This document shows positions 1 through 38,983 of a stretch of 38,983 nt of DNA, in pieces. The translations under genes were made by a program, and so were the position numbers. Within the stretch, counting starts at the first letter, position 1. Every line of letters starts with the position of its first letter. The stretch covers positions 1-38,983 of the forward strand of contig JANYJG010000147.1 of assembly GCA_025358515.1 (NCBI GenBank). The letters run 5' to 3'. The notes beneath the pieces were generated by a model, which saw only the letters and a program-made list of their open reading frames with translations, made no database searches and was not told the DNA's origin. This DNA is from Chloroflexota bacterium (GTDB lineage: Bacteria > Chloroflexota > Limnocylindria > Limnocylindrales > CSP1-4).

Positions 1-1137
1 GGCAAGGCGCCCGATGTCATCGGCCCCGTAGGCGTCAAGGGTCGCAATGGCTTCGAAGGCCTGTTCCTCGATCTAACTGCGCAGATCGCGGCCCAAAACT
101 TCGACCTCAGCGCCTACGATCCCGCGCTGGTCAAGTTCTTCAAGGAAGGCGCTGACGGCCAGATTGGCCTGCCTTACGTCATCTACCCCGGCTACATCTG
201 GTACAACAAGGACGCCTTCAGCCGGGCCGGGCTTGCACCGCTCCCGACTAAGGTCGGCGACCAGTACAACGGCGCCACCTGGGATTGGGACAACCTTGCG
301 ACGACAGCTGCCAAGCTGACTCTTGACAAGTCCGGCAAGAACCCCACCCAGGCCGGCTTCGATGCCAAGAGCATCGTTAAGTACGGCATGGACTTCCAGT
401 GGACCGGCGACCTCCGCCGCTTCGCATCCACCTTCGGCCCCGGCAACTTCGTGGCCGCTGACAACAAAACCGCTGTGATTCCGCCTGTTTGGGGCGAGGC
501 TCTCAACTGGTATAACAAGGCCGTTTGGACATCCCACATCATCCCGAGCGGCGCAGTCGAAGCCAGCGCGCTTCTCGCCGCCGGCAACTCGCAGTCTTCC
601 GGCAACATCGCGATGAACGCAGCCTGGGGCTGGAGCATTAGCTCAATCGCGGCCGATGCGAAGACGTCCAAGGTCAAGCTTTGGGACATGGGCGTGATGC
701 CGTCGTACAAGGGCACCACGACTTCCCCGATGGACGCTGACACCTTCACCATCACCAAGGCCAGCAAGGTTCCGGCCGCCGCCTTCAAGGCGATGGTCGC
801 GATCGAAGCCGACCCGGGCCTCAAGGGCGTCTACGGCGGCTCGCCGGCGAAGACCGCCGATCAGGCAGCCTACTTTGCCGCCCAGGATGCGAAGCTTGGG
901 ACCATCTTCCCCAACATCAAGGTCAGCTGGGGCGTCCTGGCTGAAATGGCCAAGTATCCTGCAAACCCGAGTCACGAAGCCAACATGCCGGCGGTGGTCA
1001 AGGCCAATGCCGACGCCAACGCTCTCTGGAGCAAGATTCAGTCCGGAGCCGGCGTGAACGTGGACACTGAGCTCGCAAAGCTCCAGACCACGCTGCAAGC
1101 GGACTTCGACAGCTCAATTCCGGTCGTCACCCAGTAA
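1..1137 (+). CDS. ABC sugar-type extracellular solute-binding protein, 5' end outside window
   Basis: Frame 1 is open from the first base to tandem stops TAA TAG at 1135-1140, so the 378 visible codons are the C-terminal part of a longer protein. The start and the signal or lipoprotein peptide lie off the left edge. The segment has the look of family 1 (MalE/UgpB-like) binding proteins: a stretch reading WYNKDAFSRAGL near residues 67-78, followed by the aromatic-rich, helix-loop C-lobe typical of ligand-closing domains. Two MalF/MalG-type permeases follow in the same direction, which supports a carbohydrate importer. Binding proteins of this family capture the substrate outside the membrane and deliver it to the permeases. 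The substrate cannot be read from the sequence. No ATPase gene is visible; a shared MsmX-like ATPase elsewhere is common in such systems. Confidence 0.88.
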   Translation, partial: GKAPDVIGPVGVKGRNGFEGLFLDLTAQIAAQNFDLSAYDPALVKFFKEGADGQIGLPYVIYPGYIWYNKDAFSRAGLAPLPTKVGDQYNGATWDWDNLATTAAKLTLDKSGKNPTQAGFDAKSIVKYGMDFQWTGDLRRFASTFGPGNFVAADNKTAVIPPVWGEALNWYNKAVWTSHIIPSGAVEASALLAAGNSQSSGNIAMNAAWGWSISSIAADAKTSKVKLWDMGVMPSYKGTTTSPMDADTFTITKASKVPAAAFKAMVAIEADPGLKGVYGGSPAKTADQAAYFAAQDAKLGTIFPNIKVSWGVLAEMAKYPANPSHEANMPAVVKANADANALWSKIQSGAGVNVDTELAKLQTTLQADFDSSIPVVTQ

Positions 1138-1148
1138 TAGCTAGAAGC

Positions 1149-1166
1149 TTAGGAGTCGTCTCCTAA
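1149..1166 (+). promoter_or_regulatory. Intercistronic hairpin between binding protein and first permease
   Basis: A perfect 7-bp stem (TTAGGAG / CTCCTAA) with a TCGT loop sits 11 nt after the binding-protein stop codon. No T-run follows, so it is not a good intrinsic terminator. In ABC operons such hairpins often stabilise the upstream mRNA and leave the binding protein in excess over the permeases. That role is inferred here. Confidence 0.45.
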
Positions 1167-1238
1167 AACCAGAAATGCTCGCGGTGGACGTCGCAAGACG
1201 ACCCCCGCGAGCGATCTGGTTGTCTGGGGAGCAAAACG

Positions 1239-2237
1239 ATGGCGATCGTCCAAGACACCGACGAATTGACAACTACCGCTGCCCCCAAGCGTCGGATGAG
1301 CATGGCTCAGAGAGACGCTGCTTGGGGCCTGGCGTTCCTTTCCCCCTGGCTCATCGGCCTCGGCCTGTTCACCGCTGTTCCGATGATCTTCTCGTTGGTG
1401 CTGTCCTTCACCAACTTCGACATCGTCAATCCGGCGAATACGCATTTCGTCTTTCTCGACAACTATAAGTGGATGTTCACGGATCACGACACACAGACTT
1501 CATTTATCGTCACGATGAAGTTTGCTGTTCTCGCGATTCCGATCACGCTGTTCACGTCACTCGGCGTTGCGATCCTTGTAAACAACAAGCTCCTGGCCGG
1601 GAAGCGCGTCTTCCGAACGCTGTTTTTCATGCCGGTGCAGATTCCACTCGTCGCAAGCACGATAGTCTGGCTCGACTTCCTCAACGGCAACACCGGTTGG
1701 TTGAAGTACATCCTCGAAGGGATCGCCCACGCGCTCAGCAATATCCCGTTCCTGAACTTCATGGGGGATTACACGTCCCCAAACTGGTTCAACGACACGA
1801 CATGGGCGGTCCCAGGCCTGATCATCGTGGGCCTCTGGGGAATTGGCAACGCGATGCTCATCTTCCTGGCCGGACTTCAATCGGTTCCGACGGAACTCTA
1901 CGAGGCCGCCAGAGTTGACGGAGCAGGGGCTTGGCGTCAGTTCCTGGCCGTAACCCTGCCGATGATTTCGCCCGTCTTCTTTTACAACCTATTGCTCAAC
2001 ATAATCGGCACGGCCCAATACTTCACACAGGTCTATGTTTTGGCCGGCCCGTTGGGCAACCCTGACCATGCCACCTACGTTTACAACCTGAATCTGTACA
2101 ACGTGGCGTGGCGGGACAATCAGATGGGACGGGGCTGCGCGCTGGCGTGGTTCATGTTCGTGATCGTGCTCGGCGCCTCTGTGGTGTTGTTCAGGACCTC
2201 GGCACGCTGGGTCTTCTACGCCGGAGCCGACAAGTGA
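1239..2237 (+). CDS. ABC sugar transporter permease, MalF/UgpA type
   Basis: A 332-residue integral membrane protein with about six hydrophobic segments, the first near residues 30-55. The cytoplasmic EAA loop that docks on the ATPase is visible as YEAARVDGAGAWRQF starting at about residue 221, followed by LPMISP. The start ATG at 1239 has a GGGGAG ribosome-binding site at 1226-1231. It is the first permease of the importer whose binding protein ends 101 nt upstream. The last codons overlap the GTG start of the second permease (GTGA), which indicates translational coupling. Together the two permeases should form the heterodimeric channel of a carbohydrate importer. The sugar is unknown. Confidence 0.93.
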   Translation: MAIVQDTDELTTTAAPKRRMSMAQRDAAWGLAFLSPWLIGLGLFTAVPMIFSLVLSFTNFDIVNPANTHFVFLDNYKWMFTDHDTQTSFIVTMKFAVLAIPITLFTSLGVAILVNNKLLAGKRVFRTLFFMPVQIPLVASTIVWLDFLNGNTGWLKYILEGIAHALSNIPFLNFMGDYTSPNWFNDTTWAVPGLIIVGLWGIGNAMLIFLAGLQSVPTELYEAARVDGAGAWRQFLAVTLPMISPVFFYNLLLNIIGTAQYFTQVYVLAGPLGNPDHATYVYNLNLYNVAWRDNQMGRGCALAWFMFVIVLGASVVLFRTSARWVFYAGADK

Positions 2238-3418
2238 CCTCGATAGCTATTCCGTCGCGGCCCAAACCGCGGTCTGCAGCACGAAGGCGACTTCGTACAT
2301 GGAGATCCAAGGCAGGCTTCACCCTGTTCGCCGCAGGTTTGTGCGGGATCTTCATACTACCTCTGATCTACATGTTTACGGCCGCCTTCAATGACTCGAA
2401 CACTCTATCCACTGCGGGAGCGCCCCTCTTTCCGGCCGTCGGCAGGAATTACGACTGCACGGACGTTAAGATTTGTCAGTTCAAGTCCGGCTACTGGGCC
2501 GACGCAGCGAAAACCAAGTGGGTCGAGAGTACCGATTTTGTATCGGCCGTGGGACCGCTTCCTCTCTACATCTTGAATGGCCGAACCCTTGCCCTGCTGC
2601 AGGACATGGATTTCAGTCAGACAAATAGGCCCAGCCTATTCCTAGATCCTCAGACGAACGAAACGATTACCACACAAATCCCCGTCCCCCAGATTCCGAG
2701 AGTTTGGGATTTCCACATTACGACCGGCAACTTTTTCCAGGCCGGTGACTGGGCTCAGACGATCGCCGATGGCGGGTTCTTGACCTTCTTTCGCAACACG
2801 GTGATCATCGCCGGGCTGGGGACCATCGGGGCCACTCTTTCTGCGATCATCGTGGCCTTCGGGTTTGCGCGATTCAAAATCCCCGGTAGGGATGCATTGT
2901 TTCTTGTGCTGATCGGCACCATCCTTCTCCCGTTCCAGGTCATCTTGATCCCTCAGTACATCCTGTTCCAGGCGATCGGCTGGACTGGATCCTGGTTACC
3001 ACTGATCGTCCCGCATTACTTCTCAAACGCGTATAACGTCTTCTTACTGCGGCAGTACTTTATGACGTTGCCACGCGAGTTGGACGAGGCGGCGATGATG
3101 GACGGGGCAAGTCCGTTCAGGATTTTGATTTCGGTGATCATTCCTCAATCGTGGCCGGCGATCATTTCTGTAGTGTTGTTCCACTTCTTCTTTGCATGGA
3201 ACGACTTCCTGGCGCCGTTGGTTTACCTGAGCGGCTCGCCAGATCTCTACCCGATCGCCATCGGTCTCAACTACCTCAACACGACATTCCGTACTGCCAA
3301 TGCGCCGGCTGCTATCCAGGCGGCCGCGCTGATGTCACTTATTCTTCCGGTGATCATCTTCTTCATCGCACAGAAGGTATTCATGCGAGGCATCGTGATA
3401 TCAGGTGTCGAGAAGTAA
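2234..3418 (+). CDS. ABC sugar transporter permease, MalG type, with enlarged first extracytoplasmic loop
   Basis: I place the start at GTG 2234, which overlaps the upstream stop by 4 nt. An in-frame ATG at 2108 would lie deep inside the first permease. This gives 394 residues, against about 280 for typical MalG-type proteins. TM1 is near residues 28-52. The next TM only begins near residue 180, so about 125 residues lie outside the membrane between them. That loop has two cysteines close together (DCTDVKICQ). The rest is a canonical binding-protein-dependent permease domain with its EAA loop (LDEAAMMDGASPF, about residues 282-294). The pair with the upstream MalF-type protein completes the channel. 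The role of the large loop is unknown; contact with the binding protein is a possibility. Confidence 0.9.
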   Translation: MTSIAIPSRPKPRSAARRRLRTWRSKAGFTLFAAGLCGIFILPLIYMFTAAFNDSNTLSTAGAPLFPAVGRNYDCTDVKICQFKSGYWADAAKTKWVESTDFVSAVGPLPLYILNGRTLALLQDMDFSQTNRPSLFLDPQTNETITTQIPVPQIPRVWDFHITTGNFFQAGDWAQTIADGGFLTFFRNTVIIAGLGTIGATLSAIIVAFGFARFKIPGRDALFLVLIGTILLPFQVILIPQYILFQAIGWTGSWLPLIVPHYFSNAYNVFLLRQYFMTLPRELDEAAMMDGASPFRILISVIIPQSWPAIISVVLFHFFFAWNDFLAPLVYLSGSPDLYPIAIGLNYLNTTFRTANAPAAIQAAALMSLILPVIIFFIAQKVFMRGIVISGVEK

Positions 3419-3441
3419 CCCTTCCTCCGATTGCGAATAGT

Positions 3442-3470
3442 GCGAGGCCCGGGAGTTTCCCGGGCCTCGC
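3442..3470 (+). terminator. Intrinsic terminator of the ABC sugar operon
   Basis: A perfect 12-bp GC-rich stem (GCGAGGCCCGGG with its complement) and a 5-nt loop AGTTT lie 23 nt after the permease stop, followed by TTCTTTGT. It is the strongest terminator-like structure seen in the window. Confidence 0.85.
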
Positions 3471-3570
3471 TTCTTTGTCCGGGCAGCCGGTACGCGGACG
3501 GTTTGGGCGAATCTCACAGCCCCTTTGCCTCGGTTCGCGGCCCGATCGCACGCCTTGGCGGCGCGGCGTC

Positions 3571-3576
3571 TAGGAT
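3571..3576 (+). promoter_or_regulatory. -10-like hexamer TAGGAT just before the ATG at 3583
   Basis: TAGGAT ends 6 nt before the start codon and there is no Shine-Dalgarno sequence, so transcription would begin at or next to the ATG (leaderless). No clear -35 element is seen. Confidence 0.45.
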
Positions 3577-3582
3577 TGGGTA

Positions 3583-4014
3583 ATGCCCGAGATCGAGTAC
3601 GCCTTCCTGGCCGACGCAGCCGAGGTTCAGCCCGGCCAGAAGTTCCACGTCCTGGGTGGGGGAATCACTCGCCTGAGCGGCCCGACCCTGCCTTTCCAGC
3701 ACCCTCACCTGTCACTGCTGGTGGGGCTCCGATTGACCACCCCAGAACGAAATCGCGAGCACGAATTGGTTTTTTCGGTCACTGCGCCGGATGGGACCCA
3801 AATTGCCGGCAGTACTGGCCGGGTGATTGCGCACGGACCTCCCGACCCTGGCGATGTGGTCCTGACCATCTCGGTCGATTTGTGGAGCCTGACTTTCAAC
3901 GTAGCGGGCTTGTATGCGGTCCGGATCATGGTCGACGGTTCGGAGCGCAAGCGACTCCCCCTGGTCGTTGCGCAGAGTCACGAGAACGTGCCCGAACAGC
4001 GCTACCTAGCCTGA
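3583..4014 (+). CDS. Conserved hypothetical protein, DUF6941-like
   Basis: A 143-residue soluble protein. Its N-terminus (ADAAEVQPGQKFHVLGGG) and a late segment (GLYAVRIMVDG) resemble a family of small beta-rich proteins filed as DUF6941. That match is from memory and moderate. No signal peptide, membrane segment or catalytic motif is visible. The pattern of alternating hydrophobic strands suggests an immunoglobulin-like or C2-like beta sandwich, which is inference. The start is supported by a -10-like hexamer 6 nt upstream (leaderless pattern). A second small gene follows after 2 nt, so the two are probably co-transcribed. The function is unknown. Confidence 0.75.
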   Translation: MPEIEYAFLADAAEVQPGQKFHVLGGGITRLSGPTLPFQHPHLSLLVGLRLTTPERNREHELVFSVTAPDGTQIAGSTGRVIAHGPPDPGDVVLTISVDLWSLTFNVAGLYAVRIMVDGSERKRLPLVVAQSHENVPEQRYLA

Positions 4015-4016
4015 GC

Positions 4017-4340
4017 ATGCGCTTGGATCCACCACCGGCACGTCACGAGCGGCCGGCGATCGACGAAGCCGCGCTGACGGCTGCCCGACTGGCCGATCTG
4101 ATGCTGGCGGGAACCCGGGCACGAGGTTCCGACCGCTGGGCGCTATTCCTGGAGCCGGTTCCAGAGTTGCTGCGCGACGCGACTATTCTTGAATTGCGGG
4201 TCGTGGCTCGACGGGCGAGAGCAGCATACGGATTCAGGGATTCGATTCGCGAGGCGTTGCCGGCAGAGTTGACCGAGCCCTTTCTCGATGCCCTGGACCG
4301 TCTGCTCAAGGCGCTGGCGAAGGATGCGCTCTCAGGGTAA
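4017..4340 (+). CDS. Small hypothetical protein
   Basis: A 107-residue reading frame starts at ATG 4017, two nucleotides after the preceding stop. The longer open frame upstream overlaps the preceding gene and is probably spurious. The protein is Ala/Arg/Leu-rich and predicted mostly helical, with segments such as LADLMLAGTRARGSDRW and LLRDATILELRVVARRARA, and no membrane segment. It has no recognisable domain. The tight spacing suggests co-expression with the upstream gene. Its coding status rests on spacing and reading-frame preservation only. Confidence 0.5.
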   Translation: MRLDPPPARHERPAIDEAALTAARLADLMLAGTRARGSDRWALFLEPVPELLRDATILELRVVARRARAAYGFRDSIREALPAELTEPFLDALDRLLKALAKDALSG

Positions 4341-4543
4341 GTGCTAGATGGCCGCTCGGTGCTGCCATGGGGCTGGTGTCGGGCCGGTTCGGTGCGTGTC
4401 GGGTGCGCTCTTCGGCCGAGTGCGGAGCCGTGGGCGTATCCTCTGCAGGCAACGACGGGTGCACGCGTCGCCGGGCGAAATGCGTCGCCGTGTGATCGCT
4501 TCGAGCGCGAAAGCCCAATGACACGCTCAATGGAGGTCGAATA
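4341..4543. other. 203-nt intergenic region before the RDD genes
   Basis: No convincing gene is seen. A -10-like TATCCT is at 4437-4442, and the ribosome-binding site GGAGG is at 4532-4536. The promoter assignment is weak. Confidence 0.35.
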
Positions 4544-5389
4544 GTGGCCGGATGGGTTGTCGAACAACGAGAGGCAACGGTGGTCCTGCCGCCCCATCTC
4601 AAGATTGCGGGCTTGGGCTATCGGCTGGGCGCATGGTTGATCGACGGCATTCTTTCCGGGCTGCTGGCTCTCGTCGCCCTGGTCGTTGCGATAGCCTCGG
4701 GTGGCCTAGGGCTCAACCAGGACGCGATGAACCAACTGCGTTTGTACCCGCAAGTTCGACCCGACGTACCCCTGCTGACCGTCCACGATGGACTCCTGAT
4801 TGCCTCCGCGGTCTTGTTCGTGGTTCTGAATGTTGCGTACTACGCAGGGTGCTGGACAATGTTCCGTGCCACTCCCGCGCAGCGGCTGCTCTCGCTTCAA
4901 GTCGCCGACGCCCGGACTGGTCGCACCATCCCGTTCTGGAGGGCGGTGGTTCGGTGGCTCGCCTTGTTTGGGCTATCGAGCGGAGTGATGGCTGGATTCA
5001 TGGTCGTCATCGCGCAGACGTTGGCCACCGTATCAATCTCCGATATGTCCTCGCCTTACTACAGCTACAGCGTCAGCAACGGCCGCGGCGATTGGGAGGG
5101 CATGGCCAACCTGTTGACCTGGGTGAGCATCATCTGGTCCGTGGTGCTCCTGGTCTCGGTCGCCGTGAGCTCTTCCAAGACGGGCCTGCATGACCGACTG
5201 GCCGGCACGATCGTGGTCGGCAAGGCTCCGGTCGTTCGGGCCTGGGGACCGCCCCAATCCTGGGCGCAGGGCTACGGCCAGCCGCCGCAGGGCTACGGCC
5301 AGCCGCCGCACCCGCCTGCTGACTCACCCGCGCCTCCTACGACGGAAGGCTCAGGGTCGCAGAACACGCCGCCGGCAGTTTCCGAATGA
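4544..5389 (+). CDS. RDD family membrane protein
   Basis: A 281-residue membrane protein with about four hydrophobic segments and the two hallmarks of RDD proteins: an early RLGAWLID (about residues 28-35) and a late TGLHDRLAGTIVV before the tail. GTG at 4544 is chosen because GGAGG lies 7 nt upstream. The C-terminal tail of about 60 residues is cytoplasmic or exposed, rich in Pro/Gln/Gly, and contains a 7-residue repeat (QGYGQPP) encoded by a perfect 21-nt tandem duplication at 5267-5308. RDD proteins have no single assigned function; some have been linked to ion or solute movement. The gene overlaps the next RDD gene by 4 nt (ATGA), so the two are co-translated. Confidence 0.88.
   Translation: MAGWVVEQREATVVLPPHLKIAGLGYRLGAWLIDGILSGLLALVALVVAIASGGLGLNQDAMNQLRLYPQVRPDVPLLTVHDGLLIASAVLFVVLNVAYYAGCWTMFRATPAQRLLSLQVADARTGRTIPFWRAVVRWLALFGLSSGVMAGFMVVIAQTLATVSISDMSSPYYSYSVSNGRGDWEGMANLLTWVSIIWSVVLLVSVAVSSSKTGLHDRLAGTIVVGKAPVVRAWGPPQSWAQGYGQPPQGYGQPPHPPADSPAPPTTEGSGSQNTPPAVSE
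5267..5308 (+). repeat. 21-nt tandem duplication in the RDD protein tail
   Basis: Two exact 21-nt copies (5267-5287 and 5288-5308) encode the QGYGQPP repeats. In-frame units of this kind can expand or contract by slippage. Confidence 0.85.
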
Positions 5390-6867
5390 GCGGACCAAAC
5401 CCGGTCGGACATGGTCCCGGTCCGCAACTGCCTCCCGGCCTGAGGGTGGCCGGCACGCGCGTTCGGGTCGGCGCGTGGCTCCTGGACTCGTTGGGCATGG
5501 GCGCGATCGGAGGCGTACTGGGGGCGCTGCTCGTTTCGACTGGGAGCTTCCGCGAGAATCCCGAGGCGCTGCGGCAACTTCAGGCTGACCCGGCCACGCT
5601 TCCCTCTGTGGCGCTGTATCACGTCGATCTCGGAGCCGTGGCGCTGGTGGAGTTGACAACGCTGCTGGCGATAGTCGTCTATTCGATCGTCTGCTGGCAC
5701 CGGTTCCGAGCGCTGCCGGGCCAGCGCGTCCTGTCTCTTCAGGTCGGTGACGCGGCCACGGGACGGACACTTTCACTGCGTCAATCGTTGCTGCGGTCGA
5801 TCCTGCTGTACGGACTGGCGGGCGTTGCCGGCGTGATCCTGGTACTGGCGTTTTCGGCGTTACTCGGCACCGTGGCGTTGGTGGATATGTCCAGGACCGA
5901 GCCGTCTGTCGCGCTCGACGGCTGGTCCCGGAGTTGGGGCGTCCTTCTACTGGCGGCGGCCATGTTCTCGGTTGCCTGGCCCGTTGTCCTCCTGATTGCC
6001 ACCGCAAACGACAGGCACAAGCAGGGTTTGCACGATCGACTGGCTGGGTCACTCGTGGTCGCCAGGGTTCCGGAGCCGACGTATCGGCCGGCGCCGGCGG
6101 TATGGCCCCACGCATGGGCCGGAACCGTTCCGTCTGGGGCCGGGTACGCCTCGCGGACGACCACCCTAGGTCCGATGCAATTCGCCCTAGACCCGCAGAC
6201 GGTTCCCGGAGATCAGTTTCCGGGACAATCGGGCGAGGAGACCGGGCCGCCAGGCCAGCCATCGGATCCCGAACCGACCCCGTTGGACCTGCCTCCGGAC
6301 GGCCCTCCGACTGATCGGCCTGTGGGCGACACGGACTCAACCCAGGTTCCGCGGTGGATGCGAGGCAACCTCGACGACGCGCCGCCGCCGCGTCCTGCGC
6401 CGGTGCCTCTGGGTAAACGCGTCGGGGCCTACCTGCTCGACTGCGTCCTCATCTACATGATGTTCACCATGGTGCTGACGCTCATGGCTGTTGGAGCGGA
6501 TAAGACGCATCTTTTTTCGGAAAAGTCCTCGATCGTGGCCGGATTCATCGGTGGGGCGGTGCAAGCCTTCTACTTCGTCGGCGGGTTGCTCTTGTGGCGT
6601 GGGTCGTTGGGACAGCGGGTCCTCCATCTGGAGGTGACGAACGTCATGACCAAGAAGCGGCTCGGGTTCCAGGATGCGTTCCTCCGCTGGACGCTTATCC
6701 AGGGTCCGTTCGCAGCGTCGACGATCGTGCCCTTTGCGATCAATCAGCCGGTGCTTGGGCTGGCCTTCGCCTGGGCGCTCTTCCTGCTCTATTCCACCAA
6801 CAGCAGCCCGGATGGACGAGGTATCCACGACCGACTTGTTGGCAGCGTCGTCACCCGGGACTACTGA
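5386..6867 (+). CDS. Tandem RDD-domain membrane protein
   Basis: A 493-residue protein with two RDD domains in one chain. The first runs from about residue 25 to 225 (VRVGAWLLD early, KQGLHDRLAGSLVV late). It is followed by a Pro/Asp/Gly-rich linker of roughly 110 residues, and the second runs from about residue 340 to the end (LGKRVGAYLLD early, GRGIHDRLVGSVV late). Each copy keeps the conserved Asp in the first helix and the late HDRL motif. ATG 5386 overlaps the upstream RDD stop by 4 nt. The pair of genes could give a complex with three RDD modules. The function is unknown. The 3' end converges with the minus-strand helicase gene and overlaps it by 7 nt. Confidence 0.88.
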   Translation: MSGPNPVGHGPGPQLPPGLRVAGTRVRVGAWLLDSLGMGAIGGVLGALLVSTGSFRENPEALRQLQADPATLPSVALYHVDLGAVALVELTTLLAIVVYSIVCWHRFRALPGQRVLSLQVGDAATGRTLSLRQSLLRSILLYGLAGVAGVILVLAFSALLGTVALVDMSRTEPSVALDGWSRSWGVLLLAAAMFSVAWPVVLLIATANDRHKQGLHDRLAGSLVVARVPEPTYRPAPAVWPHAWAGTVPSGAGYASRTTTLGPMQFALDPQTVPGDQFPGQSGEETGPPGQPSDPEPTPLDLPPDGPPTDRPVGDTDSTQVPRWMRGNLDDAPPPRPAPVPLGKRVGAYLLDCVLIYMMFTMVLTLMAVGADKTHLFSEKSSIVAGFIGGAVQAFYFVGGLLLWRGSLGQRVLHLEVTNVMTKKRLGFQDAFLRWTLIQGPFAASTIVPFAINQPVLGLAFAWALFLLYSTNSSPDGRGIHDRLVGSVVTRDY

Positions 6868-8558
6868 CCCTCGAGACCGAGTTCTGCCGGGCTGAATGCT
6901 TCGAGCATGAACGGCGAAGGCGCGGCCGGGTCGTAAACGAGCGTCAAGGTGCGTCTGGCTCGAGTCCAGGCCACGTAGGCGAGCCGCCGCTCCTCCTCCA
7001 ACGCCCGTCCTGGCTCCGCTGCGTCGCGCAGGGACCTGCCTGACGGGAAGCGGCCGGCGTCCAGTCCGATGACGGCGACATGGTCGAACTCCAGGCCCTT
7101 GGTCGAATGGGCCGTGGCCAGGGTCAGCGAGGCGTCGTCGCGGCGCAACTCGAATATTCGGGCCCGATTGTGAGCGACCGCCGCGGACAGGTCGGCGAGG
7201 GTCCGATATGGGGCCGCCCAGCCGATCAGCGCCGCTAGAAGTTCGGCAGGCTCGAGCGGCAACTCTTCCTCCGACTCTCGAGGGTCGGCAGTGGATCGGG
7301 CCGCTGAGGGCCCACTTCGATACGAGGAGTCGGCCGGTGGCAGTTCGAAGCCGTGACGCCCCAGGTTCACGAGCCGGGCCAGCAGGGGCGTCCGCGCGTC
7401 CCCAGCCTGGGCGGCCAGCCTCAGGATCGAGTCGATACGATGGTCCTCGGTAAGCAGACGTACTCGGGCGGCCCGAAACGGGATACCGAGTTCGACCGCA
7501 ACGGCTACCCCCGGCAGCAATTCCGCGTTGGTGCGGGCCAGGATGGCGCGGCTTCCGCCGTCGTCCGGCCAACTCGCAAACACGCGCCTGACTCGGACGA
7601 CGTCGTCAGAACCGTCCGGCGCCAGAACGAGACGCCCACCGGAATTTGGCCCAGCGGTGATCGCTTTGACGAACCTCTCCCGGTTATGCGACACCAGACG
7701 CACGGCGCGTTCCACCACCATCCGCGGACATCGGTAGTTGACGGTCAGGTCGAACCGCGTCAGACCCGCCAGATCTGCGGCGAGGCCCAAGACCCGTCGA
7801 ACGTCCGCCAGGCGCCAGCCGTAGATCGTCTGATCGTCGTCTCCCACGAAGAAGACGTTGTTCGCGGGCGCGCCCAGCAGGAGGGCCAGGCGCAGCTGGC
7901 TCCGGTCGACGTCCTGCGTTTCGTCGACCAGTAGATGCTCGCATTTGGCGCGCCAGCGGCGGAGCAGGGGAGGGCTGGCCTCCAGCAGTCGAAGCGCACG
8001 AGCCACCAGGTCGTCGAAGTCGAGCCCGCCGGCATCATCGAGGGCCTGCTCATACGCGAGAAAAGCGCGGGCGATCGGCCCGGGTTCGGGATCCGTGCCA
8101 ACCTCCGCCGCGGACACTGCCACGTCGAGCTTGAGGCGGCTGAAGGCATCGTCCAGGCGGCGTAAAGCTCCGCGGGTGATATCGGGCCACATGTCGCGCA
8201 GGACAACCTCGCGATCCAGCAGGGGCTCCACCCGTTGGCCGCCATCGGCCAGGATCTCGCGTCCGAGAGCATGGAACGTCTTGACCCGGACGCTCCCTGC
8301 CGCCAAGCCGAGCGGCTCCAGCGCCGCATCCACACGGGACGCCATCTCGTCGGCCGCTCGCTTGTTGAACGTCACGGCGGTGATGGCCCCGGGATCGGCA
8401 CCCGTAGCCACGAGCCACGCGATCCGGGCGACGAGAGTGGTGGTCTTGCCCGACCCGGCGGGAGCCACGCACAAGATTGGGCCCGGTGGCGCAGTGGCGG
8501 CGGCGCGCTGGTCAGGCGCGAGCCGGCCAAGACGTTCGGTGACGGACGAAGGCAGCAC
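6861..8558 (-). CDS. UvrD/Rep-type (superfamily 1A) ATP-dependent DNA helicase
   Basis: A 565-residue protein with the ordered SF1A motifs: Walker A APAGSGKTTT (about residues 31-40), TFNKRAADEM (Ia), TFHALGREIL, DETQD (Walker B), GDDDQTIYGWR (III), VNYRCP (IV), HSTKGLEFDHV (V) and VAWTRAR (VI). It should translocate on single-stranded DNA in repair or recombination. It is shorter than the 720 or so residues usual for UvrD/PcrA, mainly through smaller accessory subdomains and the lack of a long C-terminal tail, but every helicase motif is present. The start is GTG at 8558. The gene is convergent with the RDD operon, and the aldo/keto reductase gene lies upstream on the same strand. Confidence 0.93.
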   Translation of the reverse strand: MLPSSVTERLGRLAPDQRAAATAPPGPILCVAPAGSGKTTTLVARIAWLVATGADPGAITAVTFNKRAADEMASRVDAALEPLGLAAGSVRVKTFHALGREILADGGQRVEPLLDREVVLRDMWPDITRGALRRLDDAFSRLKLDVAVSAAEVGTDPEPGPIARAFLAYEQALDDAGGLDFDDLVARALRLLEASPPLLRRWRAKCEHLLVDETQDVDRSQLRLALLLGAPANNVFFVGDDDQTIYGWRLADVRRVLGLAADLAGLTRFDLTVNYRCPRMVVERAVRLVSHNRERFVKAITAGPNSGGRLVLAPDGSDDVVRVRRVFASWPDDGGSRAILARTNAELLPGVAVAVELGIPFRAARVRLLTEDHRIDSILRLAAQAGDARTPLLARLVNLGRHGFELPPADSSYRSGPSAARSTADPRESEEELPLEPAELLAALIGWAAPYRTLADLSAAVAHNRARIFELRRDDASLTLATAHSTKGLEFDHVAVIGLDAGRFPSGRSLRDAAEPGRALEEERRLAYVAWTRARRTLTLVYDPAAPSPFMLEAFSPAELGLEGQ

Positions 8559-8611
8559 GAACGGTAGGATGGCACGGGCCGATCACCCGCGGCTTATATA
8601 GCTGGCCGCCG

Positions 8612-8633
8612 CCGGCGCCGCTCCTGGCGCCGG
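8612..8633 (-). terminator. GC-rich hairpin after the aldo/keto reductase gene
   Basis: A perfect 8-bp stem CCGGCGCC / GGCGCCGG with a 6-nt loop lies directly after the reductase stop on the minus strand. The T-run is absent, so termination strength is uncertain. A TATATA at 8594-8599 between this hairpin and the helicase gene could serve as its -10. Confidence 0.4.
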
Positions 8634-8634
8634 G

Positions 8635-9573
8635 CTACAAATCCGCCACCGACTCCATTTCCTGGGGCGTAAGGCGCCACTCCGCCGCGGCCACGTTCAG
8701 GCGAACCTGATTCGGCGTGCTGGCGCTGGCGATGACCGAACCGACGACGGGCTGGGTTAGCAGCCATCCGAAGGCCAAGTCAAGCAGCTTGTGGCCTCGG
8801 TCGACGGCAAAGGCCTCCAGCTCCGCCAATCGGGCGAAGTTGGCTGGGGTCAGGATCTCCCCGGCTCGAACGCTCTCAGCGAGCCTGCCGCGTCCCAGGC
8901 CATCCGGCCGGTACTTGCCGGTCAGGAATCCGGACGAAAGCGGGAAATAGGGGATGACGCCGATTCCGTGAGCGCTGCAGGCGGGAATCACCTCAGCTTG
9001 GATGCCCCTCACCAGCAGGTTGTAGTGCATCTGCGCCGATACCGGCCGAACGAAATGCTCCTGACGGGCCGTCCAGTCGGCGTCCGCTATCTGCCAGGCC
9101 GCGAAGTTGCTGTGGCCCAGATAACGAACCTTGCCGGACTCGACGAGATCGTCCATCGCCCGCAACGTCTCCTCGATGGGCGTCCCCGGATCCGGCGTGT
9201 GAACCTGATACAGGTCGATGTAGTCGGTCTGGAGGCGGCGCAAGCTGCTCTCGACTTCGGAGAGGACCCAGCGTCGCGAGGCACCGCGCTCCAGCGGCGA
9301 CTCGCTCATCGGGAGGCCGAACTTGGTGGCCACCACAAATTGGGTCCGGCGGCCGGCCAGCAGGCGTCCGAGCTGTTCCTCGGAAGAACCCGCACCCGCT
9401 GCGGAATTGGCGCCGTAGATGTCGGCGGTATCGATGAAGGTCACGCCCTGCTCAAGTGCCTCGTTTAGGACGAGCCCGGCGGCTTCGTCGTTGAGGCGGC
9501 CGCCGAAGTTGTTGGTGCCCAGACCGACCGCCGAGACCAGCAGGCCCGAATCTCCGAGTCGTCTGAGCTCCAC
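8635..9573 (-). CDS. Aldo/keto reductase
   Basis: A 312-residue NADPH-dependent oxidoreductase fold (TIM barrel). The catalytic tetrad is visible as Asp48 and Tyr53 (DTADIYG), Lys84 (ATKFG) and His125 (LYQVH). The start GTG at 9573 is preferred because AAGGAGG sits 6 nt upstream; an upstream GTG at 9606 has no such site. Members of this branch reduce aldehydes and ketones, often in general detoxification. No substrate can be named from the sequence. The gene is divergent from guaB, and its 5' region carries one arm of the 21-bp inverted repeat described separately. Confidence 0.92.
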   Translation of the reverse strand: MELRRLGDSGLLVSAVGLGTNNFGGRLNDEAAGLVLNEALEQGVTFIDTADIYGANSAAGAGSSEEQLGRLLAGRRTQFVVATKFGLPMSESPLERGASRRWVLSEVESSLRRLQTDYIDLYQVHTPDPGTPIEETLRAMDDLVESGKVRYLGHSNFAAWQIADADWTARQEHFVRPVSAQMHYNLLVRGIQAEVIPACSAHGIGVIPYFPLSSGFLTGKYRPDGLGRGRLAESVRAGEILTPANFARLAELEAFAVDRGHKLLDLAFGWLLTQPVVGSVIASASTPNQVRLNVAAAEWRLTPQEMESVADL

Positions 9574-9611
9574 CCGATGCCTCCTTCGATCGAATCGCGA
9601 ATGCACGCGCC

Positions 9612-9727
9612 TTCGCCTCCCTTCGTCTATCCGCGCTCGCTCAAGTCCGGCGCTGCCCGTCCCGTGGGACGGTTTCGTTGGCGGACATTCTACGGTGCGT
9701 TAGGCTGGATAGACGAAGGGAGGCGAA
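9612..9727. repeat. Perfect 21-bp inverted repeat in the reductase/guaB divergent region
   Basis: Arms at 9612-9632 and 9707-9727 are exact reverse complements separated by 74 nt. The right arm covers the guaB ribosome-binding site (AAGGGAGG) and abuts its ATG. The left arm lies in the mirrored position upstream of the reductase. The guaB -10-like hexamer is between the arms, so a guaB transcript would contain only one arm. The symmetry is therefore a DNA-level feature. Confidence 0.9.
9701..9706 (+). promoter_or_regulatory. -10-like hexamer TAGGCT for guaB
   Basis: TAGGCT lies 21 nt before the guaB ATG, giving a short leader that contains AAGGGAGG. No clear -35 element is seen. Confidence 0.45.
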
Positions 9728-10894
9728 ATGGTCGCATCGCAGACAGACGGGGTCGGCGAGGGCGAAGCCAGCTGGTCGCACCTGGCCCGGCCGCTGCAGG
9801 GCCTGACCTTTGATGACGTACTTCTTATTCCCCAGTACAGCGAGATCCTGCCCGGCGACGCCAGCGTCCAGAGCCGATTCTCGCGGCACATCGTTCTCAA
9901 CACGCCGGTCGTCAGCGCCGCCATGGACACCGTGACCGAGGAGCGCATGGCCATCGCCATCGCCCTCGAGGGCGGCATCGGCGTTGTCCATCGCAACCAG
10001 GCACCAGAGCGCCAGGCAGAGCAAGTCGCTGCGGTCAAGGCCACACGCGTGCCCGTCGACTCACCCATCGCCACCGTAGACGCGGGAGGGCGACTCCGCG
10101 TCGCCGCGGCCGTGGGCGTGGGCGCCGATTCCGTGGCTCGGGCCGAGGGTCTGGTGCGAGCCGGAGTCGATGCCCTCGTCGTGGATACCGCCCACGGCCA
10201 TACCCGCAACGTCATCGAAGCCTTGCGGCGGTACCGCGCCCTGTTCGGTGACACGATCGACCTGCTCGCCGGCAACGTGGCCACCCCGGAAGGAACACTT
10301 GCCCTCATCGAGGCGGGCGCGGATGGCGTGAAGGTCGGCATCGGGCCGGGCAGCATCTGCACCACTCGCATCGTGGCCGGCGTCGGCGTCCCGCAGCTCA
10401 CGGCCATCCTGACCTGCGCGGCGGTCGCCCATCGGCACGACGTCCCGATCGTCGGCGACGGCGGCATCCGCTACTCCGGCGACATCGTCAAGGCCCTGGC
10501 CGCGGGCGCGGACTCGGTCATGCTCGGCCGCCTGCTCGCCGTAGCCGAAGAGAGCCCCGGTGAGTCGGAGCGCGTCGGCGGGCGAGTGATGAAGGAATAC
10601 CGCGGCATGGGCTCGCTGGGAGCAATGTCGGCCGGCAGCGATCGATATCCGCAGATCGACCGCCACAAGGTCGTGCCGGAGGGCGTGGAAGCGCGCATCG
10701 CCGTGGAGGGCCCGCTGGCCGGGATCCTGTACCAGCTCATCGGCGGCACGCGGGCCGGGATGACCTACTGCGGCGCCGAGTCGATCGCGGATCTGCGAGT
10801 CAAGGCCCATTTCGTGCAGCTGACCCAATCCGGCCAGATCGAAAGCCACCCCCATGACATCGAGCTCGCTCGCTCGGCCCCGAACTACAAGTAG
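9728..10894 (+). CDS. guaB: IMP dehydrogenase lacking the CBS (Bateman) domain
   Basis: Catalyses NAD-dependent oxidation of IMP to XMP, the committed step to GMP. Seen in the 388 residues: the N-terminal [10 protein letters not shown], the catalytic loop GSICTTR with Cys211, [11 protein letters not shown], the phosphate-binding LGRLLA segment, [11 protein letters not shown], and a complete C-terminal region with the flap ([15 protein letters not shown]). The usual enzyme has about 480-490 residues. Here the sequence passes from [17 protein letters not shown] directly to [12 protein letters not shown], which are normally separated by about 110 residues of paired CBS domains. The barrel looks whole, so the enzyme should be active but without adenine/guanine-nucleotide control through CBS. 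ATG 9728 has AAGGGAGG just upstream. Confidence 0.94.
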
Positions 10895-10962
10895 ACTCAG
10901 GCAGGCAGGAGCTGAGGTGTGATCGGGGCCGTGCCGTCGCGGAGAACTCGACAGGGGGGAAC

Positions 10963-12036
10963 ATGGGACGTCTAATTGCCGGAGCGTTGAGCGCTGTTGT
11001 CGGCCTTCGTGACCGTCTGGTGATCGCCCATGAACTTGACAGAGTGCCCTGGCGCCGTGCCCTAAGCCTGGCTGGCTTGGTAGCTCTGTTCTTCTGGTTC
11101 GCCTACTGGGGTTGGCGGGGCATCAGCGACACGTTCTCGGACTGGCCCAATCACCTCGACGTGCTTGGCATCGATGGCCGCCTCTATTACCGAGCGGCGC
11201 AAATGTGGCTGTCGGGCGGCGATCCATGGACTGCCTACACGACCACCAATACCTGGCCGGCCAGCGGCCAGTACATCCACTTCCTATTCACCGGACCGCC
11301 GCCGACCGTGCTGGCATTCGTCCCCTTCGCCTGGATACCCGAGACACCTTTCGTCATCGGCTGGTTCGGCCTAACGGTCGCGGCCGCGGTCTACACCCTG
11401 CGCCGCCTCCATCTGCCGGTGTGGTGGCTGATGTTCCCACCGCTGGCCCAGGGGATCATCGTCGCCAACCCCCAGATCGTCTGCCTCGCCCTGCTCCTGT
11501 GCGGCTCGTCTTGGCTGCGTGCCCTGGCCGCACCCATGAAGGCCTACGCCGTCATCCCGATGGTCACCGAGCGGCAGTGGCGTGCTCTCACGATCCTGGT
11601 CATCGCGGGCATCGTCTCACTCTTGCTTTTCTGGCCGCTCTGGCGGCAGTACATCGCCGACTATGCCAAAGTCCAGGATTGGATCATTGGCGCCACGTAC
11701 GGTGGCTTCTCGGCCGCGCAGGATCTCCGATTGTTCGCTCTCACCGCGAGCGCCCTGGCGCTGCTCGCCCTGATCGATACGAAGGCCGCCGGCTGGCTGG
11801 CCGTGCCTGCCCTGTGGCCCGCGGCCCAGTACTACTACGCGACCTTTGCGCTGCCTCTGCGCTCTCCCTGGCTGGCGGCCGCGCTCGTGTTCGGAGGACG
11901 TCCCGGCGAGGCCACAGTGCCCTGGGCGATCAACGCCTACGTGGCGTGTCGGCTGATGTTGTGGCTATTCAGGCGCGCCCGGACGTCGTGGCCCGCCTTC
12001 GGAGCGCACGGAGTCGAGTCTGCCCCCGGAGAATAG
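10963..12036 (+). CDS. Multi-pass membrane protein, GT87/DUF2029-like (GT-C) glycosyltransferase
   Basis: A 357-residue protein with about eight hydrophobic segments. An early extracytoplasmic stretch DGRLYYRAAQMWLSGGDPW, the central VANPQIVCLALLL and the APMKAYAVIPM segment resemble the GT87/DUF2029 mannosyltransferase-like family, which uses polyprenyl-phosphate sugars at the outer face of the membrane. The acidic residues in the early loop (Asp near GIDGRLYY) are candidates for catalysis. Typical members have about 400 residues or more, so this is compact. ATG 10963 has GGGGGGA upstream. The gene sits between guaB and uvrC with no evident functional link. The family assignment is moderate; a generic polytopic membrane protein cannot be excluded. 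Confidence 0.75.
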   Translation: MGRLIAGALSAVVGLRDRLVIAHELDRVPWRRALSLAGLVALFFWFAYWGWRGISDTFSDWPNHLDVLGIDGRLYYRAAQMWLSGGDPWTAYTTTNTWPASGQYIHFLFTGPPPTVLAFVPFAWIPETPFVIGWFGLTVAAAVYTLRRLHLPVWWLMFPPLAQGIIVANPQIVCLALLLCGSSWLRALAAPMKAYAVIPMVTERQWRALTILVIAGIVSLLLFWPLWRQYIADYAKVQDWIIGATYGGFSAAQDLRLFALTASALALLALIDTKAAGWLAVPALWPAAQYYYATFALPLRSPWLAAALVFGGRPGEATVPWAINAYVACRLMLWLFRRARTSWPAFGAHGVESAPGE

Positions 12037-12039
12037 AAT
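12034..12039 (+). promoter_or_regulatory. -10-like hexamer TAGAAT just before uvrC
   Basis: TAGAAT ends 6 nt before the uvrC ATG (12046) and overlaps the end of the upstream gene. There is no Shine-Dalgarno sequence, so a leaderless transcript is suggested. Confidence 0.5.
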
Positions 12040-12045
12040 CGGGTC

Positions 12046-13896
12046 ATGACCCCGGAACTCGACGCCACGCTCAAAGGCCTGCCCGACCGGCCCGGCGTGT
12101 ACCTGATGAAGGACGCCCGTGGGACGGTCCTATACGTCGGCAAGGCTCAGAGCCTGCGAAGCCGCGTCCGCAGCTACTGGCAGAAGCAGGCCGCTGGCGG
12201 CGAGGTCCATCTCATCCGGACCGTGATCGACAAGATCGCCGACCTCGAATACACGATGACGGACTCGGTCAGCGAGGCGTTGCTGCTCGAGATCAACCTC
12301 GTCAAGCGCTACCGGCCGCGCTACAACGTCCGGCTCAAGGACGACAAGAGCTACCCGTTCATCAAGATCACTCTGGCCGAGGACTTCCCGAGGGTCGAGC
12401 GGACGCGCAAGCTGCCGGCGGACGGCAGCCGCTATTTCGGGCCGTTTGCTTCGGCCAGCAGCGTGGACGAGGCGATGAATCTGATCCGGGGCCTCTTCCC
12501 GTTCCGGACCTGCACCCTGGATATTCGCGAAGGCCGAAATGCGATCGACCGTCCCTGCTTGCTGTACCACATCAAGCGCTGCCAGGCGCCTTGCGTCGGC
12601 CTGATCGGTAAGGCCGAATACCGCGGCCAGATCGAGCAGATCGAGCGATTCCTCGAAGGTCGCCAGGAAGTTGTCGCCAAAGAACTCACCCGCCAGATGA
12701 AGGCCGCCTCGGACGCGACCGATTACGAGCGAGCGGCGGCCCTGCGCGACAAGGTCAGGTCTATCGAGCGGACCATGGAATCGCAAAAGATGGCCGCCCA
12801 CGCCGCAACCGAGGAGGACCTGCTGGGCCTGGCCCGCCAGGACAACCAGGCCGCGGTCCAATTGTTTGCGGTTCGCGGCGGCAAGTTGGTCGGGCGGGAC
12901 GTGTTCTTGCTCGACGCCCCGCGCGAGACGGAAGACGCCGCGGTGCTGGCAGGCTTCGTGCAGCAGTACTACGAGCGGGCCACCAGCATTCCGCCGGCCG
13001 TGCTCGTGCCCTGCGCGCCGGAGGACGCGCCGGATCTCGAGGTGTTCCTGACCAGTCGCCGGGGAACGGCGGTGCGCTTCCACGTCCCGCAGCGCGGCCA
13101 CAAGCGCGAGCTGCTGGTCCTGGCGACGCGCAACGCCACCGAAACGCTCCAGCGCGAGCACGCCCGCTGGCTGGCCGACCAGGGCAAGACCCTGGCCGCC
13201 CTCGAGGAACTGTCGGAGGCGTTGGGGCTGGGCGGCCCGCCGCTCCGAATCGAGTGCTACGACATCAGCAACTTCCAGGGCGCGCAATCGGTCGGCAGCA
13301 TGGTCGTCTTCGAAGACGGCAAGCCCCGAACCGGCGAGTACCGACGCTTCCGCATCAAGGAGGTCCAGGGAGCCAACGACTACGCCAGCCACCAGGAGGT
13401 ATTGCGGCGGCGCTTCCAGCGAGCCAGGTCGGGCGAGGAGGGGAGCGAGGAGGAGCTGCGCTGGCGCCTGCCCGATCTGGTTGTCATCGACGGCGGCAAG
13501 GGTCAGCTGTCCGCGGCCAAGATGACCCTGGACGAGTTGGGCTACGGCGATCTGGCGGTCGTGGGCCTGGCCAAGAAGAGGGAGGAAATATTCCTGCCCG
13601 GTCGCGATGCGCCGGTGCTTCTCCCGACCACTTCCCCGGCGCTATACCTGATGCAGCGGCTTCGGGACGAGGCTCACCGCTTCGCGATCACGTACCACCG
13701 CTCCCTGCGAGCCCGCGCGGCAACGCATTCCGCCTTCGACGACATGCCGGGCGTGGGCCCGAAGCGACGCGCGGCGCTGCTGCGCGTGTTCGGCTCCGCG
13801 AAGCGAATCCGCGAGGCGCCGGTCGAGCAGGTGGCTGCCGTTCCGGGGATCGGAGCGGCCCTGGCGGCCCGAATCAAGGCCGACCTGGAGGGTTAG
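12046..13896 (+). CDS. uvrC: Excinuclease ABC subunit C
   Basis: The 616-residue nuclease of nucleotide excision repair, which makes both incisions around a lesion in the UvrB-DNA complex. Domains in order: an N-terminal GIY-YIG nuclease (GVYLMKD at about 17-23, LYVGKAQSLRSRV at about 29-41), a cysteine-containing segment (CLLYHIKRCQAPCVG), a UVR motif that binds UvrB (about residues 205-240, YERAAALRDKV), the RNase H-like C-terminal nuclease (IECYDISNFQG, VVIDGGKGQLSAA), and two helix-hairpin-helix motifs at the end (MPGVGPKRRAALL, VPGIGAALAARI). The length is normal. The start is ATG 12046 with a leaderless-type promoter. Confidence 0.97.
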   Translation: MTPELDATLKGLPDRPGVYLMKDARGTVLYVGKAQSLRSRVRSYWQKQAAGGEVHLIRTVIDKIADLEYTMTDSVSEALLLEINLVKRYRPRYNVRLKDDKSYPFIKITLAEDFPRVERTRKLPADGSRYFGPFASASSVDEAMNLIRGLFPFRTCTLDIREGRNAIDRPCLLYHIKRCQAPCVGLIGKAEYRGQIEQIERFLEGRQEVVAKELTRQMKAASDATDYERAAALRDKVRSIERTMESQKMAAHAATEEDLLGLARQDNQAAVQLFAVRGGKLVGRDVFLLDAPRETEDAAVLAGFVQQYYERATSIPPAVLVPCAPEDAPDLEVFLTSRRGTAVRFHVPQRGHKRELLVLATRNATETLQREHARWLADQGKTLAALEELSEALGLGGPPLRIECYDISNFQGAQSVGSMVVFEDGKPRTGEYRRFRIKEVQGANDYASHQEVLRRRFQRARSGEEGSEEELRWRLPDLVVIDGGKGQLSAAKMTLDELGYGDLAVVGLAKKREEIFLPGRDAPVLLPTTSPALYLMQRLRDEAHRFAITYHRSLRARAATHSAFDDMPGVGPKRRAALLRVFGSAKRIREAPVEQVAAVPGIGAALAARIKADLEG

Positions 13897-13942
13897 GCGC
13901 GAGGGGCGTCCACCGGCCGCACGCCGGGGGGTGGAACCCTGG

Positions 13943-13948
13943 TATCAT
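13943..13948 (+). promoter_or_regulatory. -10-like hexamer TATCAT just before secD
   Basis: TATCAT ends 8 nt before the GTG start at 13957, with no Shine-Dalgarno sequence. This is consistent with a leaderless secD transcript. Confidence 0.5.
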
Positions 13949-13956
13949 CCCGCCTC

Positions 13957-15390
13957 GTGCGAAGACTTGTACCGCTTCTAATTCTGCTGATCGGCGCAGC
14001 CGCGCTGTATGTCGATTTTTTCCCGAACGTGAAGTTTGTCACCGTGACCAACTTCGATGCCGGATTCGGGCAGACACTCCAGACGAAGTTGGGCCTCGAC
14101 CTGCGGGGCGGCTTCGAAATCATCTACCAAGCGCAGCCGATTAATGGCAAGTCGCCTAGTGCCGGCGACATGGCGACGATCAAGCAGATTATCGAGAACC
14201 GAATCAACTCGACCGGTGTCTCCGAGCCGATCATCGAGACCCTTGGCAACGACCAGATCGATGTCCAGCTGCCGGGCGCGAGCGACGCGAATGCAATCCG
14301 CGACCTCGTTGGCAAGACAGGTGAACTGACCTTCATTCCGCTCGACCCGTCGAAGTACGGAAAGATCGATACCACCACAGGCAATTCCGTGCCCGGAACG
14401 AGCTCGCTCCCTGCCGAGGGCAGCCAACTCGCGGACCTGCATGACCCGAGCCTGAAGCCGCTCTTCGCCGGCGACCAGATTGACGGCAGCCAGACCAGTG
14501 CCAGCCTCAATACTCAATTGGCCACGCCCGCCTGGGTCGTAAACCTGAAGCTCAAGAGCGATGCGGCCAGCGTGTTCTCGACCTGGAGCAGCGTCAACAT
14601 CGGCAGCTACTTCATGATCGTCATGGACGGAAAGATAACCTCTGTGCCGTACATCAGGGATGCGATCACGACCGGCCAAGCCCAGATTAGCGGCAGCTTC
14701 ACCGCTACCAGTGCCAAGGCTCTGGCGACCGTTCTTCAGTACGGCGCCCTGCCATTCCCAATTGCCGAGGTGGGCATCCCGCAGAACATTCCGGCCACGC
14801 TGGGCAAGTCCTTCCTGGACCAGACCCTGCTCGCCGGTGGCATCGGGATCGGTCTCGTACTGCTGTTCATGCTGATCTACTACCGTCTCCCGGGCATGGT
14901 GGCCAACGTCGCCCTCATTTACTACACCGTTGTGGTCCTTGCCATCTTCCGTATCGTGCCGGTCACGCTGACCCTGGCGGGAGTGGCGGGCTTCGTGCTC
15001 TCGGTAGGCATGGCGGTGGACGCCAACATCCTCATTTTCGAGCGCACCAAGGAAGAATTGCGAACCGGCAAGACGCTGGTGTCGGCAGTCGAGGCCGGGT
15101 TCAATCGGGCCTGGAACTCGATCTTCGACTCCAACGTGTCCAGCTTGATCACGGCCGGGATCCTGTACTTCTTCGGTACGTCGATCATCAAGGGTTTTGC
15201 CCTGGTTCTGATCGTCGGCGTTGCGATGTCGATGTTTACCGCCGTGACGGTCTCTCGAACCTTGCTGCGGGTTGTTGTCCGCCAGGGCTTCGCCGGTAAA
15301 GCGTGGCTGTATGGCGTGACCGACGATGAATTCACGGCCCGGTCCATGGCGGTCGGCCGTTCCCGCAGAGAGGGTCGCGGACGTGTTTGA
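13957..15390 (+). CDS. secD: Protein translocase subunit SecD
   Basis: A 477-residue RND-type membrane protein that uses the proton motive force to help SecYEG complete export. Seen: an N-terminal TM (LVPLLILLIGAAALYV), the conserved KLGLDLRGG, a large extracytoplasmic P1 region (about residues 60-280) and five C-terminal TM segments. The characteristic TM4 motif SVGMAVDANILIFERTKEEL, which carries the proton-relay Asp, is present. The start is GTG 13957, immediately before MRRLVPLL. The end overlaps the secF start by 8 nt, so SecD and SecF are co-translated as separate chains. Confidence 0.96.
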   Translation: MRRLVPLLILLIGAAALYVDFFPNVKFVTVTNFDAGFGQTLQTKLGLDLRGGFEIIYQAQPINGKSPSAGDMATIKQIIENRINSTGVSEPIIETLGNDQIDVQLPGASDANAIRDLVGKTGELTFIPLDPSKYGKIDTTTGNSVPGTSSLPAEGSQLADLHDPSLKPLFAGDQIDGSQTSASLNTQLATPAWVVNLKLKSDAASVFSTWSSVNIGSYFMIVMDGKITSVPYIRDAITTGQAQISGSFTATSAKALATVLQYGALPFPIAEVGIPQNIPATLGKSFLDQTLLAGGIGIGLVLLFMLIYYRLPGMVANVALIYYTVVVLAIFRIVPVTLTLAGVAGFVLSVGMAVDANILIFERTKEELRTGKTLVSAVEAGFNRAWNSIFDSNVSSLITAGILYFFGTSIIKGFALVLIVGVAMSMFTAVTVSRTLLRVVVRQGFAGKAWLYGVTDDEFTARSMAVGRSRREGRGRV

Positions 15391-16633
15391 CATCATCGGG
15401 AAGCGCAAATGGTTCTTCCTGTTCTCGGGGCTGATCCTGGTCCCCGGCCTGATAGCCATCCTCCTGACTCCGCTCACCGGTGGCAAGGCGGGCCTCCAGT
15501 TCTCGATCGACTACACCGGCGGGACCGTCTGGGAGTTCGCCTTCAAAGACACCAGTGTCACGGCGGACCAGGTCAAGACGGTCCTGATCCAAAATGGGCT
15601 GGGCGAAGCGGACGTGACCAGTATCGGGAACGGCGTCCTTCGGATGCGCACCAGCCGAACCGACCTGCTGCCAGTCGCTAAGTCGACCCCCACTCCTGTC
15701 CGAACGGCTGCGCCGAGCTTGACACCGACGACTTCCGCCGGCCCAACGCCAACCTCGACGCCTTCGCCGACGGCCAGTCCAACTGCCACGGCGAATGGCA
15801 GCGCCTCGGCATCAGCCTTGCCGAGTGCGACGGCCAGTCCAACGGCAGCGCCATCGGCATCGCCGAGCGCGAGTGCCACTCCGGTCCCCACGGCTACTCC
15901 CGTTCCGAGTCCTTCGGCGCATCCGGCCATAGCCGGCACCTCGTGCATCGCGCCGGCCCAGATTCCACCTGCCGGCGAGCTCGCGCAAATGGCAAAGGTC
16001 CTGCAGAGCAAGTTGGGGCCGATCCAGTGCACCGGCATGGAGTCCACGGTCGGTCCCATCATTAGCGCGCAGCTGATACAGGACGCCGTCGTGCTGATCT
16101 TCTTCGGCGGGATCGGCATCTTGCTTTGGATCACGATCCGCTTCCATGACTACAAGATGGGCGCCACGGCGCTCGCCTCGCTACTGCACGACGTCATCGT
16201 GGTAGTCGGGATCTTCGCCATCCTCGGGACGCTGTTCAAGGTCGAGATAGACGCGTTATTCGTGACGGCGATGCTGACGATCATCGGCTTTAGTGTCCAC
16301 GACACGATCGTGGTGTTCGACCGGATCCGCGAAAACAAGGCCCGCCACGCCGGGGAGCCGTTCGATCAGATCGTCAACCACTCGATCCTGCAGACGTTCG
16401 GACGGTCGATCAACACCAGCATGACCGTCGTGATCACCCTCAGCGCGCTGCTCCTGTTCGCCGGCGCATCGATCAAGTACTTCGTCCTGGCGCTGCTGAT
16501 CGGCATCATCTCCGGCACGTACTCCTCCGTCTTCAACGCCAGCCCGCTCCTCGTCGTTTGGCAGCTGTGGGAAGACCGACGCCGGGCCGCGCAGCTTGCT
16601 CTGGCTCGGACCGGTCGGCGCAGCCGTCCCTAA
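15383..16633 (+). CDS. secF: Protein translocase subunit SecF with a Ser/Thr/Ala/Pro-rich insertion
   Basis: The partner of SecD in the SecDF export motor. GTG 15383 (FDIIGKRKWFF) is chosen over upstream in-frame codons because GAGAGGG precedes it by 8 nt and the family starts here; this gives 416 residues. The conserved FSIDYTGGTVWEF and the TM4 motif GFSVHDTIVVFDRIREN are present. SecF is usually about 300 residues. Here residues from about 100 to 182 form a low-complexity stretch of Thr, Pro, Ala and Ser inserted in the extracytoplasmic P1 region, followed by a Cys-containing segment (GTSCIAPAQ) and a second Cys (IQCTGM) before the core resumes. The insertion should be a flexible exported linker; its role is unknown. 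Confidence 0.94.
   Translation: MFDIIGKRKWFFLFSGLILVPGLIAILLTPLTGGKAGLQFSIDYTGGTVWEFAFKDTSVTADQVKTVLIQNGLGEADVTSIGNGVLRMRTSRTDLLPVAKSTPTPVRTAAPSLTPTTSAGPTPTSTPSPTASPTATANGSASASALPSATASPTAAPSASPSASATPVPTATPVPSPSAHPAIAGTSCIAPAQIPPAGELAQMAKVLQSKLGPIQCTGMESTVGPIISAQLIQDAVVLIFFGGIGILLWITIRFHDYKMGATALASLLHDVIVVVGIFAILGTLFKVEIDALFVTAMLTIIGFSVHDTIVVFDRIRENKARHAGEPFDQIVNHSILQTFGRSINTSMTVVITLSALLLFAGASIKYFVLALLIGIISGTYSSVFNASPLLVVWQLWEDRRRAAQLALARTGRRSRP
15769..15843 (+). repeat. Degenerate repeat in the secF low-complexity insertion
   Basis: The 15-mer GACGGCCAGTCCAAC occurs at 15769-15783 and 15829-15843, exactly 60 nt (20 codons) apart. It is embedded in repeated Ser/Ala/Thr/Pro codons and suggests past duplication inside the insertion. 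Confidence 0.75.
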
Positions 16634-16726
16634 GCAGCGTGACCGCAAGTTCGGTTAGGCCGCGTTCGCGATCCGATTGATGCTCCGATACGTCCTCGAT
16701 AAGCGGCGCCTGTCATCCTGGTTGGC

Positions 16727-18547
16727 ATGATCGAACCGCAATTCCGTTGGCGAGTGCCGGAGGCCGTGTCCTTTGACTCGGGTTATGTTGCCCTCGCTCG
16801 GGAACACGGCGTCAGTGAGCGGCTGCTCTCGATTCTGGCCGCCAGGGGCGTCTGCGACGGGGCTGCCCTGCTGCGCTTCCTTGCCCCGGCGCAGGAGGGG
16901 CTGCACGACCCGCGTCTGCTTCCCGACGCCGCGGTCGCCCTGGCGCGAGTTACCTTGGCCCGGCAACGGGGCGAGCGGGTTCTGGTATACGGGGACTTCG
17001 ACGCAGACGGGCTCACCGGCTTGTCCATCGCGGTCATCGCGCTGCGCCGACTGGGTCTGGATGCGGAGCCCTATGTGCCTGAACGTCTCGGAGACGGCCA
17101 TGGGCTATCGCTGCGGGCAGTCGAGCGGGCCGTAACTGAAGGGCGGACCCTGATAGTGACCGCGGATTGCGGAACGAGCAGCTCGGCGGAGATTGACTTC
17201 GCCCTGGCTCAGGGAGTAGACGTGCTGGTCACGGACCATCACCACGCCGCTACTTGGCCGGCCAACGCCGTCGCCGTCGTCAATCCGCAGCGCGCGGATT
17301 CCATCTACCCGGAGCACGATCTTACGGGAGCCGGCGTGGCCTGGAAGTTTGCGCATCTCATTCTCGGGAACTTCGAGCCTGGCTCGTTGCCGAGCGCCGA
17401 ACCTCCGACACTTCCGGACGCCGTGCGCGACCTCGCGGACCTGGCAATCATTGGAACCGTTGCCGACGTGGGTCCGATCCTGGGCGAGAATCGTGCCATT
17501 GCCCGGCTGGGATTGGAGCGGCTGCGAACGTCTGCCCGACCGGGGCTGGCGGCGTTGATGCTTCGGGCGGGCGTCGCCGTGGATCGCCTGGACGCAGACG
17601 GCATCGGCTTTGCGATCGCGCCTCGGCTGAACGCGGCCGGCAGGGTAGGGGAGGCGGCCCGGGCAGCCCGACTCCTGCTGTCTGAAGACCCAGCGGAGGC
17701 GGCGGCACTCGCCGACGAGATCGACAAGGCCAACACGGACCGGCGCGAACTGACCCGCGTGGCGTTGAGCCAGGCCCGCGAGATTCTGGGTCTGGACGGC
17801 GACGGAGGCAGCGCCGACGGTGCCGTTGGAATGCAGCTGCCTGCGAGCAGGGGCGGGGCAATTCTGGTGCGGGGCGAGTGGTCGGTCGGGATTATCGGGC
17901 TGATCGCGGGGCGTCTGGCCGAAGACCTCGGTCGTCCGGCGGTCGTGGCCGCGGTGGTTGATGCCGACGCGGGCATTCTTCGGGCTTCGTGCCGGAGCGC
18001 CGGAGGCTGCAATCTGGCCGAAACGCTGATCGAATGTGAGGACCTGCTGATCCGCCACGGCGGCCACGCGGCGGCGGCCGGGTTCGACATTCGGGCCGAC
18101 CAATGGGCCGAATTCCAGACACGCTTCGCTACCATCGTTGCCGCATCGCAGGCTGGCTCGCCGGCGATTCCCTCGCTGCCAGAGTTGAAGCTGGACCTGG
18201 TTCTACGGGCCGACGCGGTTGACTACGCCCTCATCGGGGAGCTGGCCCTCTTGAATCCAACCGGCTTCGGCAACCCCACGCCAACGATCGGCATCTGCGG
18301 ACTCATCGTGTCGCGGGTCCGCGCCGCCGCCGGCGGCCACACTCAACTGGTGTTGAGGCGGAGTCGCGACGTCATCGACGCGGTGGCCTTCCGCCGGCCG
18401 GACCTGGCCACGAGACTGCACGAGGGCGACCGGATCGACGTCGCGGCCCGGACCGCCAGTCGCCGGTTCGGCGGCATCGAGTCGATGCAGCTCGAAATTG
18501 TGGACGTTGCCTCGGAGGGGTCGCAGCCGGGGATGCGGTTCGGGTGA
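16727..18547 (+). CDS. recJ: Single-stranded-DNA-specific exonuclease RecJ
   Basis: A 606-residue 5'-3' exonuclease of the DHH phosphoesterase family, used in recombination and repair. The metal-binding motifs are in order: YGDFDADGLTG (about residues 88-98), TADCGTSSS and TDHHHA (the DHH motif), and NPQR. A middle segment gives IGTVADVGPILGENR. The DHHA1 part shows GIIGLIAGRLAEDLGRPAVV, RASCRSAGG and HGGHAAAAGF. The C-terminal OB-fold region is present. Start ATG 16727; no Shine-Dalgarno is evident, and a weak TGTCAT lies 10 nt upstream. It is separated from secF by about 90 nt and from pyrF by about 100 nt, so it may be its own unit. Confidence 0.95.
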   Translation: MIEPQFRWRVPEAVSFDSGYVALAREHGVSERLLSILAARGVCDGAALLRFLAPAQEGLHDPRLLPDAAVALARVTLARQRGERVLVYGDFDADGLTGLSIAVIALRRLGLDAEPYVPERLGDGHGLSLRAVERAVTEGRTLIVTADCGTSSSAEIDFALAQGVDVLVTDHHHAATWPANAVAVVNPQRADSIYPEHDLTGAGVAWKFAHLILGNFEPGSLPSAEPPTLPDAVRDLADLAIIGTVADVGPILGENRAIARLGLERLRTSARPGLAALMLRAGVAVDRLDADGIGFAIAPRLNAAGRVGEAARAARLLLSEDPAEAAALADEIDKANTDRRELTRVALSQAREILGLDGDGGSADGAVGMQLPASRGGAILVRGEWSVGIIGLIAGRLAEDLGRPAVVAAVVDADAGILRASCRSAGGCNLAETLIECEDLLIRHGGHAAAAGFDIRADQWAEFQTRFATIVAASQAGSPAIPSLPELKLDLVLRADAVDYALIGELALLNPTGFGNPTPTIGICGLIVSRVRAAAGGHTQLVLRRSRDVIDAVAFRRPDLATRLHEGDRIDVAARTASRRFGGIESMQLEIVDVASEGSQPGMRFG

Positions 18548-18568
18548 TCTTGCGCGGCGCGCCCGTTG

Positions 18569-18586
18569 CGGGCCGGGCCCGGCCCG
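18569..18586. terminator. 18-nt perfect palindrome after recJ
   Basis: A self-complementary run of G and C only (CGGGCCGGGCCCGGCCCG) lies 21 nt after the recJ stop. It can form a hairpin, but no T-run follows. It may be a weak terminator or a protein-binding palindrome. Confidence 0.4.
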
Positions 18587-18640
18587 TAGCAGTCCTGCGC
18601 CTGGCGCGGGGCGGGTGTCATGGCCGCCGGGCCGGTCCGC

Positions 18641-18646
18641 TAACCT
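18641..18646 (+). promoter_or_regulatory. -10-like hexamer TAACCT just before pyrF
   Basis: TAACCT ends 5 nt before GTG 18652 and 8 nt before ATG 18655, with no Shine-Dalgarno sequence, which fits a leaderless transcript. Confidence 0.5.
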
Positions 18647-18654
18647 AGGCCGTG

Positions 18655-19518
18655 ATGAAGACATACCTTGAGCGCCTCTCGGCCCGCACCAGATCTGTCG
18701 GTTCGGTCCTGTGCGTCGGCCTGGATCCGCAGCCCGAGGCCCTGCCGGACGGCTTCGCGGCCGATCTGGCGGGCGTGGAACGCTTCTGCGAGGTGCTGCT
18801 GGACGCGGCTATGCCGTTCGCGGCCGCCATCAAACCGAACCTGGCCTTCTTCGAGGCATTCGGCTCGGCCGGGATCGCGGCGCTGGAGCGACTGCGCGGC
18901 CGCGTGCCAGCGGACCTCCCGTTCGTCGCCGACGTCAAGCGCGGCGACATCGGCACGACCGCCGCCCGCCAGGCCGCCGCCCTGTACGACATTCTGGGCT
19001 GCGACGCCATCACCGCCAACCCGTACCTGGGCTCCGAGGCGATCGAGCCGCTGCTGGCCCGCGGCGATCGGTTCGCCTATGTGCTTTGCCGCACCTCCAA
19101 CCCCGGCGCGGGCGAACTGCAATCGCTCGAGGTGGCGGCCGATCCTGTCAGCGGCGCTCCGGCCGAGCCGCTGTACGCCCGCGTCGCCAGACGGGCGAGT
19201 TCCTGGGGGCCCGGTGGGACTGTTGGGCTGGTTGTAGGAGCCACCGCGCCGATCGAGTTGGAACGGATTCGCGGCATCGCCCCGGGCTTGGCCATGCTCG
19301 TGCCCGGCGTGGGCGCCCAGGGTGGGGAAGTGGAGCCGGTCTTGCGCCACGGGCCCGCGACGGCGTCGCCCGCCGGTAATGGCTACGGCGGCGGCCTGCT
19401 GATCAACGTCTCTCGCGGCATCTCGGGCGCCGCGGGCCGAGGAACCGCCGCCGCGGACGTGGCCGAGAGGCTTGCCGCAGCCACGGCCGATTGGGCTGCA
19501 AGGCTCCGCCCGGCCTGA
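18655..19518 (+). CDS. pyrF: Orotidine-5'-phosphate decarboxylase, type 2
   Basis: Decarboxylates OMP to UMP, the last step of pyrimidine synthesis. Seen in 287 residues: LCVGLDPQPEALP at the N-terminus, AIKPNLAFFEAFG, the catalytic Asp-Lys-x-x-Asp core in VADVKRGDIGTTAA (about residues 89-102), DAITANPYLG and CRTSNPGA. The length and these blocks match the longer type 2 (mycobacterial-type) enzymes rather than the 230-residue type 1. ATG 18655 is chosen; the adjacent GTG 18652 is equally possible. No other pyrimidine genes are nearby, so pyrF is separated from the rest of its pathway. Confidence 0.94.
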   Translation: MKTYLERLSARTRSVGSVLCVGLDPQPEALPDGFAADLAGVERFCEVLLDAAMPFAAAIKPNLAFFEAFGSAGIAALERLRGRVPADLPFVADVKRGDIGTTAARQAAALYDILGCDAITANPYLGSEAIEPLLARGDRFAYVLCRTSNPGAGELQSLEVAADPVSGAPAEPLYARVARRASSWGPGGTVGLVVGATAPIELERIRGIAPGLAMLVPGVGAQGGEVEPVLRHGPATASPAGNGYGGGLLINVSRGISGAAGRGTAAADVAERLAAATADWAARLRPA

Positions 19519-19579
19519 CCGCCGTCGGTCCGCCGCGAGGCCCCCGGTGACGCTCCGCGGGACGAGGTCTGGGGCGCGC

Positions 19580-19585
19580 TAGACT
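19580..19585 (+). promoter_or_regulatory. -10-like hexamer TAGACT just before rapZ
   Basis: TAGACT ends 6 nt before the ATG at 19592, with no Shine-Dalgarno sequence. It would be the promoter of the rapZ-yvcK-whiA operon with a leaderless first gene. Confidence 0.5.
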
Positions 19586-19591
19586 TAGCTC

Positions 19592-20638
19592 ATGCGCAAC
19601 AAAGCTGCCTCTCCCAGCGCACAGACGGCGCCGCCGTCGAAGCCGCCGCCTCAACCGGCGAGCGCCGGCGGTCATGGCGCCGCCGCCCCGGGACGGACCG
19701 AGCGCGGGAGCGTCAGGAACGCCCCCGCCCGCCTCACAGCGGGTGTTGGCGCCAAGGGCGTGCCGACCGCGGCCGAGCAGCGGGTGGTGCTCCTCAGCGG
19801 GCTCTCGGGTGCAGGCAAGACCGCAGCCACCAAGCTATTCGAGGACCTCGGCTATACCTGCATCGACAATCTGCCCGGCGAACTCCTGCCCGATCTCGCG
19901 GAACTGGTGTCGCGGGACCGCCAGCGATTCGAGAAGGTCGCCATCGTCCTTGACGTTCGGGCCGGCAACGCGCCCCTAGCCCTGGCGGCCATGCGCGGCG
20001 CGCTCGAGGGGCGCGGCATAAAGCCGCGGGTTATCTTCCTGGAAGCCCGCGATGAGGTTCTGATCCGCCGCTTCTCCGAGACGCGCCACCGCCATCCTCT
20101 GGCGGGCAAGCGGGGCATCGCCGGGTCGATCGCCGAAGAGCGCCGCCTGCTTGAGCCTGTACGTGCGGATTCGGACGCCGTCATCGACACCTCCGATCTT
20201 TCGCTTCGGCAGCTCAAGGAGCGGATCTTCGCTCAGCTGGCCGATCCGGCGTCACAGGACGGGATTGTCTTCCAGCTCATCAGCTTTGGGTTCAAGCACG
20301 GCATACCGCTCGAGGCGGACCTCGTCTTCGACGTCAGGTTCATGGAGAACCCGTACTACGTGGACGAGTTGCGCCACCTCTCGGGTCTGACGCCGGCGGT
20401 GCGCGACTATGTCATGGGCCAGCCGATCGCGAAGCAATTCTTCGACTTCCTAGCTCAGTTCCTGGAGTTGACGATTCCAGGCTTTCGAAGCGAAGGCAAG
20501 TCGCGACTCACGATCGCCATCGGCTGCACGGGTGGTTACCACCGCTCCATCGTCATCACCGAGCATCTCAAAGCATGGCTGGAAAACGGCAACTTCGGAA
20601 CGGTGTCCGTATTCCATCGCGAGCTGGAGAGAGGATGA
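19592..20638 (+). CDS. rapZ: RapZ/YvcJ-family RNase adapter/nucleotide-binding protein
   Basis: A P-loop protein. In E. coli RapZ controls glucosamine-6-phosphate synthase via small RNAs; in Gram-positives YvcJ is a nucleotide hydrolase. Seen: Walker A GLSGAGKTAA at about residues 70-79, then DNLPGELLPDL, FLEARDEVLIRRFSETRHRHPL, DTSDLS, and the C-terminal SFGFKHGIP, DVRFMENPYY and IGCTGGYHRSI motifs. The family length is about 285 residues. This protein has 348 because of a Pro/Ala/Ser/Lys-rich N-terminal extension of about 60 residues. ATG 19592 is supported by the -10-like hexamer 6 nt upstream. The gene overlaps yvcK by 4 nt (ATGA). Confidence 0.94.
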   Translation: MRNKAASPSAQTAPPSKPPPQPASAGGHGAAAPGRTERGSVRNAPARLTAGVGAKGVPTAAEQRVVLLSGLSGAGKTAATKLFEDLGYTCIDNLPGELLPDLAELVSRDRQRFEKVAIVLDVRAGNAPLALAAMRGALEGRGIKPRVIFLEARDEVLIRRFSETRHRHPLAGKRGIAGSIAEERRLLEPVRADSDAVIDTSDLSLRQLKERIFAQLADPASQDGIVFQLISFGFKHGIPLEADLVFDVRFMENPYYVDELRHLSGLTPAVRDYVMGQPIAKQFFDFLAQFLELTIPGFRSEGKSRLTIAIGCTGGYHRSIVITEHLKAWLENGNFGTVSVFHRELERG

Positions 20639-21993
20639 GAAGATCCCGCCTCCGCTTCAGTGGACGGGGGATGCGGCGCTGGCTGAGCCCGGGTATCGGC
20701 ATCAAGCGTTGGCTCGTTGTGGTGTTCTTCGGTGAATTGTGCCTCGCCCTGGCAGGCGCGTTCGTTCTGCGGTGGGTCTATCGCGACTTCGACGTCTCGG
20801 GGCCAAGTCAGACGGCCCTATGGTTCCTGACCCTGCAGTTCCTGCCATACGCGGTTCGCGCCATCATCATCGGCGTTCTCGGACTGGGGCTCTTCTTTTA
20901 CGGATCCTGGCGCGCGATTCGCGTTGTTGTTGGGCCGTTCCTCTCGTCCGAGGCGGATCAGCCGCTGGTCGAGGTCATCTACCAAAAGCGCTTCCTGTCG
21001 CGCGGGCCCAAGATCGTGGTCATCGGCGGGGGCACGGGTCTGAGCATGTTGCTGCGCGGGCTTAAGGAGCACACCAGCAACATCACCGCCGTGGTGACGG
21101 TGGCGGACGACGGTGGTTCGTCCGGACGACTGCGCGAGTCGCTCGGCATTCCGGCTGTTGGCGATATCCGCAACTGCATTGCGGCGCTGGCGGACGCGGA
21201 GCCGCTCATGGCCGAGTTGCTCCAATACCGATTCCCGGGCGACGACTCGGCCAGTCTGGGCGGACACACCATCGGCAATCTGCTTCTTGCGGCAATGACC
21301 GCCGTCCAGGGCGACGATTTCGAAGAGGCCGTGCGGCAGATGAATCGGGTCCTGGCCGTGCGAGGCCAGGTTGTGCCGGCCACGGCGACGCCAATCGTCT
21401 TGCACGCCAGGCTGCTCGATGGCACGCAGGTTACCGGCCAGTCGGAGATCTCCCGAGCCTCCGGGATCGATCGCGTCTGGTTGAGTCCGGAGGGCGTGGC
21501 CGCGGGTGATGACGCAGTCCGGGCGATCGGGGAAGCGGATCTGTTAGTGATTGGCCCCGGCAGCCTCTACACCAGCATTCTGCCAAGCCTGCTGCTGCCT
21601 GAGATCGCGCAAGCGGTCCGGACCACGCCGGCCCTTCGGTTGTACGTGTGCAATGTTGCCACTCAGAAGGGCGAGACTTCGGACTATGACCTGGCCGATC
21701 ACGTCGCGGCACTGGAACGGCATACCAGCCCCGGGCTCCTGGATCTGGTTCTGGCCAACAATCAGTTCGCGGCCAAACGGCGCGGTAACGATGATGCGGA
21801 TCCGGTGAAGTTGCGCTGGCCGCCGCTGCCGGCTTCGTCCGCGTCGGCGGGCCCGCGCCTCGTGCTGGACGACGTTGTGGATCCGGAGAACGCCCATCAC
21901 CACGACTCGGCTCGCCTGGCGGCCGCGATCGTGAAGGTCTACGAGAGCGAAGGGTTCGGTCGTCGCCGATCGCGGGTCGCGCGAACGGCGTGA
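20635..21993 (+). CDS. yvcK: YvcK/CofD-like gluconeogenesis factor with N-terminal membrane segments
   Basis: A 452-residue protein. ATG 20635 overlaps the rapZ stop by 4 nt and is preceded by GGAGAGAGG, so it is preferred to an in-frame ATG further up. The YvcK core begins at about residue 127: VVIGGGTGLSMLLRGL, ADDGGSSGRLRE, GDIRNCIAALAD, LGGHTIGNLLL, GPGSLYTSILPSLL and NVATQKGETSDY. YvcK binds UDP-GlcNAc-type ligands and affects carbon use and cell shape. Bacillus YvcK has about 317 residues and is soluble. The first 120 residues here add two hydrophobic helices (about 24-45 and 63-88), so this form should be membrane-anchored. It overlaps whiA by 4 nt (GTGA). Confidence 0.94.
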   Translation: MRRSRLRFSGRGMRRWLSPGIGIKRWLVVVFFGELCLALAGAFVLRWVYRDFDVSGPSQTALWFLTLQFLPYAVRAIIIGVLGLGLFFYGSWRAIRVVVGPFLSSEADQPLVEVIYQKRFLSRGPKIVVIGGGTGLSMLLRGLKEHTSNITAVVTVADDGGSSGRLRESLGIPAVGDIRNCIAALADAEPLMAELLQYRFPGDDSASLGGHTIGNLLLAAMTAVQGDDFEEAVRQMNRVLAVRGQVVPATATPIVLHARLLDGTQVTGQSEISRASGIDRVWLSPEGVAAGDDAVRAIGEADLLVIGPGSLYTSILPSLLLPEIAQAVRTTPALRLYVCNVATQKGETSDYDLADHVAALERHTSPGLLDLVLANNQFAAKRRGNDDADPVKLRWPPLPASSASAGPRLVLDDVVDPENAHHHDSARLAAAIVKVYESEGFGRRRSRVARTA

Positions 21994-22907
21994 CCACAGC
22001 GGAACGGGATCTGGTCGAGTCGCTGCGGTTTGAATTGGCCGCCGTGGACCCGCCCCGTCGGTGTTGCCGCATAGCGGAGATCGCGGGCCTGGCCGGCGCC
22101 TTCCAGCCACGTCGGCGAATGGTTACCCGCGTGATCCTGCGGTTGCGGGGCCGCGCAGCCTTGCATGCCGGCGGGTCGACTGACCCTTCGATCGTTGGAG
22201 CCAGGGCCGGTGCGGCCGCCAGGGCGATCGAACGGACGGTCAAACTCAGCGACGTACTCCCCGGAGGCACCGAGCCGGACTTCGAGTGGCGGACGGCCGC
22301 CGAACACTGTCGAGTCGCCTACCTGCGCGGCCGGTTTCTAGCGCATGGGTCGTTGAGTCTCGCGGCCGGTCGGACCCACCTGGAGTTCGTATTGCCCTTG
22401 GTCGAGGCAATGGCCCTATCCCAGCAATTCGGCCAGACAGGCCTGGAGGCGTCCTGGCGGTTGCGCCGCGGCCGTGGCGTCGTAACGTGGAAGAGCGGCG
22501 AGACCGTCGGAACATTCCTACGAGTGGTGGGCGCTGGATCGGCCCTGCTCACCCTGGAGTCGCGTCTGGTCTCCCGTTCGGTCCGCGGCGAGCTGAATCG
22601 GTTCATCAATGCCGAGTCGGCGAACCTGCAGCGGGCTGTGGCCGCCGCCGCCCGCCAGCTCGATGCCATCGCCACGCTTGCGGCCGACGGGCGCCTGGCC
22701 GAGCAGCCATACGTGGTCCAACTCGTGGCCGATGCCCGTCGCGAGGTACCGGAGGCCACCTTGGCGGAGCTAGCCGAGAAGCTGCAGCTCCATCGCTCGG
22801 CCGTGCAACGGGCTCTGGAACGGGTCGAACGGCTGGCCCTCCACCCCGACGACGGGGTGGGGAAGGACGACGGGGTGGGGAAGAGGGCCGGCCGGGCGCG
22901 CATCTAG
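21990..22907 (+). CDS. whiA: WhiA-family DNA-binding regulator
   Basis: A 305-residue protein with the WhiA layout: an N-terminal region related to LAGLIDADG endonucleases (EWRTAAEHCRVAYLRGRFLAHGSLS is split across the two halves of the fold) and a C-terminal helix-turn-helix domain (ESANLQRAVAAAARQLDAI, then PEATLAELAEKLQLHRSAVQRAL). WhiA controls sporulation in Streptomyces and links cell division to metabolism in other Gram-positives. The gene starts at GTG 21990, overlapping yvcK. This three-gene order with rapZ and yvcK is conserved in Gram-positives. The tail has a DDGVGK hexapeptide repeated twice, encoded by an 18-nt tandem duplication. Confidence 0.92.
   Translation: MTTAERDLVESLRFELAAVDPPRRCCRIAEIAGLAGAFQPRRRMVTRVILRLRGRAALHAGGSTDPSIVGARAGAAARAIERTVKLSDVLPGGTEPDFEWRTAAEHCRVAYLRGRFLAHGSLSLAAGRTHLEFVLPLVEAMALSQQFGQTGLEASWRLRRGRGVVTWKSGETVGTFLRVVGAGSALLTLESRLVSRSVRGELNRFINAESANLQRAVAAAARQLDAIATLAADGRLAEQPYVVQLVADARREVPEATLAELAEKLQLHRSAVQRALERVERLALHPDDGVGKDDGVGKRAGRARI
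22848..22883 (+). repeat. 18-nt tandem duplication at the whiA 3' end
   Basis: Two exact 18-nt copies (22848-22865, 22866-22883) encode DDGVGK twice. This lies outside the helix-turn-helix domain. Confidence 0.85.
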
Positions 22908-23062
22908 CTCAGCCGCCTGATCTCGTTACGTCAGCGATTCAACTGCGATTACGCGATCTTGCGCCACTCCGAGTGTCCGGCGGGCCGACTGACACCTGAG
23001 CGCAGCCCGTCCGCCACCCTATGAGGGGCCGACTGTCCCTCCAGCGCCGGGTCGCAAGGTGG

Positions 23063-23068
23063 CATCAT
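23063..23068 (+). promoter_or_regulatory. Possible -10-like hexamer CATCAT before tpiA
   Basis: CATCAT ends 6 nt before the tpiA ATG (23075). It matches the leaderless spacing seen at other genes, but the hexamer is a weaker match and the GGGGG that follows could also act in ribosome binding. Confidence 0.3.
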
Positions 23069-23074
23069 GGGGGT

Positions 23075-23875
23075 ATGAGACCTGTGATTATTGCCGCCAA
23101 CTGGAAAATGAATACCACCCCTGCGGACGCTGGAGAGCTTGCCGCGACAATCGCCGCCCGGACTGAGGAGCCTGAGGTCGTGCGAGTGATCTGCCCGCCT
23201 TACGTTTGCCTCGCCGCAGTGCGCGACGCACTCGCCGGCACGAATGTCGCCGTGGGCGCTCAGAACGTCCATCACGAGGCTGCCGGCGCATACACCGGTG
23301 AGATCTCCGCCGCCGCGCTGGCCGGCCTGGCCACGTGGGTAATCCTCGGCCATTCCGAGCGTCGCCGCGACGCCCTCGAATCAGACGAACTGATCGGCAA
23401 GAAGCTGGCCCGCGCCGTGTCGTCCGGTCTGCGTCCGATCCTGTGCGTCGGCGAGATGCTTGCGGAGCGCGAGGCGGGACGGGCCGTCGAGGTCGTGGCC
23501 GCGCAGCTGCACGGCGCCCTCGCCGGCAAGGACATCGAAACGCTCCTGAGCGCCGGCTTCGTAATCGCCTATGAGCCCGTCTGGGCCATCGGCACCGGCC
23601 GCACCGCCTCCGCCGCCGACGCTGCGGCCATGGCCGAGGCGATTCGGGCGACCCTCTCGGCGGACCTGCGCTGGGGAGCGGCCGCCGAGCAGGTTCCGGT
23701 TTTGTACGGCGGCAGTGTCACCAGCGCCAACATCGGCGAGTTTCTGGCCGAGCATTCGATCGATGGCGGCCTCGTCGGCGGCGCCTCGCTCAAGCCGGAC
23801 GAAATGGCCGGCATGGTCGCCCGCGCCGCGATCACAGCCCGCGCCCGTGCTGAAGCCACTGGGAAGTCCGCATGA
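23075..23875 (+). CDS. tpiA: Triosephosphate isomerase
   Basis: Interconverts dihydroxyacetone phosphate and glyceraldehyde-3-phosphate. In 266 residues: AANWKMN with the catalytic Lys, ILGHSERR with the catalytic His, AYEPVWAIGTG with the catalytic Glu followed by loop 6, and YGGSVTSAN plus GGLVGGASL for phosphate binding. ATG 23075 (MRPVIIAANWKMN) is chosen because the family begins here; the frame is open further upstream without homology. The stop overlaps the gpmI start by 4 nt (ATGA), linking two glycolytic enzymes in one transcript. Confidence 0.96.
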   Translation: MRPVIIAANWKMNTTPADAGELAATIAARTEEPEVVRVICPPYVCLAAVRDALAGTNVAVGAQNVHHEAAGAYTGEISAAALAGLATWVILGHSERRRDALESDELIGKKLARAVSSGLRPILCVGEMLAEREAGRAVEVVAAQLHGALAGKDIETLLSAGFVIAYEPVWAIGTGRTASAADAAAMAEAIRATLSADLRWGAAAEQVPVLYGGSVTSANIGEFLAEHSIDGGLVGGASLKPDEMAGMVARAAITARARAEATGKSA

Positions 23876-25506
23876 CCTCGGCCTCAGACTCGGCCTCTGC
23901 CTCTGCCTCGGCTCGGCCGGGCCCAATCGCTAACGATCGCCCCAGACCGATCTGTCTCGTCGTCCTCGATGGCTTTGGGATCGGCCACAACCCCGCCGTC
24001 GACGCCATCGTTGCTGCTCGCATGCCCAACTGGACCAGCTTCCTGTCGCGCTGGCCGCACAGCGCCGTTGAGGCGTCCGAGGAGTTCGTCGGCCTACCGG
24101 AAGGCCAGATGGGCAACTCCGAGGTGGGTCACCTGAACCTCGGTACCGGCCAGCCCGTGCTCCAGGACCTGCCGCGCATCGACAAGTCCATCGAGACGGG
24201 CGGCTTCTTCTCGCGCCCCGTCCTGCTGGCGCTGTGCCAGCAGGCCAAGGAGGGCGACCGCACCCTGCACCTGATCAGCCTGGTGGGCCCCGGCGGCGTT
24301 CATGCCAACGACCGCCATCTGGTTGCGGCGGCCGAACTGGCGCATCGCCAGGGCGTCAAGCGCGTTCGGGTCCACGGCCTTCTGGACGGCCGCGACACGC
24401 CCCCGCGCTCGGCCATCGACTTCGTCCCGGACCTGGTCAGGCGTCTGGACGCCGTCCATCCCAACGCGAAGATCGCTACCATCGGCGGTCGCTACTACGC
24501 CATGGACCGCGACAAGCGCTGGGAACGGGTCAAGAAGGGCTACGACGCCATCGTTGATGGCGTGGCCGACTTCCATGCTCCGTCGGCTGTTGCCGCGGTG
24601 GAGGCCGGATACGGTCGTGGCGAGAACGACGAGTTCATCATCCCGACGGTTATCGACGGCGTAGATCACGGCCGCATCGCCGACGGCGACGCCATCCTCC
24701 ACTGCAACTTTCGGGCTGACCGGGCCCGCCAGCTCTCCCACGCTCTGGCCGCCGCCGACTTCGTTGGCTTCGACCGCGATGGCGCCGGACCGGCTCCCAA
24801 GGACACCCTGTTCGCGACCATGACCTCCTATGCGGGCGACCTGCTGGTGCAGGTGGTTTTTGGGCCGGAGGTCGTTCCCTCTCTGGCGGGCGCCGTCAGC
24901 AGGGCCGGCTGGACGCAGTTCCACGTGGCCGAGACCGAGAAGTACGCCCACGTCACCTACTTCTTTAACGGCGGCCGTGAAGAGCCGTGGCCGGGCGAGG
25001 ATCGGAAGCTCATCCCCAGCCTCAAGGTCGCGACATACGACCTGCAGCCGACGATGGCCGCCGACGGCGTTGCCAATGCCCTCGTAGCTGCGATTGGCTC
25101 GAGCAAGTACGACCTGATCGTGGCTAACTTCGCCAATCCGGACATGGTCGGACATACCGGCGTCTGGGACGCAACCGTGAAAGCCTGCGAAACCGTGGAC
25201 GTCTGCATGGGTCGGGTCGCGGAGGCGATCCTGGCCGTGGATGCGGACGATCCGACGGCGCCCGGTGCCGTGCTCCTAATTACGGCCGATCACGGCAACG
25301 CCGACGAGATGAAGGACGAGGCCGGCAACCCCATCACCAAACATTCGCTGAACCCGGTTCCGCTGCTCGGCATCGGACGGTTCATGGACAACCGCAAGCT
25401 GATGGATGGCCGTTTGGCCGATATCACGCCGACGATCCTGGAGATCGGCGGCCTCTCGCCGTGGCCGCAAGTAACTGGCCATTCGCTGTTGGAGCCCCAA
25501 GTCTGA
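23872..25506 (+). CDS. gpmI: 2,3-bisphosphoglycerate-independent phosphoglycerate mutase
   Basis: Interconverts 3- and 2-phosphoglycerate with two metal ions (Mn2+ in most relatives) and no 2,3-BPG. Seen in 544 residues: LVVLDGFGIG (metal ligand Asp), MGNSEVGHLNLG with the phosphoserine nucleophile Ser83, GGVHANDRHL, GRDTPPRSA, GRYYAMDRDKRW, CNFRADRARQL, EKYAHVTYFFNGG, NPDMVGHTG and TADHGNADEM. The first 22 or so residues are a Ser/Ala-rich extension (SASDSASASASARPG), so the core starts near PRPICLVVLDG. The gene overlaps tpiA by 4 nt. The independent mutase is typical of Firmicutes and Chloroflexota, whereas most Actinobacteria use the dependent form. Confidence 0.97.
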   Translation: MTSASDSASASASARPGPIANDRPRPICLVVLDGFGIGHNPAVDAIVAARMPNWTSFLSRWPHSAVEASEEFVGLPEGQMGNSEVGHLNLGTGQPVLQDLPRIDKSIETGGFFSRPVLLALCQQAKEGDRTLHLISLVGPGGVHANDRHLVAAAELAHRQGVKRVRVHGLLDGRDTPPRSAIDFVPDLVRRLDAVHPNAKIATIGGRYYAMDRDKRWERVKKGYDAIVDGVADFHAPSAVAAVEAGYGRGENDEFIIPTVIDGVDHGRIADGDAILHCNFRADRARQLSHALAAADFVGFDRDGAGPAPKDTLFATMTSYAGDLLVQVVFGPEVVPSLAGAVSRAGWTQFHVAETEKYAHVTYFFNGGREEPWPGEDRKLIPSLKVATYDLQPTMAADGVANALVAAIGSSKYDLIVANFANPDMVGHTGVWDATVKACETVDVCMGRVAEAILAVDADDPTAPGAVLLITADHGNADEMKDEAGNPITKHSLNPVPLLGIGRFMDNRKLMDGRLADITPTILEIGGLSPWPQVTGHSLLEPQV

Positions 25507-25572
25507 CCGTCCGACCTTGCGAGCCTCGGCCATGTGCTAACATCCGGCCGTCCACTGTCGGGCGGACATACC

Positions 25573-25812
25573 ATGAGGATTCTGCAAGCCGTGAACATTG
25601 CTATGGCCGTGGGCCAAGACATAATCGCCATCTTCCTGATGATTTCCATCCTGATGCAGGCCCGCGGCAGCGGCCTTTCCTCCACGTTCGGCGGCGACTC
25701 GTCCGTCTATCGAAGCCGACGTGGCGTTGAGAAACGCCTGTGGCAGTTCACGATCCTGCTCGCGGTGATCTTCTGCACGTTCTCCATCGCGAGCTACTCC
25801 CTGCCGAGCTGA
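25573..25812 (+). CDS. secG: Preprotein translocase subunit SecG
   Basis: A 79-residue protein with two membrane helices (about residues 1-25 and 53-75) and the family's central segment of the type LMQARGSGLSSTFGG, which links them on the cytoplasmic face. It stabilises the SecYEG channel. ATG 25573 is preferred; an in-frame GTG at 25534 would add 13 residues without homology. A -10-like TAACAT lies at 25538-25543. Following tpiA and gpmI with secG mirrors the tpiA-secG arrangement seen in many Gram-positives and Chloroflexota. A binding-protein gene starts 31 nt downstream. Confidence 0.92.
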   Translation: MRILQAVNIAMAVGQDIIAIFLMISILMQARGSGLSSTFGGDSSVYRSRRGVEKRLWQFTILLAVIFCTFSIASYSLPS

Positions 25813-25843
25813 GCGGCGCTGCGGCGTCTGTGACGAAACTGCC

Positions 25844-27625
25844 ATGAGCGGTCGGGACCGGGTCGCCGCGCTCGCTCTGGTGATCTTGCTTGCGCTGGTC
25901 GGTGCAGGGATGCTGCTGCCCTCCACGCCGCCGGAACCCCCGGGACCCACGAACGCCGTCGGCTCTAGGTATCGGGAAGGCATCCTGGGCCACCCGAGCT
26001 CGATAAACCCACTCACGGTCCGGACCCAGGCCGATCGGGATTTGGTCGCTCTGTTGTTCCGGGGCCTCCTCAAGTCCGGTGCGGACGGCGCCCTTACGTC
26101 CGACCTTGCCCACACCTGGACAATCTCTCCGGACGGTCATACCTACACGTTCCTGATGCGTACGGACGCACGCTGGGAAGACGGCGAGCCGGTCACGGCA
26201 GCGGACGTAGTGTTTACGGTTGGTCTTCTTCAGAACGCCGCGTACGATGGGCCACTGGGGGCATCGTGGCAGGGCGTCCAGGCAGTCGCCGACGGCACCT
26301 ACGCCGTCCACTTCACGACTAACCTGCCTGTGGCTGGATTTCTGCGCCAGGCGACTCTACCGATCCTGCCCGAGCACGCCCTGGCCGGTGTTTCCGTCGC
26401 CGATCTGGCCGACTCAGCCTTCAGCCGGAAGCCAACGGGCGATGGTCCGTTCCGGATAGCCGAGTTGGACGTTTCCCATGCCCTGCTGCAGGCCGTGCCC
26501 GATGCCGGGCTCGCAGCCTATTCCTCTGCAACTCCCGTGAGCAGTGCACTTCCCACAAGCAGCGGATCCGCCGCGTTCGGCGTGGCTGCATCCGCAACGG
26601 CGAGCATCGCCGCCTCCGGCTCGGCCTCCGGCTCGGCCTCGCCGAGTGTGTCCGCCCTCAATGGGTCCGGCGCGATTTCAGACCTCGAGCTGCGGTTCTT
26701 CAGCGACGCCTCCACCATGCTGACCCAATTTCAGGACGGCCAATTGGACGGGGTTGGAGGACTCTCGCCTGCCCAGGTCGGAACCGCGACGGCCACGCCC
26801 GGGGCTCGTCTCGTCTCGTACCGGTGGGCCAGCATGCTGAGCGTCATTCTCAATCAACGTACCGACCACCCCGAGTTTCGTGACCCCCGCGTCCGGCGCG
26901 GCCTCCTCCAGGCGATCGATCGCGGAGCATTGGTGTCCGGCGTGTTGGTCGGGCACGGCACAGTCGCCGAAGCCCCGATTCCCTCGTGGTCGGCGAACTA
27001 CCCAACAGCTTCCATCGTCCACACGCCGTTCGACCTGCTCACTGCGCAGACGGACCTGGCCGCCGGCGGCTGGCATCGCGTTGATGCTGACTGGCACCTG
27101 CCTGCGGCATCCGGGGTCTTTACCCTCAAATTGCTGACGCCGGACAATAGCAGCAACCCAGTTGTATACGCCGTCGCAGCCCAGGTAGCAGCCTCGTGGC
27201 GAGCGATTGGGGTGGACGTCGTTGTCGACGCCGTACCGGCGGCCACATTCCTCGATAGGCTGGCGAGCGGCGATTATTCGGCTGCGGTGGTAGACCTGCA
27301 GTTGGGACTGGATCCGGATGTGAGCCCGCTGCTGCTGTCGACTCAGGTCTGGAGCGCCGGCTCGAATGTGTCCGGAATACAGGACCCGGCCCTCGACAAG
27401 CTGCTCCTGGCGGCTCGCAAGGCCACCGACGCCAAGGACCGGCAGGCCGCAATCGCGGCCCTCGAAAAGTACGTATCGACCAATCTGCCGATCCTGCCGC
27501 TGAGCTTCCGTGACTACGGATTCGTGGTCGGGGGACGGGTTCAGGATGTTGCCGCGACGGCTATTGGCGATCCGTCGGGTCGCTACTGGGATGTGCTAAG
27601 CTGGCGCCTCGCTAACGACGGGTAG
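25844..27625 (+). CDS. Peptide/nickel-type ABC solute-binding protein (SBP family 5), orphan
   Basis: A 593-residue protein with one N-terminal hydrophobic helix (about residues 7-26) that has no lipobox cysteine, so it is a membrane anchor or a signal peptide. The body is a family 5 binding protein: HPSSINPLTVRTQADRDLV near the N-terminus, DGHTYTFLMRTDARWEDG, AADVVFTVGLLQN, and a C-terminal lobe with RVRRGLLQAIDR. Such proteins capture oligopeptides, nickel or other solutes outside the cell. A Ser/Ala-rich low-complexity insertion (about residues 224-274) interrupts the fold. No permease or ATPase gene is nearby, so its transporter partner is elsewhere or absent. It may be co-transcribed with secG. 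Confidence 0.9.
   Translation: MSGRDRVAALALVILLALVGAGMLLPSTPPEPPGPTNAVGSRYREGILGHPSSINPLTVRTQADRDLVALLFRGLLKSGADGALTSDLAHTWTISPDGHTYTFLMRTDARWEDGEPVTAADVVFTVGLLQNAAYDGPLGASWQGVQAVADGTYAVHFTTNLPVAGFLRQATLPILPEHALAGVSVADLADSAFSRKPTGDGPFRIAELDVSHALLQAVPDAGLAAYSSATPVSSALPTSSGSAAFGVAASATASIAASGSASGSASPSVSALNGSGAISDLELRFFSDASTMLTQFQDGQLDGVGGLSPAQVGTATATPGARLVSYRWASMLSVILNQRTDHPEFRDPRVRRGLLQAIDRGALVSGVLVGHGTVAEAPIPSWSANYPTASIVHTPFDLLTAQTDLAAGGWHRVDADWHLPAASGVFTLKLLTPDNSSNPVVYAVAAQVAASWRAIGVDVVVDAVPAATFLDRLASGDYSAAVVDLQLGLDPDVSPLLLSTQVWSAGSNVSGIQDPALDKLLLAARKATDAKDRQAAIAALEKYVSTNLPILPLSFRDYGFVVGGRVQDVAATAIGDPSGRYWDVLSWRLANDG
26612..26635 (+). repeat. 12-nt tandem duplication in the binding-protein insertion
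   Basis: GCCTCCGGCTCG is repeated twice in direct tandem inside the Ser/Ala-rich insertion of the orphan binding protein. Confidence 0.7.
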
Positions 27626-27640
27626 TACGTCGCGGCGTGC

Positions 27641-27726
27641 GCCGAGGTGGCGGAATGGCAGACGCGCTGGCTTCAGGAGCCAGTGGCCGCAAGGTCGTAG
27701 GGGTTCAAATCCCCTCCTCGGTACCA
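27641..27726 (+). tRNA. tRNA-Leu (CAG)
   Basis: An 86-nt type II tRNA with a long variable arm. The anticodon stem CTGGC/GCCAG encloses loop TTCAGGA, giving anticodon CAG. The T arm GGGGTTCAAATCCCC and an encoded CCA end are present. The first acceptor pair is G-U. Confidence 0.95.
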
Positions 27727-27794
27727 GTAATCCTCGACGTTCAAGGTCCTGTCGTTTTCAGATGGCGGCGCGGAGGCGCAGCAATCGTTCTCGT

Positions 27795-27879
27795 GCCCAG
27801 GTGGCGGAATTGGTATACGCGTACGTTTGAGGGGCGTATGACGCAAGTCATCCGGGTTCAAGTCCCGGCCTGGGCACCA
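27795..27879 (+). tRNA. tRNA-Leu (GAG)
   Basis: An 85-nt type II tRNA. The acceptor GCCCAGG pairs with CCTGGGC. The anticodon loop TTGAGGG gives GAG, and CCA is encoded. It lies 68 nt after tRNA-Leu(CAG). Confidence 0.95.
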
Positions 27880-27938
27880 CTCTCTATTTGATGGCGATCG
27901 ATCGCGGCGGTCGCGGCGTGTCACCCGGCGCGGGCCTG

Positions 27939-28014
27939 GGGCGGTTAGTTCAGTGGTTAGAGCGCCTCGTTTACACCGAGGATGTCGCAGGTTCGAGTCC
28001 TGCACCGCCCACCA
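27939..28014 (+). tRNA. tRNA-Val (TAC)
   Basis: A 76-nt tRNA. The acceptor GGGCGGT pairs with ACCGCCC. The stem CCTCG/CGAGG encloses loop TTTACAC, giving anticodon TAC. CCA is encoded. Confidence 0.96.
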
Positions 28015-28139
28015 CCTCCGGGCACACGGCCGCCGTCAGCCGCATCCTGCTACTGCGCCATACCGGTCCATGTAGTGCTACGCTGCCTCCGATACCAAGA
28101 CGGGAACACGGCACCCCTTCCGTCACAGGAGGCCGTCTG

Positions 28140-29774
28140 ATGCACAAGATCGTGGCCGGCGCGTTGGCCTTGCCGGCCCTGACCCAGACCTACGTGTCCA
28201 CTCTTACATCCAGACTCGTGAGGCAGAGTGCCCCCAGGAAGCTTGCGGCGCTGAGCCTTATTGGGGTCATTGTGGTTGGTGGCGTCGTCACCGGCGCTGC
28301 CGCCCTCGGACCCACCAAGGATCCCGGCGGGCGGCCAAGCGGCACGACCAGCGGCAACACGGACATTGCCATGAACGCCGCGTTCCAGGTCCATTTCACA
28401 ACGCCGATGGATCAAGCATCCGTTTCGGCATCGGTCAGTATCCAGCCGCCCGTGGCCTATAAGAAGATATGGGACGGCAGCGGTCGGATCCTGTCGCTCG
28501 AGCCTGAGACGGTCTGGGCTCCGTACACCTACTACATCATCGTCGTAGGAGCTGAGGCTCGAGATCAGACCGGTCGGAGCATGGGCGAACCGATCCAGTC
28601 TGGGTTCGAGACCGGATCTCGCACGACCGGCCAGATCACCGCGACGGTCCTCGTGGGCGCTCAGGTTGCCCCAACCACCGCGTTCAAGATCTCTTTCTCG
28701 CGGCCGGTCAAGTTGTCGACGGTCATCCTCAAGACGGTGATAACGCCGTTGATCCCGGTAACGATCTCCGGCGACGATCCGGCGGACCAGGCATCCCGGG
28801 TATTCACCATCACCCCCAAGGCGGTTCTCACGCAGGGCCAGACGTATCTGGTCAAGTTCTTGAATGAGGGGGCGACGGATTCTTCCGAGTCGTCGGTCGG
28901 GCCCCTAACTGACCTCAAGGCCGTCGTGATCCCCGCGCCAAAGGTCGTCCGTTTCCGGCCGTTCGACAGGGGCTACGCCTACGATCCGAACCAGCCGGTT
29001 TCAGTCCGATTCACGACACCGATGGATCCGGTCGCAACGGCGGCGGCATTCGCCGTCATGGCCGGCGACAAGGTGGTCACGGGCGATACGTACTGGGTCG
29101 AGAACAACACCGTCCTGGTGCTGATTCCAGGCACCAAATTCCTGCCAGGCCAGAAGGTCGTCGCCCGAGTGGCGAAAGGGGCCAAGTCGTTCGACGGGCG
29201 AGCGATGTTGGCAGCCGCGTCGTCGAGCTTCACCATCGCCCGGCCGGAGGTCAAGAACATCCCTTGGACTGGCGGAGCCGCCTCTTCCAGATCGCCCTGG
29301 CACGCCTCGGAGTTGTATTACCTGCGTTTGATGAACTGCACGCGAACGGGCGGGTGGGTGATCAGTAGCGGCCGCTGCAGCAGCGCCAGTCACCACGTCA
29401 TGCCGGCCCAGGACGCGCTGAAGCTCGACAAAGGCATCTCGGATCTCGTGGCTCGACCGTACGCCAAGTACATGGCCGACCACAAGTTGCTAGACCATTA
29501 CCTGAACGGTACGAACCCGCACTATCGCTTGAGTGCTCAAGGTTGGGACGGCCGGTCCTGGGGCGAGAACATCGGCTCGCCATCCAGTTCGGGTCAAGGC
29601 GGAATGGTCCAACTCAACACGTTTTACCAGGACGAATACAAGTGCCGCCAAAAGTCGTGCGAGTTCGGCCATTACTTCAACATCATGGCTCCCTATTTCG
29701 ATAGAGCAGGCATCGGGGTCTGGGTCGGCGCAAAGACCCACGCCACGCGAGTGGTCATAGATTTCTACGGCTGA
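28140..29774 (+). CDS. Membrane-anchored surface protein with Ig-like (Big_5/SbsA) repeats and a C-terminal CAP/SCP domain
   Basis: A 544-residue protein. ATG 28140 has AGGAGG at 28127-28132. A hydrophobic helix near residues 36-60 should be a signal anchor. Then come three Ig-like modules of the Big_5/SbsA kind, each opening with a strand such as FQVHFTTPMD, FKISFSRPV or VSVRFTTPMD (starting near residues 82, 182 and 288). The C-terminal domain (about 390-544) looks like a CAP/SCP domain: LYYLRLMNCTR, ARPYAKYMADHKLLDHYL with a candidate His, WGENIGS with the candidate Glu, and GHYFNIMAPYFDRAGIGVWVG. Bacterial CAP proteins are extracellular and mostly of unknown role. Four cysteines in the CAP part may form disulphides. 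Envelope structure or adhesion is a reasonable guess. Confidence 0.85.
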   Translation: MHKIVAGALALPALTQTYVSTLTSRLVRQSAPRKLAALSLIGVIVVGGVVTGAAALGPTKDPGGRPSGTTSGNTDIAMNAAFQVHFTTPMDQASVSASVSIQPPVAYKKIWDGSGRILSLEPETVWAPYTYYIIVVGAEARDQTGRSMGEPIQSGFETGSRTTGQITATVLVGAQVAPTTAFKISFSRPVKLSTVILKTVITPLIPVTISGDDPADQASRVFTITPKAVLTQGQTYLVKFLNEGATDSSESSVGPLTDLKAVVIPAPKVVRFRPFDRGYAYDPNQPVSVRFTTPMDPVATAAAFAVMAGDKVVTGDTYWVENNTVLVLIPGTKFLPGQKVVARVAKGAKSFDGRAMLAAASSSFTIARPEVKNIPWTGGAASSRSPWHASELYYLRLMNCTRTGGWVISSGRCSSASHHVMPAQDALKLDKGISDLVARPYAKYMADHKLLDHYLNGTNPHYRLSAQGWDGRSWGENIGSPSSSGQGGMVQLNTFYQDEYKCRQKSCEFGHYFNIMAPYFDRAGIGVWVGAKTHATRVVIDFYG

Positions 29775-29841
29775 CACTTCGAACCTTCCGCCCGCTGGGC
29801 GAGTCTCCCTCACGGGAGATCGAGGCAACTCGCTCTCCTGC

Positions 29842-29847
29842 TAGACT
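29842..29847 (+). promoter_or_regulatory. -10-like hexamer TAGACT for lemA
   Basis: TAGACT lies 48 nt before the lemA ATG, giving an ordinary leader that ends in GGAGGAGGGG. It contrasts with the leaderless pattern seen at other genes. Confidence 0.45.
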
Positions 29848-29895
29848 TATCCTCTCGCACGCAGTCCGTGCGGCCAAACCAATCGGAGGAGGGGC

Positions 29896-30456
29896 ATGCC
29901 AACCCCCGTAATCGCACTCATCGTCGTCGCCGTTCTGGTCGTGATCGTTGTCGGGATCTACAACGGCCTCGTCACCAAGCGAAACCGGATCGATGAAGCC
30001 AATGCCCAGATCCAGGTCCAGCTCAAGCGCCGCCACGACCTAATCCCGAATCTGGTCAATGCGGTCAAGGGCTACATGGACTTCGAGAAGGGCGTCCTGA
30101 CGCAGGTCACGGAGGCCCGTGCAGGAGCCATCGCCGCCGGGGCTCAAGGGCCTGCTCAGCAGGCGCAGGCCGAGAACGTCCTGACCGGCGCTCTGCGGTC
30201 GCTCTTCGCGGTGGTCGAGAATTACCCGACGCTCAAGGCCAACGAGAATGTCCTGGCCTTGCAGGAGCAGCTGACCACGACAGAGAATCAGATCTCGTTC
30301 TCCCGCCAAAACTACAACGCCTCGGTCCTCGAGTACAACAACACGCTTCAGACGTTCCCGAATGTCCTGATCGCCGGCCCGTTCGGGTTCTCCAAGCGCG
30401 AGTTCTTCGCAGCCGAGCCGGAGGCCGCAGAGGTCCCCGTCGTCAACCTGCAGTAG
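29896..30456 (+). CDS. lemA: LemA family membrane protein
   Basis: A 186-residue protein with one N-terminal membrane helix (about residues 4-25) followed by long alpha-helices that form the LemA four-helix bundle. Conserved blocks include NRIDEANAQIQVQLKRRHDLIPNLV, the Leu/Glu-rich central helices and FSRQNYNASVLEYNN near the end. The start ATG 29896 has GGAGGAGGGG upstream. LemA is often next to HtpX, as it is here (htpX begins 60 nt downstream), which suggests a shared membrane quality-control role. Its biochemical function is not established. Confidence 0.94.
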   Translation: MPTPVIALIVVAVLVVIVVGIYNGLVTKRNRIDEANAQIQVQLKRRHDLIPNLVNAVKGYMDFEKGVLTQVTEARAGAIAAGAQGPAQQAQAENVLTGALRSLFAVVENYPTLKANENVLALQEQLTTTENQISFSRQNYNASVLEYNNTLQTFPNVLIAGPFGFSKREFFAAEPEAAEVPVVNLQ

Positions 30457-30515
30457 GCCTAGCGGGGCCGCTCGGTTTGTGCCTGGCGGCCATCGCGCCC
30501 TGAGGTTCTCAATCT

Positions 30516-31502
30516 GTGACCACGTTCTACTCGGAGCAGGCGGCAAACCGCCGGAACTCGTTTCTGCTCGCCCTGATCGTCGTAGCCGTCCTGGCCGTCT
30601 TCGGCTTTATCATTGGCTACGTGATCGGTTTGGGGTCCGGTAACGAAGCGCTATTTGGGATCGGGGCGCTTGCCATCGCGGTCGCGATCGGCCTCTTGAG
30701 CGCCGTAGCCTCTTACTTTGGGGGCGACCAGCTCGTGCTGGCCAGCTCGCACGCGAAAGAAGTTACGGCCCAGCAGGCGCCCCAGCTATACAACGTCGTG
30801 GGCGAGATGGCCACTGCGGCGGCCGTGCCGATGCCTCGCGTCTACATCATCGACGACCCGTCGCCCAATGCCTTCGCCACGGGTAGGGATCCTCAGCACT
30901 CGTCTGTGGCCATTACCACCGGCCTGTTGCAGAAGCTCGATCGCGAGGAACTGCAGGGTGTCATCGGCCACGAGATGTCCCATATCCGCAACTACGACAT
31001 CCGCTTCACGTTGATCGTCGGAGTCATGGTCGGCAGTATCGCCCTGCTGGCCCAGATCTTTCTGCGCTACACCTTCTGGTTCGGTGGCGGCCGCAGCAAC
31101 AACAACGACAAGGAGGGCGGTGGCGGCGGCTTGGGAGTCATCCTGCTGATCGTCGGTGTCGTCATGGCTATCCTCGCCCCCATCTTCACGGCCCTCGTCC
31201 AGATGGCTGTGAGCCGGCAGCGGGAGTATCTGGCCGATGCCTCGTCTGTCCAGCTCACACGTAACCCGCATGGCCTGGAGCGCGCATTGGCCAAGCTGGC
31301 CGCCGACAAAGAGTCTCTGCACTCCGCCAATGGGGCAACGCAGCATCTGTACATCGTCAACCCTCTTAAGAAGCTCGGCGGCGGCTCGGCCCTGATGTCG
31401 ACCCACCCGCCGATCGCGGATCGCATCAATCGGCTGCGTCAGTTGACCGGCGATCCGCCCATGGATCAGTCGGAACTCCGTCAGCTGTCGGGTCTGGAGT
31501 AG
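30516..31502 (+). CDS. htpX: HtpX-like M48 family zinc metalloprotease
   Basis: A 328-residue membrane protease that degrades misfolded membrane proteins. Two helices near the N-terminus (about 15-40 and 45-68) are followed by the cytoplasmic protease domain with HEMSH (His152, Glu153, His156) and the third zinc ligand in REYLADA (Glu237). Two further hydrophobic segments flank a Gly/Asn-rich loop (GGGRSNNNDKEGGGGG). The start is GTG 30516. The length is slightly above the 290 or so residues of E. coli HtpX because of that loop. It forms a pair with lemA upstream. Confidence 0.94.
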   Translation: MTTFYSEQAANRRNSFLLALIVVAVLAVFGFIIGYVIGLGSGNEALFGIGALAIAVAIGLLSAVASYFGGDQLVLASSHAKEVTAQQAPQLYNVVGEMATAAAVPMPRVYIIDDPSPNAFATGRDPQHSSVAITTGLLQKLDREELQGVIGHEMSHIRNYDIRFTLIVGVMVGSIALLAQIFLRYTFWFGGGRSNNNDKEGGGGGLGVILLIVGVVMAILAPIFTALVQMAVSRQREYLADASSVQLTRNPHGLERALAKLAADKESLHSANGATQHLYIVNPLKKLGGGSALMSTHPPIADRINRLRQLTGDPPMDQSELRQLSGLE

Positions 31503-31618
31503 TCGAGTTGGCCGTAAGCCCGCAGGCGTTGCGCACTCGCGCCAACCGCCTTGCGGCGTTTCGGTTTCCCGTGTTACCTTTCGACGCGCCGACGGGCGTC
31601 AGTCCGTCAAGTTCACGG

Positions 31619-31694
31619 GCCGAGATAGCTCAGTCGGTAGAGCACGCGACTGAAAATCGCGGTGTCGCCAGTTCGATCCTGGCTCTCGGCACCA
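31619..31694 (+). tRNA. tRNA-Phe (GAA)
   Basis: A 76-nt tRNA. The acceptor GCCGAGA pairs with TCTCGGC. The stem CGCGA/TCGCG encloses loop CTGAAAA, giving anticodon GAA. CCA is encoded. Confidence 0.96.
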
Positions 31695-31721
31695 AACAAG
31701 CGGGCTGGCATGGTTTATCGA

Positions 31722-31797
31722 GCGGAAGTGGCTCAGTTGGTAGAGCATCACCTTGCCAAGGTGAGGGTCGCGGGTTCGAGTCCCGTCTTCCGCTCCA
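31722..31797 (+). tRNA. tRNA-Gly (GCC)
   Basis: A 76-nt tRNA. The acceptor GCGGAAG pairs with CTTCCGC. The stem TCACC/GGTGA encloses loop TTGCCAA, giving anticodon GCC. CCA is encoded. Confidence 0.96.
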
Positions 31798-31844
31798 TTC
31801 CCTTTTCGCTGCCGACGGCGGTTTGTGCCGACAGATCGAACCTC

Positions 31845-31918
31845 TGCCCCTTCGTCTAGTGGTAGGACAGCGGACTTTGGATCCGTTAGGCGAGGTTCGA
31901 GTCCTCGAGGGGCAGCCA
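31845..31918 (+). tRNA. tRNA-Gln (TTG)
   Basis: A 74-nt tRNA. The acceptor TGCCCCT pairs with AGGGGCA. The anticodon loop CTTTGGA gives TTG. CCA is encoded. Confidence 0.95.
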
Positions 31919-31956
31919 ATTTTCACCAGTCGGCACCGGTTCTCCTGCCGGTAAAA

Positions 31957-31973
31957 CCGCCCCCACGGGGCGG
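31957..31973. other. Hairpin between tRNA-Gln and tRNA-Cys
   Basis: A perfect 7-bp stem CCGCCCC / GGGGCGG with loop CAC. On the minus strand it is followed by TTTTAC. Its role could be termination or processing; no T-run follows on the plus strand. Confidence 0.35.
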
Positions 31974-31984
31974 CTCGCGTTCGA

Positions 31985-32060
31985 GGCGACGTACCCAAGT
32001 GGTTAAGGGGGAGGTCTGCAAAACCTCTATTCAGCGGTTCGATCCCGCTCGTCGCCTCCA
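31985..32060 (+). tRNA. tRNA-Cys (GCA)
   Basis: A 76-nt tRNA. The acceptor GGCGACG pairs with CGTCGCC. The stem GAGGT/ACCTC encloses loop CTGCAAA, giving anticodon GCA. CCA is encoded. Confidence 0.95.
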
Positions 32061-32372
32061 AAATCCCTCTTGAATGGCCCCTCCGGGCCGCGCTGTGTCC
32101 CGGTCTGGTAGCAACGTGGTAGCAACAGGAGCCTATCCCGCCCCCTGATCGACGCCGTCGCGACCGTCGCCGGCTGGAGTAGGCTCCCAGCGGGGCTCGT
32201 CGAGGGCCGTCAGAGAGCGGTTTGGAGGCGACCAAGTTGGCAGAAGGAGCCACCGCGGCCGGGTCTCCGCCCTCCACCACAGAGTCGATGGTCCCGAGCC
32301 GCGGCCATCTGATTTCGCCGATCTTCGCCGATGCCACAGCAGGACCGCCGGGCGCGTTACGCTTATGTCGTT
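32061..32372. other. Gene-free stretch between tRNA-Cys and tRNA-Leu(TAA)
   Basis: 312 nt with no convincing coding sequence. It contains a short hairpin GGCCC/GGGCC (32086-32099), an 11-nt tandem repeat (32106-32126) and a -10-like TACGCT (32358-32363) positioned to start tRNA-Leu transcription. It resembles the scar of an integration next to tRNA-Cys. Confidence 0.5.
32106..32126 (+). repeat. 11-nt tandem repeat 46 nt after tRNA-Cys
   Basis: TGGTAGCAACG is followed directly by TGGTAGCAAC. It has the same layout as the repeat after tRNA-Leu(TAA): TGGYAGC, two bases, CG, then TGGYAGC again. This suggests a recombinase arm-type site. Confidence 0.6.
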
Positions 32373-32459
32373 GCCGGAGTGGCGGAACAGGCATACGCAG
32401 CGGACTTAAACTCCGCGGCCCGCAAGGGCATCAGGGTTCGAGCCCCTGCTCCGGCACCA
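32373..32459 (+). tRNA. tRNA-Leu (TAA)
   Basis: An 87-nt type II tRNA. The acceptor GCCGGAG pairs with CTCCGGC. The stem GCGGA/TCCGC encloses loop CTTAAAC, giving anticodon TAA. CCA is encoded. An integrase gene starts 165 nt downstream, so the 3' end is the likely attachment site of the adjoining element. Confidence 0.95.
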
Positions 32460-32485
32460 CAATTTGAGCGTGAAGTGGCGTGAAA

Positions 32486-32518
32486 CGAGCTCCTGAGCAT
32501 GCGACGGCCAGGAGCTCG
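32486..32518. repeat. 10-bp inverted repeat between tRNA-Leu(TAA) and the integrase gene
   Basis: CGAGCTCCTG at 32486-32495 is exactly complementary to CAGGAGCTCG at 32509-32518, with a 13-nt loop. It could terminate the tRNA transcript or belong to the attachment region. Confidence 0.6.
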
Positions 32519-32526
32519 AATTCGTT

Positions 32527-32548
32527 TGGCAGCTTCGTGGCAGCTTCG
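32527..32548 (+). repeat. Perfect 11-nt tandem repeat upstream of the integrase gene
   Basis: TGGCAGCTTCG is present twice with no gap (32527-32537, 32538-32548), 68 nt after tRNA-Leu(TAA). It is a candidate arm-type binding site of the neighbouring tyrosine recombinase. Confidence 0.65.
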
Positions 32549-32623
32549 CAGGTATAAACTCCGCATAGCGCAAGGGCCCCCGGGGCGAACCGGAGGCCTC
32601 CAGGCGCATCGGAGGAACACACC

Positions 32624-33823
32624 GTGAGCCAGTCCAGCAAGCCGAGGCGGAGCGCCGGCGAGGGGGCGATCTACGAGACGGCGGATGGGCGGCTTCGTGG
32701 TTCCATCCTGCTCCCGCTTCCCGATGGCACCTCAAAGCGTGTCTACGTCAGCGGCCGAACGCGCGCCGAGATTACTCGGAAGTTCGACGCGAAGCGCAAG
32801 GAGAGCGACACCGGCGCGGTGACCGGAGAAGATCTCGGCGCCTACCTAGCCCGTTGGGTCGAGGCGTGCCGGCCACGGCTGCGCTCGTCTACGCATGTCG
32901 AGTACGCGCGCCACGTCTCGCAGTACTGGCTGGCTGGTAGCTTCGCGGCCAACCTGGCCAGACTGCCGTTGGCCTGACTGCAGCCCGTCGACGTCGAGCG
33001 ACGCATGAACGAGATGGTTGCACGTGGCCTCTCGCCGTCGACGGCCCGACACGCGCGGTCGATCTTGCGGCGGGCCCTGAACGACGCCATGCGTGAGGGG
33101 CTGCTCAATCGGAACGTGGCGGCCCTGGCAAGGCCACCGCGGGCGCCGCGCCGCGAGATGCGGGCCCTCTCCGCGTCGGAGGCGTCGCGGTTGCTGTCGG
33201 TGTCCGTAGATGAGCCTGCGGGGCCGCTGTACGCCATGGCGATCGCAACAGGCTGTCGACTCGGCGAACTGCTCGGGCTCTCATGGGACGACGTTGCGGA
33301 AGATGGCCGCTCGCTGGTCGTGCGTCGCTCTCTGGCCGAGTCCGGGCACACGCTGGATGCAAAGGGCGGCCGACACGTCACCTGGGCACTGGCCGAGCCC
33401 AAGACGGAGCGGAGCCGTAGGACGGTCATGCTGCCGGCCGTAGGGGTGGAGGCGCTTCGGCACCAGTAGGCCCGCCAGGCCGCCGCCACGCTCGCCGCGG
33501 GTTCGGCCTGGCAGGACCGTCACAACCTCATCTTCACCAACGTCGTCGGACAGCCGTTGAACCCCGAGAGCGTCTCTTCCGGCTTCCGCAAGATGGCCAC
33601 TCGACTCGGGCTCCAGCCGGTCCGTTTCCACGACCTTCGCCATACGGCCGCTAGCCTGCTCCTGGCAGCCGGCGTGCCCCTCAAGGTGGTGAGCGAGACG
33701 CTCGGCCACAGCTCGATCGCCATCACCGCCGACGTCTACCAGCACGTTACACCGGATCTTCGGCGCGAAGCTGCCGATGCGCTCGACCGGGCGCTTCCAG
33801 TGAAGCGTCATCTGAAAGACTGA
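32624..33823 (+). pseudogene. int: Phage-type tyrosine integrase, interrupted by two in-frame stop codons
   Basis: One 400-codon frame from GTG 32624 (GGAGGA 7 nt upstream) to TGA 33821 encodes a full-length integrase, but codon 118 is TGA (32975-32977) and codon 282 is TAG (33467-33469). The frame continues across both stops with uninterrupted homology and no frameshift. The N-terminal part has an arm-binding-type region and a SAM-like core-binding domain (GLSPSTARHARSILRRAL). The catalytic residues are all kept: Arg212 (TGCRLGE), His336 and Arg339 (HDLRHTAA), His362 (LGHSS) and Tyr372. The gene reads away from tRNA-Leu(TAA), the presumed target. It is best read as a recently inactivated integrase; readthrough or a sequencing/assembly artefact are alternatives. 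Confidence 0.85.
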
Positions 33824-33852
33824 ACGGACTGGGCCTCCTACCGTTGGCTCGG

Positions 33853-34239
33853 TCACTCCCGGCCCGACGCGACCTCGCCGATGGCCGAGGACGGAACCAA
33901 TCGTCGCCGGCCGACCTTGACGCTCCGGATGCGTCCTGCCCCGATTTCAGAATAGAGGGCGGTCCGACCGATGCCGAGAGCCCGGGCGGCCTGCTCGATG
34001 CTCAGCAGCTGGTCGGGTTTCCGCTCGCTCGGCGGACGCTCGGCGGCAAACTCATCTCGGAGCGCAGCCACAAGCTCCGTCACGGCCGTCGTGAGCCGGT
34101 CGCTCATCGGACCACGGGCGTTCGACGGCACGACGGGCAGGAGCATCGACCTGATGATCTGGCCTCCGCCTCGTAACGACTGCCGCCCGGATTGGCGCTC
34201 CCGTTCGGATCCAGGCTTGCGCATTGGCAACTCGTTCAT
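33853..34239 (-). CDS. Helix-turn-helix protein, excisionase-like
   Basis: A 128-residue protein whose C-terminal 55 residues form a MerR/excisionase-type winged helix (LLSIEQAARALGIGRTALYSEIGAGRIRSV ending in VGRRRLVP, here described in two parts: the helix-turn-helix, then the wing). The long start ATG 34239 is chosen because it overlaps the replication gene's stop codon by 4 nt (ATGA). An internal ATG at 34107 would give an 84-residue protein containing only the conserved part. In actinomycete integrative elements a small xis gene sits between rep and int, and this gene occupies that place. It should direct excision or repress the module. It is convergent with the integrase pseudogene, whose end is 29 nt away. 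Confidence 0.75.
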   Translation of the reverse strand: MNELPMRKPGSERERQSGRQSLRGGGQIIRSMLLPVVPSNARGPMSDRLTTAVTELVAALRDEFAAERPPSERKPDQLLSIEQAARALGIGRTALYSEIGAGRIRSVKVGRRRLVPSSAIGEVASGRE

Positions 34240-35690
34240 GGCGCCGACCGATGCCGGTGCCAGTGGCGTGCGGTGCTCGTCGACACATTCCGCTTATGAG
34301 CCGACCCGGCAGAACCGAAAGACTCCAAACCATCCGGCGAGGAGGCGCTTCCACGGAAGCTCGAGGCCACGGCCCGCTCAGCCGGAGATAGGCCAGATCC
34401 GGCGTAGCGGAAGCTCCGTCGGATGACGACCTGGTCGCCTATGCCCTTGGCCCTGATCTGGGCGAGCCAGGGATCGGCCTGGGCTCGATACTCGGCCCGG
34501 ACGCCGCGCAACGCCGCGAAGGTCACCGAGTAGCGACGGGCCTTGGTCAAGAAGTGGCCGCGGAAGCCGAGGCTATGGGCCCAACGTGGGCTCAGCATCC
34601 AGGCCAACCGCATCAGCGCTCGCGCGTGGTCGGACAGGTCCGCTCGCTCGATCACTCCCTTGACGCGGATTCGGCGATCGAGGCCGCCGCCAACGCCTGC
34701 GTCCTTGGTTGCGTACTTTGCTAGGTACCCTGCGACTGCGACACGATCTGCGTCGCCGACGCTGGTGTTGCGCGGGATGGGCCTGACGTCGATCTGTACG
34801 CCCCAACGGACGATCAGCTCACGACCGTCGGGTCCTACCACCGTGACCGCTACTCGCGCCGCGGTGCGGGCGACGGCCTCCGCTAGACGCTGCGCCGTCG
34901 CTCCGCCCGCCGGCGCGGTGTCGGGACCGTCCGGTCCGTCAAGCCGGATGACCGCATGGACGTGCACGGCACCGCGGGCCTGGAATTCCGCGACCTTCGC
35001 CTAGGCGACGCGGACCCTGGTGCGCAACGCTGCGACGCTAAGTCCGCTCAGGGCGGCGAGCTCGCGTGGCAGGTACGTGATTGTTCGGCGCCACAGGGCG
35101 CCGAGGTTCGCGTTCCAGAGGGCCGCAGTTTCGTAGTCGTAGCAGTCTGGGCAGAGCGCCTGCCCGATCCGGGGATCGTCGCCGGCGTGCCGCTCGAGAC
35201 AGCGCGTCGGGATGCCGTGTTCGCATTCCTGCGGTTGACCACTGACCCGGCAACGGCGCACCTCACCAGCATCGACCACACGGCGATGGACCGCGCCGAA
35301 CGATGGTGCGGTGAAAGTCGCGAACACGAGTGGATGCGAGCCGACCGATGCTGACACGCCTCGGGCCTCGTTGCCAGAAAGGCCAGCCGTGACGAGGAAG
35401 TAGGCATCGCGACGGTAGCGTTCCGAGCAGGGAGGACACCGCGTCTCGCGTCGATTGCCACAGGCGACGAGCACGAAGCCTGGCGCTTGTGCTCTCGTCG
35501 ACCGCCGAGCCACGACCGCTCCTGAGTGTGCCGAGACGGCGACCGACTCACCTTCGAGGCGGATCGGCGAGGTGCAGCCGCCGGTGCGCCTGATCAACTC
35601 GACGACGGCCGGCGCGCCAGCGCCGTAGCGGCGCGTGAGCACCGCCAGGGACGCCGGCTGAGACGCGGGCCGAGACGCAGCGACCAGCAC
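34236..35690 (-). pseudogene. RepSA-like replication initiator (HUH type), interrupted by one in-frame TAG
   Basis: A 485-codon frame from GTG 35690 to TGA 34236 is broken only by TAG at 35003-35001 (codon 230). The two halves read as one protein: cysteine pairs in the first half (CGNRRETRCPPC, CEHGIPTRC, CPDCYDYETA), then, after the TAG, AKVAEFQARG, the HUH metal-binding motif (His243, His245 in HVHAVIRLDG) and GYLAKYATK with candidate catalytic tyrosines Tyr322 and Tyr326. This is the replication initiator family of actinomycete integrative elements and plasmids such as pSAM2. In relatives the position before AKVAEFQ is often Tyr, so a TAC or TAT to TAG change is likely. The gene overlaps the HTH gene by 4 nt and follows the Pra-like gene after 10 nt. 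Confidence 0.8.
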
Positions 35691-35700
35691 CGCTATTTCC

Positions 35701-36126
35701 TCAGGCGCCCTGCTCGGGGCGATGGAGGGGCTGCGGGACCTGCGCCTTTGGGGACGCGCCTCGAACCGCCGTAGCCCGGAATGCCCAGGCCAGGCGCGGC
35801 CGAGAGCCCGAAGCGTCGACGTATGGCGTTGCCGTCAGTCCCTCGAAGGCGACCGACGGAAACGGCGAACCCGCAGCCGCCGGCGGCAACGTCGGCGGGT
35901 TGCGAGCCGAAATCTTGACCCGCACGACCTTGCTTCGCGCCTCCGGGTCGGCGTCGAAGACCGAGATCGCCCACGTCGGCAGCCCCGAGTCTCGATCGTG
36001 CGCCTGGACCTTCTGCTCACGGGTCGAGGCCTCGAAGTCGACGACCTGCTCTACGGCGCCAACGGCGTATGCCCCTGCCGGGAACACCAGCTCGTTGGTG
36101 ATTGGAATGTGCCTGCTAAGTGCCAT
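35701..36126 (-). CDS. Plasmid replication/integration/excision activator, Pra-like
   Basis: A 141-residue protein starting at ATG 36126, with AGGAGA about 8 nt upstream. It carries the blocks typical of the activator protein found beside RepSA-type initiators: FPAGAYAVGAVEQVVDFEAS, STREQKVQAHDRDSGLPTW, VFDADPEARSKVVRVKIS, and FEGLTATPYVD followed by RPRLAWAFRA. In pSAM2 the Pra protein switches on the rep-xis-int genes. Here the gene is first in a pra-rep-xis order on the minus strand, which supports that role by context. It is intact, unlike the rep gene. The family match is from memory and firm at the level of the sequence blocks. Confidence 0.8.
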   Translation of the reverse strand: MALSRHIPITNELVFPAGAYAVGAVEQVVDFEASTREQKVQAHDRDSGLPTWAISVFDADPEARSKVVRVKISARNPPTLPPAAAGSPFPSVAFEGLTATPYVDASGSRPRLAWAFRATAVRGASPKAQVPQPLHRPEQGA

Positions 36127-36718
36127 GTCATGTTCTCCTATCTGATTTGGACAGCCGGAATCAGCCGACGCTTTGCTCACAGCTATCGCCGTTAAGAGCT
36201 CGCGTAGGGGGCTCCGGAAAGTGGGGGCGAGCCCTCTCTTTTGGTCCGGAATGCCTTACCGGGACCTGGGCCAGTCGCCACACAAGACGCTAGGCCGACC
36301 AACCGGTAGAGTCAAGGTTTTCTGCGTACCATCGTGCGTACCAAATTCGCCGGAATCCGCTGGCGCGACCGTCAGCCTGTGTGAAAACGGCAGTCCTGAG
36401 CTCGGACGACGTCTGGGATCGCGGACTCAACCGCGGCCAGCCATGTGGTCGGTGCGATGGAAGCGTTCTCGAGGGACTTCGCTTTGATCGCTGCGACCGG
36501 CGAGTATGGCCCGATGCACGGGGTCATCGGGCGGGTTCGCCTCTTATCGCCGCGATCCGCTCTTGGGAACCTACCGAGAGGGCGGGCTGGTGATCATATC
36601 AGCGCAGTCGAGAGCGTACGCAGGCTTGACCCGAACCTTGGTTGGCTGAACCTCGGACGCCGCTTGTTACAACTTTCTCTACTGCATCAAAGGCGGTATG
36701 TGACCGCGCACGGTGGAT
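36127..36718. other. Gene-poor stretch upstream of the Pra-like gene
   Basis: About 590 nt with no convincing coding sequence on either strand. It holds a 9-bp stem with one G-T pair (36206-36214 with 36229-36237) followed by CTTTT on the plus strand, and a near-tandem repeat of TGCGTACCA (36323-36331 and 36335-36343). It probably contains the promoter of the pra-rep-xis module and/or the far border of the element. Confidence 0.4.
36323..36343 (+). repeat. TGCGTACCA direct repeat
   Basis: TGCGTACCA occurs at 36323-36331 and 36335-36343 with a 12-nt period. It recalls the tandem repeats next to tRNA-Cys and tRNA-Leu(TAA) but with a different core, so its relation to them is uncertain. Confidence 0.45.
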
Positions 36719-36961
36719 CTAGACGGGCGGGCGGATTGGGAGCGTGGCTCTATCCCAGTCGGGCCCCAGCAGGGGAACGGGTAGCGTCGGCGTCAACGTC
36801 TGGGAGGCGGCGTCTGCCTTCATCACGGCGTAGCCGTCGGGCCAAATCGCTCTCGCGGCCTCCTCGATTTGGGGATCACAGCGCGGACAATCGTATATAC
36901 CTTGTCGTTCATCGATCTGGCGAACCAACGGCGTCTTCAGCTGTGGTCCAGAACTCTGCAC
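36719..36961 (-). CDS. Small hypothetical ORF with a CPRC motif
   Basis: An 80-residue frame starting at GTG 36961, located after the candidate immunity gene on the same strand. It contains YDCPRCDPQIEEAARAIWP, that is, a Cys-x-x-Cys knuckle followed by a helix. The rest is Pro/Leu-rich with no recognised domain. There is only one Cys pair, so a full zinc site is not evident. It could be a remnant of a longer gene, a small protein of the Rhs cluster, or a chance frame. Confidence 0.3.
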   Translation of the reverse strand: MQSSGPQLKTPLVRQIDERQGIYDCPRCDPQIEEAARAIWPDGYAVMKADAASQTLTPTLPVPLLGPDWDRATLPIRPPV

Positions 36962-37018
36962 TCGTTTGTCGACAACCTATTCGTGTTGCGCCCGTCATCC
37001 TCCAACGCGGTTGGCATG

Positions 37019-37546
37019 CTACTCGTACTCGATCACTCCGCCTGGTCGGACGACGACATGGGGCAGTTCCGTGGCCGGCTGAAACAGCCGCCAGCATTCG
37101 TTTGTCTCGTCGTCCGCCGGCTCTACAAACCCAAGGTCGGTCAAAGTCTCCAGCACGCAGCCGTCAGTAAAGACGAGTCGAAGATCGCCAGCTTCGCCAA
37201 GGGTGGCCGATTCAGCGCGGTGCACGGTTTCTCCGTGGGCGAGGAATTGCTCCATGAGTTCATCTCGTCGAGACCCGCCCAAAGAGTGAGGTTTGAAGTC
37301 GTCGTCGGAGACGCCTCGTGCGGGGACCCAGAAGTCGCGACGGCCAACTAGAACTCGGCCACTGGCGCGGATTCGCCACCCACCGATCAGATGAAGAGCC
37401 CACTCGCCGACCGTCCTGACCTCGCCGCGAAACTCTTGCGTCACGCGATCGCCGAACTGGAACATCTCCATGTCGGCCGCTCGCGTCCGATCCCAGATAT
37501 GGCGGCCTTCAAGCGCGCTCACCGCCTGCAGAACTCGTTCATCCAC
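37019..37546 (-). CDS. Unrecognised protein downstream of the Rhs gene, candidate immunity protein
   Basis: A 175-residue soluble protein if started at GTG 37546, which has AAGGG 8 nt upstream. An in-frame ATG at 37606 would add 20 residues but lacks a well-placed ribosome-binding site. Seen: MEMFQFGDRV, EWALHLIGGWRIRASGRVLVG, RDFWVP, DLRLVFTDGCVLETL and NECWRLFQPATELPHVVV. The pattern is that of a small alpha/beta protein with a conserved Trp-rich core. I recognise no named domain with confidence. It follows the Rhs gene on the same strand, which is where polymorphic-toxin immunity genes usually sit. The immunity role is inference from position. Confidence 0.65.
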   Translation of the reverse strand: MDERVLQAVSALEGRHIWDRTRAADMEMFQFGDRVTQEFRGEVRTVGEWALHLIGGWRIRASGRVLVGRRDFWVPARGVSDDDFKPHSLGGSRRDELMEQFLAHGETVHRAESATLGEAGDLRLVFTDGCVLETLTDLGFVEPADDETNECWRLFQPATELPHVVVRPGGVIEYE

Positions 37547-37652
37547 ATTCAGTTCCCTTCCGGCACAGAATCCAGACCGTGGGGTGACCGCTTCTTGTTG
37601 GAACATTCTCCGGTGCTTGACAGCGCGTCAAGGCTCGAATGCGGCCACACTC

Positions 37653-38983
37653 CTATCCCTTGCACCTCTCCATCAGTTGGAGGGCGATGTCATATATCTC
37701 GTCAGGGGTGTAGCCCTGCCTGCTGATTGCGAGGTGGAGCGCCCGTTGGATCTTCCTCGTAAAGGTGCAACCCAGCTCTTTGGCGGCCTCCTTGCCCATC
37801 CGGTGCATCACCTCATTCTCGACTTCATTGTTCGACATGCGTGCACCGTACTCATCGAACGGCATTCGGCCAGTCGGATCGGATAGGTGGACGGGGTTCT
37901 GGCTGCCGTAGCCGTAGGGGCTAAACTCGGATCCGGGCAGCCCAACCAGTGCGAGCGAGTTGGCCGAAGGACCGCGAAGCGCAGGCGTCATGGATGATCC
38001 CGAGCATCCCGTCCCACAATTCGCCTTGGACAACGCTGGGGCGCTCACGCTATCTAATGCGTTGCCGTAGAGACCGACCGGATCTTCACTGAGAAAGGCA
38101 CCGGCGACCGAGTCGTAGTAACGAGCACGGGCATAGTAGAGCCCGGTTCCGGAGTCGTAGCTGTAGGTCCCGTAGGCGTAGGTACCAGGCGAAGTGCCGA
38201 CAGCGGAGCCGTAGGCGGTGTACGTGAAGGTGGACACCAGGGCCCCGCTGCTGTTCGTGAACCCGGTGACTGAGCCGACGCCGTCGGCGAGCGGATACGT
38301 AACCGCGCCACTAACGTTGCTTTCCAGCAGCACGCCTGGTAGATCGCCGGTGCCCATCGTAGTGACGTAACTCGCCCGCAGAGCGTTTGCCCCGTCGTAC
38401 TCGGCGACCACATTGGCCCCGAGGTTGGCGTAGCGGGTGGTGCCGGCGGCGCTCGACTGCTCGACCCGACGGCCGATGGCGTCGTATCGATACGCGACGG
38501 TGCTGCCGTCGGGCAGCTGAGCCGAAGTCATCTGGTGGAGAACGTTCCAGGTGTAGGTTGTGACCTTGCCGGTTGCGCGCTCGGTGCGGCCGGTCTGGTC
38601 GCCCTCGTTGTCGTTGGTGTAGGTGAACCTGGCATCGGAGAGCAAGCGGTTGGCGGCGTCGTAGGACTGGCTTGACTGCGTCTGGTTGCCTGCGGGGTCG
38701 TAGGCGAAGGTCTCGTCCGGCAGGCTCGACCCGGCCGGAGCAAGGACTGAGATCAGCCGATCGGCGGTGTCGTAGCCGTAGGTGGTAGTGCCGGCGGAGT
38801 CCGTCTTGGTCGTGCGCCGACCGGAGTCGTCATAGGTGTACGACAGGGCATCGATGGCCGTTGCACCCTTTAAGCTCGTCCGCGACGAGAGCTGGCCGGT
38901 TAGCTCGTAGGAATAGACGTCGTTCACGCCGTTGGGGCGCGACAGGCTCGCGAGACGCCCTAGCGGGTCGTAACCGAAAGTGA
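37653..38983 (-). CDS. RHS/YD-repeat protein, 5' end outside window, with a short unrecognised C-terminal tip
   Basis: The frame is open from the right edge to TAG at 37655-37653 (443 codons seen), so this is the C-terminal part of a large protein. YD repeats are frequent (YDPLGRLASLSRPNG, YDTADRLISV, YDPAGNQTQS, YDAANRLL, YDAIGRRV). The Rhs-associated core follows: DSGTGLYYARARYYDSVAGAFLSEDPVGLYG. An insertion of about 45 residues with two Cys (CGTGC) comes before the closing GYGSQNPVHLSDPTGR. The last 68 or so residues, after DPTGR, are unlike the core and include EVENEVMHRMGKEAAKELG and DEIYDIALQLMERC. In polymorphic toxins this position holds the toxin domain. I recognise no toxin family. 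Rhs proteins are large secreted or surface proteins used in contact-dependent competition. Confidence 0.88.
   Translation of the reverse strand, partial: TFGYDPLGRLASLSRPNGVNDVYSYELTGQLSSRTSLKGATAIDALSYTYDDSGRRTTKTDSAGTTTYGYDTADRLISVLAPAGSSLPDETFAYDPAGNQTQSSQSYDAANRLLSDARFTYTNDNEGDQTGRTERATGKVTTYTWNVLHQMTSAQLPDGSTVAYRYDAIGRRVEQSSAAGTTRYANLGANVVAEYDGANALRASYVTTMGTGDLPGVLLESNVSGAVTYPLADGVGSVTGFTNSSGALVSTFTYTAYGSAVGTSPGTYAYGTYSYDSGTGLYYARARYYDSVAGAFLSEDPVGLYGNALDSVSAPALSKANCGTGCSGSSMTPALRGPSANSLALVGLPGSEFSPYGYGSQNPVHLSDPTGRMPFDEYGARMSNNEVENEVMHRMGKEAAKELGCTFTRKIQRALHLAISRQGYTPDEIYDIALQLMERCKG

Follow-up and report, generated by a model that had tools for sequence, protein, structure and literature searches.

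Predicted integrase arm sites behind two tRNA genes of a Chloroflexota genome: a decayed resident element and the probable remnant of a lost one

Two neighboring tRNA genes of a Chloroflexota genome, tRNA-Cys and tRNA-Leu(TAA), are each followed by a short direct repeat with an 11-nt period. Both pairs are very probably the left (P) arms of tRNA-targeting integrases: the element at tRNA-Leu is still present, although decayed, while the one at tRNA-Cys would have been lost. The window analyzed here, a stretch of 38,983 nt, is the entire contig C28 of genome G000 (genomes, contigs and loci are designated G, C and L throughout); the genomes compared with it are drafts in many contigs. Coordinates of the features in the window are collected in Table 1.

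A preliminary description of the window had placed 11-nt repeat pairs behind both tRNA genes, and this was confirmed to the nucleotide: the TGGTAGCAAC pair begins 46 nt 3' of tRNA-Cys and the TGGCAGCTTCG pair 68 nt 3' of tRNA-Leu(TAA). Both pairs are real and not products of chance. The window contains five exact tandem pairs (10 nt identical, period 9–13), compared with 0–3 (mean 0.6) in each of 20 dinucleotide shuffles, and TGGTAGCAAC and TGGCAGCTTCG are the only exact tandem pairs lying within 150 nt downstream of its eight tRNA genes. Two copies of the joint exact pattern TGGYAGCNNCGTGGYAGC exist in the 2.78-Mb genome of origin, at these two loci, while the reversed-pattern control does not occur; it was found in six of 61 genomes, all six from this genus, with no control matches. 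Specificity can be claimed only for the exact pattern, since a one-mismatch search gave as many control matches as matches and was dropped as uninformative. The preliminary description also drew a parallel layout in which a short inverted repeat separates each tRNA gene from its tandem pair. This stands for tRNA-Leu, where the hairpin folds better than shuffled sequence and G019 has a base-paired variant of it; the inverted repeat behind tRNA-Cys is indistinguishable from shuffled sequence in its folding (z −0.3), a chance-level value that weakens the Cys half of the layout, and the common inverted repeat was rejected there.

Table 1. Features of the window discussed in the text
Feature	Position	Strand	Remarks
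tRNA-Cys(GCA), putative target of lost element	31985-32060	+	ARAGORN; in relatives the 3'-terminal 45 nt are duplicated as the core
Predicted left-end remnant of tRNA-Cys element	32065-32129	+	blastn to G007 left end, 79% over 66 columns
P-arm-type pair (putative fossil), TGGTAGCAAC x2	32106-32115 + 32117-32126	+	period 11; GGYAGCAAC dialect
tRNA-Leu(TAA), intact at attL	32373-32459	+	
Core common to attL and attR, 55 nt	32405-32459	+	100% over 55 nt
Inverted repeat/hairpin between core and arms, tRNA-Leu side	32486-32518	+	fold z −2.9 vs shuffles
P-arm-type pair of resident element, TGGCAGCTTCG x2	32527-32537 + 32538-32548	+	period 11
Tyrosine integrase pseudogene (int)	32624-33823	+	in-frame TGA at 32975, TAG at 33467; predicted N-terminal arm-binding domain, residues 1-68
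Excisionase-like HTH protein (xis)	33853-34239	-	HTH_17; G011 orthologue matches TIGR01764 excise
RepSA, pSAM2-type rolling-circle initiator, broken	34236-35690	-	TAG at 35001-35003; PF20199 in both halves
Pra-like activator	35701-36180	-	SCO3933 family match below cut-off
TGCGTACCA pair (also written TGCGTACCATC)	36323 + 36335, to 36343	+	period 12; candidate operator or iteron
RHS gene, C-terminal part, cut by contig end	37653-38983	-	

The tRNA-Leu(TAA) locus, taken in the preliminary description for the scar of a past integration, is instead an occupied site, with attL and the genes int-xis-repSA-pra in the window and attR on another contig of the same genome, C170. An exact 55-nt copy of the tRNA-Leu 3' part is found at G000:C170:100268-100322(-); the preliminary description had expected such a copy further to the right on the same contig, and it exists, but on C170. 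In G012 and G002 the left flank of attL (from C28) and the right flank of attR (from C170) lie on one contig with their order kept, and G005 also has both flanks on one contig, the left part beginning only at the tRNA-Phe group; no match to either half of the element was found in these three genomes. The exact attR copy and the contiguous flanks in G012 and G002 show that the locus carries an insertion whose borders are divided between two contigs, attL on C28 and attR on C170. A tRNA-targeted integrative element is recognized by a tRNA 3' end repeated directly at its two borders and by relatives in which the site is unbroken, and the locus shows both. No sequence overlap was found between the ends of C28 and C170.

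The genes of the element are recognizable but partly broken. PF00589 (Phage_integrase) is present in the last segment of the window int and in its G019 orthologue, and the catalytic residues R212, K260, H336, R339, H362 and Y372 are invariant or nearly so in the integrase alignment, identifying a tyrosine recombinase whose window copy is interrupted by two stops. Comparison with the intact G019 Int (96% identical) shows 79 synonymous and 17 other codon differences, both stops included, which suggests that int was lost recently. PF20199 matches the two halves of RepSA with E-values of 1.7e-68 and 1.4e-49, the type of replication module found in actinomycete integrative and conjugative elements (AICEs); RepSA scores above the family cut-off in five of 400 sampled genomes of the phylum, four of them from this genus. 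The G011 orthologue of the Pra-like gene shares 40% identity with a Streptomyces protein annotated as “plasmid replication, integration and excision activator”. At the other end of the element, an N-terminal RHS gene with PKD and DUF11 domains (G000:C170:100964-105686) starts just inside attR; the RHS pieces on the two contigs are probably cargo and possibly a single large gene split by the assembly gap. No FtsK/SpoIIIE-type transfer gene, the Tra component of AICEs, was found in the assembled parts of the element, on either side of the C28–C170 gap. PF01580 gave 12 matches in eight genomes, none on element-bearing contigs except one on G000:C170 (28234-28800), ~70 kb outside the element.

Because int carries two stops and rep one, the element is probably immobile. 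Movement in trans by the intact integrase of a related element would be conceivable, as the core and both arms are intact, the G019 enzyme is nearly identical and the codon differences point to recent stops; against this, no other integrase was found in the element's own genome at E<=1e-40 and rep is broken as well, and we regard continued mobility as unlikely.

The preliminary description noted a third pair of similar period and proposed that it might mark another border. The pair exists, with a period of 12 rather than 11 nt, but its proposed role as a border was ruled out: the element extends beyond it, and the pair, which lies inside and upstream of the Pra-like gene at a distance of 143 nt, is conserved in other elements, the exact TGCGTACCA pair recurring in L095 and L153 and its second unit being changed in L021 and L100. 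It is likely an operator or a replication iteron.

The reading of the two tRNA-flanking pairs as arm sites draws on the integrase family to which the window gene belongs. Relatives were picked by protein similarity alone and were present in 33 of 151 genomes of the class at E<=1e-40. The region preceding int was long enough to be scored at 31 loci (a 32nd, L130, was left out for its short upstream region); 17 of them have two GGYAGC units 11–13 nt apart upstream of int, where 0.016 would be expected from shuffles. These 17 loci follow tRNA genes for Leu(TAA), Cys, Ile, Tyr, Leu(CAA) and Ser. The pair was found at none of 42 distant viral-contig integrases (27–41% identity; 42 of 80 listed loci examined). 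A motif-first search of 177 genomes was noisy, with 57 matches against 25 for the reversed control; among the 30 matches with a fetched locus, 14 were att-like by set criteria, eight having a tRNA gene just upstream and six a tRNA-like T-loop at attR distance. Of the IMG/VR pattern matches L267–L270, only L270 had a tRNA-like T-loop or integrase nearby.

The repeat units fall into three dialects that follow the integrase phylogeny. The tree contains GGCAGCTTC in seven rows, GGYAGCAAC in 12, other GGTAGC forms in three and no pair in seven; these classes, which were assigned by hand, require three changes, the minimum for four groups, and none of 200 shuffles scored as low, near-copies among the rows helping the score. 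L107 and L108 were placed in the TTC class despite one unit or base being changed. The 29 rows represent 28 distinct proteins (L106 and L134 are the same), and the tree omits L103 (the same protein as L133), L104 (the window, read-through), L127, L128, L130, L131, L135 and L136. Dialects recur at the far end: P' pairs are present at all six Leu-type attR sites of the TTC dialect (G000, G013, G015, G006, G001 and G011). In the first four the pair reads TGGCAGCTTCG-Y-TGGCATCTTCG at −115/−103 from the core; in G001 one base is changed and the pair lies at −117/−105, the core match beginning two bases later, and G011 has the same Leu-type P' pair upstream of its core. Arm sites that flank the core in a fixed geometry and vary with the integrase are as would be expected of a hetero-bivalent integrase. 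The 11-nt pairs are thus most likely arm-type sites of related tyrosine integrases, as the preliminary description had proposed; they may also resemble the DR2 arm repeat of Tn916. Chance duplication or a metagenome-assembly artefact might be suspected, the source genome being a draft in 264 contigs of which 5.82% is rated as contamination, but the shuffles of the window and of the int loci, the recurrence of these repeats in further members of the genus and the synteny of both flanks with relatives leave such an origin scarcely credible.

The tRNA-Cys site presents the same arrangement without the element. A tRNA-Cys query matched 17 of 21 genomes of the genus, 14 near full length. Five of these 14 (G007, G016, G019, G011 and the window) have a YGGTAGCAAC pair 45–47 nt behind the gene, with int directly following in all but the window; no pair accompanies the remaining nine. 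The 45-nt tRNA-Cys 3' end is present as a further copy (attR) in G007, G016, G019, G017 and G011, and every such copy is accompanied by a GGTAGCAA(C/T) pair at −116 to −102. No tRNA-Cys attR was found in G000, and the best candidates for a second Cys core copy in the window and the fetched part of C170 matched 23 and 25 of 45 positions, which amounts to none. The window spacer matches the G007 left end at spacer positions 5–69 only, homology stopping right after the repeats, and those repeats bear the dialect of an integrase clade other than that of the tRNA-Leu element. In the simplest reading, a Cys element was formerly present and would have been deleted from just behind the P arm through attR. 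An earlier, different element at tRNA-Cys, now lost, had been suggested in the preliminary description; the other-clade dialect and the int-bearing Cys loci of four relatives support it. The flank might instead have been imported by homologous recombination from a neighbor carrying a G007-like element, with no local insertion and decay, and the homology to G007 is indeed only ~65 nt long at 79%, while the loss of any Cys attR makes the route unreadable. However, the arms are present only at the left end, four relatives hold this left end together with int at the same tRNA, and deletion after insertion takes one step fewer, so import appears improbable.

Similar remnants may exist elsewhere. 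In G009 (L254, G009:C10) and G015 (L251, G015:C24), GGTAGCAAC pairs lie at tRNA-Ser(TGA), near position 1500 of each locus; the stretches read, ~1.5 kb and 0.8 kb long, contained no integrase, and none of this kind was found in either genome at E<=1e-40. Repeats behind tRNA genes of genomes that never carried an integrase had been named in the preliminary description as evidence against its reading, and these two loci, with repeats beside a tRNA gene and no integrase, come closest to that case; the two pairs may be further decayed left ends. They would also suit the proposal that the repeats are native features of tRNA flanks, such as processing or termination signals, with no role in recombination. 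This proposal is already contradicted by the nine near-full-length tRNA-Cys matches of the genus that have no repeats, by the repeats tracking the integrase phylogeny and not the tRNA, and by their recurrence at the far end of the element, and we consider it very improbable.

G003 has a right end of a third dialect behind tRNA-Leu and no P pair near its tRNA. At one tRNA gene, elements appear to be stacked: in G019:C84 (L020), a third-dialect right end (P') is joined to a TTC left end (P) through one core, and the right part resembles a terminase-bearing element of G008. An interpretation as circular attP was abandoned, the mixed dialects and the G008-like right part pointing to a tandem junction; two different elements stacked at one tRNA are the more likely arrangement, and RepSA and terminase then need not share one element. 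The positions concerned in this two-element junction at a tRNA-Leu core are L020 2232-2289 and 4344-5900, the right-hand element having a terminase large subunit (phrog_2, E 1.2e-33), as in G008:C85; no capsid genes were recognized among the scanned proteins of this terminase element type. Separately, G011:C41:528-5325 and G009:C216:245-4558 each contain three GGTAGCAAC pairs within ~5 kb, perhaps stacked elements or remnants. Another decayed copy is seen at L089 (G001:C81; 1033-1446), a Leu-type element whose integrase is reduced to an N-terminal fragment, within an ORF of 137 aa, with a sigma-factor gene further on.

The part of the integrase expected to read the arms was examined in the intact G019 Int. 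Its AlphaFold model (mean pLDDT 89.9 over the whole protein) has an N-terminal domain followed by core-binding and catalytic domains, with three strands and a helix at residues 15–62, and the same elements appear when the N-terminal domain is modeled alone. The best solved match for the rest of the protein is Tn1549 Int (Z 24.8, rmsd 2.8, 298 residues). When the N-terminal domain was searched by itself, no fold match reached significance; the arm-binding domain of HAI7 integrase (3ju0) came up at only Z 4.5 (rmsd 2.9, 59 aligned), among unrelated rows. Pfam arm-domain matches are weak (AP2 in six of 32, Arm-DNA-bind_4 in two and Arm-DNA-bind_3 in one), and the window's own integrase sequence has none.

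These data have led us to propose a model in which each pair provides two high-affinity sites, one helical turn apart, that would be bound by the integrase N-terminal domain; the opposite arm (P') carries a comparable pair at distances of ~115 and 103 bp to the core. Engaging arms and core at the same time, on DNA that is presumably bent, integrase would act together with Xis to insert the element into the 3' half of the tRNA gene or to remove it from there. At tRNA-Cys the left end alone would survive, in the dialect of a different integrase clade. Since dialect follows integrase clade, an int-less pair behind a tRNA would reveal the lineage of its former element. It is possible, though we put it no higher than a tentative proposal, that arm dialects form a fossil record of past elements and that the elements bearing them represent a type not described before, found in Chloroflexota, with a pSAM2-like replication module, a reversed int, no known transfer gene and unrelated elements stacked at one tRNA. 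Arm-site pairs can persist after the integrase itself has gone and point to the type of element that a site has lost. The agreement of dialect with clade offers a ready set for studying DNA readout by the N-terminal domain, and pSAM2-type RepSA elements are now placed in a Chloroflexota genus.

Several of these features have counterparts in known systems. Pairs of 11-bp arm sites have already been described in Cluster K mycobacteriophages (PMC3203893), where, as here, they flank a tRNA- or tmRNA-derived core, the N-terminus of Int is predicted to recognize them, core and arm are separated by a stem-loop, and changes in the sites are paired with changes in the N-terminus. The sequences and hosts differ, decayed int-less left ends are seen in the Chloroflexota, and all pairs of the Chloroflexota family are direct, unlike the inverted P3/P4 of CrimD (PMC3203893). 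With pSAM2 and other AICEs the element shares a tyrosine integrase, an excisionase, RepSA, a Pra-like gene and insertion into a tRNA gene (PMC3218068). In pSAM2, int, xis and repSA form one operon, whereas in the window int starts near the core and lies on the strand opposite rep and xis, and no FtsK/SpoIIIE transfer gene was found in the assembled parts of the Chloroflexota element. Such AICEs were reported only from Actinomycetales (PMC3218068), while the present host genus, which includes contig G019:C84 (PLOC01000019.1), belongs to the Chloroflexota; a literature search, with subscription journals mostly outside it, returned nothing on pSAM2-type integrative and conjugative elements in Chloroflexi or on RepSA in Chloroflexota. 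The IntTn916 subgroup of tyrosine recombinases with arm-binding domains includes the pSAM2 cluster, and Tn916-type arm-binding domains have a strand-strand-strand-helix layout (PMC8138268), which is also predicted for the N-terminal domain here, the rest best matching Tn1549 Int. Unlike Tn916 and Tn1549, whose choice of site is not strict (PMC8138268), the Chloroflexota integrases target tRNA genes. While 11-bp arm pairs themselves are precedented, the integrase family, its host, the match between dialect and clade and the int-less remnants are new.

Follow-up and report, generated by a model that had tools for sequence, protein, structure and literature searches.

What are actinomycete-type replication genes doing in DNA that groups with Chloroflexota, and do they belong to an actinomycete integrative and conjugative element (AICE)? 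The window, the whole stretch of 38,983 nucleotides that was analyzed, is contig C28 of a 2.78-Mb MAG. The MAG was 93% complete with 5.8% estimated contamination. The window contains an element shared with sibling loci, which spans from tRNA-Leu(TAA) (32373-32459) to about 36690, where homology to the siblings ends. The element is very likely a recently inactivated copy of an AICE-derived integrative element family that lacks Tra and is established in one Chloroflexota genus. It contains the following features.

32373-32459, plus strand: tRNA-Leu(TAA), attL side; attachment core at 32405-32422 (anticodon stem-loop), by analogy with sibling L029.
32527-32548, plus strand: the repeat TGGCAGCTTCG twice in tandem, candidate arm-type sites for the integrase, present beside both att ends in L029.
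32624-33823, plus strand: tyrosine integrase pseudogene with stops TGA at 32975-32977 and TAG at 33467-33469; catalytic motifs still readable in frame.
33853-34239, minus strand: xis-like HTH_17 gene, intact, 128 aa.
34236-35690, minus strand: RepSA replication initiator pseudogene with an in-frame TAG at 35003-35001.
35701-36126, minus strand: Pra-like gene, intact, 141 aa, apparently a distant relative of the SCO3933/Pra family, with a weakly predicted OB-fold.
36486-36557, no strand assigned: near-invariant imperfect hairpin upstream of pra, candidate origin or regulatory structure.
36664-36682, plus strand: 19-nt box TTGTTACAACTTTCTCTAC; homology to siblings ends just after it, at about 36690.

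The initial annotation described pra followed by rep and xis, with a spacing of 10 nt and an overlap of 4 nt, and the domain matches and coordinates agree. On the minus strand, pra and rep are 10 nt apart, and rep and xis overlap by 4 nt (ATGA). All three genes are real. They are only part of the element, whose integrase had been overlooked, and rep is not one open frame. It is interrupted in the window copy and intact in siblings. The two halves of the RepSA gene match PF20199 (E values of 1.7e-68 and 1.4e-49), and NF041486 matched too. Across the stop, the PF20199 score is 441 bits, so the replication protein of an AICE is present. The xis product matches HTH_17 and TIGR01764, which is of the excisionase type. 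The same gene order was found again in siblings across the host genus, so the block is not due to chance.

The integrase gene (PF00589) begins 165 nt past tRNA-Leu(TAA) and is convergent with xis. The stop in rep lies 13 codons ahead of the HUH motif. Downstream of it, the HUH motif (34964-34950) and motif 3 with its tyrosines (GYLAKYATK, 34730-34704) can still be read. Where the three stops occur, the codons of relatives are CGA (AAG in L029, CGG in L021), AAG (CGG in L021), and TAC. Each of the three in-frame stops is one base from a relative's codon. Rep of the window, compared with that of the intact sibling L019, has a dN/dS of about 0.2, as intact siblings have among themselves, so the inactivation was probably recent. 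The window copy would then be a recently pseudogenised remnant and probably not a fresh arrival. Stops or frameshifts also occur in other copies of the host genus, and many copies are broken. A reassigned stop codon was ruled out as the cause of the interrupted frames, because the stops are of two kinds and stand in place of different amino acids.

Integration is at tRNA genes. The integrase pseudogene of the window stands at tRNA-Leu, and intact siblings have pairs of attachment sites. No attR was found on the window contig, where a second tRNA-Leu attachment copy was sought; the contig stops about 2.3 kb beyond the shared element. In L029 (G400:C35), int adjoins an intact tRNA-Leu(TAA), whose anticodon stem-loop recurs as an 18-nt copy (CTTAAACTCCGCGGCCCG) about 6.85 kb away. 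Repeats of the TGGCAGCTTCG type are close to both ends. L029 and L130 (G406:C55) also have a tRNA-Cys 3' remnant that starts abruptly at the anticodon loop (CTGCAAAACC). Judged by its sequence, this abrupt remnant is the mark of an attR. In L021, a complete tRNA-Cys adjoins int, and L038 and L043 are located at tRNA-Lys. Intact siblings in the same genus thus occupy tRNA-Leu, tRNA-Cys, or other sites.

Further elements were present in the genus. The window's own genome contains at least one more, L005 4123-4529 (G000:C114), which is cut by contig ends and is 82% identical to the window in nucleotides over the pra/rep junction. Another right end, L129 (G000:C176), was found in the same genome. 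A second element group of the genus (L025, L026, and L027) has RepSA paired with a serine recombinase and not with a tyrosine integrase. The cargo of L130 (2272-7185), L029 (627-2271), and L005 (813-1862) includes proteins that are predicted to be secreted or membrane-bound and that match no Pfam family.

The hairpin and the 19-nt box occur in 0 to 3 copies per genome in the host genus. The hairpin region folds only mildly better than shuffled sequences (z of -1.7), and a search of Rfam with the conserved hairpin region gave no match. The hairpin of L129 has a shortened loop and keeps the stem. The hairpin/box region would fit a candidate origin of replication or a cargo junction. In the window (36664-36690) and about 20 sibling loci, the box is conserved near-perfectly, and the flanks diverge on both sides. 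It is followed by TGC or GAG and then by ATCAAG-like sequence. That the box is a pC194-like nick site (CTTGAT, minus strand) is doubtful, as that part is not conserved across copies. To the right of the element, the window contains a gene for an RHS-repeat protein, cut by the contig end, and then a small gene (37019-37606 and 37653-38981). RHS/polymorphic-toxin genes also lie beside RepSA elements in several Streptomyces plasmids (L134, L135, and L137), perhaps by coincidence.

By synteny and grouping, the host is placed in the Chloroflexota and outside the Actinobacteria, the hosts of AICEs, with the phylum name taken from deposited record titles and the genome collection's own grouping. The chromosomal part of the window (lemA, htpX, and a tRNA cluster) is syntenic with G049:C119 at 78% nucleotide identity. 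This contig is PLOC01000052.1, "Chloroflexi bacterium isolate fen_1069," and G049 is in the same genus as the window genome. WhiB was absent from four genus genomes; among the named controls, it was found only in Corynebacterium. Of 400 genomes sampled from the phylum, 4 gave a full-strength match to PF20199, and these four belong to the host genus. Within that genus, a group of peat-fen Chloroflexota with several element copies per genome, 13 of 21 genomes have a PF20199 RepSA. Across the family (107 genomes), the sole match beyond the genus was borderline (G447; E value of 2.5e-5). Several families of Chloroflexota have open frames of about 160 to 450 aa, e.g., L004 (G000:C33:14485-14610), that resemble the RepSA profile over a short stretch, with E values near 1e-5. 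They possibly represent a different, related family.

The nearest named Reps are from other Chloroflexi fen MAGs and one GL140_3 MAG, with 71 to 87% identity. The next nearest, at about 35 to 46%, are from Nocardioides, Microlunatus, Streptomyces, Nonomuraea, and others. In a maximum-likelihood tree, which is unrooted and has limited actinobacterial sampling, a branch with support of 97/92 sets the 18 Chloroflexota Reps apart as one clade, beside actinobacterial Reps. This clade splits into two lineages that are about 50% identical. Phage relatives of Rep were sought, and none were found. Since Rep and Pra are homologous to actinomycete AICE proteins, DNA of this family appears to have crossed between the phyla. 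The crossing is counted as old because the genus has its own Rep clade with two such divergent lineages. On the simplest reading, the genes were acquired from actinomycetes once, long ago, and then diversified within the host genus. We infer the direction, from actinomycetes to Chloroflexota, from the much wider actinobacterial distribution and not from a tree root. The initial annotation had raised an extended host range or a transfer between phyla. This holds in that the host groups with Chloroflexi MAGs, is syntenic with one of them, lacks WhiB, and carries homologous Rep and Pra proteins; the transfer is old and not fresh. The same annotation proposed a check for close Reps resident in Chloroflexota. 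Such Reps are common in one genus only, and there they are in mobile elements at different sites.

The annotation had also taken the genes for the replication core of an AICE, with no FtsK-like transfer gene in the window. No Tra match was found there. In actinobacterial relatives, the order is a Pra-family gene, an FtsK-like Tra, further small genes in some, rep, xis, and int. Between pra and rep, where the actinobacterial Tra sits, the Chloroflexota elements show just 10 nt or a short spacer. A tblastn search with six actinobacterial Tra proteins found Tra in 21 of 25 actinobacterial loci. The same search gave no match in 29 Chloroflexota loci, although the genus genomes are MAGs of 73 to 95% completeness in which a Tra gene could escape notice. 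The published definition of an AICE is Int plus Rep plus Tra (Ghinet et al. 2011, PMC3218068). The Chloroflexota elements are thus not AICEs, because Tra is lacking in all sampled copies; what stands of the AICE reading is the homology of the replication and integration half. Five of six genus genomes encode a single FtsK/SpoIIIE protein over the cutoff, of about 800 aa, and the contig that encodes it has no element. Two additional FtsK/SpoIIIE matches in G257 are on element-free contigs as well.

The elements suggest recent spread between species with more divergent chromosomes. Those of G049:C89 and G404:C50 are 97.3 to 97.5% identical over 3.3 kb, whereas a chromosomal segment of the two genomes is 86% identical over 1.4 kb (a further 237 bp is 95% identical). 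The elements of G049:C16 and G410:C11 are 97% identical, with chromosomal DNA at 84%. These comparisons use one chromosomal segment, and the element contigs are short and may be misbinned. A type IV secretion system coupling protein (PF02534) was sought in eight genus genomes and found in none. ComEC was present in six of the eight.

Two rival explanations concern the place of the genes in this genome. An actinobacterial contig misbinned into a Chloroflexota MAG is hardly credible. The estimated contamination of 5.8% leaves room for it, but the element is on one contig with chromosomal genes that are syntenic to another genus genome, and its Rep resembles those of many separate Chloroflexi MAGs from several samples (71 to 87% identity) far more than actinobacterial Reps (about 40%). 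It is also very improbable that these are resident chromosomal genes of the genus that are no longer mobile. Their presence in 13 of 21 genomes and the many broken copies would be expected of such a set. Mobility is favored by the variety of tRNA sites, by genomes with several copies, by the tyrosine or serine recombinase genes next to rep, and by near-identical copies shared among divergent species.

The other two concern what the element is. It could be a functional element whose stops are readthrough sites or assembly errors, as the stops come without frameshifts and the dN/dS resembles that of intact copies. We consider this improbable, since two different stop codons occupy the three positions, at which relatives have K/R or Y, and since other copies of the genus have stops or frameshifts too. 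A genuine AICE, whose Tra either lies past the end of the contig or comes from a second AICE in that cell, seems about equally doubtful. In its favor, the contig has no attR and stops about 2.3 kb after the shared element, and the MAGs are incomplete. Against this, the actinobacterial Tra lies between pra and rep, where Chloroflexota copies have only the gap or spacer. Neither L029, with both attachment sites, nor L130, with an attR and most of the element, contains Tra, and the FtsK matches of the six genomes are not on element contigs.

The Pra-like protein shares about 38 to 50% identity with proteins encoded upstream of Tra in elements of the Nocardioides type. It scores 19 bits against NF051478 (cutoff of 80). 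Through the Nocardioides-type relatives, hhalign links it to the SCO3933/Pra family with a probability of 96.5%, so it appears to be distantly related to that family. SCO3933 has been reported as a Pra homologue (PMC8584621). According to work cited in PMC3218068 and PMC8584621, Pra of pSAM2 activates the rep-xis-int operon. AlphaFold models of the window protein (pLDDT of 83) and of an actinobacterial relative (pLDDT of 88) are almost all beta. The models were compared by Foldseek with the PDB and a viral library. Nearly all best PDB matches are OB-fold proteins (SSBs, POT1, TPP1, RPA, and MCM), and none is individually significant (E values above 0.03, TM scores mostly 0.3 to 0.5). No solved structure was significantly similar to Pra in sequence. 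The models weakly suggest an SSB-like OB-fold, which is a lead only because of the individually nonsignificant matches.

In intact relatives of this Tra-less family, the integrase would recombine the element into a tRNA anticodon loop and excise it with Xis. RepSA would nick the excised circle and drive rolling-circle replication, which the Pra-like protein may switch on or assist. The FtsK-type transfer gene of the actinobacterial relatives may have been lost or may never have arrived. With no such gene, the element would need outside help to move between cells. As point mutations truncate its integrase and Rep, the window copy is expected to be incapable of excision and replication without help from related copies in its genome. 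A bolder reading, which we regard as rather unlikely, is that a rolling-circle lineage was freed from conjugation after crossing from actinomycetes to Chloroflexota and spread by, for example, DNA uptake. Pra would then be an OB-fold, single-stranded DNA-binding partner of RepSA rather than a classical transcription activator. DNA uptake is given as the example because of the ComEC genes and the missing coupling protein.

The family resembles AICEs of the pSAM2 kind (RepSA type) in its homologous Rep (PF20199), probable Pra-family gene, xis, and int and in its integration at tRNA genes. In both, pra is upstream of rep, and rep overlaps xis. Unlike pSAM2-kind AICEs, the Chloroflexota copies have no FtsK-like Tra or spd genes, and int of the window subgroup is convergent with xis and not cotranscribed. 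Their host is outside the Actinobacteria, and their Rep shares only about 35 to 46% identity with the actinobacterial Reps that were found. A partial AICE gene set and decayed copies are also known from AICE remnants, for example the SCO3937 element of S. coelicolor (PMC8584621). That remnant keeps a TraSA homologue, whereas the Chloroflexota family lacks Tra even where rep and int are intact and has diversified and spread in that state. Like integrative mobilizable elements (IMEs), the elements integrate, presumably excise, and encode an HUH protein without a transfer apparatus of their own. Unlike in IMEs, the HUH protein is a replication initiator and not a known relaxase, and with no PF02534 in eight genus genomes there is no obvious helper.

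No report of RepSA elements in Chloroflexota was found in the literature searched. AICEs have been defined and surveyed within Actinobacteria, and the Chloroflexota clade extends the host range of the replicon. It raises a testable question, which is how a Tra-less RepSA element moves between cells. If the OB-fold holds for Pra of pSAM2 too, this would hint that a known transcription activator takes a direct part in replication.
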